From assembly GCF_000332095.2 (NCBI RefSeq), contig NZ_KI913949.1:5170814-5234813 (forward strand): a stretch of DNA of 64,000 nt, given 5' to 3'. A program made the position numbers and the translations under genes. Under the pieces are notes generated by a model, which saw only the letters and a list, made by a program, of their open reading frames with translations, had not been told where the DNA came from and made no database searches. This document shows, one piece after another, positions 1 through 64,000 of this stretch. Origin of the DNA: Leptolyngbya sp. PCC 6406 (GTDB lineage Bacteria; Cyanobacteriota; Cyanobacteriia; Phormidesmidales; Phormidesmidaceae). Position 1 is the first letter of the stretch; each line of letters begins with the position of its first letter.

Positions 1-1
1 G

Positions 2-289
2 GCTCTGTGGACGTTTGTCACGGTGCTGGGGGTGGAGCCCACCAATAATACGGCTGAGCGTTCTTTGCGAGCTGGGGTGATTTGGAAGCGCATCAGCTTT
101 GGGGCGGAGTCTCAGGCCGGCAGTGAGTTTGTCGCCCGGATGCTGACGACGGTTTCTTCTCTGACGATGCAGCAGCGAGATGTGCTGGACTTTCTCACTC
201 AAGCCTATTGGTCGGCTCGCTTTGGCCAACCGCCTCCTTCATTGCTGCCTTTGGCCACTCATCAGCCTCAAACCCTAATCACGCCGTGA
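2..289 (+). CDS. IS66-family transposase, C-terminal part (runs off the window edge)
   Basis: The frame is open from the first bases and ends with TGA at 287-289, so only the last ~96 residues of a larger transposase are visible. The segment VEPTNNTAERSLR followed by the ISFG and FVARMLT blocks is the conserved C-terminal end of the IS66 DDE domain, and the Glu near TNNTAE belongs to the catalytic triad. The 3' terminal inverted repeat cannot be placed with confidence. The defence operon begins only 21 nt further on, so this element may have truncated whatever preceded it. Whether the transposase is intact depends on sequence outside the window. Confidence 0.85.
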   Translation, partial: ALWTFVTVLGVEPTNNTAERSLRAGVIWKRISFGAESQAGSEFVARMLTTVSSLTMQQRDVLDFLTQAYWSARFGQPPPSLLPLATHQPQTLITP

Positions 290-310
290 CCCCCTAAAGG
301 CTTACGTTAA

Positions 311-1297
311 ATGAGGCTGAGTGAAATTCACAAGTCACGGCAAATTCCTATAATCAATACATCTACGCCCATTATTATTCCCTCTTTTTCAAGTCGTGGC
401 TTTCCTTATATTGGGGATATTTATAACAACACAAAACGATATTTGGGTAAATCTTCTTTAATAAGTGCCTACGATATTCATTATGGAAACGTGCCTCAAG
501 ATGACATATATGCCTCAGATATTCTCTTTATTGATAGCGGTGGCTATGAAGCTAAACCTGTTCCAGACTTAACTGAATCATATGTAGATGGGCGTTTGTA
601 AAACGGATGGTCGACTGATTATTACGAAGCCGTTCTAGAAAGATTACAGCCTCTTTCCAAGTTGGTAGTTGTGAATTATGACTACTCAGATCCTCATCCT
701 ATTAGCGCTCAGATTGATTTGGCAAAAAACCTTTTCCAAAAACATCCAAATTACGCTACCAACTTCCTATACAAACCAGAAGACGGTAAGAGCTTAATTA
801 ACTTAGGCACTTTAACTAATAGCATTCAATTGATCGAACCATTCTCAATTTTGGGGATTACCGAGAAGGAATTAGGAGGCTCACTTCTTGAGAGATGCTG
901 CAATCTTCTTCAAATTCGCACTGCACTTCTAGAGGTAGGATTGGAAACACCCATCCATATTTTTGGTTGTTTAGATCCTGCTGTTATGGTTGCTTACTTT
1001 TTATGCGGGGCTGATGTTTTTGATGGGTTAGCTTGGTTGCGGTACACATTTGACCACGGGTTTGTGACCTATCATTCAACTGCAACTATTTTGAAGGAAC
1101 AATGGTGTATTTCTGAGGAGGATTTATTGCTTACCCGTTGGATTTCCAACCTTGAGTATCTTGAAGCTTTAACTAGAAGCATGAAAAGGTTCTGTAAAAC
1201 AGGCTTGGTTAATGAATTTTGTCTAGATCAAAGTCTTCTTACACAAGTGTTGTGTTTGGTTAAACTATCAGGTATTGAGTTTGAGGGAGGAAATTGA
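311..1297 (+). pseudogene. TGT-like (tRNA-guanine transglycosylase fold) defence-associated protein, interrupted by in-frame TAA
   Basis: Read through the TAA at 599-601, this is one continuous 328-codon frame. The N-terminal part carries FIDSGGY (Asp75), matching the DSGGFQ active-site motif of TGT enzymes. The C-terminal part carries a GITEKELGG turn and GADVFDG (Asp238), matching the region of the TGT nucleophile aspartate. The Cys-rich zinc site of housekeeping TGT is not visible. The frame overlaps the next gene (TGATG, 1295-1299), so it is the first gene of an operon with a CD-NTase and a SLATT effector. TGT-fold proteins (Cap10) are known accessories of type IV CBASS, where base modification is inferred. 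The nonsense codon probably inactivates it; sequencing error or readthrough cannot be excluded. A TTG at 662 could restart only the second part. The stretch looks AT-richer than the core genes. Confidence 0.72.
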
Positions 1298-2238
1298 TGA
1301 GCGGCAATGGTGGTTCAGGATATACCCCAAGGAGTTCTCAATCAGGAATTGAGCGACTGATCCAGCAGGCTGAAGGTCGCATTGAAGAATCAGTCTACAA
1401 CAGCCAAGCTAATGATCTTCTTCAAGAAGTATTAAAAGATTTTAACCAAAGGGATACTTCAAAGAACTGGGAGTATATCAATGCCTTAAAGGATGCAATA
1501 AATGAGGGCATTGAGGGAACTGTTGATCTAGCTTTTGGTGGCTCGGTTCGCAAGCACACCTACATTAACGGTTTGAGTGATGTTGATTTGCTTGTGCAAA
1601 TAAACAATACCTCGTTGACACAGGCATCACCACAGGAAGTTTTAAGGCATTTTGAATCCCAAATTAAAGCTGCGTTAAGGAATGTGGATGGCGTTCAAGT
1701 TTCGTCCGGCAATTTGGCAGTCACAGTGTCTTACCCAGATGGAACTAAACTGCAACTGTTACCCACCATAAGAACAGCTTCAGGGTTCCGAATTGCAAGT
1801 TCTAGAGATCCGGAGCAATGGAGCAATGTTGTACGCCCAGCTTCTTTTGCTCGCAAGCTGACTGAAGCAAATCAAGCTAACTCTGGAAAAGTAGTGCCAA
1901 TTGTCAAGCTGTTTAAGGGGCTAGTAAATGAGTGTGGAATAGACCTATCAGGTTATCATGCTGAATCCCTTGCTATAAAGGTTTTTGAGAACTACCAGGG
2001 TGGTACATCTTATAAAGAAATGTTGACCCATATGTGCCGTGTCTCTACAGATCTTGTTAAATCACCCATAGCAGACCGTACTGGGCAGTCTTTGCATGTA
2101 GATGATTATTTGGGCTCAGCTAATAGTCTCCAGCGGCGTCAAGTTTCTCAATCATTATCAAGGTTGGCACAACAAATGGAGGTAGCTGACACACAACGAT
2201 CGATAGCAAGATGGCAGGAGTGGTTTGGTGATGAGTAA
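1297..2238 (+). CDS. CD-NTase-like nucleotidyltransferase (CBASS-type signal synthase)
   Basis: The ATG at 1297 overlaps the stop of the TGT-like gene and has GGGAGG at 1285-1290 as its ribosome binding site. The protein is ~313 aa. Residues 81-83 (GGS) and Asp95/Asp97 (SDVDLLV) form the Pol-beta nucleotidyltransferase motif GS...DxD. The strand expected to carry the third carboxylate reads KLQLLPT, with Gln153 where many CD-NTases have Asp. Family knowledge: CD-NTases make cyclic oligonucleotides on phage infection, which switch on a neighbouring effector. The effector here is the SLATT gene that overlaps its 3' end. The unusual third position leaves open whether the enzyme is catalytic or belongs to a clade with a shifted acidic residue. 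A plain minimal nucleotidyltransferase is less likely because of the SLATT neighbour. Confidence 0.8.
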   Translation: MSGNGGSGYTPRSSQSGIERLIQQAEGRIEESVYNSQANDLLQEVLKDFNQRDTSKNWEYINALKDAINEGIEGTVDLAFGGSVRKHTYINGLSDVDLLVQINNTSLTQASPQEVLRHFESQIKAALRNVDGVQVSSGNLAVTVSYPDGTKLQLLPTIRTASGFRIASSRDPEQWSNVVRPASFARKLTEANQANSGKVVPIVKLFKGLVNECGIDLSGYHAESLAIKVFENYQGGTSYKEMLTHMCRVSTDLVKSPIADRTGQSLHVDDYLGSANSLQRRQVSQSLSRLAQQMEVADTQRSIARWQEWFGDE

Positions 2239-2824
2239 TCCTAACAATTCCCTAGTCGAACAACTCAAAACAATGAGTCGGCGAGCTAACCAGATGGCTA
2301 CTATGCATAGTAGGCTCCGAGACCACTACGATTGGTGGAATTCAACAACAAACATTTTCTTGTTGATTTTTTCGGCTTGTTTGCTTGCAATCGCCTTCAT
2401 TTCTGATGATTTCCTGCAACGCACTACGGGTATTTCGCCTGATACCTTTAAGTGGATTAACGGTATCACTGCCACAGCCAATTTCTCGGTCAGTCTTGTG
2501 CTCCTCGCTTGGCAACCTGCTGAAAAAGCTGCGGCACATGCTCAGGCAGTAAATCACTATGCAAAGATGAGATATGAAATTAAGCGATTGGAAGCCAAGT
2601 CAACCCAACTAGCTGAAGATGACGTTAGTACGCTAGAAGAGGCTTATTTCAACACACATGACCTACCTGGAATATCAGAGAAGCAATTTCTTCCTCTGAA
2701 ACAGTGGCATTTGCTTAAGGTAGTCCTTAGTAAGGAAATTGATGCAAATCCATATGTACCTTTATGGTTCCTACGATTGAAGATGTTGCTGAAAAGTAAT
2801 AGAAAGCCCCCCAGTCAACCTTAG
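2231..2824 (+). CDS. SLATT-domain two-transmembrane effector
   Basis: A 197-aa protein whose ATG at 2231 lies inside the end of the nucleotidyltransferase gene (8-nt overlap), showing translational coupling; upstream TTG (2225) and GTG (2228) codons are alternatives. Two hydrophobic helices are visible at about residues 40-58 and 76-95. They are flanked by an N-terminal helix containing SRLRDHYDWWN and a long charged C-terminal helical part. This is the layout of the SLATT (SMODS and SLOG-associating two-TM effector) families. In CBASS and related systems such proteins are thought to breach the inner membrane after sensing the cyclic nucleotide made by the partner enzyme. It acts in the cytoplasmic membrane. 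The gene looks intact and ends 26 nt before a convergent gene. Confidence 0.8.
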   Translation: MSNPNNSLVEQLKTMSRRANQMATMHSRLRDHYDWWNSTTNIFLLIFSACLLAIAFISDDFLQRTTGISPDTFKWINGITATANFSVSLVLLAWQPAEKAAAHAQAVNHYAKMRYEIKRLEAKSTQLAEDDVSTLEEAYFNTHDLPGISEKQFLPLKQWHLLKVVLSKEIDANPYVPLWFLRLKMLLKSNRKPPSQP

Positions 2825-2850
2825 CCCTAGCCAGTTGACACACTTGACGA

Positions 2851-3411
2851 TCAGCCTTCAAATTTCATGTTCTCTGCCAACATGTTGCAAAATAAAGCTC
2901 CTTGCTCGATAGCATCGTCTAAGGCAACGTGACTGTGTGGAATAGGAGCAATCCAACGTTTCGGCATATTTCGTTTGGCAGCTTGTGAATACTCTGTTTT
3001 AAGCATGGCCATTGCGTAGGTTTTTATATCTAATGCCGAATGGGAGAATGGACTTTCGCCGACAAATCGAATTAGATACCAGTACACAAATAAAAAATCG
3101 AATCCGGCAGGGTAAGCCACAAATACTGGGTTTCCAGGTAATGACTTTAACCAAGCCAGATAGCCTTGCATAGCATTTGAAGGTTCTTGAGGATCGACCT
3201 GAGTCGCTTTCCAAGCATCAGGTTGGCTTTGCCACCATTCCATCGTTTTAGGATCGGCGCTTCCGTCTGGAAGAGGTTTAAGGTTAATAGCGAAAGTCCC
3301 AACCAGGGTTTTATCTTTCAAGTAGGCAGCAGATGCAAGGCTAAGCATTGAGTTCGGCCCAGGGATAGGGCCGTCAGTTTCAACATCGGTACTGACATAA
3401 ACTTCAGTCAT
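2851..3411 (-). CDS. DEDDh 3'-5' exonuclease (Rv2179c-like family)
   Basis: A 186-aa protein with all DEDDh landmarks: Asp9 and Glu11 in STDVETDG, Asp105 in AGFDFLF, and His161/Asp166 in HVALDDA. This fold removes nucleotides from 3' ends of RNA or DNA with two metal ions. The size and the spacing to HVALDDA fit the Rv2179c-like 3'-5' exoribonuclease family better than oligoribonuclease or DnaQ. The start overlaps the stop of the small gene just upstream by 8 nt, so the two are translated together. It is convergent with the CBASS-like operon. A defence role is only an inference from location; the sequence alone says nuclease. Confidence 0.8.
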
Positions 3412-3613
3412 AATTGTTTAGACAAATAGTTAAGCTGCTTCTTAATTGTGATCTATTTGCCAACGTTAGTCCAAGGTTATTTTCATATTTGTAGCTCAGG
3501 TACGTATCTACATGATCTACTAATTTCTTCAGAGCTTTAAAGTCTGTTCCAGGAGAGCCTTCAATTTTACCAAAATTCACTACTAGAGCAGGGCTAATCG
3601 GGATAGCCTGCAT
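3404..3613 (-). CDS. Small unknown protein coupled to the DEDDh exonuclease
   Basis: A 69-aa frame whose TGA overlaps the exonuclease start, so the two genes form a tight bicistron. I recognise no domain. The sequence is soluble in character, with a central helix-like stretch ([19 protein letters not shown]) and no membrane segment. It could be a regulator or structural partner of the nuclease, or the remnant of a longer gene. The AGGAGT at 3625-3630 on the complementary strand, about 11 nt upstream of the ATG, gives a plausible ribosome binding site. Confidence 0.5.
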
Positions 3614-3694
3614 TATTCATGACTCCTGTTCAAAAATGCCTCAAATCCCTGTGATCAAAGGATTCCAGCGATTTTCTGCTTTTGACAGTAGTCG

Positions 3695-3866
3695 TAGGGT
3701 GGGCATTGCCCACAGCTCAAACTTGCTCCCCCACCTCCAACCACCTCCCCGAACACTCAACAGTCTCACATCCCCAAAAGGCATATTGGCTTTGATGGTA
3801 GCCATGGCATAGCGTAAACGCCGTACATTTTCCGGCCCAGGGATGGTGGGCATTGCCCACCCTACA
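3695..3866. repeat. Palindrome-bounded repeat segment (GTAGGGTGGGCATTGCCCAC ends)
   Basis: GTAGGGTGGGCATTGCCCAC at about 3695-3714 and GGTGGGCATTGCCCACCCTA at about 3846-3865 bracket a 130-nt core. Each end is itself nearly palindromic (GGGTGGGCA/TGCCCACCC). This motif is a familiar type of dispersed cyanobacterial repeat. On the minus strand the core reads as an uninterrupted 70-codon frame with no recognisable domain, so it may be a composite mobile repeat or a gene scrap. It lies against the 5' end of the PLD-like pseudogene and may have replaced its missing N-terminal part. Confidence 0.5.
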
Positions 3867-4051
3867 AAGAGCTTGCTAATCTATCTATCTGTTCCGATCC
3901 TACTCTCGATCCAATTCGCTGCGTAGGCAATTACAACCGTGATAAGGTTCCTGCATTCCCTAGAATGCACAACAAATTCATGATATTTGCAAAACTTTCA
4001 ACGCCATCTGACGTAGATGAAACACATTTAGGTGCTACTAGAGTAAGTCCA

Positions 4052-5072
4052 TATAGCGGATTTCACAAAGATGTGGTACGAATAGCGGGTAGAAAAAGCG
4101 CGAGGAGCCGATGAAGGCCTACAGCACCGATTTGCGACAGAAGATTATTGAGACCTATGAGAACGAGCGCATTTCGCAGCGCCAGTTAGCCCAGCGATTT
4201 CGAGTGACTCTAAGTTTTATCGTGAAACTGCTGAAGCAGTATCGGGAAACGGGTGAGCTTGCCCCCAAGACCAGTCCTGGGCGACCGAGGGAACTGGATG
4301 AGGCGCAGATGCAGGGGGTTCAAGCCTTCGTTGAAGCGAACCCTGATCTGACCTTAGATGAGCTTCGCGCCGAAGTGGCTCAACAGTATGGGGTGACGGT
4401 GAGTCGATCCACGATGTGTCGGGTGATGAAGCGGCTTCAGTTCACCCGTAAAAAAAAAGCCCTTCACCCCAGTGACAAGGTGAGTGATCGGGTACAGCGG
4501 TTGCGAGGGGAGTACTGGGATGAGATTCGAGACATCCGAGTTGAAGACTTGGTGTTTATCGATGAGTCGGGGATTAATCTGGGGTTGATTCGGTTGTTTG
4601 CCTGGGCGCTGCAAGGCCGACGAGCCTATGGAGAACAGCCCAAGCGGGGGAAGAATGTGTCCCTGGTGGCAGGGTTAAGCTTGGCTGGGGTAGTGGCTTC
4701 GGCGGTGATTTTAGGAGCCTTTGACGGCTTGAGTTTTGAGGCATTTGTGGCCACTCGCCTGGTGCCCAACCTTTGGCCAGGGGCCTGTGTCGTGATGGAC
4801 AACTGTTCCATTCATAAGGACGACATGATTCGGGAGTTGATTGAGGCCGCAGGGGCACGTCTGGTATATCTGCCGCCCTATTCGCCGGACTTCTCGCCGA
4901 TTGAGAACTTTTGGTCAAAGCTAAAGTCAATTCTCAGGGCACTGGGGGCACGGACTTATCAAGCGCTATCAGAAGCCCTTGAAATAGCCTTTGAGGACAT
5001 CTCTGAAGCGGACATTAAAAGCTGGTTCACCCATTGCTGCTATTGTGCCGCATAATTATGAAATCCGCTATA
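4052..5072 (+). mobile_element. IS630-type insertion sequence with TA target duplication
   Basis: The ends are inverted: TATAGCGGATTTCA from 4052 on the left and its complement ending at 5072 on the right. Beyond these 14 bases the outer 35 nt remain partly matched (ATG, GG, AC, AATAGC). TA occurs at both borders and restores the host frame when one copy is deleted, which fits the TA target-site duplication of the IS630/Tc1-mariner group. The element is about 1.02 kb and holds one intact transposase. It inserted into a PLD-like gene. Confidence 0.88.
4111..5055 (+). CDS. IS630-family transposase
   Basis: A 314-aa intact transposase. The N-terminus (residues ~1-110) is a double helix-turn-helix region beginning MKAYSTDLRQKIIE, with a GRPREL hinge between the two halves. 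The catalytic DDE domain shows FIDESG (first Asp), VVMDNCSIHK (second Asp) and LPPYSPDFSPIENFWSKLK (the Glu). It cuts and pastes at TA dinucleotides. The start is supported by a GAGGAG ribosome site 7 nt before the ATG. All three acidic residues are present, so the element may still be active and could mobilise the short TATAGCGG-ended repeats elsewhere in the window. Confidence 0.93.
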   Translation: MKAYSTDLRQKIIETYENERISQRQLAQRFRVTLSFIVKLLKQYRETGELAPKTSPGRPRELDEAQMQGVQAFVEANPDLTLDELRAEVAQQYGVTVSRSTMCRVMKRLQFTRKKKALHPSDKVSDRVQRLRGEYWDEIRDIRVEDLVFIDESGINLGLIRLFAWALQGRRAYGEQPKRGKNVSLVAGLSLAGVVASAVILGAFDGLSFEAFVATRLVPNLWPGACVVMDNCSIHKDDMIRELIEAAGARLVYLPPYSPDFSPIENFWSKLKSILRALGARTYQALSEALEIAFEDISEADIKSWFTHCCYCAA

Positions 5073-5458
5073 TGCCATTTGGACAGGTTAATTTAACCTA
5101 ACAAAAAATGCAGGTAAGTCATTAGAGAATGCGCTTTTTATTACAGATTCAGAAGTCGTTCAGGCATATTATGCAGAGTTCGGTCAAATAGTCGCTATTT
5201 CAGAGCCACTAAACTGGCAAGTAGATTAGGTTGAACCGGAGTGGAGGGTTGGCACTTAACAAAAACAGCTAACAAGCCTGGTGCAGCAGATTTTCCGAAA
5301 CCGCCTTGTGTTGTTGCAAAGTCTCTGGCAACCGCTGACCAGGAACGTTAGATAGCAAAAAGTTCCGGGTATCTATCCTCTGTTTGAGCTGTATATGGCA
5401 GTACGGACAGCTCATCCATGTTGAAATGCCTCTTTTCTACTCATTCCAGGAGAAAGCC

Positions 5459-5923
5459 ATGTTTGACAAGATGAAAGGGTTGGCAGGAAAGGCAAAAGAA
5501 GCACTATCATCAACAGCGGCTTCAGTGGGGGATTTTATAGAAGGAGAAGATGGACGTGCTGCCGTTGAGGCGATCAAGAAGACTGCGACATCTGTTGGCA
5601 ATTAAGCACTTCGGCTGGGTAAAGACGCGGTACAGTCAGATCTTGCGAAAGATGCAGCATCAGGTGCTGCTGTTAGAGCTGTAGTAGCGGTTCCAGTCCC
5701 TATCGTAGGGCCAGTTATAGGCGCAACAGTTGGTGCAGGACTGGGAGTATACAAGAATCTCACCAAGCCGGGTCAATCGCCACAAACTGTTTCACCCCAG
5801 AAGGAACAAGTTGATATCTATGGTGAAATGCTTAAGCTTGAAGACTTGAGACAAAAGGGAATTCTTACCGAGGAGGAATTCGCGAACATGAAGAAGCGAC
5901 TCCTCAGTGATCATCCAGCTTAG
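5459..5923 (+). pseudogene. SHOCT-domain glycine-zipper protein gene with in-frame TAA
   Basis: Starting at ATG 5459 (ribosome site AGGAGA at 5449-5454), the frame runs 48 codons (MFDKMKGLAGKAKEAL...), hits TAA at 5603-5605, then stays open for another 105 codons. That second part is an Ala/Gly-rich hydrophobic stretch (PVPIVGPVIGATVGAGLG, a membrane or glycine-zipper segment) and ends in a SHOCT motif (KLEDLRQKGILTEEEF). SHOCT is a short C-terminal oligomerisation module. The lack of any frameshift suggests recent nonsense inactivation or loss of only one base. A translated 48-residue remnant is possible. Confidence 0.65.
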
Positions 5924-6017
5924 TTCAAGTGTTTATTAGTCTGCTAGCTTGCGGGTACCCATCCCAACTTCTCGAAAGGTTAAAATGGTTGGATAGTCTT
6001 GTCTCAAGGCCCATCTG

Positions 6018-6293
6018 ATGACAGTCCATCAACCTCGTTACAGTAAAGAAGAGTTTGCCCAGCGTGGCAATGAGCTGTATGAAACCCAGGTACGCCCCAA
6101 AGTTGAGGAGGGCAACCTTGGAAAAATTGTTGCAATCGATATTGAAACTGGGGCTTTTGAAGTGGCTGATACCGCGATTGCGGCGACGGATCGGCTTTAC
6201 GATCGGTATCCTGATGCTCAACCCTGGGTCATTCGGATTGGGTATCAAGCCGTCTACCGCTTTGGTTCTCGGAGTTTGAAGAAAAGCGTATGA
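6018..6293 (+). CDS. Small partner protein of the retropepsin-like gene (antitoxin-like size)
   Basis: A 91-aa basic and acidic soluble protein (MTVHQPRYSKEEFAQRGNELYE...). Its stop overlaps the next start (ATGATG at 6290-6295), so the pair is co-translated. Proteins of this kind occur as small companions of clan AA aspartic protease genes in cyanobacteria, and the arrangement recalls a toxin-antitoxin pair. I see no DNA-binding fold I could name. The function is therefore unassigned. Confidence 0.7.
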   Translation: MTVHQPRYSKEEFAQRGNELYETQVRPKVEEGNLGKIVAIDIETGAFEVADTAIAATDRLYDRYPDAQPWVIRIGYQAVYRFGSRSLKKSV

Positions 6294-6661
6294 TGCAAGG
6301 CTTCGTAAATCAGAGTTGTGAAGCCATCATTAGAGTCGCAGTTTGTCATTCTAATTCGCCAAAGCAAATGGTTGAAGCAGTTATTGATACTGGCTTCACT
6401 GGCTTCTTATCTCTCCCGCTATCCACCATCACCTCCCTCGGATTACCTTGGTATTTCCGTGACATGGGGACTTTAGGGGATGGCAGTGAGGTCATTTTTG
6501 ACATGTACAAAGCAACTGTGATCTGGGATGGAAAGACCCAAATCATTGATGTAGCTGCTTCTGAAGCAGATCCGCTAGTTGGAATGAGCCTGCTATATGG
6601 GTTTAAGGTTCAGATGGAAGTAATTGAGAGAGGAGTTGTGATAATCGAGGCCCTGAGGTAA
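6290..6661 (+). CDS. Clan AA (retropepsin-like) aspartic protease
   Basis: A 123-aa protein with a single retropepsin fold: the VIDTGFTGFLSLP stretch carries the catalytic DTG motif, and later DPLVGMSLLYGF forms the second hydrophobic-Gly element. Single-domain members dimerise to form one active site, as in HIV protease. The ATG at 6290 overlaps the upstream stop; the second ATG at 6293 is equally usable. Substrates of the bacterial members are unknown. Because of the coupling, the upstream 91-aa protein is the most likely partner or substrate. Confidence 0.8.
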   Translation: MMQGFVNQSCEAIIRVAVCHSNSPKQMVEAVIDTGFTGFLSLPLSTITSLGLPWYFRDMGTLGDGSEVIFDMYKATVIWDGKTQIIDVAASEADPLVGMSLLYGFKVQMEVIERGVVIIEALR

Positions 6662-6845
6662 GTCGAGTAGCAGAAGGGTCTCTGATTAAGGATCCCATTA
6701 TATTTATAGCTACCAGTTTATATTTCTTGGAGAACGAAATAGGAATGACATACTGGACACCAATTACTCCGATCTCAAACAAGTTAGCTCGTCACTGCTG
6801 AGTCGTTAGACTACACTCAAAATACCGCTATGGGCTGCGTTTGCC

Positions 6846-7424
6846 ATGAGTCCTCTGGTTGTTGCCATTCCCCCCTCCACCCGCCTCAGCGATCGCCAGT
6901 TTTACGACCTGTGTCAAGCCAACCCAGACCTCAAGATTGAACGCACCGCTGAAGGAGATCTGCTGTTCATTCCGCCGACGGGCGGCGAAACTGGAAACCG
7001 CAACGCCAAGCTGATCAGTCGTTTCGTCGTCTGGAGCGAGGAGACCCAACAGGGGGAAGTCTTCGATTCCTCTACGGGCTTCAAGCTCCCCAACGGAGCC
7101 GATCGCTCCCCCGATGTGGCCTGGGTGCGCCGCGATCGCTGGGAAGCGCTGCCCCCTGAAGCCCGCGAGAAATTTCCCCCCATCGCCCCAGATTTCGTGC
7201 TGGAGTTAATGTCTCCCTCTGATGGTCTCGCGATCGCCCAAGCAAAAATGCGAGAGTATATCGACAATGGCGTTCGCCTGGGATGGCTGATCAACCGTTC
7301 CGCCCGCCAGGTAGAGATTTACCGCCCCGAGCAGCCCGTTGAAATCTTAACTTCGCCCGTCACCCTGACCGGCGAAGCAGTTCTCCCTGGCTTTACGCTC
7401 ACCCTCGGGGCTGTTTGGTGGTAA
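6846..7424 (+). CDS. Uma2-family (DUF820) endonuclease-like protein
   Basis: A 192-aa protein of the large cyanobacterial Uma2/DUF820 family with a PD-(D/E)XK fold. The core is visible as RSPDVAWV (Asp) and PDFVLELMSPSD (Glu), preceded by the typical IERTAEGDLLFIPPTGG segment. The length is normal for the family. Dozens of paralogues occur per cyanobacterial genome, and their substrate is not settled. The gene stands alone on the + strand between the protease pair and an IS5-type element, and it holds several GCGATCGC octamers, which suggests long residence in this genome. Confidence 0.9.
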   Translation: MSPLVVAIPPSTRLSDRQFYDLCQANPDLKIERTAEGDLLFIPPTGGETGNRNAKLISRFVVWSEETQQGEVFDSSTGFKLPNGADRSPDVAWVRRDRWEALPPEAREKFPPIAPDFVLELMSPSDGLAIAQAKMREYIDNGVRLGWLINRSARQVEIYRPEQPVEILTSPVTLTGEAVLPGFTLTLGAVWW

Positions 7425-7508
7425 GGGATCTGCGGGTTAATAGTGTACCCAGTGGCCAGGTTTTCTCCCTCCGGGAGACGTAAACGAACGACTTCGCTCA
7501 ACCTTCAG

Positions 7509-8538
7509 TAGACTTGTTGTGAAATAGTGCTCAGTCAAAACCTTCAAGGGCGACTTCCTTCCTCTCTCCCTCGGTTAAGCGGCCATCAGATAAAAGTTCC
7601 AGAGTCCTGCCGCTGTGAAGATGGAGCGGTCATCAAAGTTCGCTTTGCGATTGCGATAGACCTGGGCGGCAATCCCATAGCGTTTTAGGCCAGCAAAGGC
7701 ATGCTCCCCGACGACCCGTTCTCGGGCGAGGGCTTGATTCTCAGCTTTCTGCTCATCGGTGAGTTGTCCGCCCTTAGGTTTCTTGTGTGGAATCTCTACG
7801 TTGACATACTCGTTTTGCAGCCCCTGAAAGCCTGAATCACCCTGGATTTTGACGTCATCAGGAATCCACTCGGCCCATCCCTCGCTATTGAGAATGCCTT
7901 TGTCGTGCGCCTTACCGGGATAGGCGGTGCTGAATACGAGAATCTGGCGGTCTGGGGCGACACCAGCCAGGTGGGTGCGGGTATGGCGCTTCTTTTTGCC
8001 TGAGTAATCTTCCTTCTGTTGGTCCCGGTCTTTGGCCCGCTGAATGGGGCGTTCAGTCCCGTCAAGAATCACCCGTTCCACCTCGGGAAAGGCTTCGATA
8101 AATTCTTCAAGACTGGTCAATTTGCGTTTCGGCAACGCCATTTTTTCACCCAGGGCTTCCTCCAGCAGTGGTTGGAGGCGATGCATCCAACGATTCGCCT
8201 GAGCGCGATCCAGGTCAAACAGGACACCGGCCAAATCAAAGGTCGGATACACCTTGAAGTAGAACAAGATGAAGAACAGTTTGGTCTCGACCGTTGCTAA
8301 ATTGGGTTTTCGTCCGGCTCCGGTGGCCCGTTGACGGGGTAAGGGACTCCGACGGGGAACCTCTGCATGGGCCAACACCTGAGCGAAGGTGGATTCCAGT
8401 TCCTCAAAGGCTTTCCGGTTCAAACCGGTCAAAGCCCGCAGGAGGCGGTCACTCTTGAGGGCGCGTTGGAGGTTCAGCACGGCACAACCGGGTTAACTAG
8501 CTCTAGAGGCTATTATCCCCTATTTCACAACAGGTCTA
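7509..8538 (-). mobile_element. IS5-type insertion sequence
   Basis: Inverted ends TAGACTTGTTGTGAAATAG (from 7509) and, read from the other side, TAGACCTGTTGTGAAATAG (from 8538) match at 18 of 19 positions. They enclose one intact transposase on the minus strand. TA or TAG occurs at both borders, so the target duplication is very short. Length is about 1.03 kb, normal for the group. Confidence 0.85.
7575..8480 (-). CDS. IS5-family transposase (DDE_Tnp_4 type)
   Basis: A 301-aa protein with an N-terminal helix-turn-helix region (LTGLNRKAFEELE...), a basic linker with GAGRKP, and a DDE_Tnp_4 catalytic domain. ILDGTERPIQR gives the first Asp and QGDSGFQG the second. The stretch VVGEHAFAGLKRYG supplies the Glu. 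No frameshift or internal stop is present, so it can be active. It lies inside matching terminal inverted repeats. Confidence 0.92.
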   Translation of the reverse strand: MLNLQRALKSDRLLRALTGLNRKAFEELESTFAQVLAHAEVPRRSPLPRQRATGAGRKPNLATVETKLFFILFYFKVYPTFDLAGVLFDLDRAQANRWMHRLQPLLEEALGEKMALPKRKLTSLEEFIEAFPEVERVILDGTERPIQRAKDRDQQKEDYSGKKKRHTRTHLAGVAPDRQILVFSTAYPGKAHDKGILNSEGWAEWIPDDVKIQGDSGFQGLQNEYVNVEIPHKKPKGGQLTDEQKAENQALARERVVGEHAFAGLKRYGIAAQVYRNRKANFDDRSIFTAAGLWNFYLMAA

Positions 8539-8582
8539 GTGATCGAGGGCTGAGCGGAGTCGTTCATGTAATGGCTCCCCCA

Positions 8583-8630
8583 GGGAGCAAGCCCGATCGG
8601 CGGGTAGTTTATTTTCCTGCAAGTCCCTAA
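8583..8630. repeat. 48-nt dispersed repeat, copy 1
   Basis: The 48 nt from GGGAGCAAGCCCGATCGG to TGCAAGTCCCTAA are identical to 58263-58310, about 50 kb away. The copy here lies just outside the right end of the IS5-type element and before a zinc-ribbon gene. No coding capacity is seen. Confidence 0.85.
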
Positions 8631-8769
8631 GCATTTAGGGCTCAGTCAACTTTGCCTTTGTGAGTCTGCGTAGATACTGTCTAGGCTCGATCCCTTTGTA
8701 GGAAAAGGGCACTATAACTTGGGCGAAGTGACACAGTATGTCCCGCAATTGCGCGTAAAGGATAAGGAT

Positions 8770-9711
8770 ATGAGTGAGCAATATATTGGTACTACAGCCT
8801 GTGATGAGTGTGGGACAAGGTTTAGGGTCGCTCAAAAAGACCAGAACAGGATTGGTAAACCGACCCGTTGTCCTAAATGTAAAAGCATCTTTACCGTTGC
8901 CCTCATCGAACCGACGCCCCTAGAGGCTGATGCTATGCAAGTAGCGAATGAAGAAGCCAGCGAAGGGAATGAGTCAGAGGCCGAAGCCAGAAGACGTCGC
9001 CGCCGCACCAAATCCGAAATCAAGCAAGAAACGATTGACACGATTCGAGACGAGTTTCGCAAACTGCATCCTAGCCTGTCGCAAATTGCCGCTGCTCCCA
9101 AGGCATCTGAAAATGAGGTGCGTTGCTGGTGTATTGATGCCCTCGTTGCCGCCCTTGGGTACGATCGCGCCAACGAGATTGAGACCGAGGTGAAAACCTT
9201 GGGACAGCGGGTAGACATTGTGCTGAAGCGCGGTGAGGATATTTTTCTGGTCATCGAATGCAAAAACACGCGCACCAAACTTACGCCCAAGGTGCGGGAT
9301 CAGGCGGCGGGGTATGCCACCAGCCTCGCAGCGGAATGGGCGGTTATCACCAACGGGCATATCTGGAAGCTCTATCGCGTCATTCCGCAGCCAGGGCGCG
9401 ATCCCAAATTTATTGAAATTTTTGATGTGGCGCTGCTCGATGAGGATGGCGTTAGCGAAGAGGACGCCGAGAATCTGTATCTGCTGACCGCACGGGCCGT
9501 CTTCGGCGGTGACTTAGAAAAGATGAGTCACCTTGTGGCCTGCAAAAGCAAAAAACGCATTCTTAAAGCCTTGGAGTCAGAGCGTGTGATCAAGGCGCTA
9601 AAGACGGAACTCGCAGCCACCTACAAGGATGAGCATGGGCAAACGGTCAGACTGGATGAGGATGACGTAAACAGTGCTTTACAAGAGGCTTTGGGGATGG
9701 GTGCGTTGTAG
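8770..9711 (+). CDS. Zinc-ribbon plus HsdR_N-like (type I restriction R N-terminal) PD-(D/E)XK protein
   Basis: The preferred start is ATG 8770, with an AAGGA-type site just upstream; an upstream TTG would add 17 residues. Residues 11-37 form a four-Cys zinc ribbon (C11xxC14, C34xxC37, zinc-ribbon MJ0042 type). An acidic/basic linker with a run of six Arg follows. Residues ~90-260 resemble the HSDR_N domain, with RVDIVL (Asp149) and VIECKN (Glu163, Lys165) forming the PD-(D/E)XK site. No helicase motor or methylase follows, so this is a stand-alone nuclease-like protein, not a type I enzyme. It sits in the accessory island beside IS and toxin-antitoxin genes. Confidence 0.82.
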   Translation: MSEQYIGTTACDECGTRFRVAQKDQNRIGKPTRCPKCKSIFTVALIEPTPLEADAMQVANEEASEGNESEAEARRRRRRTKSEIKQETIDTIRDEFRKLHPSLSQIAAAPKASENEVRCWCIDALVAALGYDRANEIETEVKTLGQRVDIVLKRGEDIFLVIECKNTRTKLTPKVRDQAAGYATSLAAEWAVITNGHIWKLYRVIPQPGRDPKFIEIFDVALLDEDGVSEEDAENLYLLTARAVFGGDLEKMSHLVACKSKKRILKALESERVIKALKTELAATYKDEHGQTVRLDEDDVNSALQEALGMGAL

Positions 9712-10031
9712 TGTGGGTAATCGGGACACCTTGGACAGGCAAAGCGTGGGGCATCAAACTGACCGACGAGATCAACTCGTGTCGCCGTCCACTTGACTTG
9801 AATCGACTCCATCTCCCCCCTTGCTTGACTGACAGAATTTGGATTGTAAAGCTCTAAGCCTTAAGGGACTCGCAGGCAAATACGGTACCCATTGCCACCT
9901 TGCCTATTGGTGCATTGCTGCGCGTTTCGCAAGCGACATAAAAGTAGACGGTGTTGCCTGCGTTCCAAGTGATAGCATTGCTATCATTATGGTAGATCAT
10001 TCCATAGACCACCTTTCCGAGGAGACACTCT
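9712..10031. other. Intergenic region before the FitAB-like pair
   Basis: About 320 nt with no supportable gene. Short open frames here lack a ribosome site and family features. The only clear signal is the inverted repeat at 9971-9985 described separately. Confidence 0.5.
9971..9985 (+). promoter_or_regulatory. Candidate operator of the FitAB-like pair
   Basis: GATAGC-ATT-GCTATC is a perfect 6-bp inverted repeat with a 3-nt centre, 46 nt before the antitoxin start. A CATTAT box that could be a -10 element follows directly. RHH antitoxins of the FitA type bind such inverted repeats to repress their own operon. The placement supports this; binding is inferred. Confidence 0.45.
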
Positions 10032-10265
10032 ATGGCCAGTTTAATTGTCCGCAACATTGACGAAACCATTGTCAATGCCCTCAAGCAACGGGCCAGTCGT
10101 CACGGTGTCAGTGCAGAAGCTGAACACCGTAAAATCCTAGAGCAAGTCTTGCTCCAACCTACCAAAAAATCCTTTACCGAAGTGCTTGGGCTGATACCCA
10201 ACGTTGGCAACGATTCAGATTTTGCACGAGTGCAAGATGACACAGTCCATGATGTATTTGCTTGA
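10032..10265 (+). CDS. FitA/VapB-type ribbon-helix-helix antitoxin
   Basis: A 77-aa protein beginning MASLIVRNIDETIVNAL, the strand and first helix of an RHH fold, followed by RASRHGVSAEAEHRKILE, which is characteristic of FitA-like antitoxins. The C-terminal tail (DSDFARVQDD) would occupy the active site of the partner toxin. The last codons overlap the toxin start, as usual for this operon type. It represses its own promoter when complexed with the toxin. Confidence 0.87.
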   Translation: MASLIVRNIDETIVNALKQRASRHGVSAEAEHRKILEQVLLQPTKKSFTEVLGLIPNVGNDSDFARVQDDTVHDVFA

Positions 10266-10686
10266 CACCAACGTTATCAGTGAGTTGCGCAAACAAAGCA
10301 AAGCAAACTTCTGTGTTCAGCGATTCTTTCAAAACGCCATTGAGCAAGACGCCCGCTTCTATATTAGTGTGATCACCCTTGGCGAACTCCGCCGAGGCGT
10401 CGAACTCATTCGCCATCGTGGCGATCAGCCACAAGCTGACCTTCTAGAAGCCTGGTTGCAAACTATTTTGGATGACTATGGCGACCACATTTTAGATTTC
10501 ACCGCCACCGAAGCTCAGGTATGGGGACGCCTGCGTGTACCCCATCCTCAAAACGTCCTTGACAAACAGATAGCTGCTACGGCACTAAGCTGCGGACTCA
10601 CTCTGGTCACTCGCAATGTCAGCGACTTTGTTGGGACGGGGGTGCCTCTAATCAACCCGTTTAAGGACGTTAGTGGTGAAAACTAG
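10249..10686 (+). CDS. FitB/VapC-type PIN-domain ribonuclease toxin
   Basis: A ~145-aa PIN domain. YLLDTNVISELRK gives the first Asp, ISVITLGELRRG the Glu, and NVLDKQIAATA and LVTRNVSDF the later acidic residues, so the active site is complete. ATG 10249 or 10252 puts the start directly before YLLDTNV; an upstream ATG at 10237 is less likely. It overlaps the antitoxin gene. VapC-type toxins cleave tRNA or rRNA. The pair looks intact and may stabilise the island. Confidence 0.88.
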   Translation: MMYLLDTNVISELRKQSKANFCVQRFFQNAIEQDARFYISVITLGELRRGVELIRHRGDQPQADLLEAWLQTILDDYGDHILDFTATEAQVWGRLRVPHPQNVLDKQIAATALSCGLTLVTRNVSDFVGTGVPLINPFKDVSGEN

Positions 10687-11079
10687 CAGTCGCTGCCTAA
10701 CTCTCCGGTTGCACGCGCTAATGCCTGTGCCGCGACCGAAGTGACATTGTTAGAAGTCACCATCGCGATCGCCCCTCCCCTTTATGGCTTCTGCTTACAT
10801 CCTAGGCTGCCTGCACCGTCACCCCTTGGTAGAGATCCGCCATCGCGATCGTCAACCCAAGGCTCTCCAACACAACGATATCCTCAGCCTCATAGACCAC
10901 CGCATACCATGCATCCTGGAGGGAATTCCAGGCAGGGATGATGCCCAACCCGGATCTGGGTCGGGGTGTTCAGTCGCCCGCTGCTTCTATCATCGCGTTC
11001 TCAGAAAAAACTCAGCTTGGGAATGCAGAGTATAGCTCTGGCCACGTTTTCTTCCCTCGTTCCTTAATGGGTTGCAACC
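10687..11079. other. Intergenic region, possible minus-strand gene scrap
   Basis: No gene with a start and ribosome site is supportable. On the minus strand a stop-free stretch of about 45 codons (WNSLQDAWYAVVYEAED..., ending around 10805) looks protein-like but has no Met start and no family I recognise, so it may be a decayed fragment. Two HIP1-like GCGATCG sites are present. Confidence 0.35.
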
Positions 11080-12534
11080 ATGCTTGCCACGACCATGACT
11101 TGGGCCTTATTGGCCGGATACGGTTTCTTTGTCTACCGGGTGGTGCGCCAGACTACGCCAGACCGGGTTTCAGCGCTTGAATTCTTTGATGGCCAGTCCC
11201 AAGGGGGCAAGGCTCCTGGGATGTGGCTGCTGGTGGCCAGCGCCGCCATTTCCTGGATTTTTGCCAAGTCCATTGATAATGCGGCGAGTTTGGGCAATGC
11301 CTTTGGTCTTTTGGGGGGTATCGGCTATGCCATTTACTATCTCAGCTTTATCACCGCCGCGATCGCACTTTACTTTCTGCGGGTGCGGGGAGGGTATCAC
11401 TCTATTCCCGAGTTTTTGGTGAGCAAGTACGGTACGCTCTGTTCTCGTTTGTTTCTAATCGCGATCGCGATTCGCCTGATCAACGAGGTCTGGTCCAACA
11501 CCAAGGTTTTTTCCCTCTACTTCGGTCCCGAAGGCAGTGGCGGCTATTGGCTAGCGGCTCTGGTCGTGACGGTATTCACCGTCTACTACACCCTGCTGGG
11601 GGGCTTGCGGAGTAGCCTCCTCACCGATGGAGCCCAAATGATTCTGGCGGCGGTGTTGCTGGTGGTGATCCTGGTTGTCCTGGGGCCAGGGCTGATCAGT
11701 CAAGGTTTGCCCGTAGTGGATGCGGATACTCGCCTGGGGGGACTGACCTTCTGTGGACTAGCGTTGGTCCAGATCCTGAGCTATCCCTTCCACGATCCAG
11801 TGATGACCGACCGGGCCTTCATCACCAGCCCCCGCACCATGGTCAAAGCCTTTATCTGGGCCGGAATCATCAGCGGCGGCTTCATTTTCCTCTTCAGCGC
11901 TGTGGGGCTCTATGCGCGAGCCTTTGGGGTAGAAGGGGTCCCGACCCTGACCATCCCAGCGCTGTTTGGGCTACCCATGCTGCTGGTTTTCAACGCCATT
12001 ATGCTGACCAGTGCTGGGTCCACCCTAGATTCCACCTTTTCCAGTGTGGCCAAGGTGGGAGCGCGGGATTGGTTTAACCGTAAGGGGGCACCCACGGAAA
12101 CCCAGGCTTACCTGGGGCGTTGGTGGATTGTTGCGATCGCGATTTTAGGCAACGTCCCCCTCCTCAGCATCTATCTAGGGGATAAGGCTGGTCCCGCCAT
12201 CATCGCCGCCACCACCATCAGCGGCACCATGGTCATGGGCTTGGCCCCCATCTTTCTCCTCGCCTTTGTGCCGGGGGCAGGGCGATTGAGCTTTCACTTT
12301 GCCTTCTGGCCAGGGCTTATTTTTGGCGTGATGCGGGTGCTGGAAAGTGTCCTCAACACGACACTGTTTCCGGCCTGGGTAAGCCTAGGAGGAGGCAGGT
12401 ATGCCGTCGATTTAGGCGTGAACATCTACGGCCTGCTGCTCTGCACCGCAGGCTATTTGGTGGGAGCCTGGTTGGGACAGCGGGGCAGCGGCAAAAGCTG
12501 CCATCAACCGCGTCAAACCTCTGTACAACCCTGA
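11080..12534 (+). CDS. Sodium:solute symporter (SSS)-like integral membrane protein
   Basis: A 484-aa very hydrophobic protein with about 12-13 predicted membrane helices and the SSS-type body: SWIFAKSIDNAASLGNAFG, GGYHSIPEFL, GGLRSSLLTDGAQM, and TSAGSTLDSTFSSVAKV near residue 310, where sodium-binding Ser/Thr residues sit in LeuT-fold carriers. The length is near the family norm. The solute cannot be told. The start ATG at 11080 leads directly into the first helix. It stands alone on the + strand; neighbours give no substrate hint. Confidence 0.82.
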   Translation: MLATTMTWALLAGYGFFVYRVVRQTTPDRVSALEFFDGQSQGGKAPGMWLLVASAAISWIFAKSIDNAASLGNAFGLLGGIGYAIYYLSFITAAIALYFLRVRGGYHSIPEFLVSKYGTLCSRLFLIAIAIRLINEVWSNTKVFSLYFGPEGSGGYWLAALVVTVFTVYYTLLGGLRSSLLTDGAQMILAAVLLVVILVVLGPGLISQGLPVVDADTRLGGLTFCGLALVQILSYPFHDPVMTDRAFITSPRTMVKAFIWAGIISGGFIFLFSAVGLYARAFGVEGVPTLTIPALFGLPMLLVFNAIMLTSAGSTLDSTFSSVAKVGARDWFNRKGAPTETQAYLGRWWIVAIAILGNVPLLSIYLGDKAGPAIIAATTISGTMVMGLAPIFLLAFVPGAGRLSFHFAFWPGLIFGVMRVLESVLNTTLFPAWVSLGGGRYAVDLGVNIYGLLLCTAGYLVGAWLGQRGSGKSCHQPRQTSVQP

Positions 12535-12558
12535 TTGACTCACAAAAATCTCGGTGCT

Positions 12559-12697
12559 GGGCATCAACGTAAGCCGAGACAATATGGGCTCCGAGGAATT
12601 CAGGAGTCAGGAGTCAGAATCCAGTACTCTCCTAGATTCTGGTTCCTAACTCCTAACTCCTCCCCAAGAGGTTTGTCCCGCTTTGAGTTGATACCCC
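12559..12697. repeat. MITE-like repeat, GGGCATCAAC family, copy 1
   Basis: The left end GGGCATCAACGTAAGCCGAG and the right end (read inward) GGGTATCAACTCAAAGCGGG are imperfect inverted repeats. Between them lies a simple GGAATTCAGGAGTCAGGAGT/AACTCCTAACTCC foldback. A second copy with the same ends but a different middle is at 58105-58235. No coding capacity is seen. Confidence 0.75.
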
Positions 12698-12813
12698 CCT
12701 CAGGTAATAGTCGGCGCAGGCCGCCCTTGTCTGTGTAGCAGCAGCTACTCAGGGAGAAGCCCCTTCGGATCTGCAACCGCCGTGAGCAAAAGCTTGGTCA
12801 GCCACCCAGAGGT

Positions 12814-13125
12814 CTAACTCACTGCGAATGAAATAAAGACTAGAATTGACACCAACACAAGTGCTGCTGCCCCCCACAAAATATATCGTCGCTGTTGCGG
12901 TGGCGAAGGGTAGGTGGCCGGATAGACCTTCGGCTCAGTGGCAAAATTATTAATTAGCCCTTCGTCATCTACCGTAGTCCCTGGAATAGCAACATCCTTA
13001 GTGCGTTGATTGTCATCCTGATGGCGATTAGCGGCCTGAACCTCAGCCGGAATCAGCTCACTACCATCGCTGGTATTATTTTTAAGTGAATTGCTTTCTT
13101 GGGATTGGGCCTTATCCTGATTCAT
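12814..13125 (-). CDS. Psb34/ssl1498-like one-helix protein with long N-terminal extension
   Basis: A 103-aa protein. Residues ~55-103 (GLINNFATEPKVYPATYPSP, then a QQRRY turn and a C-terminal membrane helix) match the ssl1498 family, described in cyanobacteria as Psb34, a small PSII assembly factor that binds CP47 in competition with Hli proteins. The typical protein is only ~56 aa. Here a polar Gln/Asn/Asp-rich ~50-residue segment precedes it. AAGGAGG lies 5 nt before the ATG, so the long form is probably real. It opens a row of stress-type genes and may tie PSII repair to stress. Confidence 0.7.
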   Translation of the reverse strand: MNQDKAQSQESNSLKNNTSDGSELIPAEVQAANRHQDDNQRTKDVAIPGTTVDDEGLINNFATEPKVYPATYPSPPQQRRYILWGAAALVLVSILVFISFAVS

Positions 13126-13640
13126 GTTGCCTCCTTAAAAATCGTTATGCAGTAGTGCTATTGGGGGCAAGGGAGCATCCCACTTTGGCGATGTGGCACA
13201 CCTCTTGGCCCTCACTCCCAAGCCCTATCGGGCAGGCTAAGCCTTTCTTGAATGCCGTTAGACTATATAGTCCCCCTATGCCCCTATGCCCTGCCCTACA
13301 GGCCGGCAACGCCAACGACAAGCTCAGGAACCTGGGAAAAGGGGGGGCCGGAAATGTTATCCGGTTCCCCTTCTCCCCCCCTGGGAGGAGGCCGTAGGAC
13401 GTGTTTAGCAGGGGTATAGCCTGACGTCATTCAAGAAAAGGGGATGTAGAGCTGGCTCTTCCCGCAGGGTGGGCAAGCCCTGTCCGCAAAAGTTTCAGGA
13501 CTTATGCATACCCAGTGACCCTCCTTAAGTAAAAGAGAGATTTAGGGTGTAGACGTAGAGCGGCTTCTCCGCGAGTCGGGCTGCACAAGCAAAATGTACC
13601 CTTTTGCACTGAGCCTATATTGCTCAGAAGTTGCGATTTT
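13126..13640. other. Intergenic region with repeat-like segments
   Basis: About 515 nt without a supportable gene. The stretch around 13538-13590 (GATTTAGGGTGTAGACGTAG ... CTTCTCCGCGAGT) resembles 25588-25625, so part of it is a dispersed repeat. The minus-strand upstream region of the Psb34-like gene lies at its left edge. Confidence 0.4.
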
Positions 13641-13910
13641 TTACACATTTCTACGCGACATTGCGCCATAGAGGTAAATGGCAATAATTGCCCCCAGAAC
13701 CGCAATAAAGACGCCAATGATGCTTAAACCAGGCGCTGCGAGCTGTAAGCTTCCAGTCTTGATAAACACGTGCAAAGTGCCACCGATGAAGGCACCCACG
13801 ATACCCAATACCATGGTAGCTAGCCAGTTTCCCCCTTGATAGCCGGGAACAATGGCTTTTGCGATCGCGCCTGCTAGGAGGCCCAAAATAATCCAGGCAA
13901 TGATGTTCAT
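13641..13910 (-). CDS. GlsB/YeaQ/YmgE-family stress-response membrane protein
   Basis: An 89-aa protein with three hydrophobic helices and the family signature IIAWIILGLLAGAIAKAI near the N-terminus, then GNWLATMVLGIVGAFIGG. Members are small inner-membrane proteins induced in stress or stationary phase in many bacteria; biochemical function is unknown. TAAGGAG lies just before the ATG. It is part of a minus-strand row of stress genes, separated from its neighbours by 200-500 nt, so each gene may have its own promoter. Confidence 0.9.
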   Translation of the reverse strand: MNIIAWIILGLLAGAIAKAIVPGYQGGNWLATMVLGIVGAFIGGTLHVFIKTGSLQLAAPGLSIIGVFIAVLGAIIAIYLYGAMSRRNV

Positions 13911-14107
13911 ACTAACTCCTTAAAAATTGATGACTTGGCTAACGTACTAAACAGATTGCTAAACACCGACCATGCTTTTCTTCGTTGCTAGTTTCAGGCC
14001 ATCTGATTCGATTGAATCTCCCTCAATAAATGATTGACTTTCTGCATTGGTTTATTTTCCAATTTCATTGACTTTTGATCTGACTTGAGAAGACTACTGC
14101 TTTACTT

Positions 14108-14263
14108 TTAGCCCACGCGCCGCCCAACGAGTAAGTTGTAAACAATACCCACCAGCGCCAAAACCAACAGTAGATGAATTAACCCGCCACCAATGTTGAC
14201 GGCAAAACCCAGTGCCCAAAAGATAATAAGGACAACAACAACGCCCCAGATTAGATTCAACAT
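14108..14263 (-). CDS. lmo0937-type small membrane protein (51 aa)
   Basis: A short gene easily missed: 51 codons starting MLNLIWGVVVVLIIFWAL, then GFAVNIGGGLIHLLLVLAL and ending VYNLLVGRRVG. The two hydrophobic helices with a Gly-Gly-Gly hinge are typical of the lmo0937 family of small stress-related membrane proteins. A GAGGTAG ribosome site is placed about 5 nt before the ATG. It fits the theme of its neighbours (GlsB, CsbD). Confidence 0.82.
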   Translation of the reverse strand: MLNLIWGVVVVLIIFWALGFAVNIGGGLIHLLLVLALVGIVYNLLVGRRVG

Positions 14264-14326
14264 TTTTCTACCTCATACTTGGATACAGAGTCACAAACAT
14301 CAAAACGCTATAAATAGGCGTTTATA

Positions 14327-14363
14327 GATCCAAAATCATCTGTGGTACAGATGATTTTGGATC
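14327..14363 (-). terminator. 17-bp perfect hairpin downstream of the tandem-CsbD gene
   Basis: GATCCAAAATCATCTGT and its exact complement are separated by GGT. The hairpin begins 7 nt beyond the stop codon of the CsbD gene (minus strand). It is an obvious transcript-end or RNA-stability structure, although no long U tract follows. Confidence 0.7.
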
Positions 14364-14370
14364 CTGATTA

Positions 14371-14853
14371 CTAGTCGAAAAAATTCCCGATGCTATCCTT
14401 TATATTTTCGATCGCATTTCGATCTTTGCTCTGGGCTTGCTTGACTTTGCCCATCATTTTATCTTTGGTACTCCCCGTTACATTGCCAGCAGCTTCCTGG
14501 ACTTTACCTTCAACATTTTTAGCTGCTGCCTTAGCTCTGTTGGATAGCTGCACCTGATCTTTCAGGTCTTCAGCCGTGTTACGCATCTGGCTTTCAACTT
14601 GTTTAGCCTTGCCCATAATTTGATCCTTAGGATCGCCAGTGACATTGCCCATAGCTTCTTGAGCTTTGCCTTCCAGGTTCTTAGTGACAGCCTCAGCTCG
14701 GTTCATGGCAGCAAACTGGGGCTGACTGGCCAGTGACGCTGGCAAGGTTGCGGCCCAGGCACTTGTAGCACCAAAGTTAAACACTACGGTAGCTACCACC
14801 ATGAGGGTCGAAATTACAATCACAAAAAAGCTTTGAATTTGTCGAGATGACAT
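14371..14853 (-). CDS. Exported tandem CsbD-like stress protein
   Basis: The ATG at 14853 (TGGAG ten nt upstream) gives a 160-aa protein with a signal peptide (hydrophobic VIVISTLMVVATVVF, cleavage near AWA-A). Two CsbD-like repeats follow, each with a KNLEGKAQEAMGNVTGDPKD or KNVEGKVQEAAGNVTGSTKD core and a GKAKQ/GKVKQ helix. CsbD is a small general-stress protein of unknown biochemistry, usually single and cytoplasmic. A secreted or periplasmic duplicated form is less common. Longer starts at 14886 (ATG) and 14910 (GTG) are possible and would place a short polar tail before the signal. Confidence 0.83.
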   Translation of the reverse strand: MSSRQIQSFFVIVISTLMVVATVVFNFGATSAWAATLPASLASQPQFAAMNRAEAVTKNLEGKAQEAMGNVTGDPKDQIMGKAKQVESQMRNTAEDLKDQVQLSNRAKAAAKNVEGKVQEAAGNVTGSTKDKMMGKVKQAQSKDRNAIENIKDSIGNFFD

Positions 14854-15094
14854 CGTTTTTGTCTCCAGAAAAAAATTGTTTTTCATTGATTTTTGCTTCC
14901 TGCTAATCACATATATTCAGGGCAACATTGTTGCACAATCACCTGAATAGTATGGACGCCTTCCTAAATTAGATCTTCCACATCTCTAAGGCACATAGCA
15001 TCGGCATTCCAAAAATCTTGAAAGAGAAAAACCCAAGTAATACAAGCCTCTAGGCTTTATGGTGATACCTTCAAATCCACCAGTTACATGGTTC

Positions 15095-15200
15095 TATAGC
15101 GGTTCCCTAATATATGAGGGACACCTCAACCTAATGACACTTCGGCGAAGAAGGGGTTTAAGCCCCTTGCCTGTCTTTAAACCGAGGGAAAACCACTATA
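15095..15200. repeat. 106-nt MITE-like repeat with TATAGC ends, copy 1
   Basis: It begins TATAGCGGTTCCCTAATATA and ends, read inward, TATAGTGGTTTTCCCTC. The middle includes CACCTCAACCTAATGACAC and the foldback GGGGTTTAAGCCCCTTGCC. A second copy of exactly the same length is at 25331-25436. The ends resemble those of the IS630-type element at 4052-5072 (TATAGCGGATTTC), so that transposase family could move it. Confidence 0.75.
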
Positions 15201-15275
15201 TTGCTGGATATCACCACCAATGTTCATGGTAATCTCTGCCTAGAAAATGACTCTTTCCACAAGATTTTTAGCCGA

Positions 15276-15309
15276 GGTTCTGTTTGTTTTTCCGAAAACA
15301 AACAGAACC
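15276..15309 (-). terminator. 15-bp hairpin terminator after the BON lipoprotein gene
   Basis: GGTTCTGTTTGTTTT and its exact complement are joined by a TCCG loop, starting 9 nt beyond the stop codon. The minus-strand transcript ends with a T-rich stretch nearby (CTAAAAATCTT). It is a strong candidate intrinsic terminator. Confidence 0.75.
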
Positions 15310-15317
15310 CAGTGAAT

Positions 15318-15704
15318 CTAGTTGGGCTTGACTTCCACCTCAACATTGACGGACTCAATACCCTCAACTCCCATCGCTAGGGGCTCGATTTCATCAAACT
15401 GCTCCTGGGTTGTTACAGTCCCCTCAACTGTTGCAATCCCATCTTCAATATTGACAGCCAATCGACTGCCTGGCAGATTCGTCTCCAGCGTATTTCGAGC
15501 CTCAACGGCTACATCACCTAGCATTTTCTGCTCATTGTCTGATGTCAGGCCCATGCCATCACGTTGTTCGCGAGCGCGCTGATCTGACTCTCTTTGCTCA
15601 CTACGTACGCCATCCTCTGTGCCACTTGTGTTGGCCTCTTCGCTACAGGCTGTAGCGCCGAGCAGAAGTAAGCTGCCGAGCATTAACGGAATGATTTTCT
15701 TCAT
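15318..15704 (-). CDS. BON-domain lipoprotein
   Basis: Starting at ATG 15704 the protein is 128 aa. A lipobox (LLGATAC) follows a signal helix, then an acidic/Arg-Gln-rich linker (RSEQRESDQRAREQRD). One BON domain occupies about residues 60-126 (LAVNIEDGIATVEGTVTTQE, then GIESVNVEVEV). BON domains bind phospholipid membranes, as in osmotically induced OsmY and DolP. The protein is probably anchored in the periplasm or outer membrane. It shares the minus-strand stress row, and a terminator hairpin follows directly. Confidence 0.85.
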   Translation of the reverse strand: MKKIIPLMLGSLLLLGATACSEEANTSGTEDGVRSEQRESDQRAREQRDGMGLTSDNEQKMLGDVAVEARNTLETNLPGSRLAVNIEDGIATVEGTVTTQEQFDEIEPLAMGVEGIESVNVEVEVKPN

Positions 15705-15753
15705 GGTCAAAGCCTTTTACTACTGGACAATGCATAAACCCACTTCGAGTCAA

Positions 15754-16395
15754 CTAAAATCGACTGGGAGTGGCTGTACCCGTGGGGTTTACGCGATTTG
15801 GTCTTGGAGCATTCATGTCGGTCATGGTGGATTGCCCTTCAAAGGGGTAAACATTCCACTCATGAATGCCTCGGCGCTTGAGAATGGGTTCGGCGCGGGC
15901 AATATCGCTGTCGGTGCCGTCTACGATGATCAAGTACTTGCCTTGGGACAATTTCTCGTTATAAACTTTGGCCCGATCTTCAGGGATACCCATGCCGATT
16001 AAGCTCCCGACGAGGCCACCAGTGGCAGCCCCGATCGCCCCACCTGTAACCGTAGTTGCGATCGCAGTTGCGGCAGCACCAGCCAGCATAATAGGGCCAA
16101 CGCCTGGAATGGCAAGGGTTCCTAGCCCCACTAGCAAGCCCGTCAAACCACCCACAGTGGCCCCCGCAGCAACACCGGTTTTAGCCCCATCATCAGCATG
16201 GTTTTCGTCAGTGTGGAGGTCTTGCACTTGAGCCGTTCCAGCCTGCCCAGAGGCATTTAAATGCTCTGTGTCCTGGCCCATAACAGATACCCGATCCATT
16301 CCATAGCCAGTATCGAATAGCTCCCTTAGGGCTTGCTCAGTGACTTGATAATCGTGAAAGATGCCAACACCACGTTTGCTAGTTGAAGCAATCAT
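15754..16395 (-). CDS. General stress protein 17M/YflT-like protein with glycine-zipper segment
   Basis: A 213-aa protein. The N-terminal part (RGVGIFHDYQVTEQALREL, then YGMDRVSVMGQD) resembles the YflT/general-stress-protein-17M domain. A Gly/Ala-rich hydrophobic centre (residues ~75-135) forms one or two membrane-inserting zippers. A C-terminal fold with YLIIVDGTDSDIARAEPIL mirrors the N-terminal half. Similar proteins are widespread in cyanobacteria and Deinococcus and are induced by salt and desiccation. An AGGAAT box precedes the ATG. It lies 50 nt upstream of the BON gene, so they may be co-transcribed. Confidence 0.82.
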   Translation of the reverse strand: MIASTSKRGVGIFHDYQVTEQALRELFDTGYGMDRVSVMGQDTEHLNASGQAGTAQVQDLHTDENHADDGAKTGVAAGATVGGLTGLLVGLGTLAIPGVGPIMLAGAAATAIATTVTGGAIGAATGGLVGSLIGMGIPEDRAKVYNEKLSQGKYLIIVDGTDSDIARAEPILKRRGIHEWNVYPFEGQSTMTDMNAPRPNRVNPTGTATPSRF

Positions 16396-16539
16396 TTTAG
16401 ATTCCTATTAAGTGAGTTTTTAAAGGGGGTTATGGCGTTTTTAGTCTGATGAGAGACATCGCCTCAGAGGGACAAGAAGCTTAAGCCCCTTGTCCCTACC
16501 TACAGCACAAAGGTTATGCCTAAATCCAAAAGCTATGGA

Positions 16540-16722
16540 TTAATCAATCGCTTTCTTGACGCCATCCTTACCATCTTCAACAGTATGACGAACCTTGGCT
16601 TCGGCCTGCTTTGCCTTGCCTTTAGCTTGAGCTTCATGGTTGCCAGTCAGATCGCCAGCGGCTTCTTGAGCTTTGCCTTCAACATCTTTAGCCGTTGCTT
16701 TAGCTCTGTCTTCGATACTCAT
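16540..16722 (-). CDS. CsbD-family stress protein
   Basis: A 60-aa classical single CsbD protein (MSIEDRAKATAKDVEGKAQE, AAGDLTGNHEAQAKGKAKQ). The sequence is strongly charged and helical, with no membrane segment. GGAGAG lies eight nt before the ATG. CsbD is among the most abundant sigma-B-type stress proteins in Gram-positives and recurs in cyanobacteria. It begins the stress row and is clearly a paralogue of the two CsbD repeats at 14371-14853. Confidence 0.92.
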   Translation of the reverse strand: MSIEDRAKATAKDVEGKAQEAAGDLTGNHEAQAKGKAKQAEAKVRHTVEDGKDGVKKAID

Positions 16723-17342
16723 GAGGATACTCTCCTTAACGTTTGCCTAGACTAGATGAACTGGGGTAGAGCATCTCGCCTATGATTTCACAGTGACGGA
16801 TGAATGTTTTATTTAATGAATGAATTGTTTGAAATTCTGAACAGATAGAAAATTTAATATAATTAGAGTTTTATTGATTTGCCCGAGACCGCTGCATACA
16901 AACACAGCAAGGCTAGTGACTGCATCAAAGCCTGGAATTACTGTGATGTAAGGGTTTTGGGCCTGTCACAAAATCAGCATCAACCAAAGTTCACTTAAAT
17001 TAAACTGACCTTGACCTCAAAATCAAAATAATCAGCGAAACAAAACGAAAAATCCTGGTCCGGCTTGATGAAGGCATCCCTACCGTCGTCGCCCAAACGT
17101 CCCACTTGCCGCATTGTTGCTCAAGCGTTTTCCTTGCCGCAGACTAAACTTCGATAGACTCAGCCTATCGAAGCCAGTGATACAAAATGGAAACAGGATT
17201 TACGTCGCAGAGTACTAAAGACTGTAAACAATCAAAGCCAGATTCTTAGTTATAGGGGAGTGACAGGCCCTAGCTTTATTCGCTAAAGGCGGCTTGGTCA
17301 TGCCCACTCCACAAGGGTTTCCTCGTTGATTTTCCACACACC
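16723..17342. other. Intergenic region, 620 nt, with repeat copy at its left end
   Basis: No gene is supportable. AT-rich sequence at 16800-16870 may hold the CsbD promoter. Position 17223-17340 is a ~118-nt dispersed repeat, described separately, that ends 2 nt before the stop codon of the membrane hydroxylase gene. Confidence 0.45.
17223..17340. repeat. TGTGGACAAT-ended repeat, copy 1
   Basis: It shares with 60968-61084 the blocks AATCAAAGCCAGATT, CCCTAGCTT, GGTCATGCC, CAAGGGTTTCC and a T/C-rich end with CCACACACCC. The ends (TGTAAACAAT and, inward, TGTGTGGAAAAT) are an imperfect inverted repeat. This copy abuts the 3' end of the membrane hydroxylase gene. Confidence 0.65.
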
Positions 17343-18149
17343 CTAGTCATTCTGGGATTTAGGTGGTAGCAAATTTTTTATACTCTGCGTATATCTAAGA
17401 TCTTGGGTGCCAAGAAGACAATCCCAAAACGTAAAGTAAAGCCCGTAGTGTACGGTGTATTTGAGGTGATGAATCGAGTGATGAGCTGGGCCAATGATCC
17501 ACCGCCCTAGCCAATGGTGTGGGAATAGGGCGGGTAGGCGATCTGGACCCAAATGATTGAGCACCGCCCACAGAGTCATGGTCGTTAACACCGCAATCAC
17601 TGTGATGAAATGCAGCGGCAGAACGAAGACAAGACCGACTAAGAATAGGGCCTGAACAACAGCCTCTAAGGGGTCAAAGGCAAAGGAAGTCCAGGGGGTA
17701 GGATAGCGGGATCGATGATGCCCCCGGTGAAGCCAGGGAAAGAGCCTAGGATGGTGAAATAGACGATGGGTGAAATAAAAGTAGGTGTCTTGCAGCAGTA
17801 GGGCTATGCCATAGCTGCCCCCTAGGTACCACAGCCCATACTGTCTTGGGTCGGTGTAAAGTTCAGTGCCTCCCGCCCCATAGACCGAAAGAATCAATGC
17901 TGCCGCCAGGGCAAACACCGCAGATGAGACCATCGAAAGCTTAATATCATGCCAAATAGTCCGCCAGGTGGGCGACTGATGCCGCAGCCTATGGTTGCGA
18001 AAAGACGGACTCAAGGGTGAATAAAAGAGCCCATAGGTCATCCCTGCCACTAAAAAGTAGCGGACTAGGATGATGCAAAAAAAAGCAATGTTGTAAAATT
18101 CAAAGGAATGGTTTATTAAGTCCACTCTGTGCAACTCGTTTCTATACAA
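17343..18149 (-). CDS. Fatty-acid hydroxylase / sterol-desaturase superfamily membrane protein
   Basis: About 268 aa with four to six membrane helices and the three histidine boxes that bind the di-iron centre: HRLFHH, HRGHHRSRYPTPW and AHHSIHHLKYTVHYG. The enzyme hydroxylates or desaturates a lipid or carotenoid-like substrate at the membrane surface; which one is unknown. The start is uncertain: no ATG occurs in the first 36 codons, and TTG 18149, TTG 18134 or GTG 18125 are the options. It begins about 6 nt after the stop of a NACHT gene, so the two are probably one operon, an unusual partnership. Confidence 0.85.
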   Translation of the reverse strand: MYRNELHRVDLINHSFEFYNIAFFCIILVRYFLVAGMTYGLFYSPLSPSFRNHRLRHQSPTWRTIWHDIKLSMVSSAVFALAAALILSVYGAGGTELYTDPRQYGLWYLGGSYGIALLLQDTYFYFTHRLFHHPRLFPWLHRGHHRSRYPTPWTSFAFDPLEAVVQALFLVGLVFVLPLHFITVIAVLTTMTLWAVLNHLGPDRLPALFPHHWLGRWIIGPAHHSIHHLKYTVHYGLYFTFWDCLLGTQDLRYTQSIKNLLPPKSQND

Positions 18150-18155
18150 TTCGTT

Positions 18156-20474
18156 TCAACTGCCCTGCCATTCTCGATCTTCCAGTTCCTTTTGGGGCAG
18201 CAGCAGTGTGGCTTCAATCTCTTGGCGAATGGTTTCGGTGACTTCACAGTTACTGTTCAAACAATCTATCAGCAGTTGATTGGCATCATAGTAGTGCTTT
18301 AGCACCTCCTCTTGCTCAGGACTAAACTGCCAGGGGTGGTGAATATTGCGATATTGAGCCACGGAGCTTTTAAGCTGCTCAACCCAGTTCGCGTAGTTAT
18401 TTTGCCACCAGGTTTGCAGTTGCTCTTGGCTTTGGTGAGACACAGGCAATTGTTCCTTAAGCTGTTGCAGCGACTTATAAAACCCCGCATCTAAAACGAT
18501 TACCAGAATATTGTTGAGGGCTTCACTACAGGCATGGGCGTAGGCAAAATCTTGGCTGTGGTCGATGACAAACTCCCGCAACAAATGTTCCAGCGCTGCG
18601 TCCAAAAAGATGCCCTGATCGAGGGTGCTGGCTAGGGCAAACTGGTCAGCGGTGGGAGAGTCTTGGGCCAGGGCTAGATAAAAGGCGCGGGTGGTGGCCA
18701 GTTTTGGCTCGGTGGGAATGCTCTGGGATTTTTGGCTAGCCCACATCAAAAAGTCTTGCAGATGGGGATCTTGGGCCACTAGGGCATCAATCTCCTGCTT
18801 CATCAACTGCACTAGGGAATCGGCACTGCGCAGCATGGCAGCAGTGAGCAAAAATACCTCGTGCCAGTGGGGGTCGGTAATGTGACTGACCAGTCCACCC
18901 AGGGCTTGCTCTAAAGCTCGCAGGTTATGAGTGGCGACTATCTTGCGCGCCGTTAGATATTCTTGAAAGGCCAGATAAGAAAAGGAAAAAACCCCTCGGG
19001 CGCGTTCGATCAGCAGTCCATGCTGGGCTTCGATTGCCTTAAGCATTGCCTCACTTTCAAGCTGAAGTTCTTCTGGCTCTAGGGTCACCCCAGACAAATT
19101 TCTCAGGTAATCTTCGATGTATTGCTCAATGACGCGCTGCTCAAAAAAGTATTGTCCTTGCTCAAAGGTAACGGCTGCCAGTTGACTCAGAAGCCTCATT
19201 TTTTGAGGTATTAAAAAGCCACGATAGGCGTCGTCGCGCTTCACCCCTTTGGTTTCATCCCATTTACCTAGTAGCAGGTCTAGCCCCTGCTTATAAAATG
19301 CTGTGCGCTTAGTTGGCAACTGCCCTTCGCCCTGAAAGACCCAGCAGGAAAGGTGTAAAAAGAGAGGCGTGACCACCAGTTGGCGAAACTGCCAGTTTTC
19401 GGGGAGGTCAAGTTTCTCGATAAACTCCGCCGCCTGGATCTGTCCTGGGGAGGTGGCAGTTTTGCCTAGGGTCACAAACCATTTTTGGGCAAAGGTCGTA
19501 ATTTGTGCTGCGCTAAAGGGGGCGATTTCGACATCGGTAAAGCCGTGCAGGGCAAGTTTTTGGGCAGCGGTGCGGCAAGATACCACAAACCGGTTGCGAT
19601 GGTATTTATCAGAAAAGCCTCGAATCTCTCTGATAATGGTGTTGATATCCTGGTTTAGCACCTCATCCATACCATCCATTAGCACCAGCACCCGCCCCTC
19701 GACGAGCAACCTTTCAAGCTGAGTGGGGTCGCTGAGGCCAGATCGCACCAGAGTTTGGTAGATATAGTTGAACAGGCTAAAGTCGTTTTGACGTTTAGCT
19801 GCTTCGGCAAACGCTCTGAGGACAATAAAAATGGGCACTTGTTCGGGCGCAAAGTCGCCCTGGTTGCACTGCACGGCTAGGTGCTGCAAAAAGGTGGTTT
19901 TACCGATCCCCGGCTTGCCCAGCACCCGCAGTTTCCCGTAGTTTTTTACCGCTTCCACACCGGGGATCTGAGGCTGTTCAATGATTCCTAGCCCCATCCG
20001 GTTAAAATCGGCAGGGTCTAGATTGTTTAGGGCAGAAACCTCAAGAAATTGCTGGTTGGCAACGGCTTCTAAAATATTGACATCTACATAGATGTCGTCA
20101 ATGTTGACGGGGTGCCTGATGTCGAGCAGTTGTAGAATGCCGCACTGATGCTGAATGGTGTCGTGGTGTTGCGATCGCACCTCTGCCACCAGTTCATCAA
20201 TCGTCAGCGGTTGTAGTTCCAAACTCTCCCCAGGGTCAAGAAACTCTGCTGGCGGATTTTCGGCAATCTCGCGCCAGTCTAAATCCAGCACCTGACAGAG
20301 ATCCATAAACACCTGGCGGTCTACTGGCTGTCCAGTAAAAAACCGCCAAATAGGTTGACGGGTCTTGAGATTGATCTCCCCCGCCAAATTTTCTTGGGTC
20401 CATCCTTTGAGCGCAAACGCGCGCTTAGCCCGCTGAATACCTGCGGGCGATGCCTCCAGTGATCGCTTGGCCAT
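18156..20474 (-). CDS. NACHT-domain NTPase (bacterial NLR-like, bNACHT)
   Basis: A 772-aa STAND NTPase. Residues ~10-70 are an N-terminal helix-turn-helix-like segment (RAFALKGWTQENLAGEI) typical of cyanobacterial NACHT proteins. The P-loop is GKPGIGKTT (186-194) and Walker B is VLMDGMDEVL (Asp267, Asp270, Glu271), with the sensor FVVSCRT near residue 300. The winged-helix part includes FSYLAFQEYLTAR. The C-terminal ~250 residues are all-helical, resembling the NACHT C-terminal helical (NCH) domain, with no pentapeptide or WD repeats. Known bNACHT proteins defend against phages, but no obvious nuclease effector is fused here. ATG 20474 is the clear start. The downstream lipid-hydroxylase gene may belong to it. 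Confidence 0.88.
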   Translation of the reverse strand: MAKRSLEASPAGIQRAKRAFALKGWTQENLAGEINLKTRQPIWRFFTGQPVDRQVFMDLCQVLDLDWREIAENPPAEFLDPGESLELQPLTIDELVAEVRSQHHDTIQHQCGILQLLDIRHPVNIDDIYVDVNILEAVANQQFLEVSALNNLDPADFNRMGLGIIEQPQIPGVEAVKNYGKLRVLGKPGIGKTTFLQHLAVQCNQGDFAPEQVPIFIVLRAFAEAAKRQNDFSLFNYIYQTLVRSGLSDPTQLERLLVEGRVLVLMDGMDEVLNQDINTIIREIRGFSDKYHRNRFVVSCRTAAQKLALHGFTDVEIAPFSAAQITTFAQKWFVTLGKTATSPGQIQAAEFIEKLDLPENWQFRQLVVTPLFLHLSCWVFQGEGQLPTKRTAFYKQGLDLLLGKWDETKGVKRDDAYRGFLIPQKMRLLSQLAAVTFEQGQYFFEQRVIEQYIEDYLRNLSGVTLEPEELQLESEAMLKAIEAQHGLLIERARGVFSFSYLAFQEYLTARKIVATHNLRALEQALGGLVSHITDPHWHEVFLLTAAMLRSADSLVQLMKQEIDALVAQDPHLQDFLMWASQKSQSIPTEPKLATTRAFYLALAQDSPTADQFALASTLDQGIFLDAALEHLLREFVIDHSQDFAYAHACSEALNNILVIVLDAGFYKSLQQLKEQLPVSHQSQEQLQTWWQNNYANWVEQLKSSVAQYRNIHHPWQFSPEQEEVLKHYYDANQLLIDCLNSNCEVTETIRQEIEATLLLPQKELEDREWQGS

Positions 20475-20855
20475 GTTGTAAAAAGTCCATCTTAAATTTT
20501 GAATCCAAACAATTCTTCAAACAATTCAAACAGAGGTAGTAGTTGTCTTAGGGCATTGGTTGACTAACACAAGTTTAAGGATGGTTGGCTAGAAGCCATG
20601 CCCGCACAGACACTAGCGCAGTCATACCAAAAGGGTTGCAACTCGCCACCCACGGGGGTATCTGATCGGAGTAACAGTCGGTGGAGACCTACTGCTTTTG
20701 CATGGCAGCGGTTTTAAGGGACGCTATTACTTCAAGGGGTTCAGCCTCTAAAAAGGCGCTATACAGTCATTAATCGAGGTATTTCTGATACGAATTTCAT
20801 GCTAGCGCCTTTTTTCTGGAGTGTTTGATTTCTCCCTTTAGATCAGCGGGTTCCC
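20475..20855. other. Intergenic region between NACHT and debranching-enzyme genes
   Basis: 381 nt with no supportable gene. It contains the upstream region of the NACHT gene and the long inverted repeat at 20750-20814. The AT-rich stretch 20480-20530 next to the NACHT start is the likely promoter zone. Confidence 0.4.
20750..20814. terminator. Inverted repeat with T tracts on both sides (bidirectional terminator candidate)
   Basis: AAAAAGGCGCTA and TAGCGCCTTTTT are exact complements, 12 bp, separated by 41 nt. Both strands end with a T run after the stem, so it could end transcripts of the debranching-enzyme gene (minus strand). The large loop is unusual for a simple terminator and could instead mark a short RNA or a small mobile repeat. 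Confidence 0.5.
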
Positions 20856-23174
20856 TCACACCTCAATTACCACCCGGAGGTTGCCCCGCTTACGTACAAC
20901 CCGGCAGGCAGTAGCCTCGTGGGAGCGTTCAAACTCTAAGTCGAGCAGGGTCTGGCCCACCTTGAAGTTGTTGATCGACATGTAGCTCACCGAGGTGGGC
21001 AAGGTGGGCTGCACAATCCGCAGGCAGTTGTTGGCCACATCGGGCACCAGGTTCACCATGATCTGCAACAGTTGAAATACCGTGCCCGTGGCCCATGCCT
21101 GGGGTGAGCAGGCCACTGGGTAGCGCACGGGCCGATTGGTGGGGGTGCGCTCAAACCCGCAAAACAGCTCCGGTGGGCACTGGTAGGGTTGCAGACTGGT
21201 CATGTCAAAAATGCCCTGGGCAATTTCTAATGCCTGTTCAACGTAGCCGAGGGATCTCAACCCGGCGGCAATGATGCCGTTGTCGTGGGGCCACACCGAG
21301 CCCACGTGGTAGCCCATGGGGTTATAGGCGGGAGAACTGCTGCTGAGGGTGCGAATGCCCCAACCGCTAAACATATCTGGGGCCTGCAAGCGCTCGGCTA
21401 CGCTACGGGCCTTTTCGGGGGAGAGAATACCCAGACCCAGGCAGTGGCCGGGGTTAGAGGTAATGCTATCAACCGGATTGCCCTGACCATCTAGGGCGAG
21501 GGCGATGTAGCCCTTTTTGGGTAGCCAAAAATCTTGTTCAAAGCGCATTTTGAGGGCCTGGGCTTCGTCCCGCCAGAGATCGCGCAGATCGGGCCGCTGC
21601 ATCAGCTCCGCTAGGGGGGCTAGGCGTATCTTGGCGGCGTAGACGTAGCCCTGCACTTCAGAAAGTGCGATCGCACCCTTGGCCAACTTCCCCGCCCCAT
21701 CTACCATGCAGTCGCCGGAATCTTTCCAGCCCTGGTTGCCCAGCCCCCCCGCCGATTTGCACTGGTAGGTCACGTAGCCGGTTGGCTCCAAACTGCGGTC
21801 AATCCAGGCCATCGCCTCCAGGGCATGGGGCCAGAGATCTTCCAGCAGAGTACGATCGCCCTTCCAGGCATAGTAGTCGGCATAGAGCATCAGCCACAGA
21901 GGCGTCGCATCCACCGTGCCGTAGTAGGGGGTGTGGGGTACCTCACCACTGCGCGACATTTCCCCAAACCGTAGCTCGTGGAGAATTTTACCCGGCTCTT
22001 CTTCTCGCCAGTCATCCTGCTTTTGGCCCTGATACTCGGCCAGCACTGTCAGGGTTTGGCGAGCCAAGGCGGGGTTAAACATCAGGGTTTGCATCGCCGC
22101 AATCAGCGAATCGCGCCCAAACAGCGTGGCAAACCAGGGAATCCCTGCCGACAGAACCTTGCCATCCCCAAAGGTTTGCCCTAGCAGGTAGGTATCCTGC
22201 TCAGCCCGCTCGATAATCTGGTTCAGCGCCCGGTTGTCGGTGCGGATGCAGGTTACCCCCTCCCGCCACTGCTGTTCTTCCATGGTTTCTGCTGCCACCG
22301 CTTGACTCAGGGTTGCCGGTAGGCCCACGGTGGAGGCCGGGTGGCTGTCTAGAAACGGCTGCAAGCGATAGCCCAAGACCTCAGTGGCTTGGGGTTGTAG
22401 CGCCACCCGCCAGATCGCCGTATACCCCTTCATCCGATCGGGCCGTCGCTGGTAAAACTGAATTCTCGACTCCATCAGCAGTTGATCTACCCCCTGGTAA
22501 GCAAGGGTGAGTTCGTCCCTATCGCTGGTGATCACGCCATCGTCAAACAGGGGACTAGTGTCAGCAAATTCTTCTACCAGGTGAACCGGACGCAGCAGCG
22601 TGCCGGTGTGCTGCCGCACTCGCCCACGAATTTCAAACAGATCGGCAAAATCCGCATCAAAGCTCAGGCTGAGTTCAAACTCAACGGGTTCCGTACTGTA
22701 GTTGGTTAGGGCCAACTCCTCAAACAGCCCCCCTTGCAGCACCAAATCGCGCTGAATGCCAATGGTTTCAGCCCGAATTTCACTGCGGCTATCATCGCTC
22801 GCGATGTAGGGGTTAGCGCACAGGGCCGACAGGGCAAACCCCCGCTGAGCCGTGCTGCTAAGCAACACGGGGGGCATCCCTTCAAATTGCAGCTCCAAAC
22901 GGCTAAGAAACCGGGTATCTCGACAAAATAGCCCCAGGCTAGTGGTCGCCTGATCGTCGCCGCAGGCGATATTGCCCAAGGTATTGGTAATCAAAAACAA
23001 GTCGTTGTCTTTGAGGGTCAAGGTGGGCTGCTGCCGCCGGGTCGTGGTGCAAGGCCATTCTGGAATCGGCACCTGCTGGGCTGGGGCAAAGGTGCGACCA
23101 TCTGACTCCACAATATTGAGGGTTGATGCCGCCGAGGCTATCTCCAGCGCGCCTAAATTAGCAGACTCGGTCAT
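20856..23174 (-). CDS. Glycogen debranching enzyme-like amylo-alpha-1,6-glucosidase
   Basis: A 772-aa two-domain protein. The N-terminal ~300 residues match the bacterial GDE N-terminal beta-rich domain (FLITNTLGNIACGDD, SLGLFCRDTRFLSRLEL). The C-terminal part is an alpha/alpha barrel of the GH13-unrelated amylo-1,6-glucosidase/MGH1 group, with GIPWFATLFGRDSLIAAMQ, YGTVDATPLWLMLYADYY and GSVWPHDNGIIAAGLR. It trims branch points in storage glucan or acts on related glucosides. Its start has an AAGGA box. Directly upstream on the other strand is a strongly G-rich repeat tract. A GT4 gene lies further upstream in the same direction, suggesting a carbohydrate locus. Confidence 0.87.
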   Translation of the reverse strand: MTESANLGALEIASAASTLNIVESDGRTFAPAQQVPIPEWPCTTTRRQQPTLTLKDNDLFLITNTLGNIACGDDQATTSLGLFCRDTRFLSRLELQFEGMPPVLLSSTAQRGFALSALCANPYIASDDSRSEIRAETIGIQRDLVLQGGLFEELALTNYSTEPVEFELSLSFDADFADLFEIRGRVRQHTGTLLRPVHLVEEFADTSPLFDDGVITSDRDELTLAYQGVDQLLMESRIQFYQRRPDRMKGYTAIWRVALQPQATEVLGYRLQPFLDSHPASTVGLPATLSQAVAAETMEEQQWREGVTCIRTDNRALNQIIERAEQDTYLLGQTFGDGKVLSAGIPWFATLFGRDSLIAAMQTLMFNPALARQTLTVLAEYQGQKQDDWREEEPGKILHELRFGEMSRSGEVPHTPYYGTVDATPLWLMLYADYYAWKGDRTLLEDLWPHALEAMAWIDRSLEPTGYVTYQCKSAGGLGNQGWKDSGDCMVDGAGKLAKGAIALSEVQGYVYAAKIRLAPLAELMQRPDLRDLWRDEAQALKMRFEQDFWLPKKGYIALALDGQGNPVDSITSNPGHCLGLGILSPEKARSVAERLQAPDMFSGWGIRTLSSSSPAYNPMGYHVGSVWPHDNGIIAAGLRSLGYVEQALEIAQGIFDMTSLQPYQCPPELFCGFERTPTNRPVRYPVACSPQAWATGTVFQLLQIMVNLVPDVANNCLRIVQPTLPTSVSYMSINNFKVGQTLLDLEFERSHEATACRVVRKRGNLRVVIEV

Positions 23175-23189
23175 AGTGTCGTTTCCTTA

Positions 23190-23281
23190 GGGGGAGTAGG
23201 GGGTGATGGGGTGGAGGGGTGATGGGGTGATGGGGTGGAGGGGTGATGGGGTGGAGGGGTGATGGGGTGATGGGGTGGGGT
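23190..23281. repeat. G-rich tandem repeat (GGGGTGATGGGGTGGA units)
   Basis: Around six irregular copies of GGGGTGATGGGGTGGA-like units follow one another, with G runs of four or five every 6-8 nt. The tract lies 16 nt upstream of the start codon of the debranching-enzyme gene. On paper the + strand can form G-quadruplexes. The matching minus-strand open frame is Pro/Thr/Ser/His repeats and is unlikely to be a protein. Confidence 0.8.
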
Positions 23282-23854
23282 AAATTCCGTAGGGACGAGT
23301 TTGGCTCGTGTTGGTCGGGAAATCCAGGATGGGAGGCTCAAAACCCGCCCTACCCAGTGCCGGGAAATCCAAGATGGATGTTAATTCCGTAGGGGCAATC
23401 CCTTGCCTGCCCTGTTCGCGTAGCGGCTCCGGAGGAGCAACATAGTCGAAGGGTGGTTGCCCTTGTTGCCGGGTGACCGATATTGGGACGTGGGGGTAGG
23501 GGCGCGGTTTCCGCGCCCAATGCAGGATGTCGCCGTAGGGGCGAGTTTGGCTCGTGTTGGTCGGGAAATCCAGGATGGGAACCTCAAAACCCGCTCTGCC
23601 CAGTTTCCGGATGACCGATATTGATCTGGATCCGTAGGGGCAATCCCTTGCTTGCCCTGTTCGCCTAACGGCTTCTAAGACACTTCCCTCTGTGGCCAAG
23701 ACCGAGATTCCTCCCTTCGCTCGGAATGACAGGCTTTTCTCTGTTTCTTCCGTACATTACCCAACATTTTGGGTTGGGTCGGTTGCTCCTCCGGAGCAAC
23801 CGAGTCGTAGGATGGTTGCCCTTATGGCGGGTGTGAAGGTATGAGGGGAGATAT
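23282..23854. repeat. Intergenic repeat block with 39-nt direct repeat
   Basis: A 39-nt block starting CGAGTTTGGCTCGTGTTGG and ending ATCCAGGATGGGA occurs at 23296-23334 and again at 23542-23580. Around the copies are shared phrases such as CAAAACCCGCC and CCGTAGGGGCAATCCCTTGC. These are typical non-coding dispersed repeats. No gene is supportable here. Confidence 0.7.
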
Positions 23855-24970
23855 TTAGGGAAGCGGTATGGAAAATAAGTTTTGATTTTTTGTTGAGGTG
23901 CTGGTGCGATCGCGGGTTGCCCTCGTAGCGGGGGGACGATGATCGCCCATTACCCCCTGATACACCGCCTCATAGCCATCCACCATACGTCCCACGCCAA
24001 AATTACGCACCACATGATCCCGGCAGGTCTGGCGACTAATGCGATGAATTTGAGCCACCGCCTCAACACAAGCGTCCAAACTGTGACACAGAAATCCGGT
24101 CTCGCCATCCACGATTAGCTCTGGGGCCGACCCCAGGGCCAGGGCAATCACCGGGGTACCGCTGGCCATCGACTCGGTGATCACTAGGCCAAAGGGTTCG
24201 GGCCAGGTAATCGGAAATAATGTTGCCGTAGCATGACCCATCAAGGATTTCTTCAGGGACTGGCTCACTTCTCCTAAAAACGTAATCTGTTCACCATCAA
24301 TATGGGGGGCCACCTCTCGATCAAAAAACTCACGGTTTTCAAAGTCAACCTTGCCGGCCATTTTCAGGGGCCAGCCGGTACGCTGGGCAATCTTGATGGC
24401 CAGATGGGGGCCTTTTTCTACCGACATGCGCCCTAAGAAAGCCAGATAGGGCGGGACTTGGGGCTTGAGGTAGAAGTCGAATTGGTCAATTGCGATCGCG
24501 TTGTAGACCGTAGCCACATAATTCAGCCCCAAATCAGACCGCTGCTGAGAATTAGACACACTGACTAAATTCTGCTGCCGATATTGGCCAAATATTGTCT
24601 CAGAGGCAAGGCTAAACGGTCCGTGTAGCGTGTGGACTACTGGAGTCTGGCTGAGATGGGTCCGGGATAACGCGGCAGCATCCATATGGGAGTGAATAAT
24701 GTCAAACTCCCCTAGACCATTGAAAACCTTATCGAGTTGACGTTGCTCATAATTTGCATATTCGGGGGGTAAAACCCCTAAAGATCGCAGCGCCTTCTCA
24801 CACCCTGGCTCTAGCAAAGCTTGGGTCTGAGAATCTCCCGACGCAAACAACGTTACCTGATGCCCTCGTCGCACCAGTTCTTCCGTCAATAAACTGACGA
24901 CAACCTCAGTGCCACCGTACCCCAAAGGCGGAACCTGTTCCCATAGCGGCGTAACCTGGGCAATTCGCAT
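23855..24970 (-). CDS. Glycosyltransferase family 4 protein
   Basis: A 371-aa GT-B fold enzyme. The N-terminal domain has MRIAQVTPLWEQVPPLGYGG, the glycine loop, and FDIIHSHMDAAAL. The C-terminal nucleotide-sugar domain has FLGRMSVEKGPHLAIK and the E-x7-E motif EPFGLVITE. It transfers a sugar from a nucleotide donor to a saccharide or lipid acceptor; the acceptor cannot be told. The C-terminal tail (RATRDRTSTSTKNQN) is low-complexity and variable. It is 680 nt upstream of the debranching gene in the same direction. Confidence 0.88.
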   Translation of the reverse strand: MRIAQVTPLWEQVPPLGYGGTEVVVSLLTEELVRRGHQVTLFASGDSQTQALLEPGCEKALRSLGVLPPEYANYEQRQLDKVFNGLGEFDIIHSHMDAAALSRTHLSQTPVVHTLHGPFSLASETIFGQYRQQNLVSVSNSQQRSDLGLNYVATVYNAIAIDQFDFYLKPQVPPYLAFLGRMSVEKGPHLAIKIAQRTGWPLKMAGKVDFENREFFDREVAPHIDGEQITFLGEVSQSLKKSLMGHATATLFPITWPEPFGLVITESMASGTPVIALALGSAPELIVDGETGFLCHSLDACVEAVAQIHRISRQTCRDHVVRNFGVGRMVDGYEAVYQGVMGDHRPPATRATRDRTSTSTKNQNLFSIPLP

Positions 24971-26106
24971 AAAGCCTCTCCATGATGTTAAGACTGGGAA
25001 TCCAGTCGGTTTAGTTCAACTCTGGTAAATTTATGTTCTCGACAATAGTTAAGCCCAAAACCAGATCAACTCTTACCCATACCCAAAGGTGCATCTTGTC
25101 TTTGCAAACTTATGTCACCACCCTGAGTAAAGAGCAAGCTCTACATCCCCCGGCTCCACTTAGGCACGCCCTATAGACTACTCCCAAAAAGGCAAAAACG
25201 GAGCCAGATGCAAAGTCGCTCTCCCGCCCTGGGCTATCACTCATACACATGAAGGATTTCAAAGTCCCCCGTGTTTGCCCCTGGGCACGCTTCGCGAACG
25301 GGGAATTTAGGGGCCACTGCCAAGAAATTCTATAGCGATTCCCTAATGTATGAGGTACACCTCAACTTAATGACACCTTGGCGAACAAGGGGCTTCAGCC
25401 CCTTGCCTGTACTTAACCCGAGTGAGAACCGCTATATTATCTATTAGGGAATTGCTATAGTGATCCTGCATGAGCTTTGAGTAAGCCTGTTCGTAGCGTG
25501 GGTGAAGCACAGCGTAACCCATACTACAAAGTTTTCGGAAATCAAATAGGATTGCTATATAAGCAATAACTTGCCTTGGGAGAAGGGTTTAGGGTGTAGA
25601 AGCAGAACGACTTTTCCGCGAGTGGGACTGTAAAAATTGTAGAAACGGGATAGACCTTTGCAGGTTCCTACTGCACGTCTAAAGCCCCGGAAAGCATTAG
25701 CAATTTATTTCTTTCATATATTCATTATACTTTGCTTAAGCTCAGGCATGGTTAAAGGTTTACTCTCCCCTGGCTATCAGGCCGATCAATTCTAGTTTTC
25801 TTAAGCCCCATGAGGGTTAAAGTGGGGCGATGAGTTCTACCGTCGTCAGATAACCCCATATCAGTCAAAGCCAAGGCCCGAAACCGAGACCTCATCAGCG
25901 ACAGAGGTGCCCATCACATCAAGCGATTTAGAGCCCTGAGGCGAGGAGTCATCAAACGAGATTTCCGTCGCAACTGAGGCTAGCGACGCAGAGCAGAATG
26001 CCCCTACCCCATCGGTGTGATCATCGTAGCCACGAGTAAGCGCCCATTCAAGAAGGGCGGACAGTCTCGTTTAGACACCGAGACCCGCTATCATGCCGCA
26101 TCGTTT
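24971..26106. other. 1.1-kb intergenic region with repeats and gene scraps
   Basis: Contains the 106-nt TATAGC-ended repeat (25331-25436), a second pair of similar phrases (TATTAGGGAATTGCTATAG, AAATAGGATTGCTATATAA) and a segment near 25588 shared with 13538. At about 25820-26020 on the + strand a frame reads WGDEFYRRQITPYQ then a Thr/Ser/Glu-rich tail, with one in-frame TGA and no start, so it looks like a decayed gene end. No intact gene is supportable. Confidence 0.5.
25331..25436. repeat. 106-nt MITE-like repeat with TATAGC ends, copy 2
   Basis: It begins TATAGCGATTCCCTAATGTA and ends, read inward, TATAGCGGTTCTCACTCG. The middle (CACCTCAACTTAATGACAC, GGGGCTTCAGCCCCTTGCC) matches copy 1 at 15095-15200 with scattered differences and no length change. 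Confidence 0.75.
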
Positions 26107-26940
26107 TTAGAATCGACTGCTATAACTCTCAGCGGTGGCAACGGCTTCTTGCAAGACTTGGGTGTAGGCTCCGGCATCGTCAATGCGGTAGACCACCAGT
26201 TCCTGGGGGCTGATGCGGTATTCAAAGTTGCCGCTGGTGGCTACGTAGTCGGCTTGGGAGCCCCGAACCGCAGTAACATCGCGGCTGACCAAGATTTGGG
26301 AGACGCCTTTTTCGTGGCCCACGTACAGGACGCTACTGCCCACATGGCAAATGTAGATGGTGTAGTTGGGGGTGCTGTAGTAGTGGGAGACATTCTCAAC
26401 ACCCCGACACGCACCACCTAGGGCTTCTGTTAGGGCTTCCTGCTCCTGGGCCGTATTTTGGGCAGTGGGGCCGTTGGCGGGTGTGACATCGACAAAATCT
26501 CCCCGGATCCATCCTTCAGTACCGGCTGTATCAAGGCGCAGGTAGTACCAGGTGTAGCCATCCTCCCCTTCGATGGAGCGCAGCAACTGTACCTGATCGC
26601 CCACAAGGCCATAGCCCTTAGCCTCTGCCTCAGTACTAGGGCTGGTGCGAAGATTAATCTCAGCATCGGTAGACTGGGCCGTGAGGACTGCCGACTGGTT
26701 TGGGTTAAGGGCGCGACCTTCCCCCAAGGATTGCTCGTCCGAGATGGCGTCAACCTCGGTGTCCTCTAGGGAGATATCAGGGCGCACTGACCCCGCTGCA
26801 ACGGTGGGGTCAGCAAAGGTGGCGTCTGGAATGGCAGGGCTATCGTCTCCCTCGGATGGGTTTCCCCAACGGCAGCCACTGACGGTTAGGGCAAATCCAG
26901 TTGCGATCGCGAATACCAAGGCAGGCATTCTCAAGGTCAT
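26107..26940 (-). CDS. SH3b-domain lipoprotein
   Basis: A 277-aa protein with a signal helix and lipobox (LTVSGC at residues ~18-23) and an acidic Asp/Ser/Pro linker. A bacterial SH3 domain spans about residues 90-150 (INLRTSPSTEAEAKG, WYYLRLDTAGTEGWIRGDFV). A cysteine-containing C-terminal domain (GGACRGVENVSHYYSTPNY) follows, not otherwise recognised. SH3b domains usually bind cell-wall peptides. The protein is expected in the periplasm, tethered to a membrane. No operon partner is evident. Confidence 0.83.
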   Translation of the reverse strand: MTLRMPALVFAIATGFALTVSGCRWGNPSEGDDSPAIPDATFADPTVAAGSVRPDISLEDTEVDAISDEQSLGEGRALNPNQSAVLTAQSTDAEINLRTSPSTEAEAKGYGLVGDQVQLLRSIEGEDGYTWYYLRLDTAGTEGWIRGDFVDVTPANGPTAQNTAQEQEALTEALGGACRGVENVSHYYSTPNYTIYICHVGSSVLYVGHEKGVSQILVSRDVTAVRGSQADYVATSGNFEYRISPQELVVYRIDDAGAYTQVLQEAVATAESYSSRF

Positions 26941-27064
26941 GGCTTAAGAGGCGTGAACAACCAATCGACTAGCTAGTGTAACCTGAGTTCGGGATGAGGA
27001 AAGGAGGGGCTTTGTAAGCTGAAGGGTGAAAAACTAAGTATCAGTAGGCCCCCCTTATGGATAG

Positions 27065-27306
27065 GGTCGCATCCGCCGCCACAAAGTCTTCCGAGGCATA
27101 GCGGCTCGTGGCAAAACCTCGGTGGATTGGTTCTTTGGCTTCAAACTCCATCTGGTAGTGAATGACCAGGACGAGTTGCTCAATATTGAGATCACACCGG
27201 GCAATACTGATGACCGTAAGCCGGTGGAGAGCTTGCTCAATGATCAATGTCATCTGTGGCTTAATTGCTTACTGTCATCAGCCCAAGAAGCCATCACTCA
27301 ATTTTG
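27065..27306 (+). pseudogene. IS982-family transposase fragment
   Basis: Without a start codon the frame reads RRHKVFRGIAARGKTS, DWFFGFKLHLVVNDQDELL, and TPGNTDDRKPVESLL, the heart of an IS982 transposase DDE domain (FKGIAARGK, GFKLHL, TPGNTDDR). The frame departs from the family after the ESLL segment and ends at 27306. Both ends of the element are missing, so only about 80 codons of a ~270-codon gene remain. Confidence 0.8.
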
Positions 27307-27401
27307 ACTTTGCTCTCCCTCAAGCCGCTTAACCCGAACTCAGGTTAAGTACAAATACTGTGTCCATTGGAGTACTATCCCAATGAACACAGCGAAACAG
27401 G

Positions 27402-27767
27402 TTACTTCTTGATGTTCCGCGCCATATTGCGGAACATGTCCATACTGCTGTCGGCGGTGCGGCGATTGGCCTGCTCACTCCCACTGGGTTGAGAGGCTTG
27501 AGGCGCTCCCGGTTGAGACTGCTGGGACTGGTCACGCACATCGACCTTATCCATTGCGGAGACTTGGCGCACAATTTCCACCTCTTCGGTCTGCCCCTTT
27601 TTCCGCGCAAAGGTCCGCTTCACCATCTTGGATGTACGCATGTAGTCGATATCGCCAAAGGTTTTGGCCTCATTCTCATCCAGAAAAAAGGCTTTCTCAT
27701 CTTTAGGGGGCTTCGGTGTGCGAGGCTTTTTACCGCCGCCAAACAAACCACGAATGAAACCGGTCAT
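27402..27767 (-). CDS. Conserved cyanobacterial hypothetical protein (121 aa)
   Basis: The ATG at 27767 with AGGAG seven nt upstream gives MTGFIRGLFGGGKKPRTP, then FFLDENEAKTFGDIDYMRTS, a basic patch (KMVKRTFARKKG) and a Gln/Ser/Pro-rich tail ending MFRNMARNIKK. An upstream start at 27800 would add 11 residues. The N-terminal GFIRGLFGGGKK can insert as an amphipathic helix. I do not recognise a named domain. It is followed by the IS982 fragment and preceded by DUF3181. Confidence 0.7.
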   Translation of the reverse strand: MTGFIRGLFGGGKKPRTPKPPKDEKAFFLDENEAKTFGDIDYMRTSKMVKRTFARKKGQTEEVEIVRQVSAMDKVDVRDQSQQSQPGAPQASQPSGSEQANRRTADSSMDMFRNMARNIKK

Positions 27768-27866
27768 GGAAATCTCCTGGACGCATGAGTCGCTGTTCAT
27801 TTATCTTAACGTCATTTGTAACGTTAGATTTTTGCCATCGCGACAAATTTGCCAGTCCAGACGCCA

Positions 27867-28172
27867 TTAAAAGTGGGCCTGAAAGTCTTCGAGGGCCTGG
27901 AGTAGGGCTGTCTCCCCTCTGGGCGGAATCAGGTCTTGCAGGGGAATCGACCGGCGACCCGCCCCGATAGGAATCAGGGTAGTTTGTAGAACCTCTGTCA
28001 CTACCTTCTCAGAAAGGCGGTTTTCATCTAAAACCGGGTAGAACTTCTCAGCCAAGAGGGTATGGAGTTTGGCATCGTTGAGGTACAGGTGCCACTTGGC
28101 GACATCAATGTAAACCGCTTCGCCAATGTTGGCAGCTAAAGCCTCTAAGGTTTCTGCTGGAACTGAGGTCAT
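27867..28172 (-). CDS. DUF3181-family protein
   Basis: A 101-aa cyanobacterial protein (EALAANIGEAVYIDVAKWHL, VLDENRLSEKVVTEVLQ, IPIGAGRRSIPLQDLIPP) of the DUF3181 family. It is cytoplasmic and its function is unknown. Its ATG overlaps the stop of the upstream 2TM gene (ATGA), so the pair is co-translated. This pairing suggests a membrane-attached role. Confidence 0.85.
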   Translation of the reverse strand: MTSVPAETLEALAANIGEAVYIDVAKWHLYLNDAKLHTLLAEKFYPVLDENRLSEKVVTEVLQTTLIPIGAGRRSIPLQDLIPPRGETALLQALEDFQAHF

Positions 28173-28453
28173 GGGCTGTTCTCCTCGGGGTTGTCATCAG
28201 TAGCCGGGATGTAGGGGCCAGAGTAATCTGCGATCGCAAAAATATAGCCCCCATGGACTGCTAGCAAAGCCAGCCAAGGGAACGTCACAAAGCTGACCCA
28301 AGGTACCCAATCGGCATTGAGCTGATGGGCAAACCACAGCCCGGAATTGATGGCGGCAAAAAAGGCCACATGCAGGGCAAAGTTGAGGCGATCCTCCAAA
28401 CGACGGTAGGCGGGATCGCGGCGGTCAGGCTTGCGGGGCCAGCGGGGGGGCAT
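28169..28453 (-). CDS. 2TM-domain small membrane protein
   Basis: A 94-aa protein with a basic N-terminus (MPPRWPRKPDRRDPAYRRLE). Two hydrophobic helices follow (ALHVAFFAAINSGLWFAHQL and VSFVTFPWLALLAVHGGYIF). The C-terminus is acidic. It fits the 2TM domain family of unknown function. It is upstream of and overlapping DUF3181. Confidence 0.78.
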   Translation of the reverse strand: MPPRWPRKPDRRDPAYRRLEDRLNFALHVAFFAAINSGLWFAHQLNADWVPWVSFVTFPWLALLAVHGGYIFAIADYSGPYIPATDDNPEENSP

Positions 28454-28621
28454 GGAAACACTCCAAAATAGGCAGTTAGGTCTTGCTCGTATTGTAGAAG
28501 GCAGCGGGTATTGACACGACCTGGCAGAAATCGATCTCCGAGAAGATTTTGATCCACAGGAAGATTTTTTAGATGGAATACTTTATATAGCCTTGTTTCA
28601 TAAAATGCTTAAGCTGCAACC

Positions 28622-29824
28622 ATGATAATTTCTCCCCTGAGTTGGTCGGAGCTCGAAACCCTCACTGATTTTCATCGTGATCCCATCCATGGGCCGACCA
28701 ATTCCCAGTCCCGACTGCGCCTGTTTGGCCAGTTTGAAACCGATGTACGGGTTACCCTATACCGCGACAATCATGCCTGGTGTCCCTATTGCCAGAAGGT
28801 CTGGCTGTGGCTAGAGGAAAAGCGCATTCCCTACCGCATCGAGAAGGTCACCATGTTCTGCTACGGGCAGAAGGAGCAGTGGTATAAGCGCATCGTGCCC
28901 TCGGGGATGCTGCCCGCCCTGGAGCTAGATGGGCGCGTGATCACAGAAAGTGATGACATTTTGCTGGCGCTAGAACGGGCCTTTGGTCCCCTGGAGCAAG
29001 CTATGACCGATCCGACAGTGCTGCCTCTGCGCCAGTTGGAACGGCGGCTGTTCCGCGCTTGGTGTACCTGGCTCTGCTATCCCACCCGATCCCCACGTCA
29101 GGAACAGGGAAGCCGTGATCAATTTATCAGTGTGGTGACCCAGGTAGAGGAAGCGTTAAGCCACACTCCCGGCCCCTACTTCCTGGAAAATTTTGGCACC
29201 GCTGATGTGGTTTTCACGCCCTACGTTGAACGCATGAATGCCAGCCTCTACTACTACAAGGGGTATTCTCTGCGGGAGGAAAACCCGCACCTGTCCGCCT
29301 GGTTCGATGCCATGGAGAGTCGCCCCACCTATCGCGGTACCCAGAGCGATTTCCATACCCACGCCCACGATCTGCCGCCCCAGATGGGGGGCTGCTACGA
29401 AAACGGTACACCCCAGATGGAGATCAACAAGGCCAGGGTGGATAACGGTCCCTGGATGGGCTTACCGGATGTGACCTATCCTGAGCCGGAATTCTCCCGT
29501 CAGGAAGCCTTACAACGGGTGATCAAACACCGGAACAACATTATTCGCATCAATCCCGTCAATGATGCCACCTTTGACACGGCGCTGCGCTGTGCTCTTA
29601 CCCACCTGATTACAGGAAAACCTTGTACACCACCGCCCGGTTCTGATATCGCCCTGCGCTATCTGCGCGATCGCATTAGCATCCCCCGCGATATGTCCAT
29701 CTATGCGGGTAAGCGGCTGCGACAGGCATTAGAAGACACAGCAGCCCTCGTAGGAGAGCGCCAAGGCCCCCCCATTCTCCTTCAGCATCGCCGGGACCAG
29801 GATCCTGCTAATTTTGCTCCCTAG
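28622..29824 (+). CDS. Glutathione S-transferase-family protein (large cyanobacterial type)
   Basis: A 400-aa protein. Residues ~38-120 form a thioredoxin-like GST N-terminal domain with [18 protein letters not shown] (a CxxC dithiol) and [18 protein letters not shown] closes the domain. The C-terminal half is helical with [20 protein letters not shown], the GST C-domain pattern. A ~130-residue tail with [12 protein letters not shown] is an extra domain seen in this plant/cyanobacterial class. It probably catalyses glutathione-dependent detoxification or thiol exchange in the cytoplasm. No partner gene is visible. Confidence 0.87.
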
Positions 29825-30008
29825 ATCACTCAAAACCCGCCCTGCCCAGTTCCGGAGAACCCAGAATTGTGCAGGTGCACCAGAACTGGAGTCATGGAGG
29901 AACGCCCGGTTACAGGAAATACGTCCCTTTAGCAGAGAGTACTGTTTTGAGAGAGTGATGCTAAGCTGATGCGCAGCTTTTGTCACCTATTAAGGGAAAT
30001 GCTGAAAT

Positions 30009-30040
30009 GCGATGGCCAGAGGCCGGTCGAAGACCATCGC
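30009..30040 (+). repeat. 32-nt palindromic repeat GCGATGG...CCATCGC, copy 1
   Basis: GCGATGGCCAGAGGCCGGTC followed by GAAGACCATCGC. The outer seven nt are complementary. Close copies occur at 42715-42746 and, reversed, at 43594-43625. It lies upstream of the secreted hydrolase gene and supplies a spurious ATG that would extend that gene. Confidence 0.7.
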
Positions 30041-30092
30041 AGGGGGTGCAGGCTCGAAATTCATTGGGTTCAAGGCGGATCTTCAACACATC

Positions 30093-31625
30093 ATGTTTCA
30101 GAAAATGTTCTCTCAGCATCAGCTAGTATCAGCGAAACTCAGGCATTGGACAAAATCCCTCATAGCCCTGGGACTGACAACCTCTACTCTTGTCGCCCTA
30201 ACCCCACCTCGATCCGCGATCGCGCAACTCAACAGCTACTGCCAAATTACCCAAGCAGAGGCTTCCCGCAAAGAAAACCTGCGGCAGGCTGCCTTTAACG
30301 GTGATGCCCAAGCCCGCTCCCAATATTTCACGATTATTCAGGAACATAGCGCCGCCCTCCAACGCTGTCGCCAGACGACTTGGCCTCAAGAGCAAGCCAT
30401 CTGGGTCCGGCTCTATCCCTGCGATCTCCAGCCCGGTATTTTAGAAGCGGTAATGGACCGTATTCTGAACCTAGGCTACAACCAGGTTTACGTCGAGGTA
30501 TTCTACAGCGGCCAAGTTCTCTTACCCAGTGCCGACAACCCCACCGTCTGGCCCACAGTCGTTAATTCCCAAGGCTACGAGCGACGAGATCTCTTGGCAG
30601 AAGCCATCTCCAAGGGACAACAACGGGGGCTAGATGTCCATGCCTGGGTCTTCACCCTCAACTTTGGCTATACCTACGGACAACGCAGCGATCGCGCCTC
30701 TAACCTAGCCCGCAACGGTCGCGGCCAAGATACCCTAGCCTTTGCCCGCAGTGGAGCCATCAGCAACCCAGAAGAAGTCTTCATTGACCCCTACAGCTTC
30801 CAGGCCCAGCAAGACTTTCAACAGATGCTCCAGAGCATCGCGCGTCGCCAGCCTCGCAGCATCCTCTTCGACTACATACGGTATCCCCGAGGATCAGGCA
30901 GCCATTCCGTAGTCAGCCGGGTAGAGGATCTCTGGATCTACGGAGAATCTGCCCGTCAAGCACTATTTCAGCGGGCCATGAACCAAAAAGGGCGAGAACT
31001 GATCCGCCGGTACCTTAGCCGGGGCTATCTATTGGATGCCGACATTGACGAGGTGAATACCCTCTTTCCTGGTGAAGGGGATGTCCTGTGGCAAAGCCAC
31101 ATTCCTACCCCTGACTGGCAATCCCAACCCACATCCATCCGCCGTCCCCAGTTACAAAATGAACTGTGGCGACTCAGCGTGGCCCACGCGGTTCAAGGCG
31201 TTGTCGATTTCCTCACCCGCATGGGTCAAGTTGCTCAACAGCAGGGCATCCCCTCGGGAGCGGTGTTTTTCCCCAGTGGCAACCGTCCAGTGGGCAGCGG
31301 TGGCTACGACTCCCGCCTACAATATTGGGATCGCTTTCCCACCTGGATGTCCTGGCACCCCATGGCCTATGCAGTCTGTGGTAATACGGGATGCATTCTG
31401 GAGGAGATTCGCCAAGTGCTAGCAACAGCGGGGCCTCGGGGTACCCAGTTCGTCAAGCCCGTCCTCGCAGGGGTTTGGGGCCAGTCAGTCCGCAACCGAC
31501 CTTCCCTAGAGGCTCAAATGCAGGCCATGCAGCGGTCAACCCCAGAGGTCAACTCCGTCAGCCACTTTGCCTATTCTTGGCAGGATCCAGAGTTCGATCG
31601 CACCCGCAAATTTTGCCAACTGTAG
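30093..31625 (+). CDS. Secreted GHL10-type (family 10-like) glycosyl hydrolase
   Basis: The ATG at 30093 gives a 510-aa protein with a signal peptide (SLIALGLTTSTLVALTPP, cleavage near AIA-Q) and one large domain of the GHL10 family: WVRLYPCDLQPGILEAVMD, YNQVYVEVFYSGQVLLPS, LDVHAWVFTLNFGYTYG, FIDPYSFQ, and SILFDYIRYPRG with the catalytic-barrel Asp/Tyr/Arg. The earlier ATG at 30012 lies in the palindromic repeat and is rejected as start. It likely acts on cell-wall or exopolysaccharide glucan in the periplasm. The gene ends 34 nt before a convergent DUF3143 gene. Confidence 0.84.
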   Translation: MFQKMFSQHQLVSAKLRHWTKSLIALGLTTSTLVALTPPRSAIAQLNSYCQITQAEASRKENLRQAAFNGDAQARSQYFTIIQEHSAALQRCRQTTWPQEQAIWVRLYPCDLQPGILEAVMDRILNLGYNQVYVEVFYSGQVLLPSADNPTVWPTVVNSQGYERRDLLAEAISKGQQRGLDVHAWVFTLNFGYTYGQRSDRASNLARNGRGQDTLAFARSGAISNPEEVFIDPYSFQAQQDFQQMLQSIARRQPRSILFDYIRYPRGSGSHSVVSRVEDLWIYGESARQALFQRAMNQKGRELIRRYLSRGYLLDADIDEVNTLFPGEGDVLWQSHIPTPDWQSQPTSIRRPQLQNELWRLSVAHAVQGVVDFLTRMGQVAQQQGIPSGAVFFPSGNRPVGSGGYDSRLQYWDRFPTWMSWHPMAYAVCGNTGCILEEIRQVLATAGPRGTQFVKPVLAGVWGQSVRNRPSLEAQMQAMQRSTPEVNSVSHFAYSWQDPEFDRTRKFCQL

Positions 31626-31658
31626 GTTCACTACCCAAAGATCCTTCAGGAGCAGACC

Positions 31659-31931
31659 TCAGGGGCCAGAAAAAATCGCCTCGTCCAAGTCTTGACGACT
31701 TAGAGAATATTTAAACACCCGCTGCACATCCTGGCCTTGTCCATCAGCACAGAGATAAAGCACCACTAGGGCGTCAATTTCCAGCACAATATCGGCCTGC
31801 CAGTCGGGCGTATCCAGGTGCCAACGGTGGAGATCATCCGCATCCTGCTGGCAGCCATGATCTCGTAGCCACTGTTCAATCTCAGGAAGAGGATGGTTAT
31901 AGAGGGGAGTCTGGACACTGGGCAGGGCCAT
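31659..31931 (-). CDS. DUF3143-family protein
   Basis: A 90-aa cyanobacterial protein with LPEIEQWLRDHGCQQDADDLHRW, then WQADIVLEIDALVVLYL, the pattern of DUF3143. It is cytoplasmic, and its role is unknown. It lies between the hydrolase (convergent) and the terminator of the rRNA operon, transcribed in the direction of the rRNAs. Read-through from the rRNA operon is blocked by that terminator. Confidence 0.85.
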   Translation of the reverse strand: MALPSVQTPLYNHPLPEIEQWLRDHGCQQDADDLHRWHLDTPDWQADIVLEIDALVVLYLCADGQGQDVQRVFKYSLSRQDLDEAIFSGP

Positions 31932-31957
31932 AGCAACGATTATTTAGAGGAGTAAGC

Positions 31958-31995
31958 AAAAGCCCCATCACTTATATAAAAGTGATGGGGCCTTT
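31958..31995 (-). terminator. Intrinsic terminator of the rRNA operon
   Basis: AGCCCCATCACTT and AAGTGATGGGGC form an 11-12-bp GC-rich stem with an AT loop; on the minus strand it is followed by TTTTG. It sits 10 nt after the 5S gene. Confidence 0.85.
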
Positions 31996-32004
31996 GAATA
32001 ATAA

Positions 32005-32120
32005 CCTGGCACCGAGCTATTTTCCCGTGGGGCGACCCCCAAAGTATCTTCGCCGCAGATGCGTTTCACAACCGAGTTCGGGATGGGTCGGAGTGGGTCC
32101 ACATCGCCATGGGCACCAGG
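32005..32120 (-). rRNA. rrf: 5S ribosomal RNA
   Basis: 116 nt, minus strand. It starts CCTGGTGCCCATGGCGATGT and ends ATAGCTCGGTGCCAGG, with matching ends (CCTGG/CCAGG), and the internal GAACTCGGTTGTGAAACGC loop is characteristic of bacterial 5S. It is the last gene of the operon. Confidence 0.95.
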
Positions 32121-32219
32121 AAAGCTATAGAGCTATCAGCCACCTATGTTTTCACATTTGATAGAGAGAGCCCTGAGGACTGCATAGATTAAGAGTCATA
32201 GTACGAACTAATGATGGTA

Positions 32220-35096
<2,877 letters not shown>

Positions 35097-35229
35097 CTTC
35101 CATCAACATTGATGTCTGTTCGTACTACCTTTTGACTCTCTTTCTATGCAGTTTTCAAGGTTCTTACTGGGTTCTCAGAACTCAGCATGATGTCTCTTTA
35201 TCAACACTATGCTGAAATCTCTCTCGCGG

Positions 35230-35305
35230 TGGTGGAGGTTAGCGGACTCGAACCGCTGACATCCTGCTTGCAAAGCAGGCGCTCTACCAACTGAGCTAAA
35301 CCCCC
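35230..35305 (-). tRNA. trnA: tRNA-Ala (UGC)
   Basis: 76 nt: acceptor GGGGGTT pairs with AACCTCC. The anticodon stem-loop CCTGC-TTTGCAA-GCAGG gives anticodon TGC, the T loop is GGTTCGAGTCC, and CCA is encoded at the 3' end. It lies in the 16S-23S spacer. Confidence 0.96.
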
Positions 35306-35311
35306 ACGCAG

Positions 35312-35385
<74 letters not shown>

Positions 35386-35505
35386 TTGTCCCTCGACCTA
35401 TAGCTTGAGTGCCTTCTATCTCGAATCTCGAACGACCTTAGGATGACCTTCTCTATCTCGGTATATACTTCTTTTCCCGATGATAAAGATGGTTTGGTCT
35501 CCTTG

Positions 35506-37222
<1,717 letters not shown>

Positions 37223-37252
37223 AATGTAACCCCCGTTCCTGTTTGCTGTCAA
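37223..37252 (-). promoter_or_regulatory. rRNA operon promoter
   Basis: On the minus strand TTGACA (37252-37247) and TACATT (37228-37223) are separated by 18 nt, a near-consensus sigma-70-type promoter about 230 nt before 16S. The start point would be near 37215. Confidence 0.7.
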
Positions 37253-37526
37253 TACTTTTGACGAGCAATTTTTGGGGGCACTAGAATCCCCGCTACACAA
37301 GGGTTCTGCTTCTCTAGACCTAGCTTTTCTGGGGAAGGGCAAAAAAGAGTTTTCTGGTCTTGGCTATTTTTCCGGTGATACTGCCCAGTCACTCTGTGGG
37401 CTTAAGGACTGGAGTTGAGGGAGAGGGGTGGGGCGATCGCCACCTTAGACATACGGACTTACGCTCCCCAGATTTTTCCCTAGCCTGCATAGTGGAGGAG
37501 TAGAGGCAGGCCGGAGGAGCGATTCT
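37253..37526. other. Divergent spacer between the rRNA promoter and clpB
   Basis: About 270 nt with no gene. The 5' part is the upstream region of the rRNA promoter, and the last 60 nt contain GGAGGAG-type ribosome sites before clpB. A CIRCE inverted repeat (TTAGCACTC-N9-GAGTGCTAA) is not seen. Confidence 0.5.
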
Positions 37527-40145
37527 ATGCAGCCCACTAATCCCAACCAATTTACGGAGAAGGCGTGGCAGGCCATTGTGCGGACGCCAGAAATCGCTAA
37601 GGAAGCTAAGCACCAGCAGATCGAGAGTGAGCACTTGATGAAGGCGCTGCTGGAGCAAGAAGGGTTAGCTACCTCTGTCTTTAATAAGGCGGAGGCGAAT
37701 GTGCAAAATCTACGCGATCGCACTACGGACTTTATTGGCAAGCAGCCCCAGATCAGCAATGCAGGGGGATCGGTGTACCTGGGGCGCAGTTTAGATCAAC
37801 TACTGGATCGGGCCGACGGTCATCGCAAAGACTTTGGTGACGAGTATATTTCCATTGAGCATCTGCTGCTGGCCTACGCTAAGGATGAGCGCTTCGGCAG
37901 GGCTCTGTTTAAGGAATTTGGCTTGGATGGCAACAAACTGCGCGCCATCATTAAGGAAGTACGAGGCAATCAGAAAGTGACTGACCAGAATCCCGAGGGC
38001 AAGTACGAAGCCCTAGAAAAATATGGCCGCGACCTAACGGACTTGGCTCGCGAGGGCAAGCTGGACCCCGTCATTGGCCGAGATGATGAGATCCGCCGCA
38101 CGGTGCAGATTCTGTCCCGACGCACGAAGAATAATCCGGTGCTGATCGGGGAGCCAGGGGTGGGGAAAACCGCGATCGCGGAAGGATTAGCTCAACGCAT
38201 TATCAACGGGGATGTGCCGGAGTCGCTGCGGGATCGCCGCATCATTGCCCTGGATATGGGGGCATTGATCGCTGGGGCTAAGTACCGGGGTGAATTTGAG
38301 GAGCGCCTGAAGGCAGTTCTGAAAGAAGTGCAGGAATCTGCTGGACAGATGGTGCTGTTCATCGACGAGATCCATACCGTCGTTGGGGCCGGAGCCACCC
38401 AAGGAGCCATGGATGCGGGCAATCTGCTGAAGCCGATGCTGGCACGGGGGGAACTGCGCTGTATTGGAGCCACTACCCTGGATGAGTACCGTAAATACAT
38501 AGAGAAGGATGCCGCGCTAGAGCGCCGCTTCCAACAGGTCTTTATTGACCAGCCCACGATTGAGGACACGATTTCTATTCTGCGGGGGCTGAAGGAACGG
38601 TACGAAGTCCACCACGGGGTAAAAATTGCCGACAATGCCTTGGTGGCGGCGGCGGTGCTCTCCACTCGGTACATTAGCGATCGCTTTTTGCCGGATAAGG
38701 CCATTGACTTGGTGGATGAGTCTGCTGCCAAGCTCAAGATGGAAATCACCTCCAAACCGGAGGAGTTGGACGAGATTGATCGAAAGGTGATCCAACTCGA
38801 AATGGAAAAGCTGTCCCTACAGAAGGAGACGGACCCTGCTTCTGTGGATCGGCTGGAGCGCATTGAGAAGGAACTAGCGGATCTGAAGGAAACTCAGTCC
38901 AGCCTGAATGCCCAATGGCAGGCGGAAAAGGATCTCATCGACAACATCCAAAAGCTGAAGGAGGAGCTGGATCACGTCAATATTGAAATCCAACAGGCGG
39001 AGCGCAACTACGACCTCAACCGGGCGGCGGAGTTGAAGTATGGCAAGCTCACCGATCTCCAGCGACGGCTGGAGGGGGCGGAGGCGAATCTGAGTAATGC
39101 CCAAACCAGCGGTCATTCCCTGCTGCGGGAGGAAGTGACGGAGACGGATATTGCTGAGATCATTTCCAAGTGGACGGGGATCCCCGTCAGCAAGCTGGTG
39201 GCCTCGGAAATGGAGAAGTTGCTGCACCTGGAGGACGAGCTACACCAGCGGGTCATCGGTCAGGATGAGGCGGTGACAGCGGTGGCGGATGCCATTCAGC
39301 GATCGCGGGCAGGGCTCGCGGATCCCAACCGTCCCATTGCCAGCTTTATTTTCCTAGGACCAACGGGGGTGGGTAAGACGGAACTGGCCAAGGCGCTGGC
39401 AGCCTATATGTTCGACACGGAAGAGGCGATGGTTCGCATTGACATGTCGGAATATATGGAGAAACATGCTGTCGCCCGTCTGATTGGTGCGCCTCCTGGA
39501 TATGTGGGCTTTGAGGAGGGGGGACAACTGACGGAGGCAATTCGTCGCCGCCCCTACGCGGTGATCCTTTTCGACGAAATCGAGAAGGCCCACCCCGATG
39601 TCTTCAACATCATGTTGCAGGTGCTGGATGATGGCCGTTTGACGGATTCCCAGGGGCGCACGGTGGATTTTCGCAATTCGGTGGTGATCATGACGAGCAA
39701 CGTCGGCTCCCAGTACATCCTGGATCTGGCGGGGGATGATGAGAAGTATGACCTCATGCGCGATCGCGTTATGGAAGCGATGCGGTCTCAGTTTCGCCCT
39801 GAGTTCCTCAACCGGGTAGATGAGATGATCATTTTCCACAGTCTGCGCTTGGAGCAACTACGACAAATTGTGAAGCTACAAATCCGTCGCCTAGAACAGC
39901 GGCTCAGCGATCGCAAGATGACACTGACTCTTTCGGAGGAGGCTTTGGACTGGGTGGCCCATGTCGGGTTTGATCCGGTCTATGGCGCACGACCGCTGAA
40001 GCGGGCAGTTCAGAAAGAACTGGAGACGCCGCTTGCCAAGGGAATTTTGCGGGGCGAGTTTCAAAATGGCGATCGCATCTATGCCGATGTGGAACTAGAA
40101 CGCTTGGTTTTCAAACGTCTTGCCCCAGAACTCGCTACGGTCTAG
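37527..40145 (+). CDS. clpB: ATP-dependent chaperone ClpB
   Basis: An 872-aa Hsp100 disaggregase with normal length. An N-terminal Clp repeat domain (residues ~5-145) precedes NBD1 with Walker [10 protein letters not shown] (~205) and Walker B VLFIDEIH. The coiled-coil M domain (residues ~410-525, rich in Glu/Lys/Leu) distinguishes ClpB from ClpC/ClpA. NBD2 has GPTGVGKTE and [13 protein letters not shown]. ClpB lacks the ClpP-binding loop and works with DnaK to reactivate aggregates after heat. ATG 37527 has GGAGGAG upstream. The gene is transcribed away from the rRNA promoter. Confidence 0.97.
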
Positions 40146-40391
40146 CCCAATGTCCCTCTGTATTACTGGAATCTAAACCTAGTCCAAGTTGAAAACTAGA
40201 GATTTTCCCAGGAAATACTACGGGTTTCTACTTGGACGCGGATCGAATTGCCCTTAGGTGAACTCTTTGCGGCAGAGGAAATCCAGAATCAAATCAATGC
40301 TGAAGTTGTCATTCTCAGCATATTACAATATAGTAATACCACCCAAGAGTAAACCATACACCCAGTATCACTCGTCGATTTAACTGCATCC
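40146..40391. other. Spacer with possible gene scrap upstream of the ArsR gene
   Basis: A 36-codon stop-free stretch ending at 40351 (IELPLGELFAAEEIQNQIN) has protein-like composition but no start. It may be the decayed end of an unknown gene. The operator candidate for the ArsR gene lies within it. Confidence 0.35.
40321..40338 (+). promoter_or_regulatory. Candidate ArsR/SmtB-type operator
   Basis: TATTAC-AATATA-GTAATA is a perfect 6-bp inverted repeat, AT-rich, 53 nt before the ArsR-type start. Members of this family bind such imperfect palindromes at their own promoter. Binding here is inferred from position only. Confidence 0.45.
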
Positions 40392-40736
40392 ATGTCTCAC
40401 ATTCCTATTTCAGCGTTGGCCCATGTCGCCGACTATTTCAAGGTTCTGTCCGAACGCAGTCGGCTGCAAGTCCTGTGCGCCCTTAGGACTGGGACCAAAA
40501 ATGTGACTGAAATCATTGAAGAGACAGAGCTGGGGCAGGCTAATGTTTCTAAGCACCTGAAAATTTTGACCCAGGCGGGCATTGTCCAGCGTCAGCCCCA
40601 AGGTGTCAGCGTTTATTATCAAATCGCTGATCCCATGATTTTCGATTTATGCGAGCTCGTCTGCCAAAGTCTAGAAACACGACTGCAAGAGCATTCACAA
40701 CAATTGAAAAGGCTGGAAGGATTACGCCAATCCTAG
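40392..40736 (+). CDS. ArsR-family winged-helix transcriptional regulator
   Basis: A 114-aa winged helix-turn-helix protein: FKVLSERSRLQVLCALRTG, then NVTEIIEETELGQANVSKHL (recognition helix) and QRQPQGVSVYYQIADP (wing). The alpha-3 ELCVCD metal site is not present; only VLCAL and DLCELVCQS cysteines are seen. It may sense a signal other than arsenite or use a noncanonical site. No adjacent efflux gene is present. The nearest upstream gene is clpB in the same direction. Confidence 0.88.
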   Translation: MSHIPISALAHVADYFKVLSERSRLQVLCALRTGTKNVTEIIEETELGQANVSKHLKILTQAGIVQRQPQGVSVYYQIADPMIFDLCELVCQSLETRLQEHSQQLKRLEGLRQS

Positions 40737-40852
40737 GGCTGAGCGGCATGGTAAGGGACGTGCAATCAAATAACACCACACCCCCTCATACACACCCCCT
40801 ACGGATGGGGCGTTATTGTCCTGCGAGTCCCTAACCATTTCGGCATCGAGGG

Positions 40853-42490
40853 TTACAGATCCGATGGCTGCTGGCCCGAGACCACCGGAGCGGTATTGCG
40901 AAGTTGCAGTTCAGGATGATCTGCCTGCACCTGCTGACAGTTCCACTCGTTGCGGAAGAGCAGTACCGGGCGACCCCAGCTATCTTTGACTGTGGCGGTA
41001 TTGAAAAGGCGCTCTACCTTTGCCAAAGCTTCCCACCCCCCCGCCACCCAACGAGCAACACTGTAGGGAAGTGGTTCTAGGCGACTTTCCACGTTGTATT
41101 CATTTTGCAGCCGGAACTGTACCACCTCAAATTGGAGTTGCCCCACCGCCGCCAGGATGGGATCCCGTTTGCTCTCATCGGCGGAGAACATAATTTGTAC
41201 TGCTCCCTCTTCTCGCAATTCCGTCACCCCTTTGTGAAACTGCTTGAATTTAGAGGGGTTGGGATTGCGGAGGTAGGCAAAGAGTTCGGGGGAAAAGCAG
41301 GGAATTCCCTCGTATTCCAGTTTTTGTCCCTGGTAGATGGTGTCACCGATGGCGAAAGTACCGGGGTTGTTTAGACCAATTACGTCGCCGGGATAGGCTT
41401 CCTCTAGAGATTGGCGACCCTGGGCAAAAAGCTTTTGGGGGTGGGAGAGACGCACGGTTTTACCGAGGCGGGCGTGGTTGACCACCATATCTTTTTCAAA
41501 CTTGCCAGAGCAGACGCGGATGAAGGCGATGCGATCGCGGTGCTTCGGATCCATATTGGCCTGGAGCTTGAAGACAAACCCAGAAAACGCCTCCTCCGTA
41601 GGTGGCACCTCCCCGATAGTGCTGGCATGGGAGCTGGGCTTGAGGGCATAGTCCAGAAAGGCATCGAGGAATAGCTCAACGCCAAAGTTGGTCATGGCGC
41701 TGCCGAAAAAGACCGGCGTCATTTTCCCCGCATGAATCGCCTCCAGATCTAGGGCTGGGCCGATTTCCTCCAGCATCTCTAGCTCTTCCTTGAACTGGTA
41801 GTAGAGAGTTTGATCCACCAATTCCTCAATGCGGGGATCCCCCAGATCGACTACGGTTACCCCAGCAGCACGGCTACCATGGGCCACCCGCTCGAACAGG
41901 TGAAACTGTTGTGTGCGGCGATCGAAGACCCCCTGAAACTGCTCCCCCATACCAATAGGCCAGTTGACGGCATAGGTTTGTAAACCCAACTCCTTCTCAA
42001 TCTCATCCAGCAGTTCCAGAGGTTCCCGTGCTGGACGATCCATCTTGTTGAAAAAGGTGAAGATGGGTAGCGATCGCATCCGACAGACCTCGAACAGTTT
42101 GCGGGTCTGGGGTTCCAACCCCTTCGCGGCATCCTCTAGCATGACCGCATTATCTGCCGCCGCCAGAGTGCGATAGGTGTCTTCGCTAAAATCTTGGTGT
42201 CCGGGGGTATCTAGCAGATTGATACGGCGATCGCGATAGTCAAACTGAAGCACGGTCGAGGTGATGGAGATGCCCCGCTGCTGCTCCATGGCCATCCAGT
42301 CCGAGGTGACATGGCGCTGGGCACGACGCGCCTTCACGGCCCCCGCTTCATGGATAGCCCCGCCGTAGAGCAACAGTTTCTCCGTCAGCGTCGTTTTTCC
42401 GGCATCTGGGTGGGAAATAATGGCGAAATTTCGCCGTTTCTCCACCTCCTGAGCCAGGAATGCTGTTAAATCTGCGGCCCCATCTGTCAT
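40853..42490 (-). CDS. prfC: Peptide chain release factor 3 (RF-3)
   Basis: The preferred start is ATG 42490 ([20 protein letters not shown]); an upstream start in the same frame would add 18 residues. The GTPase domain shows [15 protein letters not shown] (P-loop), [11 protein letters not shown] (G3) and FFNKMDR (G4), followed by RF3-specific domains II and III ([36 protein letters not shown]). RF-3 uses GTP to release RF1/RF2 from ribosomes after termination. About 545 aa, a normal size. It stands alone on the minus strand. Confidence 0.95.
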
Positions 42491-42833
42491 CGATTCTGTC
42501 CCGTTTGATCTCAGCCTGTGGAATGCTAGAGCGCTCCATACCATTTATGGCATTCTCACCCCGCCTAGCGGATGGGGACCACTCGATACAGCATCAAATC
42601 CTGAGAATGGCTGTTGCACAAAACTCCACAGGAAGCTCCATTGTATTCCCAAAGTCTAGGTCGCCTCCGGTCTGCGGCAAGTGTTGTCGTGGGGCAAGTG
42701 TCATGGGGCCATCTGCGATGGACAGAGGCCAGTCAAAGACCATCGCGATGTTCCCCCACCCAGCAATGTCCCTTGGGTTAGACTGCGATGCAACAACCAG
42801 CCCTTATCTATATTCTGTTAAATCCAAAAGCCG
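42491..42833. other. Divergent spacer prfC / ABA4-like gene
   Basis: About 340 nt without a gene. The 32-nt palindromic repeat at 42715-42746 is the only structured element noticed. Confidence 0.45.
42715..42746 (+). repeat. 32-nt palindromic repeat GCGATGG...CCATCGC, copy 2
   Basis: GCGATGGACAGAGGCCAGTC then AAAGACCATCGC. It differs from copy 1 at only four positions and is in the same orientation. Confidence 0.75.
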
Positions 42834-43313
42834 ATGCTTCCTACACCCGAAAGCCTAGAACTCCTCTTCAGCGGTGCCAATCTTTTTGTGTTGCCGTTTT
42901 GGGCCTTGATGGTGCTGTTGCCCAACTGGGGCGTGACCCAGCGAGTGATAGCCTCCTATCTGCCCTTTGCCGCCTTGGCCTGCCTATACGTCTATCTGTT
43001 TATCACCCTAGATGGGGGCGTATTTGCGGCCTTCTCTGACCCACAGTTGAGCTTGGTGACCTTGGCGGGCCTGTTTGCCGTACCCCAGGTGATGGCCCTC
43101 GGGTGGGTTCATTTTCTAGTCATGGACCTGTTTGTGGGGCGCTGGATCTATCTCCAGGGTCAGGAAAAGGGGATTTTCACCCGGCATTCCCTGGCCCTAT
43201 GCCTGTTTGCGGGGCCAGTGGGGCTGCTGGCCCATTTCCTCACGGAGGCAGTGATGCAGCGCTGGGGGCAGAAATCCCCCTTCCCATCCTCAGACACCCC
43301 AGAGGCGGTCTAG
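42834..43313 (+). CDS. ABA4-like integral membrane protein (DUF4281)
   Basis: A 159-aa protein with four membrane helices (ANLFVLPFWALMVLLP, YLPFAALACLYVYLFI, GWVHFLVMDLFVGRWIY, LALCLFAGPVGLLAHFL). The signature GWVHFLVMDLFVGRW defines the ABA4-like family. Plant ABA4 is needed for neoxanthin formation; cyanobacterial members are thought to act in carotenoid metabolism or related membrane chemistry. The stop codon TAG (43311-43313) is supplied by the end of a dispersed repeat. Confidence 0.87.
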   Translation: MLPTPESLELLFSGANLFVLPFWALMVLLPNWGVTQRVIASYLPFAALACLYVYLFITLDGGVFAAFSDPQLSLVTLAGLFAVPQVMALGWVHFLVMDLFVGRWIYLQGQEKGIFTRHSLALCLFAGPVGLLAHFLTEAVMQRWGQKSPFPSSDTPEAV

Positions 43314-43421
43314 TGCTCAGTCAATTTAATGATTGACGGGTGACCGAAATCCTGGAGTGTAGTTGGGGTTAAATTTTGACGGGTGACCGACCCGTCAAAA
43401 TTGTCTTAACAGACCACTAGT
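43310..43421. repeat. CTAGT-ended hairpin element, copy 1 (supplies stop codon and terminator)
   Basis: It begins CTAGTGCTCAGTCAATTT and ends (inward) CTAGTGGTCTGTTAAG. The centre has GGAGT.TAGTTGGGGTTAA and a 13-bp hairpin AATTTTGACGGGT/ACCCGTCAAAATT (43372-43402) with a 5-nt loop. The second copy is at 54251-54360. In both cases the CTAG end provides the TAG stop of the neighbouring gene, and the hairpin can act as its transcription terminator. Confidence 0.8.
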
Positions 43422-43675
43422 GGCTTGTCAAAGCATTTCTCTTCTTGACGTTTTGTAACGTTGTCTGTTACATTTATTTACAGATGCAGGCAAATGCGAT
43501 AAAGGAAGTTTCCAGCTTCCTCTGTCCAGGGTAGGACCCAATGCCCTGAGAGCATCCCAAGCAATGCATCTGCTTCGTCCTTGGGGACACCCCGCGATGG
43601 TCTTTGACCGACCTCTGTCCATCGCAGGTTTTAGGGCCATAGCTACGTCCCCTGTACTATCTTCAGAGGTTCTCC
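43422..43675. other. Upstream region of psb35
   Basis: About 250 nt with the reversed 32-nt repeat (43594-43625). GAGG directly before the psb35 ATG serves as ribosome site. No gene is seen. Confidence 0.45.
43594..43625 (-). repeat. 32-nt palindromic repeat GCGATGG...CCATCGC, copy 3 (reversed)
   Basis: GCGATGGTCTTTGACCGACC then TCTGTCCATCGC is the reverse complement of copies 1 and 2 apart from a few positions. It lies 50 nt upstream of psb35. Confidence 0.75.
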
Positions 43676-43909
43676 ATGACCACCCTACTTATCGCCCTCT
43701 TCGTAATCGGCTGGGTTGCAGCAGCCCTCATCGGTAGCCAAGCCTACTTCCGGGGTGAGCAGACCAAGCCCATCCACGCCCGCAACTGGCGCTCCGAGTC
43801 CTTCGAAAAGCTAGCTCGCAGCATCACCGGACAGGCCACCGATAACAACGATCGGGTACCCGCCTACGGGTTTGACGCCTACCAAAGTGCTATCTTGCCG
43901 ACGGAATAG
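43676..43909 (+). CDS. psb35: Photosystem II assembly-associated protein Psb35
   Basis: A 77-aa protein with an N-terminal membrane helix (LLIALFVIGWVAAALIGSQA), then YFRGEQTKPIHARNWRSE, LARSITGQATD and the conserved RVPAYGFDAYQSA end. This matches the cyanobacterial Psb35 (ssl2148-type) protein, which associates with CP47-containing PSII assembly modules and protects them. It sits in the thylakoid membrane. GAGG lies about 7 nt before the ATG, and a strong terminator 55 nt after the stop makes it a single-gene transcript. Confidence 0.85.
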   Translation: MTTLLIALFVIGWVAAALIGSQAYFRGEQTKPIHARNWRSESFEKLARSITGQATDNNDRVPAYGFDAYQSAILPTE

Positions 43910-43963
43910 TCGCGCAGCACCAGCGCTCAGATTTAGTTTCGACCGCCCTTGTGCATGAGGGCT

Positions 43964-43994
43964 AGCCCCCGACCCATCGTCGGGGGCTTTTTTA
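43964..43994 (+). terminator. Intrinsic terminator of psb35
   Basis: AGCCCCCGAC and GTCGGGGGCT form a 10-bp GC-rich stem with a short loop, followed by a T6 run. A textbook rho-independent terminator. Confidence 0.93.
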
Positions 43995-44223
43995 GAGTCT
44001 GCGACCCTCACAATCCCTTAAGGTTTGCCTCGGATCTGGGAGAGAAAGCCAAAATTTTTCATGCGAGGCAATAAACATAAAGAAACGTTACATCAGCAAA
44101 AACCTATAAGGATCAGGCTGTGTGGATCACCGAAATATATAAATGGCAACTAATTTTCAAAAATGGGTTGCTATAGTGTAGGCAACTCGGGTATAACCGC
44201 CTCAAACTGCAAGACATATTTGC
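43995..44223. other. Upstream region of the sigma factor gene
   Basis: About 230 nt, AT-rich in its second half. No gene is seen; the promoter of the sigma gene must lie here, but I do not commit to -10/-35 boxes. Confidence 0.4.
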
Positions 44224-45417
44224 ATGGACATCGTACCCATGGCCGCTGCCTTTGATTCCCCTGAAAATTCTCCGCAATCCTGGGGCGATACCCACGTTGG
44301 CGAGATGAGTCTGCTAGATGATCTCGGTCCAGCTGAAGTAACGGCTACAGCATCCCCAAAGGCCCTTAAAGATCCCCTCCTCTGGGAAGAAGATAGCGAG
44401 GTAATGGCCCGCTATTCTCAGGGGGAAGAACTGGCTGATCTCGCTCTCTCGGGATATCAAAAAACGATTACCGATGATGCCGTCGGAGCCTTCTTTAAAG
44501 AGATGGCCCGCTACCCTCTGCTGAAACCTGACGAAGAAATCGAACTGGCCCGCCAGGTGCGCTTTCTCGGGGAAATGGAAGAACTCAAGGCATCCCTGAC
44601 GGACAGTTTAGGGCGACGGCCCTTATTGGCAGACATTGCCCACGCCTTTGATCTGAGTGAAGCCCAAGTGCGCCAAAATCTCCAGTTGGGGCGGGCTGCA
44701 AAACGACGCATGATTCGCTCCAATCTCAGATTGGTGGTTTCTATTGCCAAACGTTACCTAAATCGCGGCGTTCCCTTTCTCGATCTGATTCAGGAAGGAG
44801 CTCTGGGTCTAAACCGAGCCACAGAAAAGTTTGACCCCGATAAAGGCTATAAATTTTCCACCTATGCCTATTGGTGGATTCGGCAGGGGATCACCCGCAC
44901 GATTGCCAACGATGCCCGCACGATCCGACTGCCGATCCACATCGTAGAAAAGCTCAACAAGCTGAAAAAAGCGCACCGAGATCTGCGGCGAGAACTTCAG
45001 CGCAACCCGACGGAAGTCGAGCTGGCTCAGTCCCTCGATATGACCCCCGATCAGCTGCGGGGTTTGCAGCAGGTCCGACGGCGATCCCTTTCCCTTAACC
45101 ATCGCGTTGGCAAGGGGGAAGACACGGAACTCATGGAACTTTTGGAAGACGGCAATACCCAGTCGCCGGAATCCCAGATCAGTGAATCCATGATGCGCCA
45201 TGAAATTACGAGCGTCTTGGCGGAGGTGCTCACGGAGCGGGAAAAGGACATCATTACCCTGCGCTATGGCCTAGCCACAGGAGAAACCCACACCCTAGAA
45301 GAGGTGGGGAGTATGTTCAATCTGTCGCGGGAACGGGTACGCCAGATTCAAACTAAGGCCATGCGCAAGTTGCGGCGGCCCCAAGTGGCATCCCGCCTAC
45401 GGGGCTGGTTGCGGTAG
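44224..45417 (+). CDS. sigC: Group 2 RpoD-like sigma factor (SigC-type)
   Basis: A 397-aa sigma-70 protein. Region 1.2 is DDAVGAFFKEMARYPLLKPDEE. Region 2 follows with SNLRLVVSIAKRYLNRGVPFLDLIQEG and YKFSTYAYWWIRQGITR, the -10 recognition helix. Region 3 is about residues 245-310. Region 4 carries LTEREKDIITLRYGL and LEEVGSMFNLSRERVRQI, the -35 recognition helix. The length excludes SigB/D/E-type shorter factors and SigA (no extended region 1.1), and the FFKEMARYPLL start fits SigC. SigC acts in heat acclimation, stationary phase and nitrogen regulation in other cyanobacteria. The symbol is an assignment by resemblance. Confidence 0.75.
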   Translation: MDIVPMAAAFDSPENSPQSWGDTHVGEMSLLDDLGPAEVTATASPKALKDPLLWEEDSEVMARYSQGEELADLALSGYQKTITDDAVGAFFKEMARYPLLKPDEEIELARQVRFLGEMEELKASLTDSLGRRPLLADIAHAFDLSEAQVRQNLQLGRAAKRRMIRSNLRLVVSIAKRYLNRGVPFLDLIQEGALGLNRATEKFDPDKGYKFSTYAYWWIRQGITRTIANDARTIRLPIHIVEKLNKLKKAHRDLRRELQRNPTEVELAQSLDMTPDQLRGLQQVRRRSLSLNHRVGKGEDTELMELLEDGNTQSPESQISESMMRHEITSVLAEVLTEREKDIITLRYGLATGETHTLEEVGSMFNLSRERVRQIQTKAMRKLRRPQVASRLRGWLR

Positions 45418-45521
45418 TTGTAGGGTGGCAGTACTGCTCCGACGTGGTATCGGTTCAGACAGCCCCTATGTCCCTAGCTTTCTATGCTTAAGGAGAGAGC
45501 AGTTAAGGGAAGCATGGTCTG

Positions 45522-46781
45522 ATGGACTACAAGCAAGATCTGATCACCACAATCCATGATTTGGGCTGTGATCTGACCCGGCTAGATGATCGGCTGACGG
45601 AACTGAGCCAATCCTTACCCACGGCGGTGCTGGTTCCTTCCCTCTACGAAGAGTTAGAACGGCCCGCTCTACGCAATATTCGCGACCATCTTGCCCGCTG
45701 TCGTTTTGTGAATACGGTGGTCATCAGCCTCTATGCAGACACGCTGGAGCAGTATCGCCATGCGGTGGCTTTTTTCCAATCCCTGCCGCAGCCCACCTAC
45801 GTGCTGTGGGAAAATGGCCCCCGCATTACCCATATCCTGGCGTCTCTCCAGGAGCGGGGGCTGGATCTGATGAATCACAAGGGGAAAGGGCGGGCTGTGT
45901 GGCTGGGCCTGGGTATTGCATCTCTGGAAGCTGCCGCGATCGCACTTCACGACGCTGACATTGTCACCTATGACCAGAGCTATCCCCTCAAACTGCTGTT
46001 TCCCTTGCTGGAGCGGGAGTTTGGCATCGCCTTTAGCAAAGCCTACTACACCCGCCTGAGTAAGCATCCTCGGCAGATGCACGGGCGCGTGACGCGGCTG
46101 TTTGTAATGCCTTTGATCACCTCTTTGATGGAGCTGTTTGGCAGCCGTAACTACCTGCGCTATCTGAATGCTTATCGCTATCCCCTATCGGGGGAATTTG
46201 CCCTGAGTAGCGACTTGGCTTTAAACACTCGCATTCCCGCCAACTGGGGGCTAGAGGTGGGGTTGTTGGCGGAGGTATACCGCAATGTGGCCATGAAGCG
46301 CATTGCCCAGGTAGACCTGGGGATCTTTGAGCACAAGCATCAGGTTCTCGGCACCGGGTCTAATCAGGGGCTACAAAAGATGTGCCGCGACATTCTGCGT
46401 TCGATATTACGCACCCTGACGGAGACGGAGCAGGTGGTGATCACTCGGGACCACATTTGCGCCCTGCGGGTCAAGTTTCGACGGGAGGCCCAAAACCTCA
46501 CCCGGCAATATTTTGTAGACGCTCGCTTCAACGGGCTAGACTACGACCGCCACAAAGAAGAAGCCACCCTAGAGCAGTTTGAGCGCGTGATTCTGGAGGC
46601 AGGAGAACAATACCTGGAGGATCCCACTGGAGCGCAAATTCCAGACTGGACTCGTGCCTTGGCGGTGATGTCGGACCTGCGGGAGCAGCTTCAGGATGCA
46701 ACGGTAGCAGATATGGAAGATGCCCGAGAGGTGGGCACACTCCCAGTGGTGTACCCTGACGCTCCCCCAGTGGCGGTGTAG
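45522..46781 (+). CDS. GT81-type glycosyltransferase (glucosyl-3-phosphoglycerate synthase-like)
   Basis: A 419-aa GT-A fold enzyme. AVLVPSLYEELERPAL opens the nucleotide-sugar fold, KGKGRAVWLGLGIA and LHDADIVTYD hold the donor-binding segment with the metal-binding DxD-like motif, and LNAYRYPLSGEFALSSDLAL is characteristic of the GT81 (GpgS/MpgS) group. This fits synthesis of glucosylglycerate, a compatible solute of some cyanobacteria, from NDP-glucose and 3-phosphoglycerate. No phosphatase gene (GpgP) is seen nearby. The start ATG at 45522 follows a GGAAG site. It lies 100 nt after the sigma gene in the same direction. Confidence 0.83.
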   Translation: MDYKQDLITTIHDLGCDLTRLDDRLTELSQSLPTAVLVPSLYEELERPALRNIRDHLARCRFVNTVVISLYADTLEQYRHAVAFFQSLPQPTYVLWENGPRITHILASLQERGLDLMNHKGKGRAVWLGLGIASLEAAAIALHDADIVTYDQSYPLKLLFPLLEREFGIAFSKAYYTRLSKHPRQMHGRVTRLFVMPLITSLMELFGSRNYLRYLNAYRYPLSGEFALSSDLALNTRIPANWGLEVGLLAEVYRNVAMKRIAQVDLGIFEHKHQVLGTGSNQGLQKMCRDILRSILRTLTETEQVVITRDHICALRVKFRREAQNLTRQYFVDARFNGLDYDRHKEEATLEQFERVILEAGEQYLEDPTGAQIPDWTRALAVMSDLREQLQDATVADMEDAREVGTLPVVYPDAPPVAV

Positions 46782-47406
46782 TCCACCACTGAGCAGGGTG
46801 GTTGTTTGGTATTTTCCACAGGGTTTGGGCTACTTTTCCCCAAGGTTTTCCCCAGGGGTTTTCCTAGGACTGTGCCCTTATGGCAACATACAGTTGCCAT
46901 AAGGGCACATCCACGACTTGGAAGGTTACAGAGCACCGAGCCCGTTGACTGCTGGCTGAGCGGAGTCGTAAGTCTTTCAGACAGGCTTTGCCAACGCTTT
47001 AGCGTCTCCCGAAGGGAGAAAGCCAGCCACACCACCGGGTTCTGGCCGTTCCCTAGCCCCTCCGGGGCGGCAAAGCCAACGACTCCGTTGCTCCCTAGGG
47101 GAGCCGCTAACGCGAACAGGGAACTGGATGTCTGTATGGAGCCAACGACGTGGCAGGCTTCTCAGCTCGTTCCAAGACATAACCTTCCAAGTCGTGCACA
47201 TCCTTAAGGGCGCACAGCCGTGCGCCACTGTTGGCGCGGATCTCCAACTGGCCCACCTCATCTAAGGGCACAGTCCTAAGGGCACACAGCCGTGCGCCCC
47301 TACCGTGGGCGTACTTGGATACTGGATTGAGATAATACCGCTATATCTACGTTGAATTGTTGAATTCCTCTGGAAACGGTCTGGCTGGGGTCCGCCTCGG
47401 GTGCCC
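46782..47406. other. Intergenic repeat-rich region
   Basis: About 625 nt without a supportable gene. It contains the 17-bp palindrome (46871-46909) and the phrase CTGAGCGGAGTCGTA ... GCGTCTCCCGAAGGGAGAAA (46956-47023), also found at 55657-55720. Phrases such as TAAGGGCACAGCCGTGCGCC recur near 47205-47305. Confidence 0.6.
46871..46909. repeat. Perfect 17-bp palindrome TGTGCCCTTATGGCAAC
   Basis: TGTGCCCTTATGGCAAC, a 5-nt loop (ATACA) and its exact complement. It lies 90 nt after the GT81 gene stop. It could end or stabilise that transcript, but no T tract follows; it may instead be a dispersed foldback repeat. Confidence 0.75.
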
Positions 47407-48135
47407 CTAGGCGGAGATTTTCTCTGCTGTGGGGGCTTCTGCCAACCAGTGATCTAGAAAGCGGTCTAACCAGCGATCAACCTGGGCTCCGTAGTGATGA
47501 TGACTCTGGATATGGCGTTCGCGGGGTTGGGCTCCCGGCAGCGTCAGTTGGTCGGCTCCTCGCCGGGTCCAGTCCTGAATCAGGGGGGCGGTGATTTCGG
47601 GATGAAATTGCAGCCCGTAGGCGCGATCGTTGAACACAAAGGCTTGGTTGGCAAAGGTGTCTCCGGTGGCTAGGGGGACGGCCTGCGGCGGCACCGTGAA
47701 GCCTTCTCCATGCCAGTGGTAGACCTGCAACTGGGGCGGAAAGATCGATTGCCCCGCCGCCACTGCCCGCAGAGGATAGTAGCCAATTTCCCGGATGCCC
47801 TCTGGGTGGGGAGCTACCGTTCCCCCCAGAGTCCGGGCCAGCAGTTGGGCTCCGAGGCAAATGCCCAGGTAGGGCTGGGGGGCGGGCAGTACCGTTTGCC
47901 TAATCCAGTCCAGCTCCGTGCGGATGAAGGGCAGGGTGTCGTCATCATTGGCACTCATGGGGCCACCGAAGACAATGACAGCGGTGTGGTGCTCCAGGGT
48001 ATGGGGGAGGGGATCCCCTAGGGCGGGGCAGCGGGTGTCGAGGTGATAGCCCCGCGATCGCAGTTTTTCTCCCATCAGTCCTGGATCAGAGTTTTCCTGA
48101 TGTACCACCATCAACACTTGCCCTGTTGTGCCCAT
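47407..48135 (-). CDS. Class-I glutamine amidotransferase-like protein (GMP-synthase-type)
   Basis: A 242-aa GATase fold: AVIVFGGPMSANDDD (oxyanion region), YLGICLGAQLLARTLGG (nucleophile Cys) and AYGLQFHPEIT (His-Glu of the triad). No synthetase domain follows, so it is a free-standing amidotransferase-like protein of the YfeJ/GuaA-like group. These act on unknown amide substrates or on gamma-glutamyl compounds. The start ATG at 48135 has only a weak upstream site. It is preceded by a secreted hypothetical gene on the same strand. Confidence 0.86.
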   Translation of the reverse strand: MGTTGQVLMVVHQENSDPGLMGEKLRSRGYHLDTRCPALGDPLPHTLEHHTAVIVFGGPMSANDDDTLPFIRTELDWIRQTVLPAPQPYLGICLGAQLLARTLGGTVAPHPEGIREIGYYPLRAVAAGQSIFPPQLQVYHWHGEGFTVPPQAVPLATGDTFANQAFVFNDRAYGLQFHPEITAPLIQDWTRRGADQLTLPGAQPRERHIQSHHHYGAQVDRWLDRFLDHWLAEAPTAEKISA

Positions 48136-48186
48136 TGCAGTCCTACCTACAGTCCTATCTACAGTTGTATCTACTTAGGGAATAGC

Positions 48187-48870
48187 TCAGCGGTATACGG
48201 GGACAAAGGAGCCGTGAATTTGCTCCAGCAAAGCCCGCGTCTCGGGGGTATCGGTGTGGTAGTAGCTGACTAGGATCGCCGTGCCGTAGCTGCCATAGCC
48301 GATATAGGTCATGAATTGATAGGGATACTCTAGAGGCACATCCGCAAGCTGAAGCCGTAGCCCCAGGATGCCATTCACGGGGAGGAACCGATAGGAGGTC
48401 ACCGTATAGCCCGTGGCCACGACCGCATCTACAGCGCGGCTGATGGCGGTATTCGGGGATTCTGATAAGAACTGCACTTCGGTTTTGATGTCACCGGGCT
48501 GCGGAGTAGTGCGATCGGTAGGGTAGTTGGTAATCACCGCTGATCGCTCCATCTCGCTGCCCTCACTCCCCCAGTCGGCGGGAATATGCACCGAGAAAGC
48601 TCGGGGCAGGACATAGGTGCGGAACCCTTCTGGTAGGGGCGGGGGCGTTCCTACAGGGGGGCGAGATGGGCTAGCCACTGGAGCCGGTTCCGGTGCGCTC
48701 TCTGGGCTAATTTCTGCCCTGTCTTCGGGGGTAACTTCAGCAGACAGGTCTGGATTGACCTCTAGCGCCTCAGCCTGGGGATGGCCTGCCCTCGCAGCCC
48801 CGAGTATCCATGCCACAATAATGAGGACCGTAGCTAGGCGATGAACTGGTTGCATTGAGAAGCGTCTCAT
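48187..48870 (-). CDS. Secreted protein of unknown function
   Basis: A 227-aa protein with an N-terminal signal (LATVLIIVAWILGAARAG), then an acidic and Pro-rich linker (residues ~35-80, EVNPDLSAEVTPEDRAEI). A folded domain follows (FSVHIPADWGSEGSEMERSA, then TPQPGDIKTEVQFLSE) that resembles PsbP/DcrB-like solute-binding or lipid-trafficking folds only loosely. I do not assign a function. An ATG six codons later (48855) is an alternative start. It shares direction with the amidotransferase gene, 51 nt before it. Confidence 0.68.
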   Translation of the reverse strand: MRRFSMQPVHRLATVLIIVAWILGAARAGHPQAEALEVNPDLSAEVTPEDRAEISPESAPEPAPVASPSRPPVGTPPPLPEGFRTYVLPRAFSVHIPADWGSEGSEMERSAVITNYPTDRTTPQPGDIKTEVQFLSESPNTAISRAVDAVVATGYTVTSYRFLPVNGILGLRLQLADVPLEYPYQFMTYIGYGSYGTAILVSYYHTDTPETRALLEQIHGSFVPVYR

Positions 48871-49060
48871 AATTATCTTGCCGTCCCATATATAGCTTTG
48901 GTATATAGCTTTGGCAGCTTTGGCAAATTGGCTTCAGACACTGGGCACCTCTCTGAGGCTAACTACCCCAGCCCGTTGACTCGCAGTCTTGTCCTAACCG
49001 GACTGGCAACTGTAACACCTTGCCGACAGTATTGTGTCAGGGAATGAACTCGGTAAAACC

Positions 49061-49852
49061 ATGATATTTTCTGCTACCCGCCTATCCACAACTGCTGCTT
49101 TGGTCACACTCTGGCTGGGAGGAATGTCATGGGCTGCGATCGCGAGTTATAGTCCACCCCCCGGCTTGGGACTCCCTGGGCCTCGGGAGGGAGCAGGCAC
49201 AAGGGGCTGTCTGTTGGGCGATCCGGGTCAGCTTATTTTGCTAATGCCGGAGAATAATGTGGGCTGGACCACCGCTGCCTATCCCCAGTTCCACTGGTAT
49301 CTGCCCCTCAACTTGGCCAGCTTTGTAGAGTTCTCTCTATACCGCGCAACGAGCGATAGTCCGGAAGCAGGTGAACTCCTATATTCCAGTCGCTTTGTGG
49401 TGACACCGGATGCGGGCATCGCCAGTTTCCAACTGCCGGAGAATGCAGGCATTCCGCCCCTGGTGGAAGGTGAGCGCTATTACTGGCAGGTGTCGGTTTT
49501 CTGCAATACCGAAAGCGAGCATGGGGATAGTCAGGCCACAGGCTGGGTTGAGCGCCACAGCCTCGATGAGGAGACGGCATCTGCGATCGCGGATGCTGAT
49601 GCGGTGGAACAGGCAGAAATTTACGCGGCCCAGGGCTACTGGTTTGACGCCGTGGACGCCCTCGTAGCGCTGAAGAGAGCCCATCCTGAAGACGAGGATA
49701 TCCAGATCCTTTGGCAGACCCTCCTAGATTCTGTGGAGTTAGAAGTCCTGGGGGATCAGCCCTTCTTTCCCACCGAGGCCGATCTGGCCCCAGAGAACAT
49801 CAACGCGGAGAACCCGGAACACCAGGCTAGCCCGTCGCGCGTGTCAAGATAG
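49061..49852 (+). CDS. DUF928-family exported protein
   Basis: From ATG 49061 (an upstream GTG in the same frame would add nine residues) the protein has a signal peptide (TTAALVTLWLGGMSWA). The DUF928 pattern follows: PREGAGTRGCL, LLMPENNVGWTTAAYPQFHW, FSLYRATSDSPEAGELL, then GERYYWQVSVFC. DUF928 is common in cyanobacteria next to CHASE2 or adenylate-cyclase-like proteins; none is seen here. The C-terminal part is helical with a TPR-like stretch (AEIYAAQGYWFDAVDALVAL). Confidence 0.83.
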   Translation: MIFSATRLSTTAALVTLWLGGMSWAAIASYSPPPGLGLPGPREGAGTRGCLLGDPGQLILLMPENNVGWTTAAYPQFHWYLPLNLASFVEFSLYRATSDSPEAGELLYSSRFVVTPDAGIASFQLPENAGIPPLVEGERYYWQVSVFCNTESEHGDSQATGWVERHSLDEETASAIADADAVEQAEIYAAQGYWFDAVDALVALKRAHPEDEDIQILWQTLLDSVELEVLGDQPFFPTEADLAPENINAENPEHQASPSRVSR

Positions 49853-49897
49853 AAGCGTATTGCCCATCTATAGGCCCATGAGTGGAGAGAGCTTGGT

Positions 49898-50854
49898 TTG
49901 CAGGTAACGTTCTTAGGTACCAGTTCCGGCGTGCCCACGCGATCGCGCAATGTCTCCAGCGTGGCCCTGCGTCTGCCCCAACGGGCGGAGGTGTGGCTAT
50001 TTGACTGTGGCGAGGGTACCCAACATCAATTTCTCCGCAGCGATTTCAAGGCCAGCCAGATTCGTCGCATTTTTGTGACCCACATGCACGGGGATCACAT
50101 CTTCGGGCTGATGGGACTTTTGGCCACCTGCGGACTGGCGGGCAATCCCCAGCAACGGGTCGATATCTACGGCCCCCCCAAGCTGAACGACTATCTCCAA
50201 GCCTGCCGCCGCTATTCCCAAACCCACTTTTCCTATCCCATCAAGGTGCATACGGTACAGCCCGGTTTGGTGTACGAGGATGGGGAGTTTGTAGTGACCT
50301 GCACCCTCCTGGAACACCGGGTTCCCGCCTATGGCTATCGCGTGACGGAACGGGATCGTCCCGGTCGCTTTGATGTCAAACGGGCTCAGGCCATGGGCAT
50401 TCCCTCTGGCCCCCTCTACGGACAACTGAAGCGGGGGGAGGTAGTGACCCTACCCGATGGCCGTCGCATCAACGGTCAAAATCTGTGCGGGCCTGATCTG
50501 CCGGGGCGCAGTCTGGTGTACTGCACCGACACCATCTTTTGCGAAAGTGCCGTGGAACTCGCCCACCGTGCCGATGTCCTCATCCATGAGGCCACCTTTT
50601 CCCACCAGGATGCGGAGATGGCCTACCAACGGCTTCATTCCACCTCCACTATGGCGGCGCAGGTGGCCCTCTCCGCCCAGGTCAAGCAGTTGATCATGAC
50701 CCACTTCAGCCCCCGCTATGCGCCAGGAAATGCGGTGCAGTTTGAGGATTTGCTCACGGAGGCCCAGGCAATTTTTCCCAATACGGTCATGGCCCGCGAT
50801 TTCTATACCCACGACATTCTGCGCCAAGAACCAGCTCTAGCAGTCTCTGGTTAG
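49898..50854 (+). CDS. rnz: Ribonuclease Z
   Basis: A 318-aa metallo-beta-lactamase-fold tRNA 3'-end endonuclease. The start is a TTG ([14 protein letters not shown]), fitting the family's usual N-terminus; the ATG at 49878 is out of frame. Motifs seen: [13 protein letters not shown] (zinc site HxHxDH), [36 protein letters not shown] and MTHFSPRY. It matures tRNA precursors that lack an encoded CCA, such as the tRNA-Ile at 35312-35385. GGAGAG about 16 nt upstream supports the start weakly. Confidence 0.94.
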
Positions 50855-51204
50855 AGAACCGGGCCGATGACTGCGAAGCGGAATATTACCAGGCCGAAAC
50901 CCGTGGGGGATCCTTCTGAAACCCTATTGAAAATAGGGTGAAATAGAGGTGGGGTGGGGTGAGATGGCACGGTTCCTGAAGTAGACTGACCCTTGGGCAT
51001 GGATATGACCGTTAGTGTTTTTGGCCCTTATACGTGGGTCGCTAAGGAATCTGGATCCTTGTAATGTGCGTAATGTGCAATTCTTGTGGGTCAGGCAAGA
51101 TGCCTGACCGTGGACAGCCGGGACGGCTATCCCACGTTATTTGATCTCTATTCCTAACATTGCCCCTGCCCGCTCCCCCCTAGCCATTTCCCCCTAGAGA
51201 ATCG
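50855..51204. other. Intergenic region before pheT
   Basis: 350 nt without a gene. GGTCAGGCA-AGA-TGCCTGACC (51090-51110) is a 9-bp hairpin within a repeat phrase (GACAGCCGGGACGGCTATCC) typical of cyanobacterial dispersed palindromes. The G-rich stretch GAGGTGGGGTGGGGTGAG is at about 50947-50964. Confidence 0.5.
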
Positions 51205-53670
51205 ATGCGAATTTCCCTGAACTGGTTAACAGATCTGGTGGCCGTAGACCTGTCTCCAACAGAGCTTGCCGATGCCCTAACCATGGCAGGGTTCGAGGTA
51301 GAAGATATTGAAGATCGGCGCACCTGGGCCGATGGGGTCGTGGTGGGTCGCGTTTGCGATCGCAGTCCCCACCCCGACGCCGAAAAGCTCAGCGTTTGCC
51401 AAGTGGACATCGGCGGCAATACCCCCTCCACCATCGTCTGCGGGGCCGCCAACGTGCGCACCGACGCCTACGTTGCCGTCGCCACCGTGGGCACCTATCT
51501 GCCAAAGGTGGACCTGACGATCAAACCCCGACAACTGCGGGGGGTGCCCTCTGAGGGCATGATCTGTTCCCTAGCGGAGTTGGGGCTGGCGAAGGATTCC
51601 GAGGGCATTCACATCTTTGCGGCGGACAGTTTTGATCCGGATAGCCTGACCCTGGGTAGCGATGCCCGTCCCCTGCTGGGTCTGGATGACGTTGTCCTGG
51701 ATGTCACCTCCACCGCTAACCGGGCCGATGCCCTCAGCCTGGTGGGCATCGCCCGCGAAGTGGCCGCCATTACAGGGGCCGAACTCAAACTGCCCCAGCC
51801 CCCCAGCCTGTCCCCCCATGGCCCCGCTTCTGGAGTCGGGGTCCAGCTTACGGACCCGAAAGCCTGTCCCATTTACATCGCCACAGTTCTCGAAAATATT
51901 CACATCGGCCCGTCGCCTCTATGGCTGCAACAGCGGCTACAAGCCTCCGGGACTCGACCCATCAACACCATTGTGGACGTGACCAACTACGTCCTGCTGG
52001 AGTGGGGGCAACCCCTCCACGCCTTTGACCGCGATCGCATTCAAGCCGTCACCGGGCAGACCGACTTTACCCTGGGGGTGCGCTATGCCCAAGCCGGGGA
52101 AACCCTAGTCACCCTGGACAGCCAAGAACGGAAACTGGCAGCGGAAACCCTCTTGATTACCGCTAGCGATCGCGCGATCGCCCTAGCCGGGGTAATGGGG
52201 GGAGAAGCCACCGAGGTCCACGACGGCACCACCGCTGTGGTCCTAGAAGCGGCCTACTTTGACGCCGCTGCTATCCGCAAATCCGCCCGCAGCCAGGGCT
52301 TACGCACCGAAGCCTCCGCCCGCTACGAACGGGGGGTGAACCCGGCAGAACTGGATCTCGCCTGCCAGCGCGCCCTGCAACTGATGGCGGAACTGGCGGG
52401 AGCCCAGGTGGTGGATCAACACCGAGAGACCACCCCCGCTGGCAACATTACCCCCACCCGCACCCTGACCCTACGGGCACAGCGGGTCCGGGCCATCCTC
52501 GGTCCCGTCACCAACTTGGGCGGTGACACCCCCCAGCCCCTCCCCGTGGAACGCATCCAGGAAACCCTCACCACCCTGGGCTGCACCGTCACCCCGACCG
52601 AGGCAGACGGCTTCTGGCAAGTCCAAGTGCCCCCCTACCGCTATCGGGATTTAGAGCGGGAAATTGACCTGATCGAAGAGGTGGCCCGCCTGTACGGCTA
52701 CAACCACTTCGCCAATACCCTCCCCCAGGAAGCCGCCGGGGGTTTCCTCTCACCGGAAGCCACCCTCTCCCGTCGCCTGCGGGAGGCGATGCGGGGAGCG
52801 GGGTTGACGGAATTGCTCCACTACTCCCTCACCAAACCCCAATCCCCTGAGCAGGTGGTGCTGGCGAATCCCCTATTTACGGAATATTCTGCCCTTCGCA
52901 CGGACCTGATTGACGGGCTGGTGGAGGCATTCCAGTTCAACCTAGAGCAGGGCAACGGTCCCCTAAACGGCTTTGAAATTGGTCGGGTCTTTACCCAAAG
53001 TGAGGGCCAGGTGACGGAAACCGAGGTGATCGGTGGCATTCTCGGCGGCGATGGTCGCCAGGGTCTGTGGGTGCAGAGTGGACGGCCCCAGCCCATGACT
53101 TGGTTTGAGGCCAAGGGATTGTTGGAAACGGTGTTCAAACGGCTAGGACTGACGGGGGTGGACTATCGCCCCGAGGCGGAGGATGATCGCCTCCACCCTG
53201 GACGCACGGCGGGGCTCTGGGTGCGGGGCCGCCTGCGCCTGGGCAGCTTTGGTCAGATCCATCCCCAACTCTGCCAGCAGCGGGATCTGCCGGGAGAGGT
53301 CTATGTCTTTCAACTAAACTGGCCTGTCCTGGTCACCTGTCTGGCAGCAGGACGTCAAAAGGCAGTGAAATTCAGTCCCTATTCCACCTATCCCGCTAGC
53401 GATCGCGACTTGGCCTTTTACGCTCCGGTGGCGATCCCAGTGTCAGACTTGGAAAAGGTGATGGTCAAAACCGGGGGCAAGCTCCTGGATGGCGTCACCC
53501 TCTTTGATGAATATCGGGGGGAATCGGTACCGGAGGGGCAGCGCAGTCTAGCCTTCCGCCTCGTGTATCGGGCCAGCGATCGCACCCTCACCGATGAAGA
53601 CGTAGATCCAGTGCACCAGAAGGTACGCAAAGCCCTAGAGAAGCAATTCCAAGTGGTTTTGAGAAGTTAA
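51205..53670 (+). CDS. pheT: Phenylalanyl-tRNA synthetase beta subunit
   Basis: An 821-aa protein of normal length. The N-terminal B1/tRNA-binding (EMAP-II-like) domain spans ~40-160 ([19 protein letters not shown]), then B3/B4 with the editing centre ([40 protein letters not shown]). B5 follows, then the synthetase-like core, and a C-terminal anticodon-binding domain ([17 protein letters not shown]...). It pairs with PheS, absent from the window, to charge tRNA-Phe. ATG 51205 is unambiguous. The GAF gene follows 5 nt after its stop, so it is co-transcribed. Confidence 0.96.
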
Positions 53671-53675
53671 GCGCT

Positions 53676-54233
53676 ATGCCCTCCCCAGAACTGCCATTCT
53701 CTCTACCAGACCCCGGTACTCTAGGAAATTCGGGTTTGGGTCGAGTCGTCCAACGCCTGACCCAAACCCTTACCCGTGACGCTCTGGTGCAAGCCACCCT
53801 GGAGCACCTCCGAGAAAGCTTCCATGTAGACCGGGTAGTGCTCTACTACTTTTATTCCCGTTGGCGAGGTCAGGTGACTAGCGAGTCCTGGGTCACCCCC
53901 AGCCTCTCCATTCTCGGATCTACGGGGGCGGATGACTGTTTCAACGACACCTATGCCGAGCAGTATCTTCAGGGCCGGGTTCGTGCGATCGCAGATGTCA
54001 CCAGCGCCAACCTCGATCCCTGTCACCTGAGCTTTTTGCAGAGCATTTCAGTGCAGGCTAATCTGGTGGTCCCGGTTCTCGTCCACCACCAGCTCTGGGG
54101 CCTCCTCGTGGCCCACCACTGCCGCTCTTCCCGACCCTGGCAACCAGGGGACATCGACGAAATCCGGGCGGCAGCCCTGACCCTAGCCCAGAGCCCCGCC
54201 ATCGAGTCTAGCCTGTTGCCGCCTGATCTCTAG
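53676..54233 (+). CDS. Stand-alone GAF-domain protein with bilin-site cysteines (CBCR-like)
   Basis: A 185-aa single GAF domain. The core reads TGADDCFNDTYAEQYLQGRV (DDCF at residues 86-89), then ANLDPCHLSFLQS (Cys116-His117) and QANLVVPVLVHHQLWGLLV. The CH pair matches the canonical chromophore-binding Cys-His of cyanobacteriochromes, and DDCF matches the DXCF motif that provides a second cysteine in blue/green CBCRs. No kinase, GGDEF or other output domain is attached. It starts 5 nt after pheT in the same operon. It may bind a bilin as a light sensor or be a noncovalent relative; the sequence alone does not decide. Confidence 0.7.
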   Translation: MPSPELPFSLPDPGTLGNSGLGRVVQRLTQTLTRDALVQATLEHLRESFHVDRVVLYYFYSRWRGQVTSESWVTPSLSILGSTGADDCFNDTYAEQYLQGRVRAIADVTSANLDPCHLSFLQSISVQANLVVPVLVHHQLWGLLVAHHCRSSRPWQPGDIDEIRAAALTLAQSPAIESSLLPPDL

Positions 54234-54250
54234 ATCGCACCCACTCGCGC

Positions 54251-54360
54251 CTAGTAGTCAGTCAATTCATGGTTGACAGGTGACCAAAATCCTGGAGTTT
54301 AGTTGGGGTTAAATTTTGACGGGTCTTCGACCCGTCAAAATTTTCCTGGCAGCACACTAG
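54251..54360. repeat. CTAGT-ended hairpin element, copy 2 (supplies ndhH stop codon)
   Basis: It begins CTAGTAGTCAGTCAATTC and ends (inward) CTAGTGTGCTGCCAGG. The centre matches copy 1 (GGTGACCAAAATCCTGGAGT, TAGTTGGGGTTAAATTTTGA), including the hairpin AAATTTTGACGGGT/ACCCGTCAAAATTT (54311-54343). The ndhH stop codon (54357-54359, minus strand) lies inside its right end. Confidence 0.82.
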
Positions 54361-55541
54361 CGATCCACAGAGCCCATAATCACGTCTACACTACCGAGGA
54401 TGGCCATGATATCAGCCACCTTCATACCCTTCAGCAAGTGGGGTAGGATTTGGAGATTGTTGAAATCGGGGGGACGAATCTTGAAGCGCCAAGGGAAGAC
54501 ATTGTCATCGCCGATGATAAACACCCCCAGTTCGCCCTTGCCGCTTTCCATCCGCACATAGTGCTCCCCGGCAGGGATTTTGAAGGTGGGGGGAATTTTC
54601 TTCCCGGCGAACTGGTAGTCAAAGCTATTCCACTCTGACTTCGGACCCTCCGCCATGCGCTTGGCTTCCAGGTTTTCATAGGGACCGCCGGGAATCTGCT
54701 GGCAGGCTTGGAGTACGATTTTCACCGACTCACGCATTTCCCGGATCCGCACAAGATAACGGGCAAGGCAATCCCCGGTGGTCTCGTACTGCACATCCCA
54801 GTCAAAGTCGTCGTAGCACTCGTAGTGGTCCACCTTTCGCAGATCCCACTTCACCCCGGAGCCCCGGAGCATGGGGCCAGAGAGTCCCCAGGAGATGGCT
54901 TCCTCGCGGGAAATGACGCCAATGCCTTCGATGCGGCGACGAAAGATGGGGTTGTTGGTGATGAGTTTTTCGTACTCGTCTACCACGGCTGGGAAATACT
55001 CACAGAAGTCGATGCATTTATCCAGCCAGCCGTAGGGTAGATCGGCAGCGACGCCACCGATGCGGAAATAGTTGTTGTTGATCAGTCGGGAGCCCGTGGC
55101 GGCTTCCCACAGGTCGTAGATCATCTCCCGCTCGCGGAAGATGTAGAAGAAGGGGGTCTGGGCTCCCACATCCGCCAGAAATGGCCCCAGCCATAGAAGG
55201 TGGTTGGCGATACGGTTGAGTTCCAGCATGATCACGCGGATATAGCTGGCCCGCTTGGGCACCTCCACGTCCGCCAGTTTCTCGGGGGCGTTGACGGTGA
55301 TGGCCTCGTTAAACATGCCTGCCGCATAGTCCCAACGACTGACGTAGGGCACAAACTGCACGTTGGTGCGGCTTTCGGCGATTTTCTCCATGCCTCGATG
55401 GAGGTAGCCAATTACGGGCTCACAGTCGAGTACGTCTTCCCCATCTAGGGTGACAATCAGGCGCAATACGCCGTGCATGGACGGGTGGTGCGGCCCCATG
55501 TTAAGCACCATAGGCTCGGTCTTGGTTTCGATGCGTGACAT
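54357..55541 (-). CDS. ndhH: NAD(P)H-quinone oxidoreductase subunit H
   Basis: A 394-aa subunit of the thylakoid NDH-1 complex (cyclic electron flow and respiration). Family segments: [20 protein letters not shown] at the N-terminus (quinone cavity), [52 protein letters not shown], and the C-terminal [15 protein letters not shown] that normally ends the protein. Full length. Transcribed alone on the minus strand; its stop is provided by a dispersed repeat, and the repeat hairpin probably serves as terminator shared with the convergent GAF gene. Confidence 0.97.
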
Positions 55542-55738
55542 GGATGCGCTGGAAATCCTTTGACTGTATTTACTATAGGGGGTCTTTTGGAGAAGAATCT
55601 ATAACTTATGGGTTATTGGGGTGGGTTATTGGGGGGTGGCAGGCAGGCGCTGGTTGAGCGGAGTCGTATGCCTTGCAGGCAGGCTGCGCCAACGCGCAGC
55701 GTCTCCCGAAGGGAGAAAACCAGCACACCACGATGCCC

Positions 55739-57937
55739 CTAGGCCACTTGACTGGCGACAACGGGTTCGGTGGGGGTATCCGCTGTCGGCAAATACATCT
55801 GGGTGACGTATTCGGCCACCATGCGATCGCTGTTGAACTGCGGCACGATGGTACGGATGGAGGCTTTCATCATAGCGATCCACTTGTGGGGTAGCCCGTC
55901 GCGATCGCGGGTGTAGAACAGGGGAGCCATGTCCCGCTCCAGGATGTCATAGAGGGAATCGGCATCGATCTGGTCCTGGATCTCCTGGTCACTGGTGTCC
56001 GCTTCGTCTCCGACAACCCAGCCATTGCTGGACTGACCGGCCCGACTTTCCCGGTAGGCTTCTCCCCACCAGCCATCGAGAACACTGCAATTGATGCCGC
56101 CGTTGAGGGCGGCCTTTTGGCCACTGGTGCCGCAGGCTTCTGTAGGGCGGCGGGGGGTATTAAGCCAAACATCCACGCCATGAACCATCAGTTCGGCAGT
56201 GTACATGTCGTAGTCTTCGAGAAAGGCAACGCGATCGCGCAGGGCGGGATGACGACACCATTCCATCAGCCGCTGAATGATACGCTTGCCCTCATCATCA
56301 CCAGGACGGGCCTTCCCCGCGAAAATAATCTGAATTGGGCGGCGGGCATGGGACAGGATCCGAATCGAGCGCTGCAAGTCCTTGAACAACAGCCCCCCCC
56401 GCTTGTAGGGGCTAAAGCGACGGGCAAAGCCTAGGGTGAGGGTATCGGGGTGGAGTAGATGATCCACCGCAGCGATGTCATCTGCGGCTTCCCCCCGCGA
56501 ACGACGGGCCTGAAGCACCTGGGCGCGGGTATAGGCAATCAGCCGCTCCTTGAGGATGCAATGGCGATGCCACAGTTCTCTGTCAGGAATATCGTTCACC
56601 AACCGCCACAGGTTGGCATCCGTCACCTTTAGGCTCCAGTCGTTGCCCAAGTACTGGTTGTACAAATCGGCAATCAGGGGGGCGGTCCAAGTCCGGCTGT
56701 GAACACCGTTAGTAATGGAGCCGATGGGCACCTCCGCTTCTGGCTTATCGGGGTAGAGGATACTCCAGATCTGGCGGGCCACTTCCCCATGGCGACGGCT
56801 GACCCCATTAGCAGATCGGGTCATCCGCAGAGCCAGCACCGTCATCCCAAAGGGCTCCCAGGGATCGCCAAATCGCCGCGCCCCCAGATTCAAAAACTGC
56901 TCTCGACTCAATCCCAACTCAGGCCAGTAGTGGCCAAAGAAGGAGTCGATCATGTCGGCGGAGAAAACGTCATTCCCGTCAGGCACCGGGGTATGGGTGG
57001 TGAATATGGCGCGATCGCGCACCCCCGCCTCCACCTCATAAAAGGATGACCCCGTAGCCTCAATCTCCTGACGGGCTACCTCCAGTAGGGCAAAGGCAGA
57101 GTGGCCTTCATTGATGTGGTACAGGGCAGGTTCAATTTCCAAGGCATGGAGCATGCGCACCCCACCGATGCCCAGCAACACCTCTTGGGCAATACGGGTT
57201 TCCCGATTGCCGGTGTAAAGCTGCCCCGTCAAGCGGCGATCAATGATGTCATTGTCAGCGCGATCGGCATCCAGCAGGTACAGATCCACCCGCCCAATCC
57301 GCGATCGCCAGACCTGGATCCGCACCGTCCGCTGCCGGATCACGACCTTCACTGTGACCGGCTGGCCATACTCATCCCGCACCAATTCCAGGGGCAGGTG
57401 TTCAAAATCGTTATCAGTGTAAAAGTCTTCCTGCCAGCCACTCCGGTTCAACCGTTGACGCACATACCCCTGACGGTAGAGTAGCCCTATCCCCACCATG
57501 GGCAGCCCCAAATCCGAAGCCGATTTCAGATAATCCCCCGCCAGCACCCCCAAGCCACCGCAATACAGCGGCAGGGATTCATGGAGGCCATATTCAATAG
57601 AAAAATAGGCCACAGGCTCCTCCGGCGACAGATGGGGAGCCACGCGGCTAGCCCAGGTATCCTGCTCACGCATGTAAAGATCAAACTGTTGCGCCAGGGT
57701 TTGCAACCGTTTGAGATAGACGGGATCTTCCGCCACCTGGGAGAGGCGTTCGTAGGTGACGGACTCTAGCAGGGCAACAGGATTGTGGTGACACCGCTGC
57801 CAAATGGCAGGAGCAATGGTGCTGAAGAGGGAAATCCGCTCTGGTGTCCAGCTCCACCAATAGTTGTAGGCCAAGTCTGCCAGTCGCCGTAGGGGAGCAG
57901 GAAGATTGGCTTTGAGGTGGGCGACGGGGGTTTTCAT
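55739..57937 (-). CDS. glgP: Alpha-glucan phosphorylase (glycogen phosphorylase, type 2)
   Basis: Starting at ATG 57937 (MKTPVAHLKANLPAPLRRLA; a TTG seven codons upstream is less likely), about 732 aa. The N-terminal YNYWWSWTPERISLF and EPVAYFSIEYGLHESLPLY segments are typical of the bacterial alpha-glucan phosphorylase group, shorter than the GPGTF-type enzymes. The PLP-binding part reads ACGTSGQKAALNGGINCSV, and TTHTPVPDGNDVF marks the phosphate site. It releases glucose-1-phosphate from glycogen, complementing the debranching-type gene at 20856-23174. The 200 nt upstream of ndhH contain repeats, not genes. Confidence 0.93.
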   Translation of the reverse strand: MKTPVAHLKANLPAPLRRLADLAYNYWWSWTPERISLFSTIAPAIWQRCHHNPVALLESVTYERLSQVAEDPVYLKRLQTLAQQFDLYMREQDTWASRVAPHLSPEEPVAYFSIEYGLHESLPLYCGGLGVLAGDYLKSASDLGLPMVGIGLLYRQGYVRQRLNRSGWQEDFYTDNDFEHLPLELVRDEYGQPVTVKVVIRQRTVRIQVWRSRIGRVDLYLLDADRADNDIIDRRLTGQLYTGNRETRIAQEVLLGIGGVRMLHALEIEPALYHINEGHSAFALLEVARQEIEATGSSFYEVEAGVRDRAIFTTHTPVPDGNDVFSADMIDSFFGHYWPELGLSREQFLNLGARRFGDPWEPFGMTVLALRMTRSANGVSRRHGEVARQIWSILYPDKPEAEVPIGSITNGVHSRTWTAPLIADLYNQYLGNDWSLKVTDANLWRLVNDIPDRELWHRHCILKERLIAYTRAQVLQARRSRGEAADDIAAVDHLLHPDTLTLGFARRFSPYKRGGLLFKDLQRSIRILSHARRPIQIIFAGKARPGDDEGKRIIQRLMEWCRHPALRDRVAFLEDYDMYTAELMVHGVDVWLNTPRRPTEACGTSGQKAALNGGINCSVLDGWWGEAYRESRAGQSSNGWVVGDEADTSDQEIQDQIDADSLYDILERDMAPLFYTRDRDGLPHKWIAMMKASIRTIVPQFNSDRMVAEYVTQMYLPTADTPTEPVVASQVA

Positions 57938-58104
57938 AGCAGCTAAAGGGGCGTGCAACCCTATATTTGCAGAGTATTCGCAGCGTATTTGCAGACAGTT
58001 TCCCCAGAATAACGCGGATGCTCAGCACCACGAACCCTGGAAAATCTGAGTCCTACCGGCCCCATCATTTAGAGCGGTATTCATCTCAATCCAGTATCCA
58101 GTAG

Positions 58105-58235
58105 GGGCATCAACGTAAGCCGAGACAATATGGGCTCCGAGGAATTCAGGAGTTAGGAGCCAGAAGCCAGGAGGGTACTGAATTCTAGCTCCTAACTCCT
58201 CCCCACGAGATTTGTCTCGCTTTGAGTTGATACCC
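58105..58235. repeat. MITE-like repeat, GGGCATCAAC family, copy 2
   Basis: Same ends as copy 1 (12559-12697): GGGCATCAACGTAAGCCGAG and, inward, GGGTATCAACTCAAAGCGAG. The middle has GGAATTCAGGAGTTAGGAGC and CTCCTAACTCCTCCCCACGA and differs in length from copy 1 by about 8 nt. Confidence 0.75.
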
Positions 58236-58262
58236 TTCGCCAACGATTTAGCGTCTCCCGAA

Positions 58263-58310
58263 GGGAGCAAGCCCGATCGGCGGGTAGTTTATTTTCCTGC
58301 AAGTCCCTAA
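58263..58310. repeat. 48-nt dispersed repeat, copy 2
   Basis: Identical to 8583-8630. It follows the phrase GCGTCTCCCGAAGGGAGCAA shared with other repeat blocks. Confidence 0.85.
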
Positions 58311-58353
58311 TCTCCGACGGTGGGTCGGGGATTGTGAATCGGAGGTTATGCCC

Positions 58354-59010
58354 TCAGGATCCGCCATTGTCTGCCTGGGTGTCTGCCTGGGTGTCTGCCT
58401 GAGTCAAAATGCCCACCAAAATTCGCACCAGAATTTCCAGTTCCTCCGGCACGCGGTAGAGCTTCATATCTTCTGTCACCTGCCGAGAAGGACGGTGGTA
58501 GGTGCCAAACCGCCAATCTTGCCCTGTAGTCACGGCTCCATAGAGCAGCGGCGCGGGGCTATCGGCCCATTGGTCTAGGGCAATTAGTTCCGCCGCCAGT
58601 TGGGTAAAGCCGTTGTCCATGTTTTCTCGCTTGGCCTCAATCACCAGCAGGGGACTGGCTTGAAAATAGTAGTCCAAGGTGCCCTTCAACCAGGCATTGA
58701 CCACAACGGGATATTCCACCCGCACGGATCGCTGGGTGGTGCGGCATACGGTGCGAATAATGGGGGCGATCAAAAACTCACGACGGGCTTGCTCGCTGGT
58801 GAGGCCCACATAACGAATGCCATCAGCGATCTGGGTTGCCAGATCGGCAAGACCCTCCAGCGGGGCTCCATAGCTGGGCAAGGGGAGGGGGTCCCGTCGG
58901 AAGGTACAGTCCAGATCCGCCAATACGTCTTCGATGGCAAAGGGTAGTTCAAAGTAGCGGCTGAAGGTGTAGCTTTCTTCAGTACTGAGGACTTTGAGGT
59001 TTTGACTCAT
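58354..59010 (-). CDS. PD-(D/E)XK-type nuclease-fold protein of unknown function
   Basis: A 218-aa protein. Residues ~90-145 carry the fold: LKGTLDYYFQ (Asp) and PLLVIEAKRENMDNGFTQL (Glu-Ala-Lys, the ExK), followed by a helix AAELIALDQW. This is a common cyanobacterial restriction-like hypothetical family with no fixed substrate. The last 15 residues are a TQAD repeat coded by a 12-nt tandem repeat (58369-58404), so the C-terminus may vary between strains. It is upstream of nothing co-transcribed; the repeats at 58105 and 58263 follow it. Confidence 0.77.
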   Translation of the reverse strand: MSQNLKVLSTEESYTFSRYFELPFAIEDVLADLDCTFRRDPLPLPSYGAPLEGLADLATQIADGIRYVGLTSEQARREFLIAPIIRTVCRTTQRSVRVEYPVVVNAWLKGTLDYYFQASPLLVIEAKRENMDNGFTQLAAELIALDQWADSPAPLLYGAVTTGQDWRFGTYHRPSRQVTEDMKLYRVPEELEILVRILVGILTQADTQADTQADNGGS

Positions 59011-59054
59011 GAACCTGTACCTCTGTTCTGGGTAACCCTATCGGGATAACAACC

Positions 59055-60080
59055 CTATCTGGACAACAACGAGTGCCGTTCATGGGGCTGCTGCCAGTCG
59101 GCGGGGTCTGGGCCTAGGGGAATGATACCGCCGGGATTGAGGGGAAACAAATTGCCGTAGTAGTCGCGGCGAATGGTGTCGAAGTCGCAGGTGGCGGCGA
59201 CTCCGGGCTGTTGGTAAATGTCGCGGGCATAGGGCCAGAGGTGGGCATAGTCTCGCAGGCGGGCGCGATCGCACTTAAACAAGCCGTGGTAGGCGGCGTC
59301 GAATCGGGCCAAGGTGGTGAAGAGACACACATCTGCCAGGGTGAGGGATTCCCCACAAAGGTAGGGCTGGTGGGCTAGGTGGACATCAATGGTCCCCAGG
59401 GTCTCAAAGAGTAGGGTGCAAGCGGCTTCGTAGGCGGCTTGGGTACGGGCAAAACCACAGCGGTAGACACCGTTGTTGATGGCGTGATAAATGCGATCGC
59501 GCCAGCCGTTGATCTTCTCTCGTAGCGCTAGGGGGTAGAGATCTACCTCGGCACGAGTGGCCCCATCATTCAGCCCGTCGTTGAGAATTTCAATGATCTC
59601 AGCACTTTCGTTGTTGACAATGGCTCGGGCTTCCGTATCCCAGAGGACAGGCACCGTACTGCGACCCTGGTAGCCCGGTTGGGCAGTCTGGTAGAGATCC
59701 GCTAGCGCCCGCCACTCCTGCTCCCCATCGTCAAAGACCCACCGCCCCTCATTAGAGGAAGGGGAGACAATCCACAAGGGCAGAGCCGACTCTAGACCCT
59801 TCAGTGCCCGCACCACCAAGGTCCGATGCGCCCAGGGACAACCCATCCCCACAATGAGCCGATATCGCTCCGGTACCGACGGGTGATCCCCCTCTGGTTG
59901 CAACCCGGCCCGAAACTGACTGGGGGGCCGCACATAGGCTCCAGCGGGATCTGTCGGCGCTAGCTTGGCCATCATGATCTGCCACAGCCCTTGCCAGACG
60001 GTTTTACCCAGGCGAACAATCAGCCCTGGAGGCAAGCTAGCACGGGGGGAAGGAGTTGGAGGCATGGTAAATGAGGGCAA
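59055..60080 (-). CDS. Glutathionyl-hydroquinone reductase (Xi-class GST)
   Basis: A 341-aa protein. GMGCPWAHRTLVVRALKGLE holds the catalytic Cys of the GS-HQR class, STVPVLWDTEARAIVNNESA the glutathione site, and INGWRDRIYHAINNGVYRCG the signature tyrosine region. The GST C-domain (PYLCGESLTLADVCLFTTLA) follows. The class reduces S-glutathionyl-hydroquinones. A similar-sized GST at 28622-29824 is unrelated in class. It lies 37 nt after the lipoprotein gene in the same direction. Confidence 0.9.
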   Translation of the reverse strand: MPSFTMPPTPSPRASLPPGLIVRLGKTVWQGLWQIMMAKLAPTDPAGAYVRPPSQFRAGLQPEGDHPSVPERYRLIVGMGCPWAHRTLVVRALKGLESALPLWIVSPSSNEGRWVFDDGEQEWRALADLYQTAQPGYQGRSTVPVLWDTEARAIVNNESAEIIEILNDGLNDGATRAEVDLYPLALREKINGWRDRIYHAINNGVYRCGFARTQAAYEAACTLLFETLGTIDVHLAHQPYLCGESLTLADVCLFTTLARFDAAYHGLFKCDRARLRDYAHLWPYARDIYQQPGVAATCDFDTIRRDYYGNLFPLNPGGIIPLGPDPADWQQPHERHSLLSR

Positions 60081-60117
60081 GGGGCAGGTGGCGTTAAGAT
60101 CCTCTAATCTTCGTTCC

Positions 60118-60840
60118 TTACGGTGTCAGGACCACCACTATGGAATTGACGGTGAGATTCAGGGTATCCAGTGCCGGTGTGTCTGAGGGGAACAGAGTAT
60201 CTCCGGCCAAGGCATTGGGAACATCGTCGATGTTGGCGGGGTGGAGGCGGAGGAAGAGTTGGCCATCATAGGCGGAGAGGGTGGAACCCCGAAGATCCAC
60301 CGTACCGCCATAGTCCCAGCGAAAGCCATAAACCCCAAAGGAACCTAAGGCTTCCTGGAGATCGGCGAAGGAACTACCCACGTGAATACCGTTGGGGGTG
60401 GCCCAAGCAGTGCCCAATTCTCGGACTGTGGCCACGCGATCGCGGTTTTCATCCCCCCAGACGACGGTAAAGCCATATTCGGGGCCGAGGTCTACAACGG
60501 TTGCCGGTTCTGTAAAGCCTTCTCCTACGGCAATCGCCTCTTCCCGCAGCACCTCAGCCCCAAAGCGAGTCACGAGGTCAGCGTGGGTCGTGGTGGGCGT
60601 GATTGGCCCCACCCGTTCCCCCGGTAGGATGACTGGGTCAGCAATGGCGGCTGGGGTCGCCTCTGGGATGGAGTCGGTAGCCGTTTCCTCCTGCCCCAGC
60701 ACAGCCGCATCTCTAAGGGCGGGGGTGCTCACCGCGTCCGGGACGCTAACAGCAGGGTCCACCGTTGCGGGCGGCGGACCCCCACAGCCTAGAAGAAACG
60801 TGAGAGGAACGAGCCAGAGTTGTCTTCGCCAGGTATCCAT
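60118..60840 (-). CDS. Lipoprotein of unknown function (240 aa)
   Basis: The preferred start is ATG 60840 with GGAG nine nt upstream; an earlier start would add 21 residues. It has a signal helix and lipobox (LTFLLGCGG), then a Pro/Ala/Asp-rich linker. The globular domain has two halves of similar look: TTHADLVTRFGAEVLREEAI, and GIHVGSSFADLQEALGSFG. These pairs resemble the repeats of small periplasmic folds, but I cannot name the family. It precedes the GS-HQR gene. Confidence 0.68.
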   Translation of the reverse strand: MDTWRRQLWLVPLTFLLGCGGPPPATVDPAVSVPDAVSTPALRDAAVLGQEETATDSIPEATPAAIADPVILPGERVGPITPTTTHADLVTRFGAEVLREEAIAVGEGFTEPATVVDLGPEYGFTVVWGDENRDRVATVRELGTAWATPNGIHVGSSFADLQEALGSFGVYGFRWDYGGTVDLRGSTLSAYDGQLFLRLHPANIDDVPNALAGDTLFPSDTPALDTLNLTVNSIVVVLTP

Positions 60841-61156
60841 CAGGGCTGTCTCCAAGGGGGGCTTTAGGGGAGCCCCTAGGAATATGAGTAAAATCGAGGC
60901 CAAGGGCTAAGACCCCACTGCTGTGATCATAACGAGCGTGTGATCATAGCGAGCAAACACTAGGGGCTGTGGACAATCAAAGCCAGATTTCTTGCGATGG
61001 AGCGGTCACACCCCTAGCTTGCTTCAGTAGGGCGGGCGTGGTCATGCCTATCCCGCAAGGGTTTCCACGTTAATTGTCCCCACACCCGAGGAGAGACCAA
61101 CGCATCTTGCGGCGGGATCGAATCACGCGAAGCCAGTATAGGGAGAGGGAAGAGTA
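60841..61156. other. Divergent spacer with dispersed repeat
   Basis: 316 nt between the lipoprotein and quinone oxidoreductase genes. Most of it is the TGTGGACAAT-ended repeat (60968-61084). A GGGAGAGGGAAGAG stretch just before 61157 serves as ribosome site. Confidence 0.55.
60968..61084. repeat. TGTGGACAAT-ended repeat, copy 2
   Basis: The ends TGTGGACAAT and, inward, TGTGGGGACAAT are inverted. The interior matches 17223-17340 (AATCAAAGCCAGATT, CCCTAGCTT, GGTCATGCC, CAAGGGTTTCC). No coding capacity is seen. Confidence 0.7.
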
Positions 61157-62155
61157 ATGAAAGCCATTGTTATGTCTGCACCAGGGGAACCCGAAGTGCT
61201 ACGGGAAACCGAGCAACCCATACCTGAGTTTCAGACCGCTACGGAAATACGGGTACGGTTGAAGGCGGCGGGGGTGAATCCGGTAGATACCAAAATTCGC
61301 CAGCGGGGAGTCTATCTCCAGTCCCAAGGGCCAACGGTACTGGGGCTTGACGGGGCTGGGATTGTGGATGCGGTAGGGCCGGGGGTGCGGCACTTTAGCA
61401 TCGGAGATGCGGTGTATTTTTGCAGCGGCGGCTTAGGGGGGGCTCGGGGCACCTACGCTGAGTACACCATTGTGGAAGAGGCCCATGCTGCTCACAAGCC
61501 TGAACGTCTGAGCTTTGCAGAGGCTGCTGCCGCGCCCCTGGTGCTGATCACCGCCTGGGAGGCACTGCACGATCGCGCCCGCATCACCGCCGGACAGCAA
61601 GTGCTCATCCATGGCGGTGGGGGCGGTGTGGGTCACGTCGCCATCCAGTTGGCCCACTTGGCGGGAGCCCTGGTGGCCACCACCGTCAGCAGTGAGACCA
61701 AGGCAGAAATGGCCACCCGTCTCGGGGCTGATCACTGTATTTACTATCCCCACATTGACTTTGTGGAATCCATTCAGGCTTGGACCCAGAATCAAGGGGT
61801 TGCGATCGCACTCGATACGATCGGGGAACCGATTCTGTCCCGCACCTTTGAAGCCGTAGCCATTGGGGGCAGCGTCATCACTCTGCTAGCCCCTACTGCC
61901 GAAACCCAGTGGTCCCTGGCCCGGACCCGCAACCTGCAATTTGGCTTTGAGCTAATGCTGACCCCCCATTTACAAGCCCTAGAACCGGCCCGCCGCCACC
62001 AGACCAAGATTTTGGAACAGTGTAGTCGCTGGTTTGACTCCGGTGATCTCCAGATTCACCTAGGTCAGACCTGGCCCTTGAGCCAAGCCGCCGAAGCCCA
62101 CCGCTGGGTAGAAGCAGGCCACAGCCAAGGCAAAGCCGTCCTATTGATGGAGTAA
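61157..62155 (+). CDS. Quinone oxidoreductase-like medium-chain dehydrogenase/reductase
   Basis: A 332-aa zinc-free MDR protein: KAAGVNPVDTKIRQRGVYLQ, LGLDGAGIVDAVGPGVRHF, SFAEAAAAPLVLITAWEALH, and the NADPH loop VLIHGGGGGVGHVAIQLAHL. Structural zinc cysteines are absent, as in zeta-crystallin-like quinone reductases. It reduces quinones or enones with NADPH in the cytoplasm. ATG 61157 is supported by a purine-rich site. The following alpha/beta hydrolase gene starts 16 nt after its stop, so the two are an operon. Confidence 0.9.
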   Translation: MKAIVMSAPGEPEVLRETEQPIPEFQTATEIRVRLKAAGVNPVDTKIRQRGVYLQSQGPTVLGLDGAGIVDAVGPGVRHFSIGDAVYFCSGGLGGARGTYAEYTIVEEAHAAHKPERLSFAEAAAAPLVLITAWEALHDRARITAGQQVLIHGGGGGVGHVAIQLAHLAGALVATTVSSETKAEMATRLGADHCIYYPHIDFVESIQAWTQNQGVAIALDTIGEPILSRTFEAVAIGGSVITLLAPTAETQWSLARTRNLQFGFELMLTPHLQALEPARRHQTKILEQCSRWFDSGDLQIHLGQTWPLSQAAEAHRWVEAGHSQGKAVLLME

Positions 62156-62171
62156 ATAACACATAACAGTA

Positions 62172-63116
62172 ATGCTGAATTTTCAACCGCCGGGATTTGA
62201 GCAACGGGTGACCGAGACCCACTTGGGCATCATGACCTACTACACCCAAACGGTGCCGGTGGACAATCCAGCCCCGACCTTGGTTTTTCTTCATAGCCTG
62301 GGGGGTGGATCCTCTGCCTATGAGTGGTCCAAGGTTTATGGAGCCCTAGCCGCCGACTATGCCATCATCGCCCCGGATCTGGTGGGTTGGGGGCAGTCGG
62401 CCCACCCCGCCCACAGCTACCAGGTAGAGGATTACTTCAAAATCATCACCCATTTGCTGGAAACGGTGCTGGCTAGATCTGCGACGGGCATTGGCGTAGC
62501 CGCCCCGACGGGACTAGACCAGCCCTCTAGGGCCATCGTAATTGCCAGTTCCCTCACCGCAGGCGTCGTCATTCGCCTTGCCATCCAGCGGCCCGACCTG
62601 TTTCAGCAACTCCTGCTAGTCTCTCCCGCTGGCAACGACGACTTTGGCCGGGGCTATCGCTACACCTTACCCGCGCTGCTAGCAGGTACTCCCGGTTTAG
62701 ACCAGGTTGTCTACGGCCTGGGGGCGGCCAATGAACTCGCCGTCACCCAATTTCTGGCCACCTTCCTCTTTGCCAAGGCCGACCGCATCACCCCAGAAAC
62801 CGTCGCCGCCTACCTGGCCAGCACCCTACAGCCCAACGCCCAATACTCCGCCCTAGCCTCCCTCCGGGGCGACATCTGCTTCGACCTCGCCCGCTACATG
62901 GCCCAACTCACAGTCCCCACTCGGATCATTCTGGGGGCCGAGTCTCGCCTCAACCCCGCCCGCCAGGGAGAACGCCTCGCCGCTCTCAGCACCGCTGTGC
63001 AATCAGTCCAGGTGCTGCCCGATCTGGGCGTCTTGCCCCATGTGGAATATCCCGCCGTGGTGGTGGGCTTACTGCGGGGATACTTAGCCGACAGATTAAG
63101 TCACACAGCACAATGA
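62172..63116 (+). CDS. Alpha/beta hydrolase with atypical nucleophile elbow
   Basis: A 314-aa alpha/beta hydrolase: TLVFLHSLGGGSSAYEW (oxyanion HG-like region), APDLVGWGQSAHP, the nucleophile region IVIASSLTAGVVIRLA, and a late DLGVLPHVEYP with the catalytic His. The usual GxSxG nucleophile elbow appears as ASSLTA, so Ser is present but both glycines are replaced by Ala. The family often works as an esterase or C-C hydrolase. Cyanobacterial members of this type are of unknown substrate. It shares an operon with the quinone oxidoreductase. Confidence 0.84.
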   Translation: MLNFQPPGFEQRVTETHLGIMTYYTQTVPVDNPAPTLVFLHSLGGGSSAYEWSKVYGALAADYAIIAPDLVGWGQSAHPAHSYQVEDYFKIITHLLETVLARSATGIGVAAPTGLDQPSRAIVIASSLTAGVVIRLAIQRPDLFQQLLLVSPAGNDDFGRGYRYTLPALLAGTPGLDQVVYGLGAANELAVTQFLATFLFAKADRITPETVAAYLASTLQPNAQYSALASLRGDICFDLARYMAQLTVPTRIILGAESRLNPARQGERLAALSTAVQSVQVLPDLGVLPHVEYPAVVVGLLRGYLADRLSHTAQ

Positions 63117-63203
63117 TTGGCAACACCGAATCGGACTTCAATTTTGTATCCACCTCCTTACAACATTAGGATTGCAACATTAGGACACCCATATTTGTTG
63201 ATC

Positions 63204-63992
63204 TTAGCCAAAGGTAAGGTGGCAAATGGCCAGGGAAGCCAAGATCCCAGCTACATCTGCGGATAGAGCCGCAGGTAAGGTATAGCGGGTGCGCATAACT
63301 CCGATACTACCGAAATAGACCGCCATCACATAGAACGTAGTTTCCGTGGAGCCCTGCATCGTAGAGACCAGGTAAGACAGGAATCCATCTGGGTCGTTGT
63401 CCACAATTTCAGACATGACCCCAAAGGCTCCCCCCCCAGAGAGGGGGCGAATAAATGCCATGGGTAGGGCTTCGGGGGGCATGCCAATTAACCCGGTGAT
63501 GGGGGTAAGAACTGTCGTTAAAATCTCCAAGGCTCCACTGGATCGGAACATGCCAATGGCCACGAAAATAACCACCAAAAAGGGAATAATTCGCACTGCA
63601 ATATCAAACCCTTCTTTTGCCCCTTCTGTCACTGCTTCGTACACGGCTACTCCTCGGAAATAGCCTAGGAGTAGCAGGCTACAAATGATGATGGGTAAGA
63701 GCCAATTAGAAATACCTGCCATTAGATCCGTTGCGGCAAGGTCAGGGGTGCCCTGTACCGTGAGGCGATAGATAATGGCCACAAAAAAGGCGGCTATCAA
63801 CCCCCCAAAGAGAATGCGCCCTATCCAACCAGGGGGAGTGAGGGGGAGGCTAGCTAGCTCATCTAAGTCCAATGGGTTTTCTGGATTGGATGCTACTGGG
63901 CTGGGGTCTGGGGTTAAGGCATCTCCAGCTAAGTCACCACCAGGGGCTGTTGCCTGGAATCCGCTAGCGGCAAACTCTGGAGTGATGGGCAT
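63204..63992 (-). CDS. SpmB/nucleoside-recognition-domain membrane protein (possibly the C-terminal half of a fusion)
   Basis: At least 262 aa with about five or six membrane helices. The Gate/nucleoside-recognition pattern is seen in VRIIPFLVVIFVAIGMFRSS, PEALPMAFIRPLSGGGAFGV and TETTFYVMAVYFGSIG, as in spore maturation protein B. The first ~45 residues (Pro/Asp/Ser-rich) look like a linker, and the frame stays open to the window edge. The true gene may therefore be an SpmA-SpmB fusion beginning outside. Function in cyanobacteria is unknown. Confidence 0.78.
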   Translation of the reverse strand: MPITPEFAASGFQATAPGGDLAGDALTPDPSPVASNPENPLDLDELASLPLTPPGWIGRILFGGLIAAFFVAIIYRLTVQGTPDLAATDLMAGISNWLLPIIICSLLLLGYFRGVAVYEAVTEGAKEGFDIAVRIIPFLVVIFVAIGMFRSSGALEILTTVLTPITGLIGMPPEALPMAFIRPLSGGGAFGVMSEIVDNDPDGFLSYLVSTMQGSTETTFYVMAVYFGSIGVMRTRYTLPAALSADVAGILASLAICHLTFG

Positions 63993-64000
63993 GGCTGTGC

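What the first reader, a model, noticed from the sequence alone, without database searches (positions are those of the whole stretch)
311..2824. Compact TGT-like / CD-NTase / SLATT operon: a reduced type IV-like CBASS
Three overlapping + strand genes encode a TGT-fold protein, a CD-NTase-like enzyme and a two-TM SLATT protein. TGT (Cap10) together with QueC-like (Cap9) and OGG (Cap11) proteins is known from type IV CBASS. Here only the TGT-like gene is left beside synthase and effector, and an IS66 tail lies 21 nt upstream. Either this is a minimal naturally occurring architecture or the rest was removed by the insertion. Known: CBASS, SLATT and TGT families. Inference: that they act as one system.
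Basis: partly seen in the sequence, partly recalled or inferred. Interest (0 to 1): 0.78.

Follow-up and report, generated by a model that had tools for sequence, protein, structure and literature searches.

The report
IS-split, stop-interrupted type IV CBASS operon
This is a known kind of bacterial anti-phage system (type IV CBASS) whose supposedly missing gene lies just outside the window, cut off by a jumping gene, while another of its genes carries a stop codon, so it is probably a recently broken copy and not a new minimal system.

Summary
The three genes are real and belong together, but this is not a reduced type IV CBASS. The QueC-like gene (Cap9) is present about 1.4 kb upstream of cap10, just outside the window, behind an IS66-type element with a perfect 8-bp target duplication, inserted exactly at the cap9/cap10 junction. 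The window edge made it look absent. The best PDB matches of the three core proteins are the crystallised type IV proteins Cap9, Cap10 and CdnD, and the locus that encodes those crystallised proteins carries a SLATT gene next to cdnD. OGG (Cap11) is absent here and from the nine cyanobacterial relatives with enough sequence, so its absence looks like a branch trait, not an effect of the insertion. The locus departs from intact relatives in three ways: the IS split, an in-frame stop at codon 97 of cap10, and Ser instead of the usual Gly at CdnD position 2, the deazaguanylation acceptor. The first two predict a disabled system; the third is of uncertain effect. Of wider interest is something noticed in relatives: rhizobial loci carry the QueC/TGT/OGG trio without a CD-NTase, beside a small protein (TIR in six of eight loci) that begins with an MGGG tail like the CdnD acceptor.

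The parts
1..305 (+). 3' end of an IS66-type element (transposase tail plus right inverted repeat). The whole element is about 1427 bp and begins outside the window.
   Evidence: PF03050 DDE_Tnp_IS66 match of the tail, E 4.3e-4, below the curated cut-off (the whole transposase was not scanned); inverted repeats at both ends; ten matches at 100% identity in the genome, this one included, with a 982-base piece of it (nine over all 982 bases, one over 971)
306..313 (.). 8-bp target-site duplication; the same 8 bases flank the left end of the IS upstream of the window. It contains the cap10 ATG (311-313).
311..1297 (+). cap10 (TGT-family protein that in the studied system binds the tagged CdnD tail), broken by an in-frame TAA at 599-601 (codon 97)
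   Evidence: PADLOC TGT 8.6e-123; PDB 9ntn_A Cap10 1.6e-49; stop; the closest relative L009 has a sense codon there
1297..2238 (+). cdnD, CD-NTase. GGS and DxD intact; residue 2 is Ser where most relatives have Gly.
   Evidence: PADLOC 2.4e-127; NCBIfam CBASS_cyclase_b 289.6 bits against cut-off 200; PDB 9ntn_G CdnD 1.3e-67; columns; N-termini
2231..2824 (+). SLATT-family (PADLOC '2TM') protein, the presumed membrane effector
   Evidence: PADLOC 2TM effector PDLC00681 2e-43; NCBIfam SLATT_4 5.7e-11, below its cut-off; transmembrane helices were not predicted by a tool here
2851..3411 (-). DEDDh-type exonuclease, convergent neighbour; probably not part of the system
   Evidence: PADLOC Exonuclease effector 9.8e-33; also convergent beside cdnD in L016, but no cap9, cap10, cdnD or SLATT match near it in 5 of 5 other cyanobacterial loci examined

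Best explanation
This is a type IV CBASS operon of an OGG-less cyanobacterial branch, cap9-cap10-cdnD-SLATT, recently split by an IS66-type element between cap9 and cap10 and further damaged by a nonsense codon in cap10. In the intact form, Cap9 (QueC-like) joins 7-carboxy-7-deazaguanine to the N-terminal glycine of CdnD, Cap10 (TGT fold) binds that tagged tail, activated CdnD makes a cyclic oligonucleotide, and the SLATT protein responds in the membrane, harming the infected cell. The first two steps are shown for a relative in the literature; the last two are inferred for this family. Here the truncated Cap10, the interrupted operon and possibly Ser2 of CdnD predict a system that no longer works, or works poorly.
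For: Cap9 just upstream of the IS: PADLOC QueC 6.7e-78, PDB 9nto_B Cap9 2.5e-34. Cap10 and CdnD best PDB hits are 9ntn_A and 9ntn_G. Perfect 8-bp duplication and matching inverted repeats bound the IS, and ten matches at 100% identity with a 982-base piece of it point to recent activity. The closest relative, L009 (Pseudanabaena SR411, Cap10 80% identical), has cap9-cap10-cdnD contiguous with no IS. Pseudanabaena ABRG5-3 has the four-gene order on a plasmid. Among 69 related loci, cap9 lies upstream in 56 of the 59 with at least 900 bp of upstream sequence, and cdnD is present in 63 of the 65 with at least 1000 bp downstream; of 62 loci with cdnD and at least 1800 bp downstream, SLATT is present in 44. 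L034 encodes the matched stretches of crystallised Cap9, Cap10 and CdnD letter for letter, with SLATT and OGG next. The stop removes later Cap10 residues that are invariant or nearly so: E185, E187 and G219 in 66 of 66, D238 and W242 in 65 of 66.
Against: Loss of function is not shown. dN/dS against L009 is as low after the stop (0.139) as before (0.155), so the stop is young, is read through, or is an assembly error; no reads were available. Ser2 also occurs in one other locus whose neighbouring genes are present (L064), and Ala or Thr in three more, so it need not be inactivating. CdnD and SLATT are intact and might be transcribed from the IS. One cyanobacterial relative, L076, lacks a cap9 match, but it is a fused Cap10/CdnD remnant.
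Confidence: 0.88

Rival explanations
1. A minimal, naturally occurring TGT/CD-NTase/SLATT system that works without QueC and OGG.
For: cdnD and SLATT are intact; OGG is absent from 9 of 9 cyanobacterial loci with enough sequence (L010-L017, L023).
Against: A QueC-like Cap9 is present upstream of the IS. Of 59 related loci with at least 900 bp of upstream sequence, 58 have a cap9 match (56 upstream, 2 downstream of cap10); the one miss, L076, is a remnant in which the front of Cap10 is fused to the back of CdnD. cap10 is broken here.
Confidence: 0.03
2. The locus is still functional: cap9 is expressed from its own promoter, cap10-cdnD-SLATT from the IS, with stop read-through or a sequencing error in cap10.
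For: Low dN/dS on both sides of the stop. Cap9 keeps its SGGxDS, RN, HxxxxYxDC and CxxCxxC motifs, with only its last residues replaced by IS-encoded ones. CdnD GGS and DxD are intact.
Against: Two lesions in one operon; residue 2 of CdnD departs from Gly in this locus and not in its nearest relative. Cap9, Cap10 and the conjugation are essential in the studied system (abstract, PMC11996544).
Confidence: 0.12
3. The convergent exonuclease at 2851-3411 belongs to the system as a second effector.
For: PADLOC files it as a CBASS exonuclease effector, and a homologue lies in the same convergent place beside cdnD in Hyella (L016).
Against: In 5 of 5 other cyanobacterial loci with strong homologues no cap9, cap10, cdnD or SLATT match lies in the 13 kb examined (three weaker homologues were not examined). 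It is on the opposite strand; L016 has a separate Cap17-like effector beyond it.
Confidence: 0.12

Closest known systems
Type IV CBASS, crystallised Cap9/Cap10/CdnD (PDB 9ntn, 9nto; Wassarman et al. 2025, abstract PMC11996544)
   Same: Best PDB match of each of the three core proteins; same order cap9-cap10-cdnD-SLATT as L034, which encodes the matched stretches of the crystallised proteins letter for letter.
   Different: No OGG gene; IS between cap9 and cap10; stop in cap10; Ser in place of Gly at CdnD position 2.
Pseudanabaena sp. ABRG5-3 plasmid type IV CBASS (NZ_AP017561.1, locus L006)
   Same: Four-gene cap9-cap10-cdnD-SLATT order; no OGG match.
   Different: Not interrupted; CdnD begins MGGS; proteins 32-42% identical.
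Pseudanabaena sp. SR411 (locus L009)
   Same: Closest relative: Cap10 about 80%, Cap9 85%, CdnD 82% identical over the compared parts.
   Different: No IS, no stop, Gly2; the contig ends inside cdnD, so its effector is unknown.
qatABCD (QatC is QueC-family; PMC13279940, passages read)
   Same: A QueC-family enzyme paired with a partner that has an essential N-terminal glycine tail.
   Different: Its partner QatB has no structural homology to the CD-NTase (PMC13279940, passages); not what is here.

Membership tests
Type IV CBASS | CD-NTase of the CBASS family | tested here: met
   NCBIfam CBASS_cyclase_b 289.6 bits against cut-off 200; PDLC00790 2.4e-127; GGS and DxD intact
Type IV CBASS | QueC-like Cap9 in the operon | tested here: met
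   Upstream of the IS, outside the window: PDLC00911 6.7e-78, 9nto_B 2.5e-34. One motif departs: His where the Cap9 motif Y/FxQ(x)5E has Gln, in L009 too.
Type IV CBASS | TGT-like Cap10 | tested here: met
   PDLC00913 8.6e-123, 9ntn_A 1.6e-49; present but interrupted by a stop
Type IV CBASS | Gly2 acceptor (MGGS) on CdnD | tested here: not met
   Window starts MSGNGGSG; Gly2 in 60 of 65 legible CdnD N-termini. Four other loci also depart, so it is a strong tendency and not an absolute rule.
Type IV CBASS | Effector gene | tested here: met
   SLATT/2TM PDLC00681 2e-43; the commonest effector, in 44 of 62 loci
Type IV CBASS | OGG-like Cap11 | tested here: not met
   0 matches in own genome; the 14 control genomes gave none either, but 2 of 2 OGG-bearing genomes did. 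Absent in 20 of 57 related loci, so not treated here as strictly defining.
Type IV CBASS | Deazaguanylation and anti-phage activity | not testable with these tools
   needs mass spectrometry and phage assays
IS66-family insertion | IS66 transposase | tested here: inconclusive
   Only the tail inside the window was scanned: PF03050 20.2 bits, below its cut-off of 23.1
IS66-family insertion | Terminal inverted repeats and 8-bp target duplication | tested here: met
   that these are typical of IS66 is recalled

The most novel reading that the evidence does not exclude
The deazaguanylation toolkit of which this locus is a damaged copy is not tied to CBASS. In rhizobia the same QueC/TGT/OGG trio stands without a CD-NTase beside a small protein with an N-terminal MGGG tail (TIR in six of eight loci), so it may tag TIR immune proteins: a deazaguanylated, Thoeris-like defence system. 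This concerns related loci, not the window genes themselves.
Probability: 0.5. Interest if true: 0.68.

Novelty: new member of a known kind. Interest (0 to 1): 0.25.

Why it matters
It removes a false lead: there is no evidence here for a QueC-free minimal type IV CBASS. It records a recent decay of a type IV CBASS that is rare in cyanobacteria (1 of 386 sampled genomes, this one) and suggests that OGG is not needed in a whole branch. The comparison also brought up a CD-NTase-free system with the same toolkit, which would test whether N-terminal deazaguanylation is a general switch for bacterial immune proteins.

Tried and rejected
Minimal architecture: rejected because cap9 lies upstream of the IS. 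Removal of genes by the insertion: rejected; the duplication is perfect and both flanks are present. First gene outside the TGT superfamily: rejected, although Pfam TGT alone is below its cut-off. Exonuclease as part of the system: left as unlikely. MtlR-like gene upstream of cap9 as part of the operon: no relative of it in the other loci held. CdnD search in 386 cyanobacteria at E<=1e-20: own genome only; Cap10 family at E<=1e-10: own only. Viral contigs: nothing in three scans. The structure model of the L075 small protein gave a Rossmann-like order of strands and helices with weak, unspecific PDB matches and no TIR among the 50 listed, so it is not claimed as TIR by fold. Paper searches; those (OGG/effector; cyanobacteria) gave nothing used. 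The script's automatic start choice took an upstream GTG/TTG in six loci (L009, L016, L024, L062, L068, L074), and it set aside L057 and L063 wrongly; I corrected the six by eye and the two. L076, first taken for a doubtful hit, is a Cap10/CdnD fusion remnant.

Full report
What is there. Window 311-2824 holds three + strand genes: a TGT-like gene (311-1297) with an in-frame TAA at 599-601, a CD-NTase (1297-2238) and a SLATT-family protein (2231-2824). PADLOC profiles fit all three very strongly: TGT 8.6e-123, cyclase 2.4e-127, 2TM effector 2e-43. NCBIfam names the second a CBASS cyclase, 289.6 bits against a cut-off of 200. By sequence the only PDB match of the first is Cap10 (9ntn_A, 1.6e-49) and the best of the second is CdnD (9ntn_G, 1.3e-67); the abstract of PMC11996544 reports structures of Cap10 and Cap9 of type IV CBASS, and PMC13279940 cites 9NTO as its Cap9-CdnD complex.

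The gene said to be missing. The window begins inside an insertion sequence. Reading on upstream in the same genome shows a QueC-like gene ahead of the IS, whose only PDB match is Cap9 (9nto_B, 2.5e-34) and whose PADLOC family is QueC (6.7e-78). It keeps SGGxDS, RN, HxxxxYxDC, PFxxxxK and the CxxCxxC motif, but has His where the Cap9 motif Y/FxQ(x)5E has Gln, as L009 has too (motifs as given in passages of PMC13329287). So cap9 is present; the window edge hid it.

The insertion. The IS is about 1427 bp, has matching terminal repeats, and is flanked by the same eight bases on both sides, the right copy at window 306-313. The right copy contains the cap10 start codon, so the element landed at the cap9/cap10 boundary, and the last few Cap9 residues are replaced by residues read from the IS. 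The Pfam IS66 match of the transposase tail in the window is below its cut-off (4.3e-4), and the whole transposase was not scanned; the family name rests on that match together with the 8-bp duplication and the terminal repeats. A 982-base piece of the element has ten matches at 100% identity in the genome, this one included (nine over all 982 bases, one over 971), plus shorter pieces: a recently active element.

Relatives. A scan of one genome per species (84,980 genomes) with a three-sequence Cap10 alignment gave 69 loci from 143 pattern matches. Profiles built in the box gave these counts. Cap9 lies upstream in 56 of 59 loci with at least 900 bp of upstream sequence. The misses are L072 and L075, where cap9 lies downstream, and L076, which has none. 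CdnD is present in 63 of 65 loci with at least 1000 bp downstream; the two misses are again L072 and L075. L076 is a remnant in which the front of Cap10 is fused to the back of CdnD. Of 62 loci with cdnD and at least 1800 bp downstream, SLATT is found in 44 (upstream of cap9 in L019-L021, on the other strand in L061), a Cap17-like effector in 14 (in L028 upstream on the other strand), and neither in 4 (L030, L031, L057, L076). OGG is found in 37 of 57 with cdnD and at least 2700 bp downstream. L055/L056 and L018/L059 are near-duplicates, so these are not counts of independent events. The method needs two conserved peptide motifs and misses strongly diverged members.

Cyanobacteria. Type IV is rare there: 1 of 386 sampled genomes has a Cap10-family match, and it is this one; the same holds for close CdnD relatives. 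The wider scan gave eleven further cyanobacterial loci (L009-L017, L023, L076). The nine with enough sequence and an unfused cdnD (L010-L017, L023) all lack OGG, and no OGG match lies in L002 or in Pseudanabaena ABRG5-3 (L006). A whole-genome search for the OGG family found none here (nothing rang in its 14 controls either) nor in the genomes of L010, L012 and L017, while the genomes of L034 and L041, used as positive controls, both gave a match, the first with an internal stop. Absence of OGG is therefore likely a trait of the branch; it is also seen in Bacilli and Rubrobacter loci. Effectors in the branch vary: SLATT in the window, L006 and L023; Cap17-like with CHAT in L010 and L017; Cap17-like with a phosphorylase domain in L011 and L016.

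SLATT is the ordinary effector. Locus L034 encodes the matched stretches of crystallised Cap10 (295 aa), CdnD (305 aa) and Cap9 (179 aa) letter for letter, and its next genes are SLATT and OGG. SLATT beside cdnD is therefore normal for type IV.

Damage. First, the IS splits the operon. Second, cap10 stops at codon 97, after the DSGGYE motif and before invariant or nearly invariant residues (E185, E187, G219, D238, W242); the nearest relative, L009, has a sense codon there. dN/dS against L009 is 0.155 before and 0.139 after the stop, so the lesion is young or not real. Other loci also have cap10 in more than one reading frame (L014, L063, L066). Third, CdnD begins MSGNGGSG. The type IV motif is MGGS, with Gly2 as the acceptor of the deazaguanine tag (passages of PMC13279940). 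Of 66 loci with a cdnD hit, 65 N-termini were legible (L076 is a fusion) and 60 have Gly2; the five without are the window (Ser), L064 (Ser), L037 and L069 (Ala) and L070 (Thr) (six starts corrected by eye, two). Since L064 has its neighbouring genes, Ser2 alone is not proof of inactivity.

Mechanism. From the literature (abstract of PMC11996544; passages of PMC13279940 and PMC13329287): Cap9 conjugates 7-carboxy-7-deazaguanine to Gly2 of CdnD; Cap10 binds the modified tail; Cap9, Cap10 and the conjugation are essential for defence. By inference: CdnD then signals to the SLATT membrane protein. The host has its own tRNA-type TGT and two PTPS-family matches in one reading frame, a possible QueD. 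It has no second full-length QueC match: the third PF06508 match covers 61 of 210 positions at 22.4 bits, just over the cut-off. Whether the tag precursor is made was not tested further. With Cap10 truncated I expect no defence (about 75% by my judgement).

Neighbour. The convergent DEDDh exonuclease at 2851-3411 has a homologue in the same place in Hyella (L016). Nine of 386 cyanobacterial genomes have a match, the own one included; the five strong other homologues were examined, and none of the CBASS genes lies in the 13 kb around them; three weaker ones were not examined. I do not count it in.

Side lead. Among the Cap10 relatives, L072 and L075 (Mesorhizobium) and the plasmid locus L007 (Agrobacterium) have no CD-NTase match. 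Six loci (L007, L110, L111, L112, L116, L117) share the order PfkB-like kinase, a TGT protein of 466-487 aa, an OGG-like gene or an ORF of that size, QueC, and a small TIR protein. The TGT protein is a TIR-TGT fusion by Pfam in L007 and L112 and annotated TIR in L110 and L111; the OGG-like gene is Ogg-HhH by Pfam in L007 and L112 and annotated as a DNA lyase or glycosylase in L110 and L111; L116 and L117 were assigned by profile for the kinase, TGT, QueC and TIR genes only. The small protein matches Pfam ThsB_TIR in L112 (7.3e-23, the only one scanned) and PADLOC ThsB models. In L072 and L075 the order is TGT, Ogg-HhH, QueC, small protein; their small proteins have no Pfam match, and L075's has no PADLOC match and only a weak one to the TIR profile of the other loci (1.6e-4). 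In 8 of 8 loci the small protein starts MGGG, like the tail that Cap9 modifies; six of the eight are one close family, so these are not eight independent cases. Related TGT genes occur on 13 rhizobial plasmids, of which I opened four, and in 3 of 297 genomes of one family, the query's own included. Two papers on QueC-family defence functions do not contain a word beginning 'TIR' (listing counts), and a search for 'TIR domain' with '7-cyano-7-deazaguanine synthase' gave no paper. Most subscription papers are not in that library, so this is not proof of novelty.

Verdict. An ordinary though rare member of type IV CBASS, probably broken. Interest is low for the locus itself, and higher for the side lead.

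Noticed in passing
L007:2838-7238; L110:1076-5438; L111:1027-5438; L112:1053-5447; L116:4604-9092 (-); L117:4314-8723; L072:6950-9665; L075:6779-9482: CD-NTase-free rhizobial loci with TGT, an OGG-like gene (or an untested ORF of that size in L116 and L117) and QueC, next to a small protein starting MGGG (in L112 matching ThsB_TIR at 7.3e-23); six have a PfkB-like kinase first. Possibly a TIR defence system with N-terminal deazaguanylation.
   Followed up: partly
window CdnD residue 153 and its column in relatives: The position that I recall as the third acidic metal ligand in many CD-NTases is Gln in 62 of 63 aligned type IV CdnD sequences (L057 and L076 left out).
   Followed up: no
window 2851-3411 (-) and L016:2031-2612 (-): DEDDh exonuclease convergent to the CBASS genes in two cyanobacteria; elsewhere (L088-L091) it lies beside ORFs of 440-469 aa without Pfam matches.
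   Followed up: partly
L002:7484-8071 (upstream of cap9, outside the window): MtlR-like gene (PF05068, 9.7e-8) about 250 bp before cap9; not found in the other type IV loci.
   Followed up: partly
L014, L063, L066 (cap10); L033 (cdnD); L043 (SLATT); L076 (Cap10/CdnD fusion): Several related type IV loci also have a core gene in more than one reading frame, and one is a fusion remnant, by decay or assembly error.
   Followed up: partly
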